This document shows, in pieces, positions 1 to 42,827 of a stretch of 42,827 bases of DNA (within the stretch, counting starts at the first letter, position 1; every line of letters starts with the position of its first letter). Both the position numbers and the translations under genes were made by a program. Origin of the DNA: an uncultured Bacillota bacterium (lineage in GTDB: Bacteria > Bacillota_I > Bacilli_A > RFN20 > CAG-288); contig CASFYT010000019.1 of NCBI GenBank assembly GCA_949299015.1, positions 1 through 42,827 on the forward strand, in the 5' to 3' direction. The notes beneath the pieces were generated by a model. It saw only the letters and a list, made by a program, of their open reading frames with translations, was not told where the DNA came from and ran no database searches.

Positions 1-413
1 GTCTTTTTCTTTCTTGACTCCTTCTGTTTTGCCTTTATCTCATGAAGCCTTTTCCAGATTCTGTTTCTGATGTTGGAGATGGTCTTCGGGGAGAGCCTGA
101 CTTTCTTGGCTGCCTCCTTTGTCGTCATCTCCCCCAGGACACAGTAGCGGAAGACCTTCCGCATGTTTCCCTTGAACTGGCGGCAGAGGTTGTTGATCAA
201 CCTCTCTTTGTCTGCCCTCGGGAAAGGTGTGTCGGAGGAGTCCTCCTGTTTCACTGTGAGGGCTTCGAGGTTTTCGATGCGTGCGAGATGGCGTTGGCCC
301 TCGTTTTGCAGTTTCTTCATTTCGGCCTGGACTTCCTTGTTCCGTTTTTCCAGAAAGTCCACGTCCTTCTTTTGGATGCGGATGGTCACGCTTTCGCCGT
401 TGTCGTTCACCAT
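1..413 (-). CDS. HTH (sigma region 4-like) regulator, 3' end cut by window
   Basis: Minus-strand reading frame open from an ATG at 413 to the window edge (about 137 codons, no stop reached). The first half is charged and probably coiled coil (about residues 20-60). Near the visible end is a helix-turn-helix of the sigma-70 region 4/LuxR type: the segment GEMTTKEAAKKVRLSPKTIS followed by a basic helix, and then a Lys/Arg-rich tail. Similar small sigma-like HTH proteins occur in Bacillota mobile elements, which fits the recombinase 6 kb away, but I do not recognise the exact family. The ATG lacks a convincing ribosome binding site of its own and overlaps the stop of a 21-codon ORF (407-472) that has a good one, so translation is probably coupled. 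The frame also stays open and coding-like upstream of the ATG to a TGA at 475-477. A frameshifted longer gene is therefore possible. Confidence 0.6.
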   Translation of the reverse strand, partial: MVNDNGESVTIRIQKKDVDFLEKRNKEVQAEMKKLQNEGQRHLARIENLEALTVKQEDSSDTPFPRADKERLINNLCRQFKGNMRKVFRYCVLGEMTTKEAAKKVRLSPKTISNIRNRIWKRLHEIKAKQKESRKKK

Positions 414-472
414 TTCGTGCTCGACATATTCCGCATCGTCTTCGAATTCTTCTTGGTCTTGTTGGTTTTCAC
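407..472 (-). CDS. Short basic leader ORF coupled to the HTH gene
   Basis: A 21-codon frame starts with GTG at 472, a few bases after a strong AAAGGAG ribosome binding site (minus strand, about 480-486), and ends TGA inside ATGGTGA, overlapping the ATG of the downstream HTH gene. The peptide is rich in Lys, Asn, Thr and Ser, with no recognisable domain. It could be a translational-coupling leader. Alternatively it is the true N-terminus of the HTH gene joined by a -1 frameshift, because the downstream frame also looks coding upstream of its ATG. The sequence alone does not decide. Confidence 0.4.
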   Translation of the reverse strand: MKTNKTKKNSKTMRNMSSTKW

Positions 473-805
473 CTCAATGACTCCTTTAGATAGGTCACCC
501 AGGCGGAAAATCCGAACGCTAAAAAAGTGATGCCTGCTAGGACATCACCCGGTGTTCACCAAAGAGAAAGCATTGCCTCTGACAGCCATGTTCAAGGTTC
601 TCCCTCCTAGGTGACAGATATATTTTCAAAAAGAAAAAGGGTGTGTATCAAGGTATAGTGTTTTGATTTATTCAGGAGTTATAAAAATCTGCCGCTTCTA
701 ATGCTCTTAGATTCAAACTTGATAACCCACAAATAGTCTTTTTAAATGTTATAATAATCCCAGTTATTCCACATAGTCGAACTTAGCTAAAGTGCGAGGA
801 GATAA
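473..805. other. Intergenic region between divergent accessory genes
   Basis: These 333 bases carry the ribosome binding site of the minus-strand leader ORF (about 480-486). The part from about 600 on is AT-rich and leads to the caspase gene. A perfect TATAAT lies at 750-755, about 50 bases before the caspase ATG. A TTGATA at 719-724 is too far upstream (25-base spacer) to be its -35 partner. The base composition changes from GC-balanced to AT-rich here, which may mark one edge of the defence cargo. No RNA gene or further coding frame was seen. Confidence 0.4.
750..755 (+). promoter_or_regulatory. Possible -10 box of the caspase-TIR operon
   Basis: TATAAT is followed about 50 bases later by GAGGAG and the start of the caspase gene. 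No good -35 hexamer sits at 16-18 bases, so the assignment rests on the -10 match and position only. Confidence 0.35.
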
Positions 806-1786
806 ATGATGGTCAATAAGGCTTTGCTAGTTGGTAATAATTATTATGATCAATTTGCTCTGAAAAACTGTATTAATGATGTAAAGCAAATGAAGCGCTT
901 GCTCGCTGAAAACGCAGATGGTTCTAAGAATTTTGATGTTGCTACTTTACTAGGCGAACACGCTACTCGTTCTAATATTAGAAGGGGTCTTAGAGATTTA
1001 TTCAAAAGTAATTGTGATATAGCTTTGTTCTATTTTTCTGGCCATGGCATCGACGATGACAATGATGGGTTTATAGTTTCGAGCGATTTTGCAGAATACG
1101 ATTATGGTATTTCTATGCCGGAAATTGTTAAGTTTGTAAATCGGTCAAAGGCTAAAAACAAGATAGTCATTTTGGATTGTTGTTATTCAGGCTTTTTAGG
1201 AACATCAGGAATTATTGGCGATGAAAGTATTCTTTCGCCCGGAACTATTATTATGTCTGCTAGTAGAAAGGATGAGAGTGCTAGCGATGGTCCTGATGGG
1301 GAAAATGGTCTTTTTACTGGTCTTTTCCTTGAAGCTCTTGATGGAGCGGCTTCTGATTTGTTTGGCAATACTCCCCCAAGTTCTATTTATTCGTTTATCG
1401 ATAAAGCACTAGGACCTTGGGAACAAAGACCTATATTTAAATCAAATGTGGATTCTTTTATCTCATTGCGCCAAAATGAACCATCAATTCCGTTAGCTGC
1501 CATGAAGAAAATAACCTCTTTTTTTCAATCTAGAGATAGCCATTTCTGTTTAAATCCATCCTTTGAACCCACGAATTATCCAGGAAGTAAGGATCGACAT
1601 CATGAGCCTTATAGGACTGAGGAAAATATAAAGAAATTTTCTATTTTGCAACTTTATTATAGATACGGACTTATAAAACCTATAGAAGAGAAAAACATGT
1701 ATGAAACAGCAATGAATTCTCAATCTTGTGGTTTGACAAAACTTGGTAAATATTACTTCGACTTAGTAAAAAAGAATAAAATATAA
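806..1786 (+). CDS. Caspase-like (C14/metacaspase) protease, probable immune effector
   Basis: A 326-residue soluble protein. Residues 1-200 form a caspase fold: FYFSGHG places the catalytic histidine at His80, and ILDCCYSG gives the cysteine, Cys126 by alignment to the metacaspase D-x-C-x-S-G motif. A mixed linker follows, and a C-terminal module at about 275-326 ends in a winged-helix-like pattern (LTKLGKYYFDLVKK). It probably cleaves other proteins after activation. The TIR gene begins 14 bases downstream on the same strand, so the two are co-transcribed. From memory, caspase-like proteases paired with TIR proteins were recently described as type IV Thoeris, in which the TIR makes a cyclic ADP-ribose signal that activates the protease. 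That role is inferred here from domains and order. The start is chosen on GAGGAG seven bases upstream. The gene is AT-rich relative to the rest of the window, consistent with horizontal transfer. Confidence 0.87.
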   Translation: MMVNKALLVGNNYYDQFALKNCINDVKQMKRLLAENADGSKNFDVATLLGEHATRSNIRRGLRDLFKSNCDIALFYFSGHGIDDDNDGFIVSSDFAEYDYGISMPEIVKFVNRSKAKNKIVILDCCYSGFLGTSGIIGDESILSPGTIIMSASRKDESASDGPDGENGLFTGLFLEALDGAASDLFGNTPPSSIYSFIDKALGPWEQRPIFKSNVDSFISLRQNEPSIPLAAMKKITSFFQSRDSHFCLNPSFEPTNYPGSKDRHHEPYRTEENIKKFSILQLYYRYGLIKPIEEKNMYETAMNSQSCGLTKLGKYYFDLVKKNKI

Positions 1787-1800
1787 ATGGAGGCGAAAAA

Positions 1801-2211
1801 ATGACGTATAACCTTTTTATTAGCCATTCTTGGACTTACTCAGACGCATATGAACGCTTAATTAATCTTTTAAATGAACACCCTTATTTTTCCTACAAAA
1901 ATTATTCTGTGCCCAAAGATGACCCTTTGACTATTTATTCACCCTTTTATTACAAAAGTGAATTGAAGAACAAGATCACAAAACAGATGAAGCCCTGTCA
2001 TGTTGTTTTAATTTTAGCTGGAGTATATGCAACTAATAGTTCTTCGATTGATCTAGAAATCGAGGCCGCTAAGGAATTAAAGAAACCGATTATCGGTATA
2101 GAACCATGGGGTGCAGAGAAAGTATCTTCAAAAGTTCGTGAAAATGCTGATGTCATGGTAAAGTGGAATTCGGATTCTATTGTTGACGCAATTAGGAAAT
2201 ATAGCATATAA
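1801..2211 (+). CDS. TIR-domain protein (DUF1863/ThsB-like), probable NAD+-processing sensor
   Basis: A 136-residue protein that is a single TIR domain. It opens with the β-strand YNLFISHSW typical of TIR/DUF1863 proteins, has a central HVVLILAGVYAT strand, and then an acidic helix in which Glu86 lies where the catalytic glutamate of NAD-cleaving TIRs is expected (DLEIEAA). The C-terminal strand/turn PIIGIEPWG matches the ThsB-like group. It follows the caspase gene after 14 bases, with a GGAGG site. By analogy with Thoeris it would sense infection and convert NAD+ to a signal that switches on the caspase. No SLOG- or Macro-domain effector is present, so the caspase is the only visible partner. 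The domain assignment is strong; the signalling role is inference. Confidence 0.85.
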   Translation: MTYNLFISHSWTYSDAYERLINLLNEHPYFSYKNYSVPKDDPLTIYSPFYYKSELKNKITKQMKPCHVVLILAGVYATNSSSIDLEIEAAKELKKPIIGIEPWGAEKVSSKVRENADVMVKWNSDSIVDAIRKYSI

Positions 2212-2300
2212 GTATTTTCTAAATTTTTTTGTGGCCAAGAGCGAGAATTCCTTTATAAATACTATTTTGAATTTAGGTCTAATAATGAAAGGATATCAAA

Positions 2301-3407
2301 ATGATAAAGGTTGATGTTGATGATGCGAAAGCAAAGTCCATACTTGAAAAAGCATTTCGTGATGCTTCTAGATTGGCAATAAACGAAAAACAAAATTCTT
2401 CTAATTCTTTTTCATTGGATTTTTTTGTTCGCGACCTCAACAAAACTTACCTTTATATTCTTTGCACAGCGCTATTGGCTAAATCAACGGATAAAAGAGT
2501 CAATCCAATTGTCATTCAAAAGAAGTCTTCGTTGGATGGCGCATACGATGCGAGATCATTATGCCATTCTGTTATTGTTAAAAACAAAAATGTTAATGAA
2601 CTTTTGGGCAATTCAAATGAGCCTTTTGTAAACAAGCCTGCAAGGATAGAGTCCCTTGACAAACAGACAGCCTTTCGTGGTGGCAAAACAAAAAAACTAA
2701 TTAAGTCACTTATTAGATTTTTACTCTCAATAAAAGATGAGACTGAAGCATATACCAACCTAGTTGAGCTACTATGTCTCTTGATAAAACAACATAGTAA
2801 GGAATCTATCAAATATGACATGATTAGCAAAACAATCATGAGTGCCTCTAAAAATATTGATGAAACTAGCAAGGTTTATAAAGTAATTTTAAATGCACAA
2901 AAACATTCCTTGGGTGGGCAAACACTAGCAATTTCCGTTGGTGCTATTCTAAAATGCTTTTACGAAAAACAACCAGAATACTCAATCGTTATACATAATG
3001 TTAATGAATCAGGAGCCTCGTCAAAGGAAATAGAAGATATCGATGTTTTCTTTAAAGGTAAGCCTCTCTATTGTGTTGAATTAAAAGATAAAGAATTTGA
3101 TGAAAATGATATCCTAAATTCTGTTAGAAAAGTCATTCATTCTTTCTGCTATCGTTTGATTTTTATTGTAGGAGTCAATTCTAGAGAAAAAAGGCTTGAC
3201 CGTTTTTCTGTCTTAAAAGAAAAACTTAATGATGAGAATTTTAATTTAGAAATTATTGATTTTGATTCCTTCTTTAATACTATTTTGAACCTAATTCCTT
3301 TAAATCATTTTTCCACCGTATACAATTTCGGCCTGGTTATTATGAAAGAAATCAATTCTTCAAAAGAGATGGTTGAATGGTGGAACAAAATATTTAGTGG
3401 TAATTAG
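2301..3407 (+). CDS. Type II restriction endonuclease, SacI-like family
   Basis: A 368-residue protein. Residues about 79-118 contain GAYDARSLCHSV and, further on, NSNEPFVNKPARI, which I recognise from the SacI restriction endonuclease family. A probable PD-(D/E)xK nuclease core is near the C-terminus: Asp248 (in EIEDIDVFF) with VELKD supplying Glu260 and Lys262. It should cut unmethylated DNA; SacI itself recognises GAGCTC. The methyltransferase gene is convergent and the two stop codons overlap by four bases, a compact restriction-modification pair. AAAGGA precedes the ATG. The 89-base gap after the TIR gene suggests separate transcription. GAGCTC occurs in the window (for example 6923-6928), so the host would need the methylase if the specificity is shared; that specificity is not shown by the sequence. 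Confidence 0.75.
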   Translation: MIKVDVDDAKAKSILEKAFRDASRLAINEKQNSSNSFSLDFFVRDLNKTYLYILCTALLAKSTDKRVNPIVIQKKSSLDGAYDARSLCHSVIVKNKNVNELLGNSNEPFVNKPARIESLDKQTAFRGGKTKKLIKSLIRFLLSIKDETEAYTNLVELLCLLIKQHSKESIKYDMISKTIMSASKNIDETSKVYKVILNAQKHSLGGQTLAISVGAILKCFYEKQPEYSIVIHNVNESGASSKEIEDIDVFFKGKPLYCVELKDKEFDENDILNSVRKVIHSFCYRLIFIVGVNSREKRLDRFSVLKEKLNDENFNLEIIDFDSFFNTILNLIPLNHFSTVYNFGLVIMKEINSSKEMVEWWNKIFSGN

Positions 3408-4444
3408 AAAAAGTATTTCTTAACGGCTTCCGCAATCGCTTTTGCTAATCCACAAGGAACTGCATTACCTATTTGAGTATAAACGCTGCTTTTATTTCCA
3501 TAGAATTGATAATCCTTTGGGAATGATTGAATTAGTGCAGCTTCTTTAATTGTTAATCTTCTTAAAAAATCTGGTGCCCATTCAAATTTTGGCTTGTATA
3601 AACCATCTCGAATTTCGTCATGCCTTTTTGTCACCCAGTCTCCTGCATCTGGATTATCCAAGAAACGTTGATCTATAATTGGCGTTTTGTTTCCGCCCAT
3701 AGATGCAGGTAAAGTTTGACAAAGACCATCAAGTCTAATTGGCCTTCCCATTCCATTAAATATAGTTCCCGCATATGGATCTTTTCGCATAATCGGATTT
3801 TTAGCCATTGTTATAAATGCTGTGCAAGTATTTTCGTTACCGACTTCTCCAAAATGGGGTAGTTCTTTAAAAAGCTGGCGGACAGTTTTGGGCTTTGATT
3901 TTTCTTTTTCCAATACATTTAAGAAATCATTAGAGTCATAAGGTGTTTTGCTGCCAATAAATATAGCTCTTTCTCGCTTTTCGCTTACTCCGAAATCTGC
4001 GGAATTCAAAATGAACAAATGGCATGTGTAACCCAAAGATTTAGCACGCTGAAAATACTTTTCTCTTACCGAAGCCCATTTCTCTAGTTTTCCCAATGCT
4101 TTGACATTTTCCATAACAAAAACTTTGGGTTTTGTTATTTCAACTATATCCAAGTAGCGCCAAATCATTTGACTTCGCTGGTCATTAGGATCCATTTTTC
4201 CGGCAACAGAAAAACCTTGGCAAGGAGGCCCGCCAATGACCACTTGGACACCAAGTTCTTGCTTAAAGCAATCGTAATATTTTGTAATATCTCCCTCTAG
4301 CAGAATGGTTTGAGGGTGATTAAGTTTATAAGTTTTACAAGCGTTAGGCATGATTTCATTGGCCAATGAAACATTGAAACCTGCTTGCACAAAGCCTGTG
4401 TCAAGCCCACCAGCGCCTGTAAAAAGTGATATCGTTTTTATCAT
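3404..4444 (-). CDS. DNA (cytosine-5)-methyltransferase of the type II R-M pair
   Basis: A 346-residue C5-cytosine methyltransferase with all main motifs: motif I LFTGAGGLDTGF (SAM binding) at the N-terminus, motif IV GGPPCQGFS with nucleophile Cys75, motif VI MENVKAL (about 111-117), and motif X QIGNAVP near the C-terminus. A variable target-recognition region lies between. It would protect host DNA against the convergent SacI-like nuclease. There is no ribosome binding site at usual spacing, but TATAAT lies seven bases before the ATG, so the message may be leaderless. An AGGAG further upstream (about 4466-4472) is too distant. The gene is AT-rich like its defence neighbours. Confidence 0.93.
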   Translation of the reverse strand: MIKTISLFTGAGGLDTGFVQAGFNVSLANEIMPNACKTYKLNHPQTILLEGDITKYYDCFKQELGVQVVIGGPPCQGFSVAGKMDPNDQRSQMIWRYLDIVEITKPKVFVMENVKALGKLEKWASVREKYFQRAKSLGYTCHLFILNSADFGVSEKRERAIFIGSKTPYDSNDFLNVLEKEKSKPKTVRQLFKELPHFGEVGNENTCTAFITMAKNPIMRKDPYAGTIFNGMGRPIRLDGLCQTLPASMGGNKTPIIDQRFLDNPDAGDWVTKRHDEIRDGLYKPKFEWAPDFLRRLTIKEAALIQSFPKDYQFYGNKSSVYTQIGNAVPCGLAKAIAEAVKKYFF

Positions 4445-4451
4445 GGTTAAG

Positions 4452-4457
4452 ATTATA
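4452..4457 (-). promoter_or_regulatory. -10 box giving a possibly leaderless methyltransferase transcript
   Basis: On the minus strand TATAAT ends seven bases before the methyltransferase ATG, the distance at which transcription would start at or next to the start codon. The -35 region is poor (only TTTCAA-like at about 19 bases). A leaderless start could give early methylase expression before the nuclease; that is inference. Confidence 0.4.
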
Positions 4458-4492
4458 ACACCTCATCTCCTTGCTTTTGAAAGGCAGAAACT

Positions 4493-4954
4493 TTACCAAC
4501 TCTTGGATAGTTCTAAAGTTAAAACAAGTATTTGGGAAATAAAACAAAGAATTGCCAAGGGCAAACATGTCCAATTTATACGAGCTATGCCCATAAAAGC
4601 TAACGATATTGGAAACCCTAGCGACGCAATTATATAACCTTCTGGATAAACAAATATTATTATTATTATTTCGCAAATAACTGTACAAGCAAAAATTGCA
4701 GTTGATATATATCTAGAAGTCAATTTATATCCCTTCCATTGCTGGCTGTTTCCCTCGTTAACTATGAAACATGCAGTCCGAAACATGGCAATCATCGAAA
4801 TGATGTAAAGGGTCAAAAGCCAAAACGGGATGTTGGCAAAAGGATCATAGGCATTCTCCCCACCTAGGAAGAAGCCCAATGCTTCTACGATTAGGATGAC
4901 GATGGTCATTCCTATCATCCAGGGATCGTAGCCATATCGGAAGTAGTTTTTCAT
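4493..4954 (-). CDS. Small four-helix membrane protein of unknown function
   Basis: About 153 residues from the ATG at 4954, which has AGGAG about ten bases upstream; the frame is open 21 codons further but lacks a better start. Four hydrophobic segments are visible: about residues 13-29, 41-58, 84-104 and 108-130, with a charged cytosolic-looking loop between the second and third. I do not recognise a family. It lies 48 bases upstream of the methyltransferase on the same strand, inside the defence cluster and divergent from the FRG gene. It could be a membrane-acting component of a defence module or a passenger. Base use is AT-rich like its neighbours. Confidence 0.6.
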   Translation of the reverse strand: MKNYFRYGYDPWMIGMTIVILIVEALGFFLGGENAYDPFANIPFWLLTLYIISMIAMFRTACFIVNEGNSQQWKGYKLTSRYISTAIFACTVICEIIIIIFVYPEGYIIASLGFPISLAFMGIARINWTCLPLAILCFISQILVLTLELSKSW

Positions 4955-5169
4955 ATAATACACTCTCCTAAAACATATCGGTGAAGTTATTTTACAACAT
5001 TCGTAATTGCTTTTCAATTTGAATAATTAAGGACTTTCAACTAAAATACAGATGTCTGAAGAGATGCTTTAAATTTAGTTGCTGATAGATGTGAGTCAAA
5101 AAAGTACTCCAATTACTTCTCTATGGTATCTATAGCATGTTTAGCAATTAATAATACGGAGATCAAAAA

Positions 5170-5949
5170 ATGGAGACAGAAATATTTAACAATATTAATG
5201 AAGTAATCCAGTATCTGAATTCCTTAACTTGCCAAAATATCATTTTCCGTGGTTTCACGAAAAAACAAGAACTAATTCCACAACTTTTTCGCCTTAATTT
5301 AGCATCGGAAGAATTTGATTTACTAAAAGAATTTGAAAAGTATGCCAAGCTTTTTGCAAGCCCGACCAGTGCGCAAGAATTTTACTTTCTCTGTCAACAT
5401 TTCGGCCTTCCTACTCGGTTGTTAGACTTTACTACGAATCCTTTTGTCGCTCTGTTCTTTTCAATTAATCAGGACCCTGAACCCGAAGATGACATTTATA
5501 AAATCCTATATGTTAATGATAATAAATACACCCCTATTCAAATCGATGTAGGGGCAACCGATATCAGACATGCTTTTTTGAGAAAAGAAATTATCGAAAT
5601 CAATCAATACGATTCTTATACTGAAGAGATTAAAGGTTGGTTAAACAGGAAGAGATTGCCTAGTCAATTTCCAGTCATTTTCCCCGCGACTATTACTAAT
5701 CAAAGAATATTTGCTCAACAAGGCCTATTTTATATTTCGCTTCAAAAGCAAGAATCGTTTGACCCTGAAATTTTGATTAGTCTTGGCACAATTATTCGAA
5801 TTAATAAAGCCTTAAGAGAACCTTTGTTAGAATATTTGGCAAATATTAGTATAGATTCAATTCATCTTTTTCCAGGATTGGATACCTTGGCGGCTAAATT
5901 AAAGAAGAAACATATGGAGAATACTTCGGGTAAAAATCGGGCTAAATAA
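5170..5949 (+). CDS. FRG-domain protein
   Basis: A 259-residue soluble protein with the FRG domain: the signature FRGF at about residues 35-38 (NIIFRGFTKKQ), then a helix-rich stretch, then FYFLCQHFGLPTRLLDFTTNPFVAL (about 76-100), the conserved QHxGxPTRLLDxTxNP block. The domain has an ADP-ribosyltransferase-like relationship in family descriptions and is frequent in phage-defence neighbourhoods, but its activity is largely unknown to me. The remainder after about residue 130 is unassigned. The gene has a GGAG site ten bases before the ATG and is the last AT-rich gene; the XRE regulator starts ten bases after its stop with much higher GC, so the cargo boundary may lie here. Confidence 0.8.
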   Translation: METEIFNNINEVIQYLNSLTCQNIIFRGFTKKQELIPQLFRLNLASEEFDLLKEFEKYAKLFASPTSAQEFYFLCQHFGLPTRLLDFTTNPFVALFFSINQDPEPEDDIYKILYVNDNKYTPIQIDVGATDIRHAFLRKEIIEINQYDSYTEEIKGWLNRKRLPSQFPVIFPATITNQRIFAQQGLFYISLQKQESFDPEILISLGTIIRINKALREPLLEYLANISIDSIHLFPGLDTLAAKLKKKHMENTSGKNRAK

Positions 5950-5959
5950 GAGGCGAATT

Positions 5960-6355
5960 ATGAACGAGAAAGTCAATGAACAGCTGGCTGTCGAGATTGG
6001 CAAGAGACTGCTGGAGTTGAGGGAGGACGCGAAGATTTCCCAGATTCAGCTTTCGAAGGAACTCGGTGTGAGTCAGAACGCCATCTGGAGATATGAGAGC
6101 GGAACGAACTATCCCCCTTATGACGTGCTTATCGGATACGGGAGGTTCTTCAACGTCTCCATCGACTGGATCCTTGGAAGATGCATGGATCGGTCCGGAA
6201 TTCTCTATTCGGGGATTCCCCAGAATACGAAGCAGAAGGTCGACCACTATATCGGGCAGGTCCTCGACATGGACTCGCCGATGATGAAGGAACTCCTTCA
6301 GGCCATCGACGAGATGATCGACAGGAAACTGAAGGAAAAGGAGAAAAAGAAGTAA
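5960..6355 (+). CDS. XRE-family helix-turn-helix regulator
   Basis: A 131-residue DNA-binding protein. Residues about 10-65 are a classic Xre/Cro HTH (SQIQLSKELGVSQNAIWRYESG) followed by the usual LIGYGRFFNVSIDWILGR segment; the rest is a helical, probably dimerising tail ending in Lys/Glu repeats. It starts ten bases after the FRG gene with AGAGG upstream and ends 12 bases before the recombinase gene, so it probably forms an operon with it and controls excision or cargo expression. The GC-rich codon use matches the recombinase and the chromosome, unlike the defence genes before it. Confidence 0.88.
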   Translation: MNEKVNEQLAVEIGKRLLELREDAKISQIQLSKELGVSQNAIWRYESGTNYPPYDVLIGYGRFFNVSIDWILGRCMDRSGILYSGIPQNTKQKVDHYIGQVLDMDSPMMKELLQAIDEMIDRKLKEKEKKK

Positions 6356-6367
6356 CGGGAGGATTGG

Positions 6368-8098
6368 ATGGCACCTAATACGGAAGCTAGGGAGAAGAAC
6401 CGTGCTGTAATCTACGCTCGTTTCTCCTGCGACAAGCAGAGGGAGGAGTCCATAGAGGGACAGATTCGCGAGTGCATGGCTTTCGCCAGGAACGAGGGCT
6501 TTACCGTCGTCAAGAATTACGTGGACCAAGCCATCTCGGCGAGAACGGATGACAGGCCACAGTTCCAGCGAATGATAAATGACGCCAGGGGTCACGGCTT
6601 TGACGTGGTCATGGTCTGGAAGGTGGACCGCTTCTCCCGCAGCCGTTACGATGCCTTGAAATACAAGGCCATCCTCAAGCAAAACGGAGTTAGGCTGATC
6701 TTCGCGACGGAGGCGATATCCGACGGTCCGGAAGGAATCCTTCTGGAATCCGTCCTAGACGGCTTGGCCGAATACTATTCCGTCGACCTCTCCGAGAAGG
6801 TGTCCAGAGGCATGACGGAGAACGTGCTCAACGGAAAGAGCAACGGCGGCATTCCGACCTTCGGCTTTGCCACCAAGGACGGGAAGATCGTCATCGACGA
6901 GCATGACGCTCACGTCGTCCGTGAGCTCTTCCGTCTCTACACCACGACCGGCGTGACCTCGCACGGCTTGGTGAAAGTCCTGGAAGAGAGAAGTTTGACC
7001 CGAAAGAACGGGAAGCCCCTCTGCTCCGGGACCATCAACCACATCCTGAGGAACGAGCGTTATTGTGGGATCTTCAAGTTCCGGGAGATCGTCAACAAGA
7101 CCACCGGCTTTCCTCGGATAATCGACGATGAAACTTTCAATAGGGCCCAGGACAAGCTTTCTCGCAACAGAAAGCAGACCGGGACGCATACCGCCAACAC
7201 GCCCTATGCGCTCTTCGGGAAGGTCTATTGCGGATACTGCGGTGACCTCGTCCGGGCCTATGCCGGAACCTCCTCCACCGGCAAGGAGCACTTCTACTAT
7301 CGTTGCAGGGCCTCCTCCCTGAAGAAGGATTGCCAGGGCAGGGCCATCGACAAGAACCTTCTCGAAATGACCGTGATGGATGAGATCCAGGACTATCTAT
7401 CCGATGACAAGACGCTCCGTGAGGCAGCTAAATATCTGTATGAAAACCAGATTGCCGGGACACCCTACAGAAAGGCGCTGGAGGCGAAGAGAGACGATCT
7501 TGAAAAGAAGATCGAGAACATCCTCGGAGCCATAGAGGGCGGGGCGAAATTCAACGTGTTCCAGGAGCGTTTCCAGAGGCTGGAGGTGGCGAGAAAATCA
7601 GTCCTGTCGGAAATCGAAAGGGAGAAGATCGACAACCCCGTCCTGGAGCAGGAAGACATCTATCAGCTCCTGAGTTCCTTCAAGAAAATCGACACGACCT
7701 CCACCGACGGAATACAGCTCCTCTTCAATATTTTCGTCAAGGAGGTAAAGCTGTATAATGAAAAAGTAGAGATTTTCATCAATTTCAGGCCAAAAAAGCC
7801 TAGAAAAAGGCTAATCGAGCGTTCAAACGTCGCACAGGATGGTTCACCACGCGAGAACATGCCAGCCTACCCGGTTGGCTTTTTTCGTCACCACAATCCC
7901 GAGGGCCCCTTTCCAAGACGGCTTTGTCCTACGCCGAGCCCGTCGGTCCGGTCCCCCCTTTGGCTCTTGTGGTCCTCGCAAGCGAAGAAAAGTGAGGACC
8001 GGCCTGTCGGATTCGAGGGGGCGCGTACGCCGGAAACCTCGAGAGGCCGACTCGTTCTCGACCTGATGGACAAGGTGTCTGCCAGGAATCGATCCTAA
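6368..8098 (+). CDS. Large serine recombinase (integrase/transposase)
   Basis: The frame is 576 codons. Residues 10-150 form the serine resolvase catalytic domain: YARFSCDKQREES carries the nucleophile serine (about Ser18), and VWKVDRFSRSRYD holds the conserved Asp-Arg pair. A recombinase domain follows (about 165-300), then a zinc ribbon with two Cys pairs (VYCGYCGDL and a CRASSLKKDC block, about 288-323), and a coiled coil (about 355-430). It catalyses site-specific integration and excision of the element. The family-like part ends near FINFRPKK (about 470). The last ~100 codons are low-complexity, unlike family sequences, and contain a stem-loop terminator at 7861-7885. The true stop may have been lost by frameshift or by recombination at an attachment site. 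GGGAGG lies eight bases before the start. Confidence 0.9.
   Translation: MAPNTEAREKNRAVIYARFSCDKQREESIEGQIRECMAFARNEGFTVVKNYVDQAISARTDDRPQFQRMINDARGHGFDVVMVWKVDRFSRSRYDALKYKAILKQNGVRLIFATEAISDGPEGILLESVLDGLAEYYSVDLSEKVSRGMTENVLNGKSNGGIPTFGFATKDGKIVIDEHDAHVVRELFRLYTTTGVTSHGLVKVLEERSLTRKNGKPLCSGTINHILRNERYCGIFKFREIVNKTTGFPRIIDDETFNRAQDKLSRNRKQTGTHTANTPYALFGKVYCGYCGDLVRAYAGTSSTGKEHFYYRCRASSLKKDCQGRAIDKNLLEMTVMDEIQDYLSDDKTLREAAKYLYENQIAGTPYRKALEAKRDDLEKKIENILGAIEGGAKFNVFQERFQRLEVARKSVLSEIEREKIDNPVLEQEDIYQLLSSFKKIDTTSTDGIQLLFNIFVKEVKLYNEKVEIFINFRPKKPRKRLIERSNVAQDGSPRENMPAYPVGFFRHHNPEGPFPRRLCPTPSPSVRSPLWLLWSSQAKKSEDRPVGFEGARTPETSRGRLVLDLMDKVSARNRS
7861..7885 (+). terminator. Rho-independent terminator inside the recombinase frame
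   Basis: GCCAGCC, a five-base loop, GGTTGGC (seven pairs, one G-U), then TTTTTT. It lies about 100 codons after the end of recognisable recombinase sequence and before the frame's nominal stop, suggesting that transcription of the recombinase normally ends here. Confidence 0.6.
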
Positions 8099-8106
8099 AA
8101 TCGATT

Positions 8107-8121
8107 TTGACAAATTGTCAA
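8107..8121. repeat. 15-base near-perfect palindrome
   Basis: TTGACAAATTGTCAA is symmetrical apart from the centre and is followed three bases later by another TTGAC. It lies nine bases after the nominal recombinase stop. It could be an operator for the nearby XRE protein, part of an attachment site, or a -35 region; no -10 of quality follows. The rest of 8122-8299 shows only a short hairpin at 8247-8265. Confidence 0.4.
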
Positions 8122-8299
8122 TATTGACTAAAACATAAGCACGAGAATGTCAGTCGAAACATTTCTCGTTTTTCGTTCCGGGAGACAAGTTCGGCAGTCT
8201 GGCGGAACAGGCAAAAATATACCAATTTATGGGGAAATTTTCGCAATCCCTTCCCATGGAAGGGACAGAGGGAGGGCGAAAGCTCCTCGTTTTCGAGAA

Positions 8300-8329
8300 T
8301 TGACAAAACTTTCGGGGGGGGGGTAGATT
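8300..8329 (+). promoter_or_regulatory. Promoter of the SipW-type operon with poly-G spacer
   Basis: TTGACA (8300-8305) and TAGATT (8324-8329) are separated by 18 bases, of which the last ten are an uninterrupted G run. The first gene of the operon starts 31 bases downstream after an AGGAGG site. Change of tract length by slippage would move the boxes from 18 to 17 or 19 bases apart and alter promoter strength, as known for poly-G/C spacer promoters in other bacteria. Confidence 0.7.
8314..8323 (+). repeat. Homopolymeric G(10) tract
   Basis: Ten consecutive G directly before the -10 hexamer. It is the longest mononucleotide run I noticed in the window and a likely slippage site. Confidence 0.85.
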
Positions 8330-8360
8330 TTTTCCGAGAAATTCAGGAGGTTCTATTCGT

Positions 8361-8975
8361 ATGAAAAGAAAGCATTTCTCTTTGTTGGCCGTCGTTCCTG
8401 CCTTCGTCCTCGTCTCGGTCGTCGGCGCGGGCTTTGCCACGTGGTACTGGCAAGAACAGAGCGATATGGATCTTGCGGCCAATGTCATCGTCACGGACGA
8501 AGTGACCAACGGCTTCACGGTTGCCGTCAAGGACAGCAAGACGGCGCAGTTGGTCCTCGACCAGGCAGATGACACGAATCACCCCGATTCGGATCCGGCC
8601 CGTGGCGTCTTCCTCGGCTACACCGACTGGGAGACCAATAACTTCACGGGTACGGATGGCATCACCGTCACGGTCAGCCACTCGGGCGAAGTCACGGGTG
8701 CGACCCTTCACTGCATCGCCAGCTGGACGGGAAGCAACACGAATGCCGATACGCATCTTACCCTGACCAAGACGGAGTTGACGACAGCGCTCACATTTAC
8801 GGGCTCGGACGCCACCTACACGGACGACGTCACGATCGGCGCCAAGAGTGGCGATATCAACCTCGGCATCCACTATGTCACCGAGCCGACGGAATCCTCA
8901 ACCTACAACACGATGAAGACTGAGCTTGAAGGCCTGACCCTGACCCTCAACTTCTACGTCACTGTTTCCGAATAA
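8361..8975 (+). CDS. Secreted protein with SipW-type signal (TasA/CalY-like), paralogue 1
   Basis: A 204-residue exported protein. Basic start (MKRKH), hydrophobic core about residues 8-22, then the motif VGAGFATWYW (21-30) that recurs in three other proteins of this operon and resembles the GGGTWAAF end of TasA/camelysin signals processed by SipW. The mature part is acidic, Thr/Ser/Asp-rich and β-rich, as expected for an extracellular fibre or matrix subunit. It shares QL-[VI]-[LF]-DQ, PARG-[VI], DGI-x-VTV and a YV-x-EP block with the protein at 12848-13528, so these are paralogues. As first gene before a strong stem-loop it is probably the most highly expressed product. AGGAGG precedes the ATG. 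Function as a structural matrix subunit is inference. Confidence 0.75.
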   Translation: MKRKHFSLLAVVPAFVLVSVVGAGFATWYWQEQSDMDLAANVIVTDEVTNGFTVAVKDSKTAQLVLDQADDTNHPDSDPARGVFLGYTDWETNNFTGTDGITVTVSHSGEVTGATLHCIASWTGSNTNADTHLTLTKTELTTALTFTGSDATYTDDVTIGAKSGDINLGIHYVTEPTESSTYNTMKTELEGLTLTLNFYVTVSE

Positions 8976-9013
8976 CGTCGACTCTTTGTTTCGATTGCTT
9001 TGACTGCGAAAGC

Positions 9014-9046
9014 GAGGGAGGGGCTTCGTCGGCCCTTCCCTCCTTT
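9014..9046 (+). terminator. Stem-loop attenuator between substrate 1 and the signal peptidase
   Basis: An 11-pair stem (GAGGGAGGGGC with GCCCTTCCCTC, loop TTCGTCG) is followed by only a short CTTT. It lies in the 100-base gap between the two genes. Weak termination here would make far more of the first secreted protein than of the peptidase and downstream proteins, or the stem may protect the upstream message. Confidence 0.65.
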
Positions 9047-9075
9047 GGCATCGGTTGCCATTTACGGAGTGACAT

Positions 9076-10170
9076 ATGGGGATTGACAGTTCTTTGATCG
9101 TTGCCATCGTCGTCCTCGTTCTCTTCGGGTTCGTCTACTTCTGTCTGTTCATCGGAATGTACCGATCTCGGAAGAGAACGCTTTTTGCGCGTCTGGAAGA
9201 CGATGCCATCGAACAGGAAATCTATGAAGAATATACCGAGTTCCAGACCGACTACGAGAACATGACCTTCGAGGAGTTCCTCCGGCGGGATGAGCGCAAG
9301 AGCAAGAGGGCGACCATCGTCTCGGGAATCTTCTGCCTTCTGGTCTCCCTTCTCTGCGTCGGCGTCCTCGCCTTTGGCATGGTCGCCCGCAGCCGCGGGG
9401 ACCAGGTCTTCTTCGGCGACACGGCCGTCCTCGTCGTCCGTTCGGGTTCGATGCAGGAGAAGAACGACAGCAACCGATACCTTTTCGAGAACGGCCTGGA
9501 CGACCAGATCGACGTCTACGAGATGATCACGATCACCCGCGACCTCTCGCAGATCGACCTCTACGACATCGTCGCCTTCGAAGGGCGGAACGGCGAGACC
9601 GTCGTCCATCGCCTGGTCGGCATCGAAGAGACGGAAGACGGGAAGACTCTCTACAGCTTCCGCGGCGATTCCAACGCGGCTTCCTTCGACTGGGAGATGC
9701 GCGTCACCTCCGACCGCCTCATCGGCGTCGACACGGGCTTCCGCAACCTGTTCCTGGGTCAGTTCGTCGTCTACCTCCAGTCCGCGATCGGATTGATTTC
9801 CGTCGTCGTCGCCGTCATCGTCGTCGTCAGCTACTATATCTATTGCAGCCTCGCCGCCAAGATGTACGTGGAGCGGCGCAAGGCCCTGGCCAAGTGGGCC
9901 TTCGTCAACACGCTCAAGTGGGAGGAGATCAACCGCCGCAAGGCGCTCAACGAAACCCTTCTGGAGGGCCTGGAGCCCTTCTCGCTCCATCAGCGCGTCC
10001 TGGTCCTCGTCGGGAGGGAGGGCTATCATGCCGGCGACGTCGGCGTGATCGTCCGGTTCCCCGAGGAAGGGAAGGCGCTTTTGCAGATGGAGGAGGGGGC
10101 CAACCTCGTTGAATACCCGGTGAAGGAGCTTTCTTCGCTTCCGCCCTCGGCAAAGGAGCTTCTGGGATGA
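9076..10170 (+). CDS. sipW: SipW-like type I signal peptidase (S26B) with extra domains
   Basis: A 364-residue membrane peptidase. Topology: helix about 6-28; acidic cytosolic segment 36-75; helix 79-103; extracellular catalytic domain; helix 236-262; cytosolic C-terminus. The catalytic part has VRSGSMQ with nucleophile Ser125 and VVHRLVG with His178 in place of the Lys of ordinary signal peptidases, the mark of SipW/eukaryote-type enzymes, and FRGDSN (Asp198). It should remove the unusual signals of the four secreted proteins encoded around it. Known SipW proteins are near 190 residues; here there is an added N-terminal helix and a C-terminal tail with a KOW/SH3-like β module (about 304-352, VLVLVGREGYHAGDVGVIV). 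It overlaps the next gene by ATGA. Confidence 0.85.
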   Translation: MGIDSSLIVAIVVLVLFGFVYFCLFIGMYRSRKRTLFARLEDDAIEQEIYEEYTEFQTDYENMTFEEFLRRDERKSKRATIVSGIFCLLVSLLCVGVLAFGMVARSRGDQVFFGDTAVLVVRSGSMQEKNDSNRYLFENGLDDQIDVYEMITITRDLSQIDLYDIVAFEGRNGETVVHRLVGIEETEDGKTLYSFRGDSNAASFDWEMRVTSDRLIGVDTGFRNLFLGQFVVYLQSAIGLISVVVAVIVVVSYYIYCSLAAKMYVERRKALAKWAFVNTLKWEEINRRKALNETLLEGLEPFSLHQRVLVLVGREGYHAGDVGVIVRFPEEGKALLQMEEGANLVEYPVKELSSLPPSAKELLG

Positions 10171-10823
10171 GGTGGAGGCCCCGCTTCGCCCTTCCGGCGC
10201 TCGTCATCGCCCTTTCGGTCGTCGGCGTCGGATATGCGACGTGGTATTTCGAGGATTCCCAATACCAGGAGATCGTCATCGACGAGACGGAGATTCGCCT
10301 CTCGGCCAAGGCGACGGTCGGAACGATCGACCTCGTCGTCGAGGAAGGCTACGGCGAGGATCCGGACAAGGCCGAAGGAGACAACCCGGAACTCATCCTC
10401 ATCCTGGAACAGACCTGGGTGGGATTCGACGACCAGGTCATGGCCCGCTTCACGCCCTCCTACGACATCGCCGACGGGCAATACGTCTATCCGGCCTTCC
10501 AGAACTATGTCTTTCAGATGACCGTCCAGATCCGCGGCGGCCTGGAGTCCTACCTCGAGGCGCTGATGGATGCGGGAACCGAAGGAACCGCCCTGGAGGA
10601 AGGACAGTACGTCTTCGACTGGAGCTGGAGCGAGGCGGAGCGGGACAGGATCCTCCAGGCAGAGGGAGGCAGCGATGCCACCTATTCCTTTACTCCCGAA
10701 TTGACGTTCCGCTACAAGGCGGGCATGGTCCCGGAGGACGAGGCGGACTTTCAGAACCTTCTCTCGGCCAGCCGGGGGAGCAGCATCGAACTCTCCTTTG
10801 CGGTCGACTATCAGGAGGCGTGA
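10167..10823 (+). CDS. Secreted protein with SipW-type signal, paralogue 2
   Basis: A 218-residue exported protein whose start overlaps the signal-peptidase stop by four bases, so the two are translationally coupled. Basic start MRWRPR, hydrophobic residues 8-19, then VGVGYATWYF (19-28), the operon's shared signal motif. The mature part is strongly acidic and aromatic. Its C-terminus (LLSASRGSSIELSFAVDY) matches the end of the protein at 12848-13528 (LSSSRCSLSFTLVEL), indicating a common fold, probably a β-sandwich. No catalytic motif is seen. It could be a minor or anchoring subunit, like TapA relative to TasA, but that is analogy only. The next gene follows after three bases with GGAGG. Confidence 0.7.
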   Translation: MRWRPRFALPALVIALSVVGVGYATWYFEDSQYQEIVIDETEIRLSAKATVGTIDLVVEEGYGEDPDKAEGDNPELILILEQTWVGFDDQVMARFTPSYDIADGQYVYPAFQNYVFQMTVQIRGGLESYLEALMDAGTEGTALEEGQYVFDWSWSEAERDRILQAEGGSDATYSFTPELTFRYKAGMVPEDEADFQNLLSASRGSSIELSFAVDYQEA

Positions 10824-10826
10824 GAC

Positions 10827-12851
10827 ATGAAGAAGACCCTTCTTTCCCTGACCAGCGCCCTTCTCTCCCTGGGTGCCATCGTCGGCATCGGTTTTTCGGC
10901 CTTCTATTTCACGAACGGCGGAAGGGTCTCGGCGGAGGACGAATTCGTCCCCCACGTCGACAACCTCCCGGACAACTCTTCGCTGGACAATCAGGAAGAT
11001 TATTATACCGTTCATTTCTTTCCCCAGCCGCGTGCTGCCGGGACCAATATTTATTCAGAAATACAAAGCGATGCTACAGCTTTGGCAAATGGCTATCGAT
11101 TGGAAGAGAATCCCTTGAATGCCATCAATGAAAATACTGAAAACTCTCGAGATCAATATTACTTTGTCAGTGGTACCCCCAATCGTGAAAGGTGGAGCGA
11201 TGGGCAAGAATATGTATCTGCGAATCGTTATATTCTTACCTACTACGCCTATTTTGGTAATTCTGTATGGGGGAATGGTGGAGATTATCTCGGATATTGG
11301 GGCGAAGGAACAAATCGCTTTCAGGTCAAGTCGACAAGCGTCTATCGTTACTTGAATCGGGATACAATTCGTTCGATCGGAACTCCTTCATGCGCCCGGC
11401 GCGATAATGGAGACATTTTTGAACTACGCTTTGCTGGTTGGACTTACAATCAAAGAGTTGCCGCCACGATGGGATACGGACGGATGGGAGATTTCCAACT
11501 CTTCAACCCTTCTTTGCCACTCGAATACTACGACAACCTACAGGGAGAGAACGGAAAGGGTATCGATGGTTCTGAGATGGGAGACAACGTTCTCTATCTT
11601 TACCCAATCTTTACGACAGGACTAGATTATTCGCAGGTTTGTGTCAGTAGAAACATAACCGCTGGAAGCCCGATTAAAAGCAGTGACTTGCCACGAACTC
11701 CTTATCATGTATTTCGTTTAGGCTCATATTATGGCGATGAAGCTGGAAGCTCTAATAATTGGGAAGAAAATTACTTTTCGACCTTAGGTGAAGGAAATGA
11801 CCTTTTCATTCGGCGAAACGTCTCCTTGAGTCCTGCTGATGTCTCCAACGAAAAGAACTATCGTCTCGAATATAATCTGGCGGATCGGGATACTGATGAG
11901 GTATGGAGTGGGAACTGGAATCGTCCAACGAATTTCTCTATTGCGAGTGAAGGCATCTATGATGTGGCAATCTGGTATTCGTCCGGCAGTTCTCTGACGG
12001 AAGACAAGGCGCTTCAGGCAATTCGAGATGCAGGATTCACGCACTATAGCACGACGACGGTGAACAACAACGTCCACATTTATGTCCAGAAGAACTATGA
12101 TTTCAAACTCGTTGGAGGGAGTACGGCGTTGACCTATGACGAGAGCGGGTACTATTTCACGCAGGACACTGATTCCGACTCGGATACCTTTGTTGTCAAC
12201 GACGTATATTTTCCTGGAGAAGACAATTTCCACTCTCTCGAAATTGAAGGAATTGGCAACTTCAGGAACTATGTTTTTTCTGTCGGATCCGAAGTGGACT
12301 GGAGAAACCGGACTTACCAGGTATCCATTGCGCCTGATTCAGCGGAACTTCTTGCGAAGGCAGTCAATGGAGAGGATTATCGCTACGAAAATGGACAGGA
12401 AAATCCCAAATTGCTCAAGGTAAAGGAAAGAGGCATGTATGATTTGACGATTCATGTCACCCGAGTCTATGGTGACCCGAGCGCGATTGGAACCGTCATG
12501 GTCTCGATTCAGCCTTCAAATTCCGAACACTGGATTCGTATCTACGAAAGCCAATCGGACATTCGAACGGACTCGCGAGGTTTCATCGACTACGACAGTA
12601 GCTCATCCCCCCTCTATTCTGTCGATGTATCGGTTCAAGGTGGCGTCGTCCAGCAGGTGACTCCTGAGACCGTCTTCACCGCTCGAGATGGTACGACTAC
12701 CATGCTCTCGGCCATCCTTGCCAACGACAATGTCCTTTATGACTATGTGACGGGAAGAAGGTTTCGTCTGGATGACTTCGAGGATTCTACAACTCCCTTT
12801 ATGGCATCGAAGTCCTATGTCTTCTATCTCCAGCCGGAGGTGACAAGATGA
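10827..12851 (+). CDS. Large secreted protein with SipW-type signal
   Basis: 674 residues. Signal: MKKTLL, hydrophobic core to about residue 20, then VGIGFSAFYF (19-28). The rest is a long extracellular region rich in Tyr, Asn, Asp and Ser with many short β-like segments; there is no LPxTG motif, C-terminal membrane helix, catalytic motif or repeat I can identify. Repeated use of the operon's signal and the ATGA overlap with the next gene mark it as a partner of the smaller proteins, perhaps an adhesin or tip protein. From about 11040 to 12800 the DNA is clearly less GC-biased, with freer codon choice, than the flanking genes or its own first 60 codons, which suggests recombination or rapid diversification of the exposed part. 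Confidence 0.7.
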   Translation: MKKTLLSLTSALLSLGAIVGIGFSAFYFTNGGRVSAEDEFVPHVDNLPDNSSLDNQEDYYTVHFFPQPRAAGTNIYSEIQSDATALANGYRLEENPLNAINENTENSRDQYYFVSGTPNRERWSDGQEYVSANRYILTYYAYFGNSVWGNGGDYLGYWGEGTNRFQVKSTSVYRYLNRDTIRSIGTPSCARRDNGDIFELRFAGWTYNQRVAATMGYGRMGDFQLFNPSLPLEYYDNLQGENGKGIDGSEMGDNVLYLYPIFTTGLDYSQVCVSRNITAGSPIKSSDLPRTPYHVFRLGSYYGDEAGSSNNWEENYFSTLGEGNDLFIRRNVSLSPADVSNEKNYRLEYNLADRDTDEVWSGNWNRPTNFSIASEGIYDVAIWYSSGSSLTEDKALQAIRDAGFTHYSTTTVNNNVHIYVQKNYDFKLVGGSTALTYDESGYYFTQDTDSDSDTFVVNDVYFPGEDNFHSLEIEGIGNFRNYVFSVGSEVDWRNRTYQVSIAPDSAELLAKAVNGEDYRYENGQENPKLLKVKERGMYDLTIHVTRVYGDPSAIGTVMVSIQPSNSEHWIRIYESQSDIRTDSRGFIDYDSSSSPLYSVDVSVQGGVVQQVTPETVFTARDGTTTMLSAILANDNVLYDYVTGRRFRLDDFEDSTTPFMASKSYVFYLQPEVTR

Positions 12852-13528
12852 AGAAGAGATTCTGGACCACTTATCTCCTCCCCGTCGGAATCATCGGCTC
12901 GGTCGTCGGCGTCGGCTATTCGGCATGGTATTTTGCCGACGGGTATTCGACGCTGGGCGTCGGCGTCGAGGTGACCTACCTCTCGACGGTCAACAACTAT
13001 GAGATCCTCTATCAGGGCCAGAGCACCCAGCTGATCTTCGACCAGACGGAGGAGGGACGGACGGCAGCGGGCGGAAACGTGACGGGAGCCGGCCCGGCCC
13101 GGGGAATCCACTTCCACGTGGACGAGAGAGAAGGAGACGGCATCCATGTCACCGTCCAGACCCGCGACCGCAGCGAGTGGGCCGACGTCCCCGTCGCACT
13201 CAGCTACGAGATGACGCTCACGGGGCTCGACGGCCTGGCGTCCCTTTCCTATCCGAGCGGCTACTTCGACAACCAGGAGAATACCTGGCACCAGATGGGA
13301 GAAAGCGCGGGGCGGATCGACTGGGATTCGGCCGAGACGATCGAGAAGGAAAACGAGGTGACCGGACTCATGGAGACGTGGTATCGGGTGGAGGTTCCCT
13401 TCACGGCCGAAACCTGCGGCCTGTCCTACGTGGACGAGCCCTCGGACGATGCCGAATACGAAGCCTTCCAGTCGGCCCTTTCCTCTTCCCGCTGCTCCCT
13501 GTCCTTCACCCTCGTCGAACTGCACTGA
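12848..13528 (+). CDS. Secreted protein with SipW-type signal, paralogue 3
   Basis: A 226-residue exported protein, start overlapping the preceding stop by ATGA. MKKR, hydrophobic residues 9-20, then VGVGYSAWYF (20-29). The mature part resembles paralogue 1 along its length: TQLIFDQ, GPARGIHFHVDE, GDGIHVTVQT, LSYVDEPSDDAEY and a final hydrophobic strand. Two cysteines near the end (in AETCGLSY and SSRCSLSF) could form a disulphide outside the cell. Last gene of the operon, followed by a strong terminator. Likely a second fibre or matrix subunit; role inferred. Confidence 0.72.
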   Translation: MKKRFWTTYLLPVGIIGSVVGVGYSAWYFADGYSTLGVGVEVTYLSTVNNYEILYQGQSTQLIFDQTEEGRTAAGGNVTGAGPARGIHFHVDEREGDGIHVTVQTRDRSEWADVPVALSYEMTLTGLDGLASLSYPSGYFDNQENTWHQMGESAGRIDWDSAETIEKENEVTGLMETWYRVEVPFTAETCGLSYVDEPSDDAEYEAFQSALSSSRCSLSFTLVELH

Positions 13529-13542
13529 CCTGACTTGTCATC

Positions 13543-13579
13543 GGAGGAGAGAGCCTTCCGGGCCCTCTCCTCCTTTTTC
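13543..13579 (+). terminator. Terminator of the SipW-type operon
   Basis: GGAGGAGAGAGCC pairs with GGGCCCTCTCCTCC around TTCC and is followed by TTTTTCTT. A strong rho-independent terminator 14 bases after the last secreted-protein gene. Confidence 0.9.
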
Positions 13580-13600
13580 TTCGGGAGAGCGAAGACCTTC

Positions 13601-13629
13601 TTAACATCATCTTTACTTTTTGATATAGT
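13601..13629 (+). promoter_or_regulatory. Promoter of the phosphate transporter operon
   Basis: TTAACA (13601-13606), 17-base spacer, TATAGT (13624-13629); the transporter gene starts 27 bases later behind a G-rich ribosome binding site. No Pho-box-like repeats were evident. Confidence 0.6.
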
Positions 13630-13656
13630 GTAGCCGTGTAATGAGGGGGGATCCCT

Positions 13657-14841
13657 ATGACCATGCTCGCGGATGCGGTCGAAAGCGTCAACTACGTCAC
13701 GATCGGTCAGTTCTTTTCCCTTCTCTCCTCGAGTCCCTTGATCGTCATCACCATCCTTCTGGCGCTCGGCGTCGTCTTCATCAACGGATGGACCGATGCC
13801 CCCAATGCGGTCGCGACCTGCATCTCGACGCGCGCCATCTCGGCCAAGAAGGCCATCCTGATGGCGGCGGTCTTCAATTTCCTCGGCGTCCTGCTCTTCG
13901 CCCTTTTTGCGGCGGGCGTCGCCGAGAGCATCGCCGGAATCGTCGACTTCGGGTCCCTGGACAATCCGGAAGTCGCCAAGGAAGCCTTGGTCGGCATCTC
14001 TTCCGGCATGGTCGGCGTGGTCTCCTGGGGCATCCTCGCCTGGGTCTTCGGCGTGCCTTCGAGCGAGAGCCACGCCCTGATCGCCGGCCTGACGGGAGCC
14101 TGCTTCGCGATGATGGCGATGGGGAAGTCGGCGACCCCGGGTGCCGAGAGCTGGATCGACGTCGGCATCGGATTCCTCGTCTCCTCCCTCCTCGGGGCGC
14201 TTTTGGGCTTCGCCCTTGTCAAGTTGATCGAACTCGTCTGCCGGAAGAAGACCCGGAGGAAGACGACGGTCTTCTTCAAGTGGGCGCAGATCGCCTCGGC
14301 GGCGGGGATGGCCCTGGCCCATGGGGCCCAGGACGGCCTGAAGTTCATCGGCATCGTCTACCTGGCCCTGTTCCTGGGAAGCGTCGCCTATCCTGAGGCG
14401 ATGGTCGTCGACGGGGTCCACTACCTGTTGGAGAACCCGACGACTCCGGGCTTCGCGATGGAGTTCCTCCACGCCCCGGTCTTCCTCTGGCTTCCGATCC
14501 TGGTCTCCCTGGTGATGGGACTTGGCACTTCGATCGGCGGCTATCGGATCATCAAGAAGGTCGGCATGGGGATGGTGGACCTCGAGCCCTACCAGGGCTT
14601 TGCGACCGACCTGGCGGCCTTCGTGGCCCTGGTCCTCTCCAGCGCCCTTTCCTGGCCGGTCTCGACCTCTCAGGTCAAGACGTGCTCGATCGTGGGCGTG
14701 GGCCTCTCCAAGGGAGTGAAGAAGGTCAACTGGTCCATCGTCAAGGACATGGTCCTGACCTGGGTCTTCACCTTCCCGGGTTCGATCCTGATCGGTTTTG
14801 CGATGTGCTATCTGCTCTTTGCCATACCGGGCATTGCATAG
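13657..14841 (+). CDS. pit: PiT-family inorganic phosphate transporter
   Basis: A 394-residue membrane protein with about ten hydrophobic segments. It has the PiT signature twice: INGWTDAPNAVATCISTRAIS near residue 45 and, in the second half, AHGAQDGLKF-type and ATDLAAFVALVLSSALSWPVSTSQVK segments. It imports phosphate (as metal phosphate) with a proton or cation. It is followed after ten bases by a DUF47/PhoU-like gene, the standard partner that modulates PiT transport. The start at 13657 has AGGGGGG upstream; an alternative ATG two codons in is possible. Confidence 0.93.
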   Translation: MTMLADAVESVNYVTIGQFFSLLSSSPLIVITILLALGVVFINGWTDAPNAVATCISTRAISAKKAILMAAVFNFLGVLLFALFAAGVAESIAGIVDFGSLDNPEVAKEALVGISSGMVGVVSWGILAWVFGVPSSESHALIAGLTGACFAMMAMGKSATPGAESWIDVGIGFLVSSLLGALLGFALVKLIELVCRKKTRRKTTVFFKWAQIASAAGMALAHGAQDGLKFIGIVYLALFLGSVAYPEAMVVDGVHYLLENPTTPGFAMEFLHAPVFLWLPILVSLVMGLGTSIGGYRIIKKVGMGMVDLEPYQGFATDLAAFVALVLSSALSWPVSTSQVKTCSIVGVGLSKGVKKVNWSIVKDMVLTWVFTFPGSILIGFAMCYLLFAIPGIA

Positions 14842-14851
14842 GAGGTGAAAG

Positions 14852-15490
14852 ATGGGTTTGTTCCAAAAAAAGAAGACCAACTATTTCTTCGAGCAGTTCA
14901 CCCGCGTGGGCTCCTATTCCCAGAAGGCGATGGAAAAGGTCCTGGAGGGCCTGAGGAACTTCTCGGCCATCGACGTCGTCCAATGGAAGAACGAGGTCCA
15001 CGAGATCGAGCATGAGGCGGACGTGATCAAGCACGAGACGGAGGAACGCCTCGCCAAGGAATTCATGACGCCGATCGACCGCGAGGACATCTTCCTTCTC
15101 CTGGACAACCTGGACGACCTCACGGACAGCATCGACGAGATCTCCTACAAGCTCTACCTGCGGGACTACCGGGAGCTTCCGGAGAAGACGCTTCTCTTCG
15201 CCGAGGTGGCCAACCGCGCCGTCCTCTCCCTCCAGGAGGTCCTCCAGAACCTCGACTCCCTGACCAACAAGAAGCTGATGGATCCCCTGATCGAGCGGGT
15301 CCGGGACATCGAGGAGGAGGCCGACCGCCTCTACGAGGAGAACGTCCACGAGCTCTACCGCAACATCTCTCCCGAGCGGGACTTCGAGATCCGGCTCTCG
15401 GAGAAGCTCTACGGGCTCTTCGAATACGTCACCGACCAGTGCCGGGACGTGATCAAGACGATCGAAATCATCATCTACAAGAATCTGTGA
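14852..15490 (+). CDS. DUF47 (PhoU-like) regulator of phosphate transport
   Basis: A 212-residue, almost fully helical cytosolic protein of the YkaA/DUF47 family. It opens with [15 protein letters not shown]; acidic E-x-x-x-D type clusters ([10 protein letters not shown] about residues 53-62; [14 protein letters not shown] about 75-88; [12 protein letters not shown] about 151-162) are the metal-binding repeats of PhoU-like folds. It is translated from an AGGAGGTGA site directly after the pit stop and probably gates or regulates that transporter. No terminator of quality follows. Confidence 0.9.
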
Positions 15491-15554
15491 GCCCTTTCCT
15501 CTTCCCCATCCCCGTTGTGGTAAAATGATAGACGGTATACATGGGAGGAAACAC

Positions 15555-16304
15555 ATGACCAAGTTAGTTTTGATCCGCCATGGCGAGAGCGAGTGGAACA
15601 AGCTCAACCTCTTCACGGGCTGGACCGACGTCGACCTTTCCGAGAAGGGGCACGAGGAGGCGACCAACGCCGGCAAGCTCCTGAAGGAAGAGGGCTATCA
15701 GTTCGACATCGCCTTCACCTCCGTCCTCAAAAGAGCCATCCACACCCTTTGGCACGTCCTCGACGGCATCGACCAGGACTACCTGCCGGTGGTCAAGGAC
15801 TATCGCCTCAATGAGAGGCACTACGGAGCCCTCCAGGGCCTTAACAAGCAGGAGACCGCCGAGAAGTACGGCTCCGAGCAGGTCCACCTCTGGAGACGTT
15901 CCTTCGACGTCGCCCCTCCGAAGCTCGAACCGACCGATGACCGAAACCCGGCGAAGCAGGCCCACTACAAGGGAATCGACGAGAAGGACCTTCCGCTCTC
16001 CGAGTCCCTCAAGGACACCATCGCCCGCGTCGTCCCCTACTACAATTCCACCATCCTTCCGGCGATGAAGGAAGGAAAGAGGGTTCTGATCGCGGCGCAC
16101 GGCAATTCCCTCCGCGCCTTGGTCAAGTACCTCGACGACATCTCGGACGAGGACATCGCCGGCCTGAACATCCCGACGGGCGTCCCCCTCGTCTATGAGC
16201 TCGACGACGAGTTCAAGCCCATCCGCCACTACTATCTCGGCGACCAGAGCGCCATCGAGGCCAAGATCAACGCCGTCAAGAACCAGGACAGCACGAAGAA
16301 GTAA
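15555..16304 (+). CDS. gpmA: 2,3-bisphosphoglycerate-dependent phosphoglycerate mutase
   Basis: 249 residues, normal length. The active site is complete: [12 protein letters not shown] (phosphohistidine at about His9), [12 protein letters not shown] (about 87-98) and [17 protein letters not shown] (about 180-196). It interconverts 3- and 2-phosphoglycerate in glycolysis. The start is chosen at 15555, with GGGAGG eight bases before; an in-frame ATG 30 bases upstream would add a non-homologous leader. A single-gene unit: a strong terminator follows. A weak TAAAAT-type -10 lies near 15521. Confidence 0.96.
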
Positions 16305-16316
16305 CGATCCTTTCGC

Positions 16317-16348
16317 GGAGCCCCCGCCACGGCGGAGGCTCCCTTTTT
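16317..16348 (+). terminator. Terminator after gpmA
   Basis: GGAGCCCCCGCC and GGCGGAGGCTCC form a stem with one mismatch around an A-rich turn, followed by CTTTTT. Confidence 0.9.
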
Positions 16349-16373
16349 CGACGCTGTCGGAAAGGAGTTTCCG

Positions 16374-18584
16374 ATGAAGCACAAGTTCCTACTGCCGCTC
16401 TTCCTCTTCCTGCTTTCCTCCTGCTCCCAGACCCTCTCCACGACCTCGGCCTCCTCTTCGCTGTCCTCCCCGTCCGACGATTCCTCGACCTCTTCCCTGG
16501 CGGAAAGGACGCTCACCCTTCAGGAGACGGGGGAGAAGTTTCCCTTCTTCGACCAGTACGAACGCCTCTCCCTGGAAGGCGTCGTCGTCCTGCTGGACGA
16601 TGGCTCTTCGAGGCAGGACGTGACCGACGAGGTCCAGCTGATCCGGGACGAGGACGGACAGGTCCTCTCCTCGGGCGCGGTCCTGGACCGGGCCGGAACC
16701 TTTCCGGTCCACTTCGAGTGCCAGGGCCTGAGGACTTCCTCCTTCTATCTGGCCGTGGATTCGGTGACACACTATTCCACCGCGCTCTCGACCTCGCTCG
16801 ACGACACGCGCTTTTCGCTCGGCGACACGCTGGCGAAGAAGGACGTCGCCGTCACCGCCGACGTGAGCTATACGAAGTCGGACGGGGAGAACGTCCGCCG
16901 GAAGGAAGACGTCGAGGAGTTCCGCCTCTTTGTCGACCGGAAGGAGGTCGAGAGCTATCGTTTTTCCGCAGCCGGTTCCCATCTTTTGACCATCACGGCG
17001 TACGGAAACGATGGCACCTTGTTATCTTGGAGCCGGAACATCCGAATCATGGACGGAGATGGAACGGCACAGGAATATGAAGACGACACGATACCGACCT
17101 ATGTTGACGATACGAAGATGACCGTTCATATCGAGAATCCGTCCCGCTCGAGCAACGTCGATCCCTTGGGAATCGACCCGGAGAACAAGGGCTATTACAC
17201 GCCCGAGGAGGTCGAGCTGGCCTACACGATCTACGACTACGGGGAGAAGAACGTCTACAACTGGAAGTACGCGCCGGCGGTGCGCGAAGGGGGCGTCCAG
17301 AAGACGCCGGTCCTCGTCGTCCCGGTCCTCGTCCCGGGCGCCACGCTGACGTCCTATGAGGAGCGCTCGGCCCTGGAGACGATTCAACAGGCCTTCTTCG
17401 GGCGCAGCGGGGACATGAACTACGAATCCCTCCGCTCCTACTTCGTCCAGTCCTCCTACGGCCAGCTGGAGTTCACGGGGCTGGTGACGGACGTCTTCCG
17501 GGCGGAAAGCGACTCCTCCTTCTATCGAAGCCTCTTCTCGCTCACCTACGGAAACTTCCCGGACCTGGCACAGGAATGCGCCGACTTCGCCCAGGATCAG
17601 GGCGTCGACCTCACGACCTTCGACAGCGACCATGACGGCCTGATCGACGCGATGTGGCTGGTCTGGATCGGCTGCGGGTACGACGCCTCGACGATCTACT
17701 GGCCCTTCTCGACCATGAACCCGGTCTCTCCCGATCCCGACCGCGAAGTCCCCCTCGTCAACAACATCGGCTGGTGCGGTCTGGACTTCATGGAAGGGTT
17801 CTCCCCCTCAAATCCCGTCGACGCCCACGTCGTGATCCACGAGACGAGCCACATGCTGGGCCTCGCCGACTACTATTCCTATACGGACCAGACCTATTCG
17901 CCGATGGGCAACGTCGACATGATGAACATGAACGTCGGCGACCACAACGCCTATTCCAAGCTCCTCCTCGGGTGGAGGACGCCCTATCTGGTCTACGGAA
18001 ACGACGTCGAGATCACGCTCTCGAGTTCCGTCACCTCCGGGGACATGATCGTCCTTCTCGACGACGAGAGCACCTTCCGGGCCAACGAGGAGGGCGACAA
18101 GGTCCTCTTCAACCCCTTCGACGAGTACCTCGTCCTCGACTACTACACCGACCAGGGCAAGCTCGCCGGCCAGGAGTACGACGCCTACCAGACCGCCCCG
18201 ATCGCGGGCCGGGGAGGACGCCTGCTCCACGTCGACAACCGACTCTTCTCCGTCGACCGGAGGACGAGGGAGGCGACCCTCCTTGCGGACAGCGCCCTGG
18301 CCTTCACGGACGCGGTCTTAGACCCCTACAAGGGAATCGACAACAGCTTCGGGCAGTACGACCAGAACTTCCGCCTCGACGAGGAATTCGGCGAGATGGA
18401 CGAGGTCCGGCTGATCGACCAGGCGGGCCGCTACCTCTCGCTGTACACGCCTCCCGACGAACGGACGCTGTTTGGTGAAGGGGATTCCTTCTCCCTGGCG
18501 CGCTACAGGACCCAGTTCCTCGACGGGGCGCTGGACGGCGGTGAGGATTTTTCGACGACGTGGACGATCGAGACGATCGGGTGA
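16374..18584 (+). CDS. Lipoprotein zinc metalloprotease, M6-like
   Basis: A 736-residue cell-surface protein. Lipobox LLSSC puts the lipidated cysteine at Cys17 after a hydrophobic signal; a Ser/Thr-rich tether (20-45) follows. Residues about 50-225 look like β-sandwich domains. The catalytic region begins near 290 and contains the zinc motif HETSHMLGLADYYSY (about 489-503), close to the immune inhibitor A (M6) form HExxHxxGxxD. A D-x-D-x-DG segment (FDSDHDGLID, about 415-424) could bind calcium. It probably degrades extracellular proteins for nutrition. AAAGGAG lies eight bases before the ATG; cyclophilin follows 16 bases after its stop. Confidence 0.85.
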   Translation: MKHKFLLPLFLFLLSSCSQTLSTTSASSSLSSPSDDSSTSSLAERTLTLQETGEKFPFFDQYERLSLEGVVVLLDDGSSRQDVTDEVQLIRDEDGQVLSSGAVLDRAGTFPVHFECQGLRTSSFYLAVDSVTHYSTALSTSLDDTRFSLGDTLAKKDVAVTADVSYTKSDGENVRRKEDVEEFRLFVDRKEVESYRFSAAGSHLLTITAYGNDGTLLSWSRNIRIMDGDGTAQEYEDDTIPTYVDDTKMTVHIENPSRSSNVDPLGIDPENKGYYTPEEVELAYTIYDYGEKNVYNWKYAPAVREGGVQKTPVLVVPVLVPGATLTSYEERSALETIQQAFFGRSGDMNYESLRSYFVQSSYGQLEFTGLVTDVFRAESDSSFYRSLFSLTYGNFPDLAQECADFAQDQGVDLTTFDSDHDGLIDAMWLVWIGCGYDASTIYWPFSTMNPVSPDPDREVPLVNNIGWCGLDFMEGFSPSNPVDAHVVIHETSHMLGLADYYSYTDQTYSPMGNVDMMNMNVGDHNAYSKLLLGWRTPYLVYGNDVEITLSSSVTSGDMIVLLDDESTFRANEEGDKVLFNPFDEYLVLDYYTDQGKLAGQEYDAYQTAPIAGRGGRLLHVDNRLFSVDRRTREATLLADSALAFTDAVLDPYKGIDNSFGQYDQNFRLDEEFGEMDEVRLIDQAGRYLSLYTPPDERTLFGEGDSFSLARYRTQFLDGALDGGEDFSTTWTIETIG

Positions 18585-18600
18585 GAAAGGAGAAAGAGAC

Positions 18601-19104
18601 ATGGTCATCCTGCACATCAAGGACATGGGCGACATCGTCCTGGAGATGGACAAGACGTACGCCCAGAACACGGTCCACAACTTCACCTACCTCGCCCACA
18701 TGGGCTTCTACGACGGCCTGACCTTCCATCGGGTCATCCAGCACTTCATGATCCAGGGAGGCGATCCCCAGGGGACGGGCGTGGGCGGCCCGGGCTATTC
18801 GATCCGGGGCGAGTTCGCCCTCAACGGGGTGGAGAACCCCCTGCGCCACGAGCGCGGGACGATCTCGATGGCGCGGACGATGGATCCCGATTCGGCGGGC
18901 AGCCAGTTCTTCATCTGCGACAAGGACGACTTCTTCCTCGACGGCCAGTACGCCGCCTTCGGCAAGGTCGTGAAGGGGATGGACGTCGTGGACAGGATCG
19001 CCGCCGTCCGGAAGGACCGCGACGACCGACCGCTTTCGAAGGTCGTGATCGAGAAGGCCGAGGTCGTCGACGAGGAGATCGTCCCTCCCGCGAAGGTCTC
19101 ATGA
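18601..19104 (+). CDS. Cyclophilin-type peptidyl-prolyl isomerase
   Basis: 167 residues, a single cyclophilin domain with no signal peptide, so cytosolic. Active-site segments: FHRVIQHFMIQGGDPQGTG (catalytic Arg about 43), GTISMAR and SAGSQFFICDKDDFFLDGQYAAFGKV. It accelerates proline isomerisation in folding proteins. The start at 18601 is chosen because AAAGGAG lies nine bases upstream and family homology begins there; the frame is open further upstream without homology. The stop overlaps the start of holA by ATGA. Confidence 0.95.
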   Translation: MVILHIKDMGDIVLEMDKTYAQNTVHNFTYLAHMGFYDGLTFHRVIQHFMIQGGDPQGTGVGGPGYSIRGEFALNGVENPLRHERGTISMARTMDPDSAGSQFFICDKDDFFLDGQYAAFGKVVKGMDVVDRIAAVRKDRDDRPLSKVVIEKAEVVDEEIVPPAKVS

Positions 19105-20096
19105 TCGTCCTCTTCTACGGACCGGACGCCGGCCGGACCAAGCGGAGGGCCCGGGAGACGCTTTCCCGGGACGGCCTTGAGTTGACGGCGAGCTACGACC
19201 TGTTCCAGGACCGTCTTTCGGACGTTCTTCTGGACCTTTCCTCCCTTTCCCTCTTCGGGGAACGGAAGAGGGTCCTGGTCGAGAACGCCTTCTTCCTCTC
19301 CACGGTCAAGCCGCCCCGCGGGGCGCAGAAGGAGGATGAGAAGGAACTCCGTTCCTTCCTCTCCCTGCTTCCGGAGGCGGACGAGTTCGACCTCTTCCTT
19401 CTCCTTCCCGGACCGCTGGACGCCAAGAGCGACGTGGTCAAAAGCCTGCGGAAGCAAAAGTCCGTCCGCTTCGAGGAAGTTCCGACGCTCAGCCGGGACG
19501 ACTGCTTCGGCCTGGCCCAGCGCCGGGCGAAGGAGAACGGGGGGACGATCGAAAACGAGGCCATCGAGCTTCTCGTCGAACGTTGCGGAAAGGACTTCCT
19601 GCTCCTGGACAACACGCTCTCCCTGCTCTTCCTCCATGGGAAGGAGGTCACGGCGAAGGACGTTTCCGCCTTGGTGGCGGAGAATCCGGAGGACAAGGCC
19701 TACGAGGTCCTTTCCCACCTCCTCCGGGGTGCGCTTTCCGAAAGCCTCCAGTGCTACAGGAACGTCCGGCGCCAGGGGATGGAAGGCGTCTCGGTCCTCT
19801 CCTCCCTCGTCTCCCAGCTCCGCCTGATGGCCCTCGTCCAGGGCCTCGCCGAGGAGGGAAAGGACAACGAGGAGATCGCCCGCGAGCTCTCCTCCCTCTC
19901 CTCCCCCGTCAAGCCGGGCCGGGTCTACTACGTCCGGAAGGACCTGCGCGGCCTGTCGTTTTCAGCGCTTCTCTCCGTGCTCTCGGACCTTTCCGTCCTG
20001 GAGGAGCAGGTCAAGCTCGAGGGGGACGACGTCGACACGAGGCTGGAGTGCTTCTTCCTCTCCTTCGACCGCCGCTACCGGTCGCAAAGGAGCTGA
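19101..20096 (+). CDS. holA: DNA polymerase III delta subunit
   Basis: A 331-residue protein of the clamp-loader δ family. The N-terminus IVLFYGPDAGRTKRRARE is the usual degenerate nucleotide-fold start; a middle AAA+ domain (LFLLLPGPLD, about 112-121) and a helical collar with LVSQLRLMALVQGL (about 236-249) follow the family order. It opens and loads the sliding clamp during replication. It overlaps the cyclophilin gene by four bases and faces rpsT across a shared terminator, an arrangement common in Bacillota. Confidence 0.92.
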   Translation: MIVLFYGPDAGRTKRRARETLSRDGLELTASYDLFQDRLSDVLLDLSSLSLFGERKRVLVENAFFLSTVKPPRGAQKEDEKELRSFLSLLPEADEFDLFLLLPGPLDAKSDVVKSLRKQKSVRFEEVPTLSRDDCFGLAQRRAKENGGTIENEAIELLVERCGKDFLLLDNTLSLLFLHGKEVTAKDVSALVAENPEDKAYEVLSHLLRGALSESLQCYRNVRRQGMEGVSVLSSLVSQLRLMALVQGLAEEGKDNEEIARELSSLSSPVKPGRVYYVRKDLRGLSFSALLSVLSDLSVLEEQVKLEGDDVDTRLECFFLSFDRRYRSQRS

Positions 20097-20107
20097 GGAG
20101 AGACACG

Positions 20108-20136
20108 AAAAAGGGACCCCGAGGGGTCCCGTTTTT
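20108..20136. terminator. Bidirectional terminator between holA and rpsT
   Basis: GGGACCCC-GA-GGGGTCCC flanked by AAAAA on the left and TTTTT on the right, so it can end transcripts from both convergent genes. Confidence 0.92.
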
Positions 20137-20167
20137 CCTATATCCGTCAAGCAGGGAAAGACGAATC

Positions 20168-20458
20168 TTAGGCCTTGGCCTCCGCGGCCTTCTCCGCCGC
20201 GAGGGCGTTGACGAGAAGGGCGAGCTGGCTCTTGTGGTTGGCCGCCCAGTTCCGATGCTGGATCTTGTTCTTGACCGCCTTGTCGATGAGGGCATAGGCG
20301 AGCTTGAGGTTTTCCTGCGCCTTTTCGAGGTCCTTGTCCGCGACGGAGACCTTGACCTTCTTGATGGCCGTGCGCATCTTGCTCTTGAAGGACGCGTTGG
20401 CAAGGCGTCTCTTCTCGGCCGTGATGATTCTCTTCTTCTGGGACTTGATGTTCGCCAT
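20168..20458 (-). CDS. rpsT: Ribosomal protein bS20
   Basis: A 96-residue basic helical protein beginning MANIKSQKKRI, with the typical NASFKSKMRTAIKKV and AYALIDKAVKNKIQHRN segments and an Ala/Glu-rich tail. It binds 16S rRNA in the small subunit. AGGAG lies eight bases upstream, and a clear promoter is present at 20507-20535. Monocistronic, ending at the terminator shared with holA. Confidence 0.98.
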   Translation of the reverse strand: MANIKSQKKRIITAEKRRLANASFKSKMRTAIKKVKVSVADKDLEKAQENLKLAYALIDKAVKNKIQHRNWAANHKSQLALLVNALAAEKAAEAKA

Positions 20459-20506
20459 ATTGAAATCTCCTGTTCTTTCCCTGTTCGTGTTGGACAGCGA
20501 TTAAGA

Positions 20507-20535
20507 ATTATATCAAAGAAAAGACGGGAGTGCAA
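20507..20535 (-). promoter_or_regulatory. Promoter of rpsT
   Basis: On the minus strand TTGCAC (20535-20530), 17-base spacer, TATAAT (20512-20507), with about 48 bases to the ATG. Near-consensus, as expected for a ribosomal protein gene. Confidence 0.8.
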
Positions 20536-20595
20536 GGGGGCGGGAGGACTGCAATGCGGAGGGAAATCTGCTAGAATGGACGGGAGGTGAACACA

Positions 20596-21234
20596 ATGGA
20601 ATACAATCGTCTGATCGACTCGACTCTCCTCTCCCCCGACGCGAAGAAGGAACAGGTCGTCGCCCTGTGCCAGGAGGCCAAGGAGGAACGCTTCGCATCG
20701 GTCTGCGTCAATCCGGACTTCGTCCCCCTGGCCCACGACCTCCTCGCGGGGACGGACGTCAAGGTCTGCACGGTCGTCGGCTTCCCCCTCGGATCGATGA
20801 CGCCCTCGGCCAAGGCCTTCGAGACGAAGGACGCGCTCGAGAAGGGGGCCGACGAGATCGACATGGTGCTCAACGTCTCGGCCCTCAAGGATGGCGAGGA
20901 CGACTACGTCCGCGAGGAGATCAAGACGCTCAAGGCGTGCTGCGGAAGCAAGGTCCTGAAGGTCATCCTCGAGTGCTGCCTTCTGACGGACGAGGAGAAG
21001 GAAAGGGCCTGCCTCCTGGCCAAGGAGGCCGGGGCCGACTTCGTCAAGACGTCGACCGGCTTCTCCAAGGGAGGCGCGACGGTCCACGACGTCGCCCTGA
21101 TGCGCAAGGCGGTCGGGCCGGAGATGGGCGTCAAGGCGGCCGGCGGCATCCGCGACCGGGAGACGATGGAGAAGATGGTGGAAGCCGGGGCGACCCGGAT
21201 CGGGACGAGCCGCGGCAAGGAGCTGGTCCGCTAG
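20596..21234 (+). CDS. deoC: Deoxyribose-phosphate aldolase
   Basis: 212 residues, class I DeoC. Schiff-base lysine Lys151 in DFVKTSTGF, the second lysine Lys180 in [10 protein letters not shown], and Asp89 in DEIDMVLN are all present. It splits deoxyribose 5-phosphate into glyceraldehyde 3-phosphate and acetaldehyde, so nucleosides can feed glycolysis, which fits the purine nucleoside importer in this window. The ATG at 20596 is preferred, with GGGAGGTG nine bases before; a GTG three codons upstream overlaps that site. A TGCTAGAAT extended -10 lies at about 20569-20577, very close to the start. Confidence 0.96.
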
Positions 21235-21240
21235 AGACGA

Positions 21241-21273
21241 AAAAGGGGTCTGGTCCGTTCCAGGCCCCTTTTC
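21241..21273. terminator. Bidirectional terminator between deoC and the alcohol dehydrogenase
   Basis: AAAAGGGGTCTGG and CCAGGCCCCTTTT pair around TCCGTT; A and T runs on both sides allow use from either strand. Confidence 0.88.
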
Positions 21274-21278
21274 TGTTC

Positions 21279-22448
21279 CTAGGCGCGGTAGGCGCGCTCG
21301 AGGATGTTGACGATGTCGCGGTAGGAATAGACGAGCGGATCGGAGAAGTCCTTCTCGCTCGGAGCGAGGGATTGGGCCTTCTTCGCGATCTTCGGAAGGT
21401 CCTTTTCCTCGATGCCGAAGGAGGCAAGGTCGACCTTGTCCACGTGGCACTTGCGCTGGAAGTCCTTGAGGGCGTTGGCGAAGGAGAAGGCGCTCCGGGC
21501 CTTGGGGTCGAAGACGCGTGCGAGCTCGATCAGTTCCTTGTTGAGCTTCTTGCTGGTCGCGAGATGGTTGAAATAGCTCTCGCTGATGGCGATCAGTCCC
21601 GCCCCGTGGATGACGTCGTGGTAGAGGGAGGAGACGGCGTGCTCCAGCGTATGTTCGAAGGTGCAGGAGGAATAGCACTCGACCATGCCGCCGATCAGGC
21701 TGGCGAGGGCCATGTTCTCCCGCGCCGTCTCGTCCTCCGGACGGCGGTAGACCTTGGGCAGGTTGTCCCGGATGAGGGCGATGCCCCGGAGGGAGAGCGT
21801 CCGGGAGAGGTCCGAGGCGAGGGGGTGGACGTAGCCTTCGGCGAGATGGAAGAGGGCGTCGAAGCCCTGATACATGGACAGCTCCCGGGGGACGGTCGTC
21901 ATCATCGTCGTGTCGTCGATGCCGATCAACGGGAAGGAACCCTCCTTGCCCCAGCCGATCTTCTCGTCCCGTTCCTCGTCGGTGATGACCGACCAGGGAT
22001 CGGTCTCGGTGCCCGTGCCCGCCGTCGTGTTGACGGCGATGATCTTCAGCGGTTCGTGAGGGAATTCCATGCCCTTGCCCGAGCCGCTCTTCAGGTAGTC
22101 CCAGAGCGTTCCCTCGTTGGTCGCCATGTAGGCGATGGCCTTGGCCGAGTCGATGGGAGACCCGCCGCCCAGGCCGACGACGAGGTCGCATTTCTCCTTG
22201 CGCGCCAGCGCGGCACCCTCGAGGACCGTCCTGTGGGTCGGATTGCCCTGGACCTTGTCGAAGACGACCGCTTCGATGGAGCACTTCCGAAGCTCGGCGA
22301 GCACCCGGTCGAGGTAGCCGTAGGTCTTGACGGAGGTGCCGTTGGTGGTGACGACCAGGGCCTTGCGGAAGTCGAGCTTCTCTTGGGAGAGGGATTCGAG
22401 GGCGTTCTTCCCAAAGAGGACCTTGGTCGGAATATAGTATCGGTTCAT
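21279..22448 (-). CDS. Iron-containing alcohol dehydrogenase family
   Basis: 389 residues. Group III alcohol dehydrogenase: NAD-binding VVGLGGGSPIDSAKAIA (about 93-109), then TTAGTGTETDPWSVI (about 141-155), and metal ligands from GFDALFHLAEGY (Asp/His, about 196-207) plus the histidines of EHTLEHAVSSLYHDVIHGAGL (about 265-285). It should reduce an aldehyde or ketone with NAD(P)H; the acetaldehyde formed by DeoC next door is one possible substrate, which is inference. The start at 22448 is chosen on AGGAGCG ten bases upstream; it follows the RNase J gene by 14 bases in the same operon. Confidence 0.9.
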   Translation of the reverse strand: MNRYYIPTKVLFGKNALESLSQEKLDFRKALVVTTNGTSVKTYGYLDRVLAELRKCSIEAVVFDKVQGNPTHRTVLEGAALARKEKCDLVVGLGGGSPIDSAKAIAYMATNEGTLWDYLKSGSGKGMEFPHEPLKIIAVNTTAGTGTETDPWSVITDEERDEKIGWGKEGSFPLIGIDDTTMMTTVPRELSMYQGFDALFHLAEGYVHPLASDLSRTLSLRGIALIRDNLPKVYRRPEDETARENMALASLIGGMVECYSSCTFEHTLEHAVSSLYHDVIHGAGLIAISESYFNHLATSKKLNKELIELARVFDPKARSAFSFANALKDFQRKCHVDKVDLASFGIEEKDLPKIAKKAQSLAPSEKDFSDPLVYSYRDIVNILERAYRA

Positions 22449-22462
22449 CTTCGCGCTCCTTT

Positions 22463-24214
22463 CTAGCGAGGGTCCAGGCCCTCGGCGACGTCGACGTCCA
22501 GCATCTTGACGACGATCATCGGATCCTTGTCCGTCTGCTTGTAGAGGAACTTGGAGACCTTGTCGGCCGTCTTCCACTCGATGTCGTTGACGGCCGTCCC
22601 CGTGCTCAGGAGGCCGTTGGCGTAGCTGACGGCGACGCTGGCGATCTGGCTGATGATGGATTCGCTCTCGCGGAGGTAGAGGAAGCCGCGCATCTGGACG
22701 TCCGGCGTGCTGATGGCCTTCTTCTTCGAGGAGGAATAGGGGATGCCGATCAAGACGACGCCGCCGTCGGCCATCTTCTGCCGTTCATAGATGGCCTGTT
22801 CCTTGACGTCGCCGACCGAGGTACCGTCGACCATGACGTCCCCGCTCTTGACCATGATGAGCTTGCGGACGGGCTTGCCCTGCTCGTCGAAGGCCAGGGC
22901 CATGCCGTTGTCGAAGACGAAGGTGTTGAAGTGGTTGAGGCCGATTCCGAGGTCGATGGCGAGCTTGGCGTTGTCCATCAACAGCCGGTACTCGCCCTTG
23001 ACGGGCATGTAGTAGCGAGGCCGCAGGAGGGAGATCATCATCTTGAGGTCCTCCTCGTGGGCGTGCATCGAGGCCAGGACCTTCCTTCCGAGGGTCAGGA
23101 CCTTGCAGTCCGTGCGGAAGATCGTGTCGGAGGCGTCGGTATAGCTGACCTCGGTCCCGGGGACGCTCGGAGCGGCATCGATCCAGACGTCGCGCGTCTC
23201 GACCTTGATGCCGGGGACGTTGCCGTAGCAGATGTCCTTGCAATACTTGTAGAGCTCGTCGCCGCTTCCGGTGACGAGAATGAGGATGTCACGGCTGGAA
23301 TTCTCCTTGATCTGCTGAGCGGTAATCCTCATATCCTTTGGAATGACAAGATCTCCGACCTCGGCCATCTTATCGAAGAAGGGCACTTGGTCGGGATTGG
23401 CGATGCAGACTTTCTTATGGTAGCGGGTCGCAAGGTTGAGGACTTCCTGGATGTTGTAGAAGTTCTGGAAGTAGAGGGAGACGAAGATCTTCCCCGGCGT
23501 GTCCTCGAAGAGGGATTGGATGTGCGGCGTGATCTTGTGGCGCGGGGAGGCGATGCCCGGCTTGTCGGCGCTCTCGCTCTCGGTCATCAGGAGGAAGGTC
23601 TTCTCCGACTCGGAGAGGCGGCTGACCTTGGGCAAGTCGAACTGGAAGCCCTTGAGGGGCGAATAGTCGGACATGAAGTCGGAAGTGTAGACGATGTTGC
23701 CAAAGCGCGTGTGCAGGGCGAAGCCGAAGCTCTCCGCCACCGAATGGGTCGTCTGGAAGAAGTCGAAGGTGTGGCCGGCGATGTCGACGGTGTCGGAAGG
23801 CTTCACCTTGACGAAGTGGGCCGAATCCAGCTTGCGGAAACGGGAGGAGAGGGTCGACTGGATCATCCGGATGGTCGTCTCGGTCGCATAGACGGGCGCC
23901 TTGCAGATGTTGAGCAGGTAGGGCAAGGCTCCATACTGGTCGTCGTGGCCGTGGGTGATGACGATGGCCTTGACGCGGGAGGCGATGTTGCGGACGTATT
24001 CGAAGTCCGGGATGATGATGTCGACGCCCGGGATGGCGCTGTTGGGATACTTCAGACCGGCTTCGACGACGAAGGCGTCGTTGTCGACCTCGATGACGTA
24101 GCAGTTCTTTCCCATCTCGTCGAGACCGCCGAGGGCGACGACCTTGATGGGATAGTTTCCGATCTCGGTGACGTAGTTCTGCGCACCGAAAGCGTTCGAA
24201 TTGAATTTGTCCAT
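22463..24214 (-). CDS. rnj: RNase J family protein with degenerate active site (J2-like)
   Basis: A 583-residue metallo-β-lactamase/β-CASP protein with the RNase J layout and a C-terminal domain. RNase J matures and degrades RNA. Several metal or catalytic positions differ from active J1-type enzymes: motif HxHxDH reads THGHDDQ (His88, His90, Asp92, but Gln93), the SDS-type motif reads TES (MTESESAD), and the motif C histidine of PVHGEYR is Lys406 (MPVKGEYR). B. subtilis RNase J2 is similarly degenerate and works as partner of J1, so this is probably the J2-type subunit; a second, intact rnj would be expected elsewhere. The start is the ATG at 24214, where homology begins, with a weak GAGG site. 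The alcohol dehydrogenase follows 14 bases downstream. Confidence 0.85.
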   Translation of the reverse strand: MDKFNSNAFGAQNYVTEIGNYPIKVVALGGLDEMGKNCYVIEVDNDAFVVEAGLKYPNSAIPGVDIIIPDFEYVRNIASRVKAIVITHGHDDQYGALPYLLNICKAPVYATETTIRMIQSTLSSRFRKLDSAHFVKVKPSDTVDIAGHTFDFFQTTHSVAESFGFALHTRFGNIVYTSDFMSDYSPLKGFQFDLPKVSRLSESEKTFLLMTESESADKPGIASPRHKITPHIQSLFEDTPGKIFVSLYFQNFYNIQEVLNLATRYHKKVCIANPDQVPFFDKMAEVGDLVIPKDMRITAQQIKENSSRDILILVTGSGDELYKYCKDICYGNVPGIKVETRDVWIDAAPSVPGTEVSYTDASDTIFRTDCKVLTLGRKVLASMHAHEEDLKMMISLLRPRYYMPVKGEYRLLMDNAKLAIDLGIGLNHFNTFVFDNGMALAFDEQGKPVRKLIMVKSGDVMVDGTSVGDVKEQAIYERQKMADGGVVLIGIPYSSSKKKAISTPDVQMRGFLYLRESESIISQIASVAVSYANGLLSTGTAVNDIEWKTADKVSKFLYKQTDKDPMIVVKMLDVDVAEGLDPR

Positions 24215-24300
24215 AAATGAAACCTCAAAAATAGCAGCAAGTCGTAATAAATATAAACAATGGGACGTCCGTTGGCAACCGCCGGGAAACGCTTTAGGGC

Positions 24301-25065
24301 CTAGAGACCGAGGTCCAGGAGGACCGGGCAGTGGTCGGAGCCGAAGACGTCGTTGAGGATCTCGGCCCGCTGAAGCCGCGGAAGAAGTCCCTCGGTGATC
24401 AGGAAATAGTCGATCCGCCATCCGGCGTTGGTCTTCCGCGCGTTGCGGAAATAGGACCAGTAGGAATACTTGCGTTCCTCCGGATGGAGATGGCGGAAGG
24501 TGTCGACGAATCCGAGGGCGAGGAGCTTCTTGAATTCGGCCCTCTCCTCGTCCGTGAAGCCGGCCGAATGATGGTTGGAGGACGGATTCTTCAGGTCGAT
24601 GGGCTCGTTGGCCACGTTCAGGTCGCCCGAGACGACGACGTCCTTCTTCGCCATCAGGGAGGAGAGATAGTCGCGGAGGCGGCCCTCGTAGACGAGGCGG
24701 TAGTCGAGTCGTTTGAGTTCCTCGCCGGAATTCGGCGTATAGAGATTGACGTAATAGAAGGAGTCGAACTCCAGGGTCGTCGCCCTCCCCTCGTCGTCAT
24801 AGGCGCCGTCGAGGAGGCCGTAGTGGACGGAAAGGGGCTCCCTTCGCGTGAGGATGGCCGTCCCGGCATAGCCCTTCTTGACCTTGGAGACCGTCCAGTA
24901 GGGCGTGAGGTCCTCCCTCAGCACGGGAAAGTCCCTGTGCTCCGTCTCGGAACGCTTGAGCTCCTGGAGCCCCAGGACGTCGGGGCCATACTGCATGAGC
25001 TGGTCGAGCAGCCCCTTCTTCAGATAGGCGTTGATGGAATTCACGTTGAACGAGATAAGACGCAT
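24301..25065 (-). CDS. exoA: Exodeoxyribonuclease III / AP endonuclease
   Basis: 254 residues, EEP-fold nuclease. Motifs: SFNVNSINAY (about 5-14), LGLQELKR (Glu about 37), YTPNSGEELKRLDYR, VVSGDLNVANEPIDL (about 145-159) and GSDHCPVLLDLGL at the C-terminus with the catalytic Asp-His. It cuts at abasic sites and trims 3' ends in base-excision repair. AGGAG lies about eight bases before the ATG, within the end of the upstream amidase gene region, so the three genes 27054-24301 form an operon. Confidence 0.96.
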   Translation of the reverse strand: MRLISFNVNSINAYLKKGLLDQLMQYGPDVLGLQELKRSETEHRDFPVLREDLTPYWTVSKVKKGYAGTAILTRREPLSVHYGLLDGAYDDEGRATTLEFDSFYYVNLYTPNSGEELKRLDYRLVYEGRLRDYLSSLMAKKDVVVSGDLNVANEPIDLKNPSSNHHSAGFTDEERAEFKKLLALGFVDTFRHLHPEERKYSYWSYFRNARKTNAGWRIDYFLITEGLLPRLQRAEILNDVFGSDHCPVLLDLGL

Positions 25066-25075
25066 TTCGATTCTC

Positions 25076-25924
25076 CTATTTCAGAATGTCTCCGTATGTA
25101 TCGGTACGGCGATCCCGGAAGATTCCCCAGGTTCTTCTCTTCTCGCGAATCGCATCGACATCATAGGAACAAAGGAGGATCTCCTCCTTGTCGCGGCTGG
25201 CCTGCCGCAGGATGGTCCCTTCCTCGTCCGTCAGCAGGGATGAACCGTAGAAGGTCATCGAGGAAGAGGAGGCGGTCTCCGTTCCGATGCGGTTGGAGGC
25301 GACGACGGGAACGATGTTCAAGGCGGCCTGCCCGCAGAGCGCGTTGGTCCAGTGGCGGGAGGTGTCGGATTTCAGGACGGGCTCGCTTCCGATCGCCGTG
25401 GGAAAGAGGAGGAAGTCGGCGCCCTTGAGGGTGAGGATCCTTCCGGTCTCCAGGTACCACTGGTCCCAGCAGATGGCGATGCCGAGGTTGTATCCGTCCT
25501 TCGTCGGAAAGACCTGGAAGCCTCGGTCGCCGGGACGGAAGTAGAACTTTTCCTCGTAGCACTCCCCCGTCGGAATGTGGATCTTGCGATAGAGGCCGAT
25601 CTTCCTTCCGTCCTTGTCGAAACAGACGAGGGAATTGTAATAGCAGTTGCCGTCGCGCTCGAAGAACGATACGGGAAGGACGACCTCCTGTTCCTTCGCC
25701 AAGGCGGAGAAGGTCTTCAGGAGGCGGCTCTTGTCCTCCTCTTCGGCGAGGGCGAAGTTCTCGTAGCGCTCCTCTTGGCAGAAGTAGTCTCCGCCGAAGA
25801 GCTCCTGGAGGAGGACGACGTCCGCCCCCTCCCTCTTGGCGGAGCGGACCATCTCGATGGCCTTGGAGACGTTTCCTTCGTAGGAATGCGTGCTGGCAAA
25901 CTGCGTCGCGGCAATGGTGATCAT
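25076..25924 (-). CDS. aguB: N-carbamoylputrescine amidase
   Basis: 282 residues, nitrilase superfamily with the Glu-Lys-Cys triad: VVLLQELFGGDYFCQ (Glu about 40), YRKIHIPTGECYEEKFYF (Lys about 117) and IAICWDQWY (Cys about 155). This is the AguB subgroup pattern. It hydrolyses N-carbamoylputrescine to putrescine, CO2 and ammonia. The ATG overlaps the stop of aguA by four bases, giving a coupled two-step route from agmatine to putrescine. A GAGG site precedes the start. Confidence 0.94.
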   Translation of the reverse strand: MITIAATQFASTHSYEGNVSKAIEMVRSAKREGADVVLLQELFGGDYFCQEERYENFALAEEEDKSRLLKTFSALAKEQEVVLPVSFFERDGNCYYNSLVCFDKDGRKIGLYRKIHIPTGECYEEKFYFRPGDRGFQVFPTKDGYNLGIAICWDQWYLETGRILTLKGADFLLFPTAIGSEPVLKSDTSRHWTNALCGQAALNIVPVVASNRIGTETASSSSMTFYGSSLLTDEEGTILRQASRDKEEILLCSYDVDAIREKRRTWGIFRDRRTDTYGDILK

Positions 25925-27054
25925 CTTGTTTCCTCCGGTTCCACGGGATAGAGGGGAGAGTCGGGTATTTCCTTGGTGATGCAATGGATGTTTCCTCCGC
26001 CGAGCAGGATTTCGCGGCTGGAGATCGGCACGACTTCCTTCCGGTCCCGATAGTATTCCTTCAGGATTCGGAGGGCCTCCACGTCCTCCGGGACTCCGAA
26101 CTGGGGCAGGAGGACGAACTTCTCGCCTTGGTAGAAGTTGGCGTAGCTGGCGCAGAGGCGCCTTCCCGGAAGGCGTTGGATGGCCTCGGAATGGGACTTT
26201 AGGCCCCTGCTTTCCTCTTCGGTGAGGTATTGCGCGGAAGGAAGGGGAAGGTCGACGATCCGAAGCTTCCTGCCGCAGGCGTCTTCCTGGGCGAGGAGGT
26301 ACTCCCGGTCCTTCTCGGAGCGCTCGTGCTGTCGATCGCTTTCGTCCTTCGTCGTCGAGAGGGCGATGACGCCCGGATCGAGGAAGGAGGCGACGTTGTC
26401 GACGTGCCCGTCGGTCTCGTCGTCGACGATGCCGTAGGGAAGGAAGAGGACCTTCCGGCACTGCAGCTCTTCCTGAAGGACCTTCTCGATCTCCGCCTTG
26501 GTGCGCATCGGATTCCTTCCCGGGGAGAGGAGGCATTCCTCCGTCGTCAGGAGGGTCCCTTCGCCGTCGCTGAGGACGCTTCCGCCTTCCAGGACGAAGT
26601 CCTTCCTTCCGTGCCTCGGAATCCGCAGCTCCAGCAGGAGCCTCCTTCCAAGACGGTTGTCGTCCTCGTAGTCGGCATAGAGTCCGTCGTAGCTTCCTCC
26701 CCAGCTGTTGAAGCCGAAGTCGACTCCGACGAGCCTCTCTCCCTTCCTCAGGAAGAGCGGCGTGTTGTCCCGCGCCCAGGCATCGTCGTAGGGAAGCCGG
26801 AGGATGGTGACGTTTTCCTTGGAGAAGCGCGTCACCGTCTCGACGTCCATCCGGGGATGGATGACAAGGACGACGCGTTCGAACCGCCGGATGGCGTCGA
26901 CGACCGCTTCGAACGCCTGGAGGGCGGGTCTGGCCTTTTCTCGCCAGGTGTCCTCGCGAAAGGGAAGGAGGACGACGGTCGCCAGGTGCCTTCCGCCTTC
27001 GTGGGGGAGGACGTATCCCTCCAGGTCCGTGATCTCTTTTTCGATTGCAGGCAT
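25921..27054 (-). CDS. aguA: Agmatine deiminase
   Basis: 377 residues, guanidino-group-modifying (PPAD) fold. Substrate and catalytic segments: LPYDDAWARDNTPLF (about 90-104), VLEGGSVLSDGEG (about 155-167), ETDGHVDNVASF (catalytic His, about 216-227) and GGGNIHCITKE with the nucleophile cysteine near residue 357. It converts agmatine to N-carbamoylputrescine, the substrate of the next gene. The ATG at 27054 is preceded by only a weak AGAG and lies about 35 bases after a TATATT-type -10 shared with the divergent gene. Confidence 0.95.
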   Translation of the reverse strand: MPAIEKEITDLEGYVLPHEGGRHLATVVLLPFREDTWREKARPALQAFEAVVDAIRRFERVVLVIHPRMDVETVTRFSKENVTILRLPYDDAWARDNTPLFLRKGERLVGVDFGFNSWGGSYDGLYADYEDDNRLGRRLLLELRIPRHGRKDFVLEGGSVLSDGEGTLLTTEECLLSPGRNPMRTKAEIEKVLQEELQCRKVLFLPYGIVDDETDGHVDNVASFLDPGVIALSTTKDESDRQHERSEKDREYLLAQEDACGRKLRIVDLPLPSAQYLTEEESRGLKSHSEAIQRLPGRRLCASYANFYQGEKFVLLPQFGVPEDVEALRILKEYYRDRKEVVPISSREILLGGGNIHCITKEIPDSPLYPVEPEETR

Positions 27055-27084
27055 AGTTTTTCTCTTTGATTGGTTCTTTCCCGC

Positions 27085-27094
27085 TATAATATAG
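27085..27094. promoter_or_regulatory. Overlapping divergent -10 boxes
   Basis: The sequence CTATAATATAG is nearly symmetrical: TATAAT (27085-27090) reads toward the DJ-1 gene and TATATT (27093-27088) toward aguA. -35 boxes are poor on both strands. Because they overlap, the two promoters should compete. Confidence 0.5.
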
Positions 27095-27120
27095 CATATG
27101 TCCTTGGAAAGGAGGCTTTT

Positions 27121-27654
27121 ATGAAGCTTTTGATGGTGGTGACCGACGGCTTCGAGGAGGTCGAAGCCCTGGCGACGCTCGCTCTTCTCAGAAGGGCCGG
27201 ACTGGAGGTGACGCTTTCCTCCCTCTATGCCGACCACGCGTCGGGACGCTATGGCATCCACGTCGATGGGATGGTCCCCCTTTCCACCCTCGATCCCCAG
27301 TCCTTCGACCTGTTGATCCTCCCGGGCGGTCCGGAATACATCGCGGAAGAGAAGGATCCGGCCTTCCTTTCGATGGTCCAGGCCTTCTTCCGGAGCGGGA
27401 AGACGATTGCGGCCATCTGCGCCGCACCGACGATCCTCGGCCACCTGGGCCTTCTCCGCGGCAGGAACTACACCTGCTTCACGTCGATGGACGAAGACTT
27501 CGGCGGACATTACGTCGACCGATACGTCGTGGTCGACGGAAACCTCATCACGGGTCGTTCCTGCGCAGCCTCGATCGACTTCGCCCTGGCCATCGTGGAG
27601 CGTTGCCTGGGCCGGGAGAGCCTTGAGGCCCTCAAGAGGAGCATCTACTACTGA
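27121..27654 (+). CDS. DJ-1/PfpI family protein
   Basis: 177 residues, single DJ-1/PfpI domain. The nucleophilic elbow AAICAAP places the reactive cysteine at Cys100, and GFEEVEA supplies the conserved glutamate (Glu15). Proteins of this group act as glyoxalase/deglycase-like enzymes or thiazole-biosynthesis ThiJ/YajL relatives; the sequence alone does not decide. GGAGG lies seven bases before the ATG. The stop overlaps the next ATG by one base (TGATG), so the CvpA-like gene is coupled. Confidence 0.9.
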   Translation: MKLLMVVTDGFEEVEALATLALLRRAGLEVTLSSLYADHASGRYGIHVDGMVPLSTLDPQSFDLLILPGGPEYIAEEKDPAFLSMVQAFFRSGKTIAAICAAPTILGHLGLLRGRNYTCFTSMDEDFGGHYVDRYVVVDGNLITGRSCAASIDFALAIVERCLGRESLEALKRSIYY

Positions 27655-28382
27655 TGTCCGTGATCGACATCGTCCTCCTCGTCCTTCTCGTCCTGTCGGC
27701 CGTCTTCGGCTTCGTCAAGGGGTTCGGAAAGTCCTCCCTGAAGTTCTTTCGTTTCCTTCTGGCCGTCGTGGCCAGCTATTTCATCGGCGTTCCCATCGCA
27801 CGGGGCCTCATGCAGACGGCTCTGGGCGGAGAATGGCTTGTCGGACTTTATGAAAACGCGATTCCACAGACAGGCATCTTCATCGAAACGATTGGAGACG
27901 CTTCCTCTTCGATGCAGCAGGCGATGCTCTCGCAGGGCTTGGGTGAGTTGGGCTTTCCTTCCTTCTTCCGCGGGTTCTTCCTCTCGGGCTGCTGCCTCAT
28001 GGACGGGACGGTCAGTCGCGCCTTGGCGAGCTCCTTCTCCTACTATACCCTGATCCTCGTCTTCTTCGTCCTCTTTCTCGTCCTCTTCTCCCTCGTCCTC
28101 CACTTCCTGTTCAAGCTTCTTGCGGAACCGATCCTTGGTGAGAACGGCAAGGGAATCATCGGCCGCATCCTGGGAATGGTCAAGAAGGTCGTCCAGACGA
28201 GCCTTTCCCTGCTGGTCGTGATGGCCATCGTGGTCTTCATCGACGAGCTGCTGCTCAACGCGGACATCACGGGGATGCACGACTGGCTCTTCACGGACCT
28301 CGGCCTGGGAAACGGCGGCTTTTCCCTCGCCCGGATGTTCTATGACACGGCACACGCCCTCTTGGGCTGGATCAGCCAATAG
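27654..28382 (+). CDS. CvpA-family membrane protein
   Basis: 242 residues. The N-terminal IDIVLLVLLVLSAVFGFVKGFGKSS (about 4-28) is the characteristic CvpA start; further hydrophobic segments at about 32-56, 126-150 and 182-200 give four membrane helices, with an extracytoplasmic loop of about 70 residues. The family is linked to colicin V production in enterobacteria; its molecular role is unclear. It sits between the DJ-1 and kinase genes, with the kinase ribosome binding site overlapping its stop. Confidence 0.8.
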   Translation: MSVIDIVLLVLLVLSAVFGFVKGFGKSSLKFFRFLLAVVASYFIGVPIARGLMQTALGGEWLVGLYENAIPQTGIFIETIGDASSSMQQAMLSQGLGELGFPSFFRGFFLSGCCLMDGTVSRALASSFSYYTLILVFFVLFLVLFSLVLHFLFKLLAEPILGENGKGIIGRILGMVKKVVQTSLSLLVVMAIVVFIDELLLNADITGMHDWLFTDLGLGNGGFSLARMFYDTAHALLGWISQ

Positions 28383-28394
28383 GAGGTTTTGAAG

Positions 28395-29780
28395 ATGATC
28401 GTCGTACACCACATGGACAAATGGGCCTACTGCAACCTCGACCTGATCGAGGAGGTCCTGGAGAAGGAGAAGAAGGCGGTGGTCCTGATCGCCGGCGCCT
28501 CCTCCTCGGGAAAGTCCTTCTGTGCGGAATACCTGACCGGGATGCTCAAGGCCAACGGCCATCAGGCCGTCACCATTTCCCTGGACCAGTACAACATCGG
28601 CCTTTCCGGCATCATTCCCAACAAGGTCAACCTCAATTACTTCCAGGGCAGCCTTCCCAACATGGAGGTGATCCGCAGCCGGATCAAGGACATCATCATC
28701 GACGTTCCCTTCGACAAGAAGTACGCCCCCTCGGTCCTCGTCAAGATCCAGCGCTCCCTCAAGGACCTCCTCTCCTCCGAACAGATGCCCATCTTCCTTA
28801 GAGGACTCAAGGAGGAGTGGGCGAGGCTCAACTTCGACGAGACCACGGTCTACGACCTCAAGGAGGCGACCGAGGACATCAAGAAGCTGATGCAGAACAA
28901 GACGATCGAGGCCAAGGAGTATTCCAAGATCATCTCCGAGCGCATCCCTTCGGGAAAGACCATCTGCGGCAAGGACTACGACTGCATCATCGTCGAAGGA
29001 ATCTACGCCCTCGACCGCTCGATGCTCGACGCCTTCCGCGGCCGGCGCTACGTGTTCAAGTCCTTCATCGCGGGGAACGCCAAGTCCCTCTTCCTGCGCC
29101 GCATCATCCGCGACAGCAAGATCTCCTCGGCCAGCAACGCCTTCACGACGCGGCTCTACTTCACCTCCATCCTGAAGTCCTACCTCGAGACCATCTTCCC
29201 CTCCCGCCTGGCCAGCGACGTCCTCCTCTACAACGACATGACCTTCTCCGAGATCCGCAACGGGGACCTCTACACGACGAAGGAGGAGATCAAGATCGTC
29301 GACGACCGCAAGGCACGCCGCCTGATCAAGGAGAGCACGATCGAATCCCTCAGCTACCAGAAGGATACCTACTTCACCTGCCAGGGCGAGAAGGAGGACG
29401 CCGCCGACAGCAACGTCCTTCGCCTGCGCTCCCTGTCCTACGACGAGGGAAGGACCTACGTCCCCTCCTCCCTTGTCCACAAGGGGAAGAGCAAGGTCCG
29501 CCGCGACGGAAAGATCATCCGCCCGATCAACATCATCGTCCGGGAAGGAGAGTTCTACGACGTCTGGAAGGACGAGAGCGCCTGCCTCAAGGACTTCCTC
29601 AGCGCCGGGTTCTTCATCGGCCCCGTCCGCTACAAGAAGAAGTACCGGCTCGACTACAAGGGGCAGAAGCTCGTCCTCAACTGCATCCAGGGCGAGAAGA
29701 CCATCCTCGAGCTCAACCGCCCGTACCGGAAGGAAGTCGTCGAGGAGATCCGGCAGAAGCTCCGTTCCACCAAGTCCTGA
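28395..29780 (+). CDS. Uridine kinase-like P-loop kinase with C-terminal CYTH-like domain
   Basis: 461 residues. Walker A is GASSSGKS (34-41); ISLDQYNIG (about 59-67) corresponds to the Asp-containing segment of uridine kinase/phosphoribulokinase, and DCIIVEGIYALD (about 197-208) to their VEG motif. After about residue 310 the paired E/R/K strands (DSNVLRLRS, YKKKYRLDYKG, TILELNRPY) resemble a CYTH/triphosphate-tunnel domain. The substrate is unknown; nucleoside or triphosphate chemistry is likely. The start at 28395 is preferred over TTG 28389 because AGGAGG (28381-28386) is then eight bases away. Confidence 0.75.
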   Translation: MIVVHHMDKWAYCNLDLIEEVLEKEKKAVVLIAGASSSGKSFCAEYLTGMLKANGHQAVTISLDQYNIGLSGIIPNKVNLNYFQGSLPNMEVIRSRIKDIIIDVPFDKKYAPSVLVKIQRSLKDLLSSEQMPIFLRGLKEEWARLNFDETTVYDLKEATEDIKKLMQNKTIEAKEYSKIISERIPSGKTICGKDYDCIIVEGIYALDRSMLDAFRGRRYVFKSFIAGNAKSLFLRRIIRDSKISSASNAFTTRLYFTSILKSYLETIFPSRLASDVLLYNDMTFSEIRNGDLYTTKEEIKIVDDRKARRLIKESTIESLSYQKDTYFTCQGEKEDAADSNVLRLRSLSYDEGRTYVPSSLVHKGKSKVRRDGKIIRPINIIVREGEFYDVWKDESACLKDFLSAGFFIGPVRYKKKYRLDYKGQKLVLNCIQGEKTILELNRPYRKEVVEEIRQKLRSTKS

Positions 29781-29787
29781 GCAGTCT

Positions 29788-29812
29788 CCCTCGCCGTCGG
29801 CGAGGGTTTTTT
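29788..29812 (+). terminator. Terminator after the kinase gene
   Basis: CCCTCGCC-GTC-GGCGAGGG followed by TTTTTT, eight bases after the stop codon. Confidence 0.93.
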
Positions 29813-29840
29813 CGTCCATGAAAAGGCATTTTTGACCATG

Positions 29841-29867
29841 AAAAAAGGGGACGGCGATGCCGTCCCC
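29841..29867 (-). terminator. Terminator of the nucleoside ABC operon
   Basis: On the minus strand GGGGACGGC-ATC-GCCGTCCCC is followed by TTTTTT; it lies 16 bases after the last permease stop. Confidence 0.92.
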
Positions 29868-29883
29868 AGTCCTTTTGTGAAAC

Positions 29884-30933
29884 CTAACGGGCCGACTTGT
29901 CGTAGGGGATGCCTTCGGCTTTCGGCGCATGGCTGCGACGGGAGGCGAAGATCAGGACGACGAGGGTCAGAAGGTAGGGGAGGCAATAGTAGAGGTCCTC
30001 GCTGCGGGAGACGCCCGGAATCTGAGGGATCAGGCCCGAGCTGGCGATGACGCGGGCGAAGGCGTAGACGAAGCCTCCCAGGACGATCGGAAGGGGCTTC
30101 CAGTTGCCGAAGATCATGACCGCGAGGGCCAGGAATCCGAAGCCGATGACCGTGGCCTCGTAGCCGATGGAGAGGCAGAGGGCGAAGCCGCCGATGCCGG
30201 CGAGCGTTCCCGAGATCGAGGTTCCGAGGTAGCGCATGCGGGAGACCTTGATGCCGACCGAGTCGGCGGCCTGCGGGTTCTCGCCGCAGGCCCTCAGGCG
30301 CAGGCCCGTCCGCGTCCGGAAGAGGAAGACGGCGACGAAGACGAGGAGGGCGATGATCAAGGGCGTCGTCAGGAAGAAGTTCTGCATGAAGACGTTGGAG
30401 AAGAAGTAGGCGACAAGGCCGCCGGTCGAGGTCTCGGGGCTGATGGCGGAGGAGGAGATGGCCAGCTCCGATCCGATGTAGCACCAGCGGGGCGTGCCGT
30501 CGGTCATGGCGGTCATGCCCTGTCCGAAGACGGCCCAGGCGACAAGGATGGCGAAGGCCGGGGCCAGGATGTTGATGGCCGTCCCGACGATGGTCTGGTT
30601 CGCCTTCAGGCGGATCGCCGCGAAGGAGAGCAGGAGGGAGGAGAGGAAGCCGAAGAGGGCCGCGGCGAGGATGGCAAGGAAGACGGCGAGCTGGGCGGGG
30701 AAGCCGCCGTTCTGGACCGGTTCGTCCAGCATCTTGAGCGTGAAGAAGCCGGCGAAGGCGCCGAACACCATCATGCCTTCGAGGCCGAGGTTGATGACGC
30801 CGGAACGCTCGCTGGTCATGCCGGCGTAGGCGACGAGGATCAGGGGAAGGGCGACGACGATCAGGTTGCCGATGATGCTGGCCGCCTGGCTCAGGGAGAC
30901 GATGCCCTGGGACGAGATGAGGAAATCAATCAT
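29884..30933 (-). CDS. nupQ: Nucleoside ABC transporter permease (NupQ-like)
   Basis: 349 residues with about eight to ten hydrophobic helices. It belongs to the BPD_transp_2 permease family; SERSGVINLGLEGMMVFGAF (about 43-62) is the conserved segment of the YufQ/RnsD type, and RTRTGLRLRACGENPQAADSVGIKV (about 209-233) is the cytosolic coupling loop. Together with the adjacent permease it forms the channel. It overlaps that gene by eight bases and is last in the riboswitch-controlled operon. Confidence 0.92.
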   Translation of the reverse strand: MIDFLISSQGIVSLSQAASIIGNLIVVALPLILVAYAGMTSERSGVINLGLEGMMVFGAFAGFFTLKMLDEPVQNGGFPAQLAVFLAILAAALFGFLSSLLLSFAAIRLKANQTIVGTAINILAPAFAILVAWAVFGQGMTAMTDGTPRWCYIGSELAISSSAISPETSTGGLVAYFFSNVFMQNFFLTTPLIIALLVFVAVFLFRTRTGLRLRACGENPQAADSVGIKVSRMRYLGTSISGTLAGIGGFALCLSIGYEATVIGFGFLALAVMIFGNWKPLPIVLGGFVYAFARVIASSGLIPQIPGVSRSEDLYYCLPYLLTLVVLIFASRRSHAPKAEGIPYDKSAR

Positions 30934-32203
30934 TTTTCGTGGCCTCCTTCTGGTCGTGCCCCTTCTTCTTCCGTCGGAGGAAGGGGAGGCCGGCGCCGCG
31001 CAGGAAGATGTTGTTCATCAGGACGGCGAAGGCCGATCCGTAGAGGATGATGGCGACCATGATGTCGGTGAAGGTGTCGTTGTAGGTGCCGATGCCCTGC
31101 AGGCCGATGCCCGAGACCTGGATGAAGGAGATGATGAAGGTCGTGAAGATGATCCCGAGGGGGTTGTTGTTGGCCAGGAGTGCGATCGGAATCGCGTCGA
31201 AGCCGGTCTGGGCGACGGAGGTGCGGTTGTAGACGTAGACGGAGTTGCCGAGGAGATAGTAGCACGCGCCGGCCAGGCCGGAGAGGGCGACGGCGATGAC
31301 GAAGGAGAGGATGATGTTGCGCTTGGAGGAGATGCCGGCGTAGTCGGCGGCGTCTCGGCTGAAGCCGACGGCGCGCAGGCGGTAGCCGAAGGTCGTCTTG
31401 AAGAGGACGACGAAGAGGACGATGGCGAGGATGACGCCGAAGACGATGGTGACGTTGAGGTAGCGGTTGGTCGAGAAGGAGGGCAGGCAGATGTCGTTCC
31501 CATGGACGGAGTTCAGGTTGATGGACCGGTTCGGGTTGTTGGGATCCAGCAGTCCCGGGACGTTGAAGAGCATGAAGTTGTTGAGGAAGAGGACGATCCA
31601 GTTGACCATGATCGAGGTGATGACCTCGTTGACGTTGAAGTAGGCCTTGAGGATGCCGGGTATGGAGCCGATCACGGCGCCGGAGACGATGCCCATCAGG
31701 GCCGTGACGTACCAGGGCAGCTGGAGATTGACCGCACCGATGAGGGCCACCATGCCGCCGATCATGTATTGGCCGGGGGCGCCGATGTTGAAGAGGCCGC
31801 ACTTGTAGCAGAAGCCGATGGAGAGGGCGCAAAGGAGCAGGGGGCCGGCCGTGTATACGACGCGTTCCAGGTTCTGGAAGCCGTACTGGAAGAAGGATCG
31901 GATGCCAAGGCCGATGTTGGCGGGATCCATCAGCATGAGGAGGAATCCGAGGATCAGACCCAGGACGATGCAGACGCCGGAGGAGAGGACGGTGATGAGC
32001 ATCGACTTGGCGAAGAAGGCGTTGTGTTCCTTGCGCTCTTCCTTCGAGCGCGGGCTCTCGTTGACGTGAAGGGAGGACGTCAGGAGGCGGTATTCCGGAC
32101 GGGAACGGTATTCCCAGCGGTTGAGGCGCCTCTTTCTCTTGACGCCGCCGTCGAGATAGGCCAGCGGGGCGTTGAGGGCGTCGTTGACGTTCTTGAGGGA
32201 CAT
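30926..32203 (-). CDS. nupP: Nucleoside ABC transporter permease (NupP-like)
   Basis: 425 residues, a longer permease of the same family as its neighbour, with an N-terminal charged cytosolic extension of about 75 residues before the first helix. KCGLFNIGAPGQYMIGGMVALIG (about 134-156) and FGYRLRAVGFSRDAADYAGISSKR (about 269-292) are the family segments. It pairs with the downstream permease. It starts directly after the ATPase stop (no gap) with an overlapping ribosome binding site, so translation is coupled. Confidence 0.92.
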   Translation of the reverse strand: MSLKNVNDALNAPLAYLDGGVKRKRRLNRWEYRSRPEYRLLTSSLHVNESPRSKEERKEHNAFFAKSMLITVLSSGVCIVLGLILGFLLMLMDPANIGLGIRSFFQYGFQNLERVVYTAGPLLLCALSIGFCYKCGLFNIGAPGQYMIGGMVALIGAVNLQLPWYVTALMGIVSGAVIGSIPGILKAYFNVNEVITSIMVNWIVLFLNNFMLFNVPGLLDPNNPNRSINLNSVHGNDICLPSFSTNRYLNVTIVFGVILAIVLFVVLFKTTFGYRLRAVGFSRDAADYAGISSKRNIILSFVIAVALSGLAGACYYLLGNSVYVYNRTSVAQTGFDAIPIALLANNNPLGIIFTTFIISFIQVSGIGLQGIGTYNDTFTDIMVAIILYGSAFAVLMNNIFLRGAGLPFLRRKKKGHDQKEATKND

Positions 32204-33772
32204 CTATTTCACCTCCTTTCTTTGGAAGGCTTCCTGGACGGAAGCGCCGGACATGTAGAGTCCGAGTTCCATGTAGTCGGTCTTCTTCGGATCGAAGACA
32301 CCGGTGATCCGACCTTCGTGAATCGTGTAGATGACATCGGCGAGGTCGAAGACTTCATCGAGTTCCAATGAGATGAGAAGAACGGCCTTGCGAGCATCCC
32401 GGACCTTCACGATTTCCTTATGAATCGTCGAGATGGCCCCGACATCCAAGCCGCGGGTCGGCTGGACGGCGAGCAGGAGGTCGCCATCGCGCTCGATCTC
32501 GCGTCCAACGATGACCTTCTGCTGGTTGCCTCCCGACATGGTTCTCGTGATGGTGTAGCTTCCCATCGTCGAGCGGATGTCGTACTTCTGGATCATCTCG
32601 TCGGCGTAGTCCTTGATGTCGCGTTCCTTGAGGAAGGAGGCGCGGGAGAAGGTGCCGTTCTCGGGCATCTCCTGGATGAAGTTGTACATGACGTTGTAGT
32701 CGAGGATGAGGCCGTGACGGTGCCGGTCGGAGGGGATGTGGTTGATGCCAAGCCTGTTGCGCTTCTTGATCGACAGCTTCTTGATTTCCGTCCCGTTGAG
32801 CTTGATGCTTCCCGACTTAGCCTTCCGGAGGCCGGCGATGGCCTCGACGAGCTCGTTCTGGCCGTTTCCGTCGATGCCCAGGAGGGCGACGATCTCTCCT
32901 TCATGAACGTCCAGGGAGAGATGGTCGACCAGGGGCTTGCCCATCAGGCTGTTGCGGATGGTCAGGTCCTGGATGGAGAGGACGACATCTCCCGGGTGGC
33001 TTTCCGACTTCGCCGTGACGAAGTCGACCTTGCTTCCGACCATCAGCTCCGCCATCTGCTCGTTGGTGAGCGTGTTCCGGTCGTAGGTGCCGACGACCTT
33101 GCCTCGACGAAGGATCGTGCAGCGGTCGGCGACCTCCTGGACCTCGTTGAGCTTGTGCGTGATGAAGAGGATGGTCTTTCCTTCCTTCTGGAGCATCTTG
33201 AAGACCTTCATCAGGTCTTCGATCTCCTCGGCCGTCAGGACAGCCGTCGGCTCGTCGAAGATCAGGATCTCGGCATCACGGTAGAGCATCTTCAGGATCT
33301 CGACCTTCTGCTGCATGCCGACGGTCATCTGCGAGGCCTTGCGGTTCAGGTCGACCTGGAGTCCGTAGGTCTTCATCAGGCGGTCGAGCTTCTCCCGGGC
33401 CTGCCGATACTTGAGGAAGCCGATCTTGTCGCAGTCCTCATGGCCGAGGACGATGTTCTCCAGGCCCGTGAAGACGTCCACGAGCATGAAGTGCTGATGG
33501 ACCATTCCGATTCCGTAGCGCGTGGCGTCGTTGGGATCGCGGACCTTGATCGTTTCGCCGTTGAGGAGGATCTGTCCTTCCGTCGGTTCGATCAAACCAA
33601 AAAGAATCGACATCAAAGTCGATTTCCCGGCGCCGTTCTCTCCCAGAAGGGCATGGATTTCCCCTCTTTTGATCTGGATATGGATGTCGTCGTTTGCGAC
33701 GAGCTGGTTGTTGAAGACCTTGGTGATGCCGTCGAACTCGATCACATAGGGCGTCTCTTTCTTGGATTCCAT
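32204..33772 (-). CDS. nupO: Nucleoside ABC transporter ATP-binding protein (NupO-like)
   Basis: 522 residues with two ABC domains. Domain 1: Walker A GENGAGKST (about 44-52) and Walker B ILIFDEPTAVLT. Domain 2: GIDGNGQNELVEAIAG (the non-canonical Walker A usual in YufO/RbsA-type proteins) and signature MSGGNQQKVIVGREI. It powers uptake of nucleosides captured by the lipoprotein. A strong hairpin lies in the 78-base gap after the lipoprotein gene. GGAGG lies about eight bases before the start. Confidence 0.94.
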   Translation of the reverse strand: MESKKETPYVIEFDGITKVFNNQLVANDDIHIQIKRGEIHALLGENGAGKSTLMSILFGLIEPTEGQILLNGETIKVRDPNDATRYGIGMVHQHFMLVDVFTGLENIVLGHEDCDKIGFLKYRQAREKLDRLMKTYGLQVDLNRKASQMTVGMQQKVEILKMLYRDAEILIFDEPTAVLTAEEIEDLMKVFKMLQKEGKTILFITHKLNEVQEVADRCTILRRGKVVGTYDRNTLTNEQMAELMVGSKVDFVTAKSESHPGDVVLSIQDLTIRNSLMGKPLVDHLSLDVHEGEIVALLGIDGNGQNELVEAIAGLRKAKSGSIKLNGTEIKKLSIKKRNRLGINHIPSDRHRHGLILDYNVMYNFIQEMPENGTFSRASFLKERDIKDYADEMIQKYDIRSTMGSYTITRTMSGGNQQKVIVGREIERDGDLLLAVQPTRGLDVGAISTIHKEIVKVRDARKAVLLISLELDEVFDLADVIYTIHEGRITGVFDPKKTDYMELGLYMSGASVQEAFQRKEVK

Positions 33773-33790
33773 AGGACCTCCCGCATTCGA

Positions 33791-33832
33791 TTTTTTTATA
33801 AAACACTGCCACGGCGCAAAACCGTGGCAGTG
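33791..33832 (-). terminator. Intra-operon stem-loop between lipoprotein and ATPase genes
   Basis: An 11-pair stem (CACTGCCACGG with CCGTGGCAGTG) followed on the minus strand by TTTTATAAAAAAA. The T run is interrupted, so partial termination is likely, giving excess binding protein over transporter, as usual for such importers. Confidence 0.75.
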
Positions 33833-33850
33833 CGATCGTCAAAGGGCGAC

Positions 33851-34993
33851 TTACCAGGCCGCGTCGTCCTGGGAATCGTAGTTGACCGTGACGAGGTCCG
33901 TGTTGCGTCCCTTCGTGTCGAAAGTGACTTCGGAACCCTCGAGGGCGACACCGGTGTAGGTGCTGTCCGCGACGAGCTTGTCGAAGACCTCTTCGTACTG
34001 AGCCGTCGTGAAGGTCTCGAATCCCCACGAAGCCTCAGCAGTCGGAAGTCCGACCATGCCATCGGAGGCGCCGACGGTCTTGGTCTTTCCGGCGAGATCC
34101 TCCGGCCAGGCCGTTCCGTTGCCTTCGACGAACCAGGAATCGAGGGCATCCATCGTGGATTCCTTCAGGCCCTTCATGGCCGAGGAGATGACGACGTCCG
34201 GAGCCTGGCTGTACTGGTCGACGTCGACGCCGAAGACCTTGCGGCTTCCGGCATCCTTGCGGGCGGAGGAGACGACGGACTGGAAGATCTTCCCGCCACA
34301 GGCGAAGACGGCCTCGACGCCGTCGTTGTACCAGGTGTCGCAGCGGGAGACGATGTCCGGATCCGGATTGAAGGTTCCGGAGTAGTTGTACTCGACTTCG
34401 ACCTCGACGTTGAGCTCGGTCGCCGCAGCCAAGATGCCGGCGACATAGCCCCAGCCGTACTTCTCAACGGCATTTCCCTTCATGCCGCCTTCGAAGGCGA
34501 GGTGGCGGTAGCCGTCCTTGACGGCCGCATAGCCGAGCAGGAAGCCGCACTCGTTCTCGCGGTAGAGGATGTTGTGGGTATTGCTCGTGGTCTCATAGTC
34601 ATCCGGCTCGTAGCTGCCGTCGACGTGAGGTTCGCCGTCGAGGAGCAGGAAGCCGACCTCCGGATACTGCTTCTGAACCTCGTAGATCGCGCCTTCGAAC
34701 AGATAGCCCGGGCAGACGACGACCTTTGCACCGCGGTTGATCGCCTGCTCGATGGAGGCGATGCGGTCCTGCGTCGTGTCTTCCGCGGGACGGAAGTAGG
34801 CCTGGGCGAGATTGTTCTCCTCCGCGTAGGCAGTGACGCCCTCGTAGGTGAACTGATTGAAGGAACCGTCGTCGATGTTTCCGACGTCGGTGACCATGGC
34901 GATGTCGATCGGATCGCCCGAGGTCGTGTCGCAGCTCGCCAGTCCGGAGATTGCAATGAGGCTCAGCGCCATCCCAAAGATCTTCTTGTTCAT
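33851..34993 (-). CDS. nupN: BMP-family purine nucleoside-binding lipoprotein (NupN-like)
   Basis: 380 residues. Signal MNKKIFGMALSLIAISGLASC has a lipobox ending at Cys21. The Bmp/PnrA domain follows: IAMVTDVGNIDDGSFNQFTYEGV (about 31-53), GAKVVVCPGYLFEGAI, FLLGYAAVKDG (about 151-161), FEGGMKGNAVEKYGWGYVAG and VFACGGKIFQSVV. It captures purine nucleosides outside the membrane for the ABC transporter encoded downstream. The start at 34993 is chosen by signal peptide and the GGAGG site. A guanine-type riboswitch occupies its leader, which supports purine specificity. Confidence 0.95.
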   Translation of the reverse strand: MNKKIFGMALSLIAISGLASCDTTSGDPIDIAMVTDVGNIDDGSFNQFTYEGVTAYAEENNLAQAYFRPAEDTTQDRIASIEQAINRGAKVVVCPGYLFEGAIYEVQKQYPEVGFLLLDGEPHVDGSYEPDDYETTSNTHNILYRENECGFLLGYAAVKDGYRHLAFEGGMKGNAVEKYGWGYVAGILAAATELNVEVEVEYNYSGTFNPDPDIVSRCDTWYNDGVEAVFACGGKIFQSVVSSARKDAGSRKVFGVDVDQYSQAPDVVISSAMKGLKESTMDALDSWFVEGNGTAWPEDLAGKTKTVGASDGMVGLPTAEASWGFETFTTAQYEEVFDKLVADSTYTGVALEGSEVTFDTKGRNTDLVTVNYDSQDDAAW

Positions 34994-35032
34994 ACGTTCT
35001 TTCCTCCTTGGTTGTATGAAACGATCTTTTTG

Positions 35033-35065
35033 AAAAAATGGGCCCTTGATGAATAATGAGCCCAT
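35033..35065 (-). terminator. Riboswitch-controlled terminator
   Basis: On the minus strand ATGGGCTC pairs with GGGCCCAT around a 12-base loop and is followed by TTTTTTC. The 5' arm overlaps GGGTTAGATGG (35072-35062), which can instead pair over 11 positions with CCATTTAACTC (35105-35095), the 3' strand of aptamer stem P1 and adjacent bases. Ligand binding holds P1 and frees the terminator: an OFF switch. Confidence 0.85.
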
Positions 35066-35099
35066 CTAACCCGTGGAAAGCGTCGCGGTGTCTTGAGTT

Positions 35100-35168
35100 A
35101 AATGGATAGTCCCCTGTTGTGGCCGGGGCTAGAGACAGGGTCGCCTTGAAGACCCCCTATACCCATTT
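35100..35168 (-). ncRNA. Purine (guanine-type) riboswitch aptamer
   Basis: A 69-base three-way junction on the minus strand. P1 is AAATGG/CCATTT; J1/2 contains TATAG; P2 is GGGTC/GACCC; J2/3 reads GTCTCTAG (compare GTTTCTAC in the xpt guanine aptamer); P3 is CCCC/GGGG; J3/1 reads GACTAT exactly as in xpt. The C at the position of C74 indicates guanine-like rather than adenine recognition. L2 (AAGGC) and L3 (GGCC) can make the G-C kissing pairs. Two J2/3 bases differ from xpt (positions 48 and 53), so a variant ligand such as a guanine nucleoside cannot be excluded. It controls the nucleoside import operon. Confidence 0.85.
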
Positions 35169-35179
35169 CTTCAACCACC

Positions 35180-35188
35180 ATTCTAGCA
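35180..35188 (-). promoter_or_regulatory. Extended -10 promoter of the nucleoside import operon
   Basis: TGCTAGAAT on the minus strand (TGn plus TAGAAT) ends 11 bases before the aptamer. No clear -35 is seen, but the extended -10 and position fit. The rest of 35189-35339, up to the fba promoter, shows nothing else I can name. Confidence 0.6.
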
Positions 35189-35339
35189 CCATTCCTTCCG
35201 TTGTGCCCGACTTTTCCAACATTTTTTCATAAAAGCCCTTTCAAGAAGCGAAGAAGAAACATAAAGAAAGAAGCGAACCCCTTTTCCCGAAAAAAGAATC
35301 CGCGACTCTTGACAAGGAGCCATGAAAGACGAATTGGCA

Positions 35340-35368
35340 TTGCAGAGGAAACCGGGAGAGTTTAGAAT
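35340..35368 (+). promoter_or_regulatory. Promoter of the aldolase gene
   Basis: TTGCAG (35340-35345), 17-base spacer, TAGAAT (35363-35368); the gene begins 38 bases later with GGGAGG before its ATG. Confidence 0.65.
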
Positions 35369-35406
35369 ACTCGTGTCGAAACGATACATAGGGAGGTATC
35401 CATACC

Positions 35407-36282
35407 ATGTTAGTCAATGCTGCTCGGATGCTGAAGCTTGCCCGCGACGGACACTATGCCGTCGGACAGTTCAACATCAACAATCTGGAGTGGACGAAGG
35501 CCGTCCTCACGACGGCGCAGGAATGCAACTCTCCGGTCATCCTCGGCGTCAGCGAAGGCGCGGCGAAGTACATGACCGGTTTCAAGACCGTCGCCAGCAT
35601 GGTCCGTGCGATGGACGAGAGCCTGGGAATCACGGTTCCCGTCGCGCTCCATCTCGACCACGGAACCTACGAGGGCGCCAAGAAGTGCATCGAAGCCGGC
35701 TTCACCTCGATCATGTTCGACGGCTCCCACTTCGACTTCGACGAGAACGTCGCCAAGACGACGGAGCTCGTCAACCTCGCCCATGACCACGGCCTCTCCA
35801 TCGAGGCGGAGGTCGGTGCGATCGGCGGAACCGAGGACGGCGTCACGGCCGACGGCGAGATCGCCGATCCCGAGGAGTGCCGCAAGATCGCGGCTCTCGG
35901 CGTCGACTTCCTGGCGGCGGGCATCGGCAACATCCACGGCATCTATCCGGCCGGTTGGACGGGACTCCACTTCGACGCGCTCGAGCGCATCCACGAGGCG
36001 ACTGGCCACATCCCCCTTGTCCTCCATGGCGGCACGGGCATCCCGGACGAGCAGATCCGGAAGGCCATCGTCAACGGCGTCTCGAAGGTCAACGTCAACA
36101 CGGACTGCCAGCTCGTCTTCGCCGCGGCGACGGTCGACTACTGCGCTGCGGGCAAGGCCGCTCCCGACCCGGACAAGAAGGGCTTCGATCCTCGTAAGCT
36201 CCTCAAGCCCGGCTACGAGGCCATCAAGGCAAAGGTCAAGGAGCGGATGGAAGTCTTCGGCTCCATCGGCAAGGCCCACTAA
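35407..36282 (+). CDS. fba: Class II fructose-1,6-bisphosphate aldolase
   Basis: 291 residues. Zinc and catalytic motifs: VALHLDHGTYEGAKKCIEAG (Asp/His, about 79-98), SIEAEVGAIGGTEDG (about 131-145), GIGNIHGIYP (about 176-185) and VLHGGTGIPDEQI (about 207-219), with the phosphate-binding NVNTDCQ. It splits fructose 1,6-bisphosphate in glycolysis and works in reverse in gluconeogenesis. The usual GSVHG is GNIHG here, a small variation. Monocistronic, with its own promoter and terminator. Confidence 0.96.
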   Translation: MLVNAARMLKLARDGHYAVGQFNINNLEWTKAVLTTAQECNSPVILGVSEGAAKYMTGFKTVASMVRAMDESLGITVPVALHLDHGTYEGAKKCIEAGFTSIMFDGSHFDFDENVAKTTELVNLAHDHGLSIEAEVGAIGGTEDGVTADGEIADPEECRKIAALGVDFLAAGIGNIHGIYPAGWTGLHFDALERIHEATGHIPLVLHGGTGIPDEQIRKAIVNGVSKVNVNTDCQLVFAAATVDYCAAGKAAPDPDKKGFDPRKLLKPGYEAIKAKVKERMEVFGSIGKAH

Positions 36283-36301
36283 GGTCATCCGAGAAATCTT
36301 C

Positions 36302-36333
36302 GCTGCTTCTCCTTTCCGGGGAAGCAGCTTTTC
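36302..36333 (+). terminator. Terminator after fba
   Basis: GCTGCTTCTCC and GGGGAAGCAGC pair around TTTCC, followed by TTTTCG. Confidence 0.9.
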
Positions 36334-36371
36334 GTAATTCTTTCTGACGCACGTTTCCTGAAGGTCTGAAT

Positions 36372-36929
36372 ATGGAGCAAGACAGCGAAGTCTTCACGCC
36401 CGTCTTGAATCAGGATGAAAGGATTCTGTTTTTTGCAAAGCCGAATCGGAGACGGATGGTATTCGTCAATTTGCTTGCATTAAGCATCTATTTTATTCTT
36501 TTCGGAATTGCTTTCCTGATCTGGGGAATCGTCGTCTCCCTCGACACTCCGAGCGATTCCTCGTTCTATGGGTTGCTGTTTGGCATCGGCGCCCTCTTCA
36601 TTCTCTTCTTTCCGCTCATCATTGCCCTGAACCAGGCTCTCTATCGGAAGACGTACTACGCCGTTACGACAGAGCGCATCCTGATCCGAAGCGGAGTCGT
36701 CGGGATCGACTACAAGAGCCTCGACATCGCGACGATCGGTTCTGTCAACGTCAACGTGAACTTCCTCGACAAATGCATGCAGGAAAATACCGGAAGCGTC
36801 ACCTTCGCCTCAAGCAGCATCCCGGTCACTTCAAACGGTGTCCGCTTCGGGTTCCACCATCTCGACTGTCCCTACGATGCCTATCGCGCAATCAAGGAGT
36901 TGATCGACCGGCAGAAGAAGGCACTGTAA
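36372..36929 (+). CDS. PH-domain (bPH2/YdbS-like) membrane protein
   Basis: 185 residues. Two membrane helices (about 29-54 and 65-86) are followed by a cytosolic bacterial PH domain starting YYAVTTERILIRSGVVGIDYKSLDI (about 95-119), the hallmark of the bPH2 family. Molecular function is unknown for most members; some are linked to envelope stress. The ribosome binding site (GAAGG) is weak. Codon use is less GC-biased than in neighbours. Confidence 0.85.
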   Translation: MEQDSEVFTPVLNQDERILFFAKPNRRRMVFVNLLALSIYFILFGIAFLIWGIVVSLDTPSDSSFYGLLFGIGALFILFFPLIIALNQALYRKTYYAVTTERILIRSGVVGIDYKSLDIATIGSVNVNVNFLDKCMQENTGSVTFASSSIPVTSNGVRFGFHHLDCPYDAYRAIKELIDRQKKAL

Positions 36930-36932
36930 TCG

Positions 36933-36965
36933 AAAAAGGGGCTGGGAAGGTTCCGGCCCCTTTTC
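36933..36965. terminator. Bidirectional terminator between the PH protein and glycosidase genes
   Basis: AAAAAGGGGC and GGCCCCTTTTC form the outer stem; the convergent glycosidase stop lies 17 bases away, so it can serve both strands. Confidence 0.85.
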
Positions 36966-36981
36966 GTTTCGTCAATCGCGA

Positions 36982-38526
36982 TCAGTCCAGAAGCCGGAGC
37001 AGGACTCCGCTTCCGGGAAGAAGGGTGATCCGCCGTTCCTCAAGGCGCGGCTCATGGAGAGCCGAGAGCAGGACCTCGGCCTTCGAGGGAAGGTCGAAGC
37101 TCCGGGCTTCCTTCGAGACGTTGAAGAGGACGACCATCCTCTTTCCGCGACGATAGGCCAGGAAGGGATCGTCCTCCTTGGCGGAGAGGATTTCCATGCT
37201 CCGGTCGTCGTGGAGCTCTTCCTCCTCCTTGCGCAGGTGGAGGAGCTTCTGGGTGAAGCAAAGCAGGGAGTCCTCGTCCTCCAGCTGGGCCTGGACGTTC
37301 GTCTCCTTGTAGGAGGGGTCGACGGGAATGTAGGTCTTCTCGGAGGTCGAGAAGCCGGCGTTCAGGCTGTCGTCCCAGGCCATCGGGGATCGGGAACCGG
37401 TGCGCTGATAGCCGCCCTCGACGGAGGTGAGGCCCTCCTCGTAGGGCATGGCGATCTCGTCGCCGTAGTAGAGGAAGGGGACGCAGGGCAGGGTGTAGAG
37501 GAAGAGGAAGTAGAGCTTGAACTCGTCGGCGGTCAGGTTTCTCCTGAGGCGGATGGTGTCGTGGTTTCCGGTGATCATCGCGATGTGGCCATGGTATTGG
37601 TCCGCGTACTGGAGCTGCTGGAGGTAATAGTCGAGGAATTTCTTCGCATCGTGTCGGGGGCTGTCGAGCTTGAAGAACGCCTCCTTGCTGCGGCTCATCA
37701 GGGAATGGACGGGGCTGAACTCGTCCTGGAGCAGGAAGTCCATGTCGAAGCCGGCCTCCAGGGAACGGCGGGGGCAGGACCATTCGCTGACGAACGCCGC
37801 TTCCGGATAGTCCTTGTCGATGCCCTCGAAGATCTTCTGCCAGATGTAGACCGTCCCCTCGAAGTCCTTGTCCCGCTTGACGAGCCATCCGGCCATGTCG
37901 CAGCGGAAGCCGTCGCAGCCCTTGTCGAGGTAGAAGCGAATCACGTCCTGCATCGCCTTCACGACCTTCTTCGGCCCTTCGCCCCGATAGGATTCCTCCC
38001 AGTCGTTGACGATTTCGTCGTATCCGTAGTTGAGGGCGGGCTGGATGGAGTAGAAGTTGGTCAGGACCGTGCCGTTGCGGTCGTAGAAGCCGCGGACATA
38101 GGGCAGGTCCTTGGGGTTCTTCCAGACGCCGTCGGTCCAGAGGAAATAGTCGCTGTATTCGTTTCTCTCCGCGGAGGCGGACTTCCGGAACCACGGGCTG
38201 TCGATGGCCGTATGGCCAGGGACGAGGTCGAGAAGGACGCGGATTCCCCGCCGGTGGGCCTCGTCGAAGAGGCGGTAGAGGTCCTCGTTGGTGCCGTAGC
38301 GCGGCGCGACTCGGTAGTAGTCGGTGACGTCATAACCGGCATCGTAGAAGGGGGAGAGGAAGAGCGGGTTGAGCCAGAGGGCGTCGAAGCCCATCTCCTT
38401 GATGTAGTCGAGCTTGCGGATGATGCCTTCGATGTCGCCGATTCCGTCTCCGTTGGTGTCGTAATACGACTGTGGATAGATTTCGTAGAAGTTGGCGCTC
38501 TTGAGCCACTGAGCCTTTCTTGCCAT
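36982..38526 (-). CDS. GH13 α-glucosidase/oligo-1,6-glucosidase-like enzyme
   Basis: 514 residues, no signal peptide, so cytosolic. GH13 core: FYEIYPQSYYDTNGDGIGDIEGI, DLVPGHT (about 100-106), nucleophile Asp210 in DGFRCDMAGW, acid/base Glu248 in VSEWS, and Asp323 in GNHDTIR, then a C-terminal β domain. It should hydrolyse short α-glucosides; linkage preference cannot be set from sequence. The start at 38526 has AAGGAAAGG about ten bases before. The three genes upstream on the same strand end 17 bases before it, so it may be part of that operon. Confidence 0.9.
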   Translation of the reverse strand: MARKAQWLKSANFYEIYPQSYYDTNGDGIGDIEGIIRKLDYIKEMGFDALWLNPLFLSPFYDAGYDVTDYYRVAPRYGTNEDLYRLFDEAHRRGIRVLLDLVPGHTAIDSPWFRKSASAERNEYSDYFLWTDGVWKNPKDLPYVRGFYDRNGTVLTNFYSIQPALNYGYDEIVNDWEESYRGEGPKKVVKAMQDVIRFYLDKGCDGFRCDMAGWLVKRDKDFEGTVYIWQKIFEGIDKDYPEAAFVSEWSCPRRSLEAGFDMDFLLQDEFSPVHSLMSRSKEAFFKLDSPRHDAKKFLDYYLQQLQYADQYHGHIAMITGNHDTIRLRRNLTADEFKLYFLFLYTLPCVPFLYYGDEIAMPYEEGLTSVEGGYQRTGSRSPMAWDDSLNAGFSTSEKTYIPVDPSYKETNVQAQLEDEDSLLCFTQKLLHLRKEEEELHDDRSMEILSAKEDDPFLAYRRGKRMVVLFNVSKEARSFDLPSKAEVLLSALHEPRLEERRITLLPGSGVLLRLLD

Positions 38527-38542
38527 GAGTCGATTCCTTTCC

Positions 38543-39442
38543 TTAGGGAAGCACGTTCCCTGTCGATACGTAGAGATGATACCAGTCTTCCTTCTCAAGA
38601 ACAACGTCCTTGGCCTGTGCGGCCGTCTTCAGGTATTCCCTGTTCAGGCCGCCGACGATGACCTCGACGTTCTCTCCCAGGGAGAGGAGGAAGGACAGCG
38701 CAATCGCGGCCTCGGAGCAGCGGTACTTTCCGGCGAGCTCCTTGAGGACCGTGCGGCATTCCTCCATCGAGGGATGGCGGAAGAGGCTGCCCCCGAAGAG
38801 CCCGACCTGGAAGGGTGACCAGCACTGGAGGAACATCCGTCTCCGCTTGAGATAGAAGTAGAGGCCGTCGGCATGGTTCGAGCCTCTCTTGTCCAAGTCG
38901 ACCTGGAAGGTGGAGGAGAGGAGGTCGAGATGGCCCAGCCCCAGCTGGAGCTGGTCGGATTCGAAGCCGATGCCCTCGCCCTCGAGGTATTCGATCTGCT
39001 CCCGGTCCATGTTGCTGACGCCGAAGGACGAGACGGCGCCCTCCTCCCGAAGCGTCCTGAGGGCCGCAAGGACGTCCTCTCGATCCATGAAGATGTCGGG
39101 GCGATGGAGGAGAAGGGCGTCCAGCGAGGGAAGGCCGAGGCGGCGAAGGCTATCGTGGACCGCCTCGACAAGGTAGGATCCGGAGAAGTCGTAGTAGCAG
39201 GGACGGTCCGGCTTGTTGACGATTCCGACCTTGCTCTGGAGGAAGAATTTCTCGCGTAGGCCCGGATGGAGGGCAAAGACCTGTCCGAGGACCTCCTCGG
39301 CCCGTCCGCGGGAGTAGACGTCGGCGACGTCGATCGCGTCGATTCCCAGCTCCAAGGCCAGGAAGAGCAGATCCTCCAGCTCGTCGACGCGCACTTCGTT
39401 CATGCGCATCAGGCCGAGGATCAAGGGATGCCTGCTTCTCAT
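38543..39442 (-). CDS. Aldo/keto reductase (YdhF-like)
   Basis: 299 residues, AKR barrel. The catalytic tetrad is visible: Asp and Tyr in IDVADVYSRG (about 38-47), Lys in FLQSKVGI (about 71) and His in DALLLHRPD (about 113). Substrate binding and NADPH loops follow (WSPFQVGLFGG). It reduces an unidentified carbonyl. The ATG overlaps the stop of the YbaK-like gene by four bases. Final gene of a coupled cluster or penultimate before the glycosidase. Confidence 0.9.
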   Translation of the reverse strand: MRSRHPLILGLMRMNEVRVDELEDLLFLALELGIDAIDVADVYSRGRAEEVLGQVFALHPGLREKFFLQSKVGIVNKPDRPCYYDFSGSYLVEAVHDSLRRLGLPSLDALLLHRPDIFMDREDVLAALRTLREEGAVSSFGVSNMDREQIEYLEGEGIGFESDQLQLGLGHLDLLSSTFQVDLDKRGSNHADGLYFYLKRRRMFLQCWSPFQVGLFGGSLFRHPSMEECRTVLKELAGKYRCSEAAIALSFLLSLGENVEVIVGGLNREYLKTAAQAKDVVLEKEDWYHLYVSTGNVLP

Positions 39443-39915
39443 TGATTTTCCTCCTTTATATCGGCAAATTCGGCCCCGGATATCTCGACGAGGTCCATAG
39501 GACGAATTTCGATTTGAAACCCGATCTTTCCTCCGGAAATGAAGATGGTTTCATGTTCCTTGGCACTTTCGTCAAGGAAGGTCTTCAGCGGTTTCTTCAT
39601 ACCAATCGGCGAGCAGCCGCCGTGGACATATCCGGTCCGCCCCAGAAGTTCCTTCTGCGGAAGCATCTCCATGTTCTTCTCCTTGGCACAGCGGGCCGCC
39701 TTCTTGAGGTCGAGCTCGGAGGTGGCCGGAAGGACGAAGACGTAGAGCGTCTGGCTCCTTCCCCTTGTGACGAGGGTCTTGTAGACGCGGCGGATGTCTT
39801 CGTGAAGCGTCGCGGCAACGCTCCGGGCGTCGATTCCGGAAGAGGGAGAATATTCGTGGACGTCGTAGGAGACCCCCTCCTTGTCGAGATGGCGCATGGC
39901 GTTGGTCTTGTTCAT
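39439..39915 (-). CDS. ybaK: YbaK/EbsC-type Cys-tRNA(Pro) deacylase
   Basis: 158 residues, YbaK fold. Conserved elements: the basic VYKTLVTRGRS segment with the catalytic-region lysine (about 46), VLPATSELDLKKAAR, GYVHGGCSPIGMKKP (about 94-108) and IFISGGKIGFQIEI. It hydrolyses mischarged Cys-tRNA(Pro). It overlaps fmt upstream and the reductase downstream by ATGA each, a tightly coupled operon in which two genes handle aminoacyl-tRNA. Confidence 0.92.
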   Translation of the reverse strand: MNKTNAMRHLDKEGVSYDVHEYSPSSGIDARSVAATLHEDIRRVYKTLVTRGRSQTLYVFVLPATSELDLKKAARCAKEKNMEMLPQKELLGRTGYVHGGCSPIGMKKPLKTFLDESAKEHETIFISGGKIGFQIEIRPMDLVEISGAEFADIKEENQ

Positions 39916-40841
39916 GCGAGCACCTTCCCTTCCAGGGAGAGGCCGTTGTTGAATTCCTGGGCCGTCAGGATCTTCTTTCCCGGGCGCTGGAGGCGCTCCA
40001 GGGCGACAAGGCCGTCACTGAGCTGAAGGAGGATTTCCTTCTTCCGCGCTCGGACGACGGTGCCCACCGGCGCAAGGACCTCGTCGGAGACGGCACGGGC
40101 CTGGTAGACCTTGAGGATTTCCTCTCCGAGAAGGAGGTAGGCTCCGGGAACGAGGCTGAGGCTTCTCACGTGGTTGACGAAGTCCCTCTTGCCTTCTGCG
40201 AGGGAGAGCTTCTCTTCCTCCTTCTTGATCGAAGGGGCGAAGGAGACGAGGGACTCGTCCTGCCGACGGGGGATCAGGAGGCCGTCGAAGTAAAGGGGGA
40301 GGCTTTCGACGGCGAGCTCGAGAGCGGTCCTCGCCACTTTCTCGGAGAGGGTGCTTGCGTTGTCCTCGTCGGCGATGACAATCTCCTTCTGGGCGTAGAT
40401 GTCTCCGGCGTCCATCTCCTTGACCATCTCCATCAAGGTGACGCCCGTCTTCGAATCCCCGCTTCTCAGCGCATATTGAATCGGCGCGGCTCCGCGGTAG
40501 CGGGGGAGGAGGGAGGCGTGCAGGTTGAGGGGTTTCAGCCGGGAGAGGGCGAGGACCTCCGCCGAGAGGATCTGGCCATAGGCGAAGGTGAGGAGGAGGT
40601 CGCACTTCTCCTTGAGAAGGAATTCGTGCTCCCTGTTGAGTCGATGCGGCTTATGGCAGGGGATGGAGAGGCGCCGGGCGGCCTTGGCCACGGGAGACTC
40701 CTCGACTTTTCCGTTGCGCCCTCGGACCTTGTCTTCCTTGGTGACGACCAGGGCGACGTCGAAGCCGGCCTTCACGAGACCTTCGAGGAGGAAGGCCGAG
40801 ATCTCCGGCGTTCCGAGGAAGGCGATTCTTTGTTGTCCCAT
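39912..40841 (-). CDS. fmt: Methionyl-tRNA formyltransferase
   Basis: 309 residues. The N-terminal GART fold begins RIAFLGTPEISAFLLEGLV; the catalytic motif is NLHASLLPRYRGAAPIQYAL (about 107-126), then GVTLMEMVKEMDAGDIYAQ; the C-terminal tRNA-binding domain starts near 205. It formylates initiator Met-tRNA with 10-formyl-THF. AAAGGAG lies near the ATG. A divergent gene begins 59 bases away, so promoters must lie in that short gap. Confidence 0.97.
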   Translation of the reverse strand: MGQQRIAFLGTPEISAFLLEGLVKAGFDVALVVTKEDKVRGRNGKVEESPVAKAARRLSIPCHKPHRLNREHEFLLKEKCDLLLTFAYGQILSAEVLALSRLKPLNLHASLLPRYRGAAPIQYALRSGDSKTGVTLMEMVKEMDAGDIYAQKEIVIADEDNASTLSEKVARTALELAVESLPLYFDGLLIPRRQDESLVSFAPSIKKEEEKLSLAEGKRDFVNHVRSLSLVPGAYLLLGEEILKVYQARAVSDEVLAPVGTVVRARKKEILLQLSDGLVALERLQRPGKKILTAQEFNNGLSLEGKVLA

Positions 40842-40899
40842 GTCTGGTGCTCCTTTCCGAAGAATATGGTATCATTTTTACAAAAGGAGGGAAGGAAGG

Positions 40900-41859
40900 A
40901 TGGCGAGGAATCTTCTGCTGACGAGCGAGGTCGACGTGACGCTTGGCATGACGCTGATCGTCTTTCTCTTCCTCTTTCTGATGGGATCCCTCATCGGCTA
41001 TCTCGGCGAGGTCCTCTTCAGACGCTTCGTCTCGGCCAAGCGGTGGGTCAATCCGGGATTCATGAAGGGCCCCTGGCTTCCGCTCTATGGCTTCGGTCTG
41101 GTGGTGATGATGCTTTTGGTCCTTCTCATCGTCTCCTTCTTCCCGACGACGATGGCCTTCTACAATCCGCTGGGGAACCTACCCCATCGGGAGGTTGTCT
41201 CCGGGGCCTGTGTCAACGACCTGATCCCCCTCGTCCTGATGTGGATCTCCCTGATCCTTTTGGAATTGGTGGCCGGACTGATCTTCGTCAAGGGATTCAA
41301 GATCAAGCTCTGGGACTATTCGAACATGAAGTTCAACTTCATGGGCATCCTCTGCCCCGTCTTCAGCTTCGTCTGGCTCGTCGCGGCCGTCGTCTTCTAC
41401 TACGGTCTCTTCCCCTTCGTCTACGACCTCTTCGTGCGAATGTTCGTCTATTTCTACGGGTCGCCGACGGACGTCGCCCACTTCTCGGTCCTCTTTGTCT
41501 TCGGAACCGTCTACGGCGTCTTCCTGGTCGACCTCGTTCAGTCCCTCGGCCTCTTCACGAAGGTCGTCGCCTTTGCCAAGAAGCAGAAGGCCCTCCTGTC
41601 GTATGACGAGGAAGTTCAGAAGAGAAGGGAGCTGCTGAGAAGGAAGAAGAGGGAGCTCTGGGAGAACAGCCTCCCGACGGACGTCAAGGAGAACCTGGCC
41701 AAATCCCAGAAGGAATATCGGCGTGTGAAATCCAACATCGATCGGCGGATCCGGCAATGGATCCTGATCGATCCGGACCGGAAGAAGCCCGAAAACTACG
41801 GGAAGGATGGGAGGCCGATTTCAACGGAGGAGTCTAGTTCCGATCCTTCCGGAGACTGA
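40900..41859 (+). CDS. CmpB-like putative ABC-transporter membrane protein
   Basis: 319 residues. Helices at about 16-35, 65-85, 108-130, 146-170 and 200-220. The first helix and loop (GSLIGYLGEVLFRRF, then WVNPGFMKGPWLPLYGFG, about 30-69) match the ABC_trans_CmpB family (PF06541), whose role is unknown. The C-terminal 100 residues are charged, helical and cytosolic, longer than in typical members. GGAGG and GAAGGA precede the ATG. Its 3' end overlaps the convergent flavin reductase gene by 26 bases. Confidence 0.8.
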   Translation: MARNLLLTSEVDVTLGMTLIVFLFLFLMGSLIGYLGEVLFRRFVSAKRWVNPGFMKGPWLPLYGFGLVVMMLLVLLIVSFFPTTMAFYNPLGNLPHREVVSGACVNDLIPLVLMWISLILLELVAGLIFVKGFKIKLWDYSNMKFNFMGILCPVFSFVWLVAAVVFYYGLFPFVYDLFVRMFVYFYGSPTDVAHFSVLFVFGTVYGVFLVDLVQSLGLFTKVVAFAKKQKALLSYDEEVQKRRELLRRKKRELWENSLPTDVKENLAKSQKEYRRVKSNIDRRIRQWILIDPDRKKPENYGKDGRPISTEESSSDPSGD

Positions 41860-42400
41860 GGCCGATGCGAAAGGCCGGGGCCACTTCCTTTCCCAGAACG
41901 CGATAGGAGAGCGTCGAAGGGTCGAAGCTCAGGAGTTCCATCTTGTCCACGCGAATCCGACCTGCCTCGTCGAGGAATCTTTCGTCGACTGAGACGTTCT
42001 CGATCCTTCCCACGAAGATCTCCCCATCCTGTCTCAGGAGGGAGCATTCCAGGGAGAGGGGATAGTCCAGGAAGAGCGGTGCGTCGACGAACGCGCTCCT
42101 TTCGACCCGAAGCCCAGCCCTGGCGACCTTGTCCGGGACCTGGTTTCCGGACACGATTCCAACATAGTCGCTCCTTTCGACGTTCGCCCGGTCCGCAAAC
42201 GAGAACGTGAAGGCCTTGCGCTCCCGGATGTTGGCCGACGTCCTGTGTTCCTTGCTCAGGCAGAGCATCACTTCGCTGTCGTCATAGATTCCGCCCCAGG
42301 CGGCGTTCATCGCGTCGGGCTGTCCCTTTTCGTCGTAGCTGCCGACGATGAGGACGGGGAGGGGATAGAAGATCGTCTTCGAGCCAAGGTTCTTTCTCAT
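41834..42400 (-). CDS. Flavin reductase-like FMN-binding protein
   Basis: 188 residues. The flavin reductase-like split barrel: PLPVLIVGSYDEKGQPDAMNAAWGG (about 14-38), then LSKEHRTSANI (about 49-59), and FSFADRANVERSDYVGIVSG (about 67-86), all typical of the family that binds FMN and reduces it or uses it with NAD(P)H. The physiological partner is unknown. GGAAAGG precedes the ATG. The last codons overlap the convergent membrane gene. Confidence 0.9.
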   Translation of the reverse strand: MRKNLGSKTIFYPLPVLIVGSYDEKGQPDAMNAAWGGIYDDSEVMLCLSKEHRTSANIRERKAFTFSFADRANVERSDYVGIVSGNQVPDKVARAGLRVERSAFVDAPLFLDYPLSLECSLLRQDGEIFVGRIENVSVDERFLDEAGRIRVDKMELLSFDPSTLSYRVLGKEVAPAFRIGLSLRKDRN

Positions 42401-42562
42401 GTGGTTCCTTTCCGCGGAGGGAGGGAATCCTCCGCCTTCCCCATTAAGATACCACGGTCGGAAACGGGTGGAACAGGGAAAAGGAAAGGGGACGGAAAGT
42501 CTGGACCCGGCGTCCCCTCACTCGCCGCCTCAACACGTCATCGACTCATGGAAGAAGGAAGG

Positions 42563-42590
42563 AAAAAAGCCCGATTTCTCGGGCATTTTT
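42563..42590. terminator. Rho-independent terminator
   Basis: GCCCGA-TTTC-TCGGGC with AAAAAA before and ATTTTT after; it could serve either strand. No gene on the plus strand ends just upstream, so it may terminate a non-coding or leader transcript. Confidence 0.7.
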
Positions 42591-42784
42591 GCAGCGTTGG
42601 TGGAGCCAACGAGAAGACATATAGCCAAGAAAGGGGGCTGTTTTGCCATTTTCAAGGCCAATCTTGGCGATATAGGACGATGAAAGTCCTTCTTGCCTTC
42701 TGCTGTCAGAAGGTGCGCACCATCCTTGCACCGCTTTGAAGGCCCTTCCAGGAAGGAACTCCATCAGCGATAATAGAGGAGGAA

Positions 42785-42827
42785 ATGCGAATGCATATGC
42801 CTCTACATATGGGGGCCGCACCTCTGC
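42785..42827 (+). CDS. Possible start of a gene truncated by the window end
   Basis: GAGGAGG (42777-42783) precedes ATG at 42785, and a GATAAT-type hexamer lies just before. The 14 visible codons are Met- and His-rich with no stop, too short to identify. It may be chance. Confidence 0.2.
   Translation, partial: MRMHMPLHMGAAPL

What the first reader, a model, noticed from the sequence alone, without database searches (positions are those of the whole stretch)
8300..13579. Self-contained SipW-type secretion operon with four substrates sharing a variant signal motif
Seen: four secreted proteins each have V-G-[AVI]-G-[FY]-[AS]-[TA]-[WF]-Y-[FW] at residues about 19-30, just after a hydrophobic core, and one gene encodes a Ser125/His178 signal peptidase. 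Known: SipW (S26B) in Bacillus processes TasA and TapA, whose signals end similarly (GGGTWAAF). Inference: this is a matrix or fibre export operon of a lineage-specific kind, with three mutually related small subunits and one large partner. I do not know a described system with this composition.
Basis: partly seen in the sequence, partly recalled or inferred. Interest (0 to 1): 0.85.

Follow-up and report, generated by a model that had tools for sequence, protein, structure and literature searches.

The report
Phase-variable SipW surface-fibre secretion operon
A small gut bacterium of the Bacilli carries an operon that exports four surface proteins through its own special signal-cutting enzyme, and the operon sits behind a DNA switch (a run of ten G's in the promoter) that looks able to turn it on and off, while its largest protein changes much faster than its neighbours.

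Summary
Four ORFs carry the motif, it occurs nowhere else in the window, and an S26B (SipW-type) peptidase with Ser125/His178 lies between them. The motif and the peptidase travel together: with a signal model, 85 of 703 ORFs near SipW on its strand are positive, 0 of 518 on the opposite strand, 5 of 842 farther away. The motif aligns without gaps to TasA's cut site (aromatic P2, Ala/Ser P1, aromatic P2'), yet curated SipW-signal and TasA models miss it. The three small proteins are related, one of them through intermediates. The large one's family was found only in this order. Export is well supported; the fibre is inferred, because structure models were too poor to test the TasA fold.

(1) The promoter spacer contains G10, one of only seven G/C runs of 8 or more in the genome. 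Related operons share the layout, with G8 versus G9 at one orthologous site: probably slipped-strand phase variation.
(2) The large protein is 42% identical to its orthologue in a near relative; three of its four operon partners are 94-96%.
(3) No ordinary (P-type) signal peptidase I was detected in 23 family genomes.

A new variant of the sipW-tasA/bsaA kind.

The parts
8300..8329 (+). Promoter with a poly-G tract in the spacer: -35 TTGACA (8300-8305), 18-nt spacer ending in G10 (8314-8323), -10 TAGATT (8324-8329); candidate phase-variation switch
   Evidence: only G/C run of 8 or more in the window, one of seven in the genome
8345..8350 (+). Ribosome binding site AGGAGG
   Evidence: Read directly from the sequence
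8361..8975 (+). P1, small secreted subunit, 204 aa; signal VGAGFA|TWYW (predicted cut)
   Evidence: related to P5
9014..9043 (+). Stable RNA hairpin between P1 and sipW, also present in the G010 copy; candidate attenuator or stabiliser
   Evidence: z -3.6 (window), -2.2 (L051)
9076..10170 (+). SipW-type (S26B, ER-type) signal peptidase, 364 aa, Ser125/His178/Asp198
10167..10823 (+). P3, small secreted subunit, 218 aa; signal VGVGYA|TWYF; start overlaps the sipW stop
10827..12851 (+). P4, large secreted partner, 674 aa; signal VGIGFS|AFYF; conserved ends, hypervariable middle (about 11050-12850)
12848..13528 (+). P5, small secreted subunit, 226 aa; signal VGVGYS|AWYF; start overlaps the P4 stop
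13543..13578 (+). Intrinsic terminator: long G+C stem followed by T5

Best explanation
This is a phase-variable, sortase-independent surface-fibre (pilus or matrix filament) operon of the sipW-tasA / sipW-bsaA kind. Sec exports the four proteins with an atypical signal cut site: Gly at P3, aromatic at P2, Ala/Ser at P1, small P1', aromatic P2'. The operon's own ER-type (S26B) peptidase removes the signals. The three related beta-rich small proteins then assemble, most likely by strand exchange using the freed aromatic N-terminus, as TasA does. The large P4 is the exposed adhesive or antigenic component. Expression is switched by slippage of the G tract in the -35/-10 spacer. Shown here: gene content, motif, linkage of motif to SipW, catalytic residues, promoter layout and tract-length differences between species, hypervariability of P4, no detectable P-type signal peptidase I in the family. 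Inferred: the exact cut site, assembly into a fibre, P4 at the tip or surface, and on/off switching within one strain.
For: Signal-SipW linkage: 85/703 near on the same strand, 0/518 opposite, 5/842 far; shuffled sequences gave no hits below E=1. Signal columns over 87 carriers: G at P3 84/87, F/Y at P2 80 of 85 with a letter, A/S at P1 84 of 85, aromatic at P2' 84 of 84. An aromatic at P2' and Trp at P2 are what hinders the P-type peptidase on TasA (PMC10269814). SipW matches: NF046067 40.8 bits, TIGR02228 33.7 bits, and ER-type SEC11 in the PDB. No P-type peptidase I: no true PF10502 match in 23 family genomes, TIGR02227 over cut-off in 0/23, while the control LspA is in 21/23. Poly-G: seven G/C runs of 8 or more in the 1.14 Mb genome. 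Five lie just upstream of genes for predicted secreted proteins or lipoproteins (this operon's tract is one of the five), one upstream of the second SipW operon, one inside a DNA methylase gene. At SipW loci 8 of 22 tracts score 10 or more of 12 for -35/-10, against 15 of 5000 random places. G003 and G012 share tract flanks but differ G8/G9. P4: 42% against 94-96% for SipW/P3/P5; same trend in G003/G012 (56 v 89) and G024/G036 (78 v 98).
Against: No fold evidence: both models are low confidence and no TasA-like match was found. The mature small subunits show no profile similarity to the M73 proteins sampled. Tract-length differences are between species, not within a strain, and homopolymer lengths in metagenome assemblies can be wrong. 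At the C2 SipW locus the tract does not sit in a good -35/-10 (6 of 12). About two thirds of the SipW loci have no tract. P4 divergence could reflect one recombination event in the window pair. No expression, cleavage or microscopy data exist.
Confidence: 0.62

Rival explanations
1. A secreted enzyme or other soluble complex rather than a fibre: SipW releases four soluble proteins that act outside the cell, P4 being the active part.
For: No fold or fibre evidence; P4 lacks any recognised anchor or adhesive domain.
Against: No Pfam or NCBIfam enzyme domain at a meaningful score in any subunit; multiple related small subunits per operon (up to five or six), and known SipW operons point to polymers (PMC7395162; PMC9674648).
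Confidence: 0.15
2. The operon works as described but the G tract is a fixed promoter element (for example a protein-binding site or spacer stiffener), not a slippage switch.
For: Several promoters share G8-G10 directly before the -10, and only length differences between species are seen.
Against: Runs of 7 are rare (4) but runs of 8-10 are in excess (7) in the own genome; tract length varies while spacer length stays 15-18 in the best-scoring sites; another tract lies inside a DNA methylase gene, a classic place for slippage switches.
Confidence: 0.2
3. SipW here is the general signal peptidase of a lineage that lost the P-type enzyme, so the operon is a housekeeping export gene set rather than a dedicated one.
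For: No P-type peptidase I detected in the 23 family genomes; three SipW paralogues in this genome.
Against: 8 of 23 family genomes show no SipW at the cut-off used either, so it is not universally required; motif ORFs are almost confined to SipW neighbourhoods; the promoter looks switchable.
Confidence: 0.2

Closest known systems
Bacillus subtilis tapA-sipW-tasA (and B. cereus sipW-tasA-calY with CapP)
   Same: Dedicated ER-type signal peptidase in one operon with its secreted substrates; aromatic residues at P2 and P2' of the cut site; sortase-independent
   Different: Substrates have no detectable sequence similarity to TasA/M73; one large hypervariable partner; poly-G promoter; the genome lacks a detectable P-type peptidase I
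Clostridium perfringens sipW-bsaABCRSD
   Same: SipW plus several secreted proteins in one operon; the polymer-forming BsaA depends on SipW (PMC7395162)
   Different: There regulated by the BsaRS two-component system and temperature; here no regulator in the operon but a homopolymer in the promoter
Bordetella fim promoters (poly-C) and other slipped-strand promoters
   Same: Homopolymer within the promoter of a surface-fibre gene, length affecting expression (PMC1891110)
   Different: Gram-negative chaperone-usher fimbriae; here an S26B-dependent operon of Bacilli, and switching is not yet shown

Membership tests
S26B / SipW (ER-type signal peptidase) | Ser-His catalytic pair without the P-type Lys, S26B sequence similarity | tested here: met
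   S125, H178, D198 invariant; NF046067 and TIGR02228 hits, SEC11 PDB hits. Scores are below the curated equivalog cut-offs (40.8 v 190; 33.7 v 51.85), so it is a distant member, not an equivalog.
SipW-cognate signal class (TIGR04088) | Match to the curated 34-position signal model | tested here: not met
   No match in the genome up to E=10; none in the 34 small subunits. The positional pattern at the cut site nevertheless resembles TasA.
SipW-cognate signal class (functional sense) | Cut-site pattern with aromatic P2/P2' and genetic linkage to SipW | tested here: met
   comparison with TasA from PMC10269814
TasA / camelysin family (PF12389) | Profile match | tested here: not met
   No PF12389 match in the genome; mature-part hhalign probability 0.05%
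TasA / camelysin family (PF12389) | Jelly-roll fold of the mature subunit | tested here: inconclusive
   Model pLDDT 51.8, mostly beta, no significant match
Slipped-strand phase-variable promoter | Homopolymer in the -35/-10 spacer, of differing length at orthologous sites | tested here: met
   G8/G9 at an orthologous site in G003/G012
Slipped-strand phase-variable promoter | Length heterogeneity within a strain and length-dependent expression | not testable with these tools
   Needs reads or experiments

The most novel reading that the evidence does not exclude
A phase-variable and antigenically variable, sortase-free fibre system that, in a lineage with no P-type signal peptidase I, rests on ER-type SipW enzymes as the only type I signal peptidases, each paralogue with its own substrate set.
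Probability: 0.4. Interest if true: 0.85.

Novelty: new variant of a known kind. Interest (0 to 1): 0.72.

Why it matters
SipW-type operons are known as regulated biofilm or pellicle systems. A version under a slippage switch, with a fast-changing large surface protein, in gut Bacilli would be a Gram-positive-lineage counterpart of phase-variable fimbriae and would explain how these reduced-genome commensals vary their surface. The apparent loss of the P-type signal peptidase I across the family, with S26B paralogues kept in most members, makes the division of labour between the two enzyme types directly testable. The cut-site pattern gives a search key for substrates that curated models miss.

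Tried and rejected
TasA-like fold by AlphaFold2 plus Foldseek and VIA-align: models too poor (pLDDT 51.8 and 40.1); no family can be named or excluded. TasA was not among the listed structural rows; that absence is not evidence. Pfam/NCBIfam on all subunits: only weak chance hits; NapE and Vma12 hits are the hydrophobic helix. Silent cassettes feeding P4 variation: none, single copy in the genome. Profile search of the collection with the wide SipW alignment failed for lack of conserved stretches. A first-order Markov expectation for G runs of 8 or more (about 67) is far above what is observed even at length 7, so I used the observed decay (64 of length 6, 4 of length 7) as the yardstick. The SipW tree groups by locus type (7 changes v 27.8 shuffled), but I assigned the types by eye, some without a seen signal, and type A is not one clade; I give this little weight.

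Full report
What is there. The window is a whole contig (C19) of a 1.14 Mb, 19-contig genome, about 85% complete. Named relatives in the same GTDB family include Candidatus Scatoplasma merdavium. Between a promoter at 8300-8329 and a terminator at 13543-13578 lie five same-strand genes, several overlapping by a few bases: P1 (204 aa), SipW (364 aa), P3 (218 aa), P4 (674 aa), P5 (226 aa).

The signal motif. The strict motif occurs four times in the six frames of the window, only in P1, P3, P4 and P5. I made a model from 16 such signals and searched 57 loci centred on SipW homologues. Positive ORFs: 85 of 703 within 5 kb on the SipW strand, 0 of 518 within 5 kb on the other strand, 5 of 842 farther away. 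The 16 training sequences are among the positives, but the strand contrast does not depend on them. In the carriers the pattern is G (P3), F/Y (P2), A/S (P1), a variable and usually small P1', and W/F/Y (P2'), P2' being aromatic in 84 of 84. This lines up without gaps with the TasA cut site (GTWA|AF). Trp at P2 and an aromatic at P2' hinder the P-type enzyme LepB there (PMC10269814). The exact cut site in the window proteins is therefore an inference from position. The curated model for such signals, TIGR04088, finds nothing in this genome.

The peptidase. Ser125, His178 and Asp198 are invariant in 13 homologues. Database matches are to SipW and archaeal-type signal peptidases below equivalog cut-offs, and to human SEC11 by sequence. 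The genome has two more SipW loci, on C13 and C2, each with its own nearby substrates. No P-type peptidase I (PF10502) was detected in this genome or the other 22 family genomes (the one weak hit, in G020, overlaps a SipW homologue). TIGR02227 is over cut-off in none of 23, while LspA, a comparable small membrane protease, is found in 21 of 23. Other families of the order mostly have PF10502. Eight of the 23 family genomes also lack SipW at the cut-off used, so SipW is not universal either.

The substrates. Mature parts of P1 and P5 are related (91.7% probability). P3 joins through small subunits of other loci (97.2%, 95.8%, 99.2%). They match no Pfam or NCBIfam family at a meaningful score and not PF12389. 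P4 homologues occur at the SipW loci with this kind of signal, in 44 of 279 genomes of the order, and nowhere outside it in a class sample of 296.

Variation of P4. Against the nearest relative G010, SipW is 95.1%, P3 96.3%, P5 94.2%, P1 81.2% and P4 42.4% identical. DNA identity falls from above 90% to 32-51% for about 11050-12650 and returns to above 92%. The block 8.3-16.3 kb is more alike than the rest of the shared contig (57-87% aa), so it looks recently exchanged, with P4's middle as a different allele. The same trend is seen in G003/G012 (SipW 89%, P4 56%) and G024/G036 (98% and 78%; one small subunit 49%). There is no second copy of P4 in the genome.

The promoter. The spacer of the promoter is AAACTTTC plus G10. 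In the near-complete tiling of the own genome (1.14 Mb), G/C runs number 64 of length 6, 4 of length 7 and 7 of length 8 to 10. Of the seven, five lie just upstream of genes for predicted secreted proteins or lipoproteins (this operon, a BspA-type leucine-rich-repeat lipoprotein, a secreted family-2 glycoside hydrolase, two other lipoproteins). One lies upstream of the C2 SipW operon, and one inside an N6/N4 DNA methylase gene. At SipW loci including relatives, 22 runs were found; 17 or 18 sit upstream of the operon's first gene (my reading). Eight of 22 score 10 or more of 12 to -35/-10 against 15 of 5000 random positions. At one orthologous site two species have G8 and G9 with identical flanking hexamers. 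A stretch of 351 kb from relatives away from SipW holds one run, inside an Eco57I-type methylase gene. I conclude that the operon is probably phase-variable; switching itself is not shown.

How it probably works. Sec export, cleavage by the operon's SipW, assembly of the small subunits into a filament, and display of P4 as the variable outer part. Strand-exchange assembly is borrowed from TasA (PMC9674648) and rests on analogy. A strong hairpin between P1 and sipW (z -3.6; also in G010) may set the ratio of P1 to the rest, as described for read-through after bsaA in C. perfringens; this too is inference.

Literature. In the held library the nearest systems are tapA-sipW-tasA, B. cereus TasA/CalY/CapP and C. 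perfringens sipW-bsaABCRSD. I found no report of a phase-variable SipW operon; most subscription papers are not in that library. One paper predicts that two families of the uncultured order RFN20 lack peptidoglycan and that the order lacks sortases (PMC10868615). I did not establish that this genome belongs there.

Verdict. Observation confirmed; interpretation partly supported; new variant of a known kind, made more interesting by the promoter switch, the hypervariable large protein and the apparent absence of the P-type enzyme.

Noticed in passing
window 5170-8098: FRG-domain protein, HTH regulator and a large serine recombinase directly upstream of the operon; the left 8.1 kb has no counterpart at the syntenic place in G010, so it looks like an inserted element ending close to the operon promoter.
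   Followed up: partly
L193 1038-2654 (G000 C17): N6/N4 DNA methylase gene with an intragenic G8 tract near its 5' end: candidate phase-variable methyltransferase (phasevarion).
   Followed up: partly
L199 12866, L223 16491, L178 2324, L193 18827 (own genome): G8-G9 tracts just upstream of a secreted GH2 enzyme, a BspA-type LRR lipoprotein and two more lipoproteins: a possible set of switchable surface proteins.
   Followed up: partly
L032 7623-13318 (G000 C2): Second SipW operon: two small substrates with a shorter signal (GFATWI / GYASWV), SipW, then an AAA ATPase with membrane segments and a partner protein.
   Followed up: partly
L031 8013-10189 (G000 C13): Third SipW locus with one 363-aa substrate candidate with a different signal (VGMGLAAATLP).
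   Followed up: partly
window 8300-16300 versus L051: Operon plus phosphate-transporter and phosphoglycerate-mutase-like genes are 94-98% identical to G010 (apart from P1 and P4) while the rest of the contig is 57-87%: a likely recombination tract.
   Followed up: partly
L065, L066: SipW genes directly behind promoters with G tracts (TTGACA-18-TACACT, TTGACA-15-TATAAT) and repeated large substrates VVVGSGFAVWNFE.
   Followed up: no
L240 1340-3028 (G010 C3): Eco57I-type methylase gene with an intragenic G8 tract.
   Followed up: no
window 16374-18584: Lipoprotein with a weak M6 (immune inhibitor A) peptidase match, 62% identical to the G010 copy.
   Followed up: no
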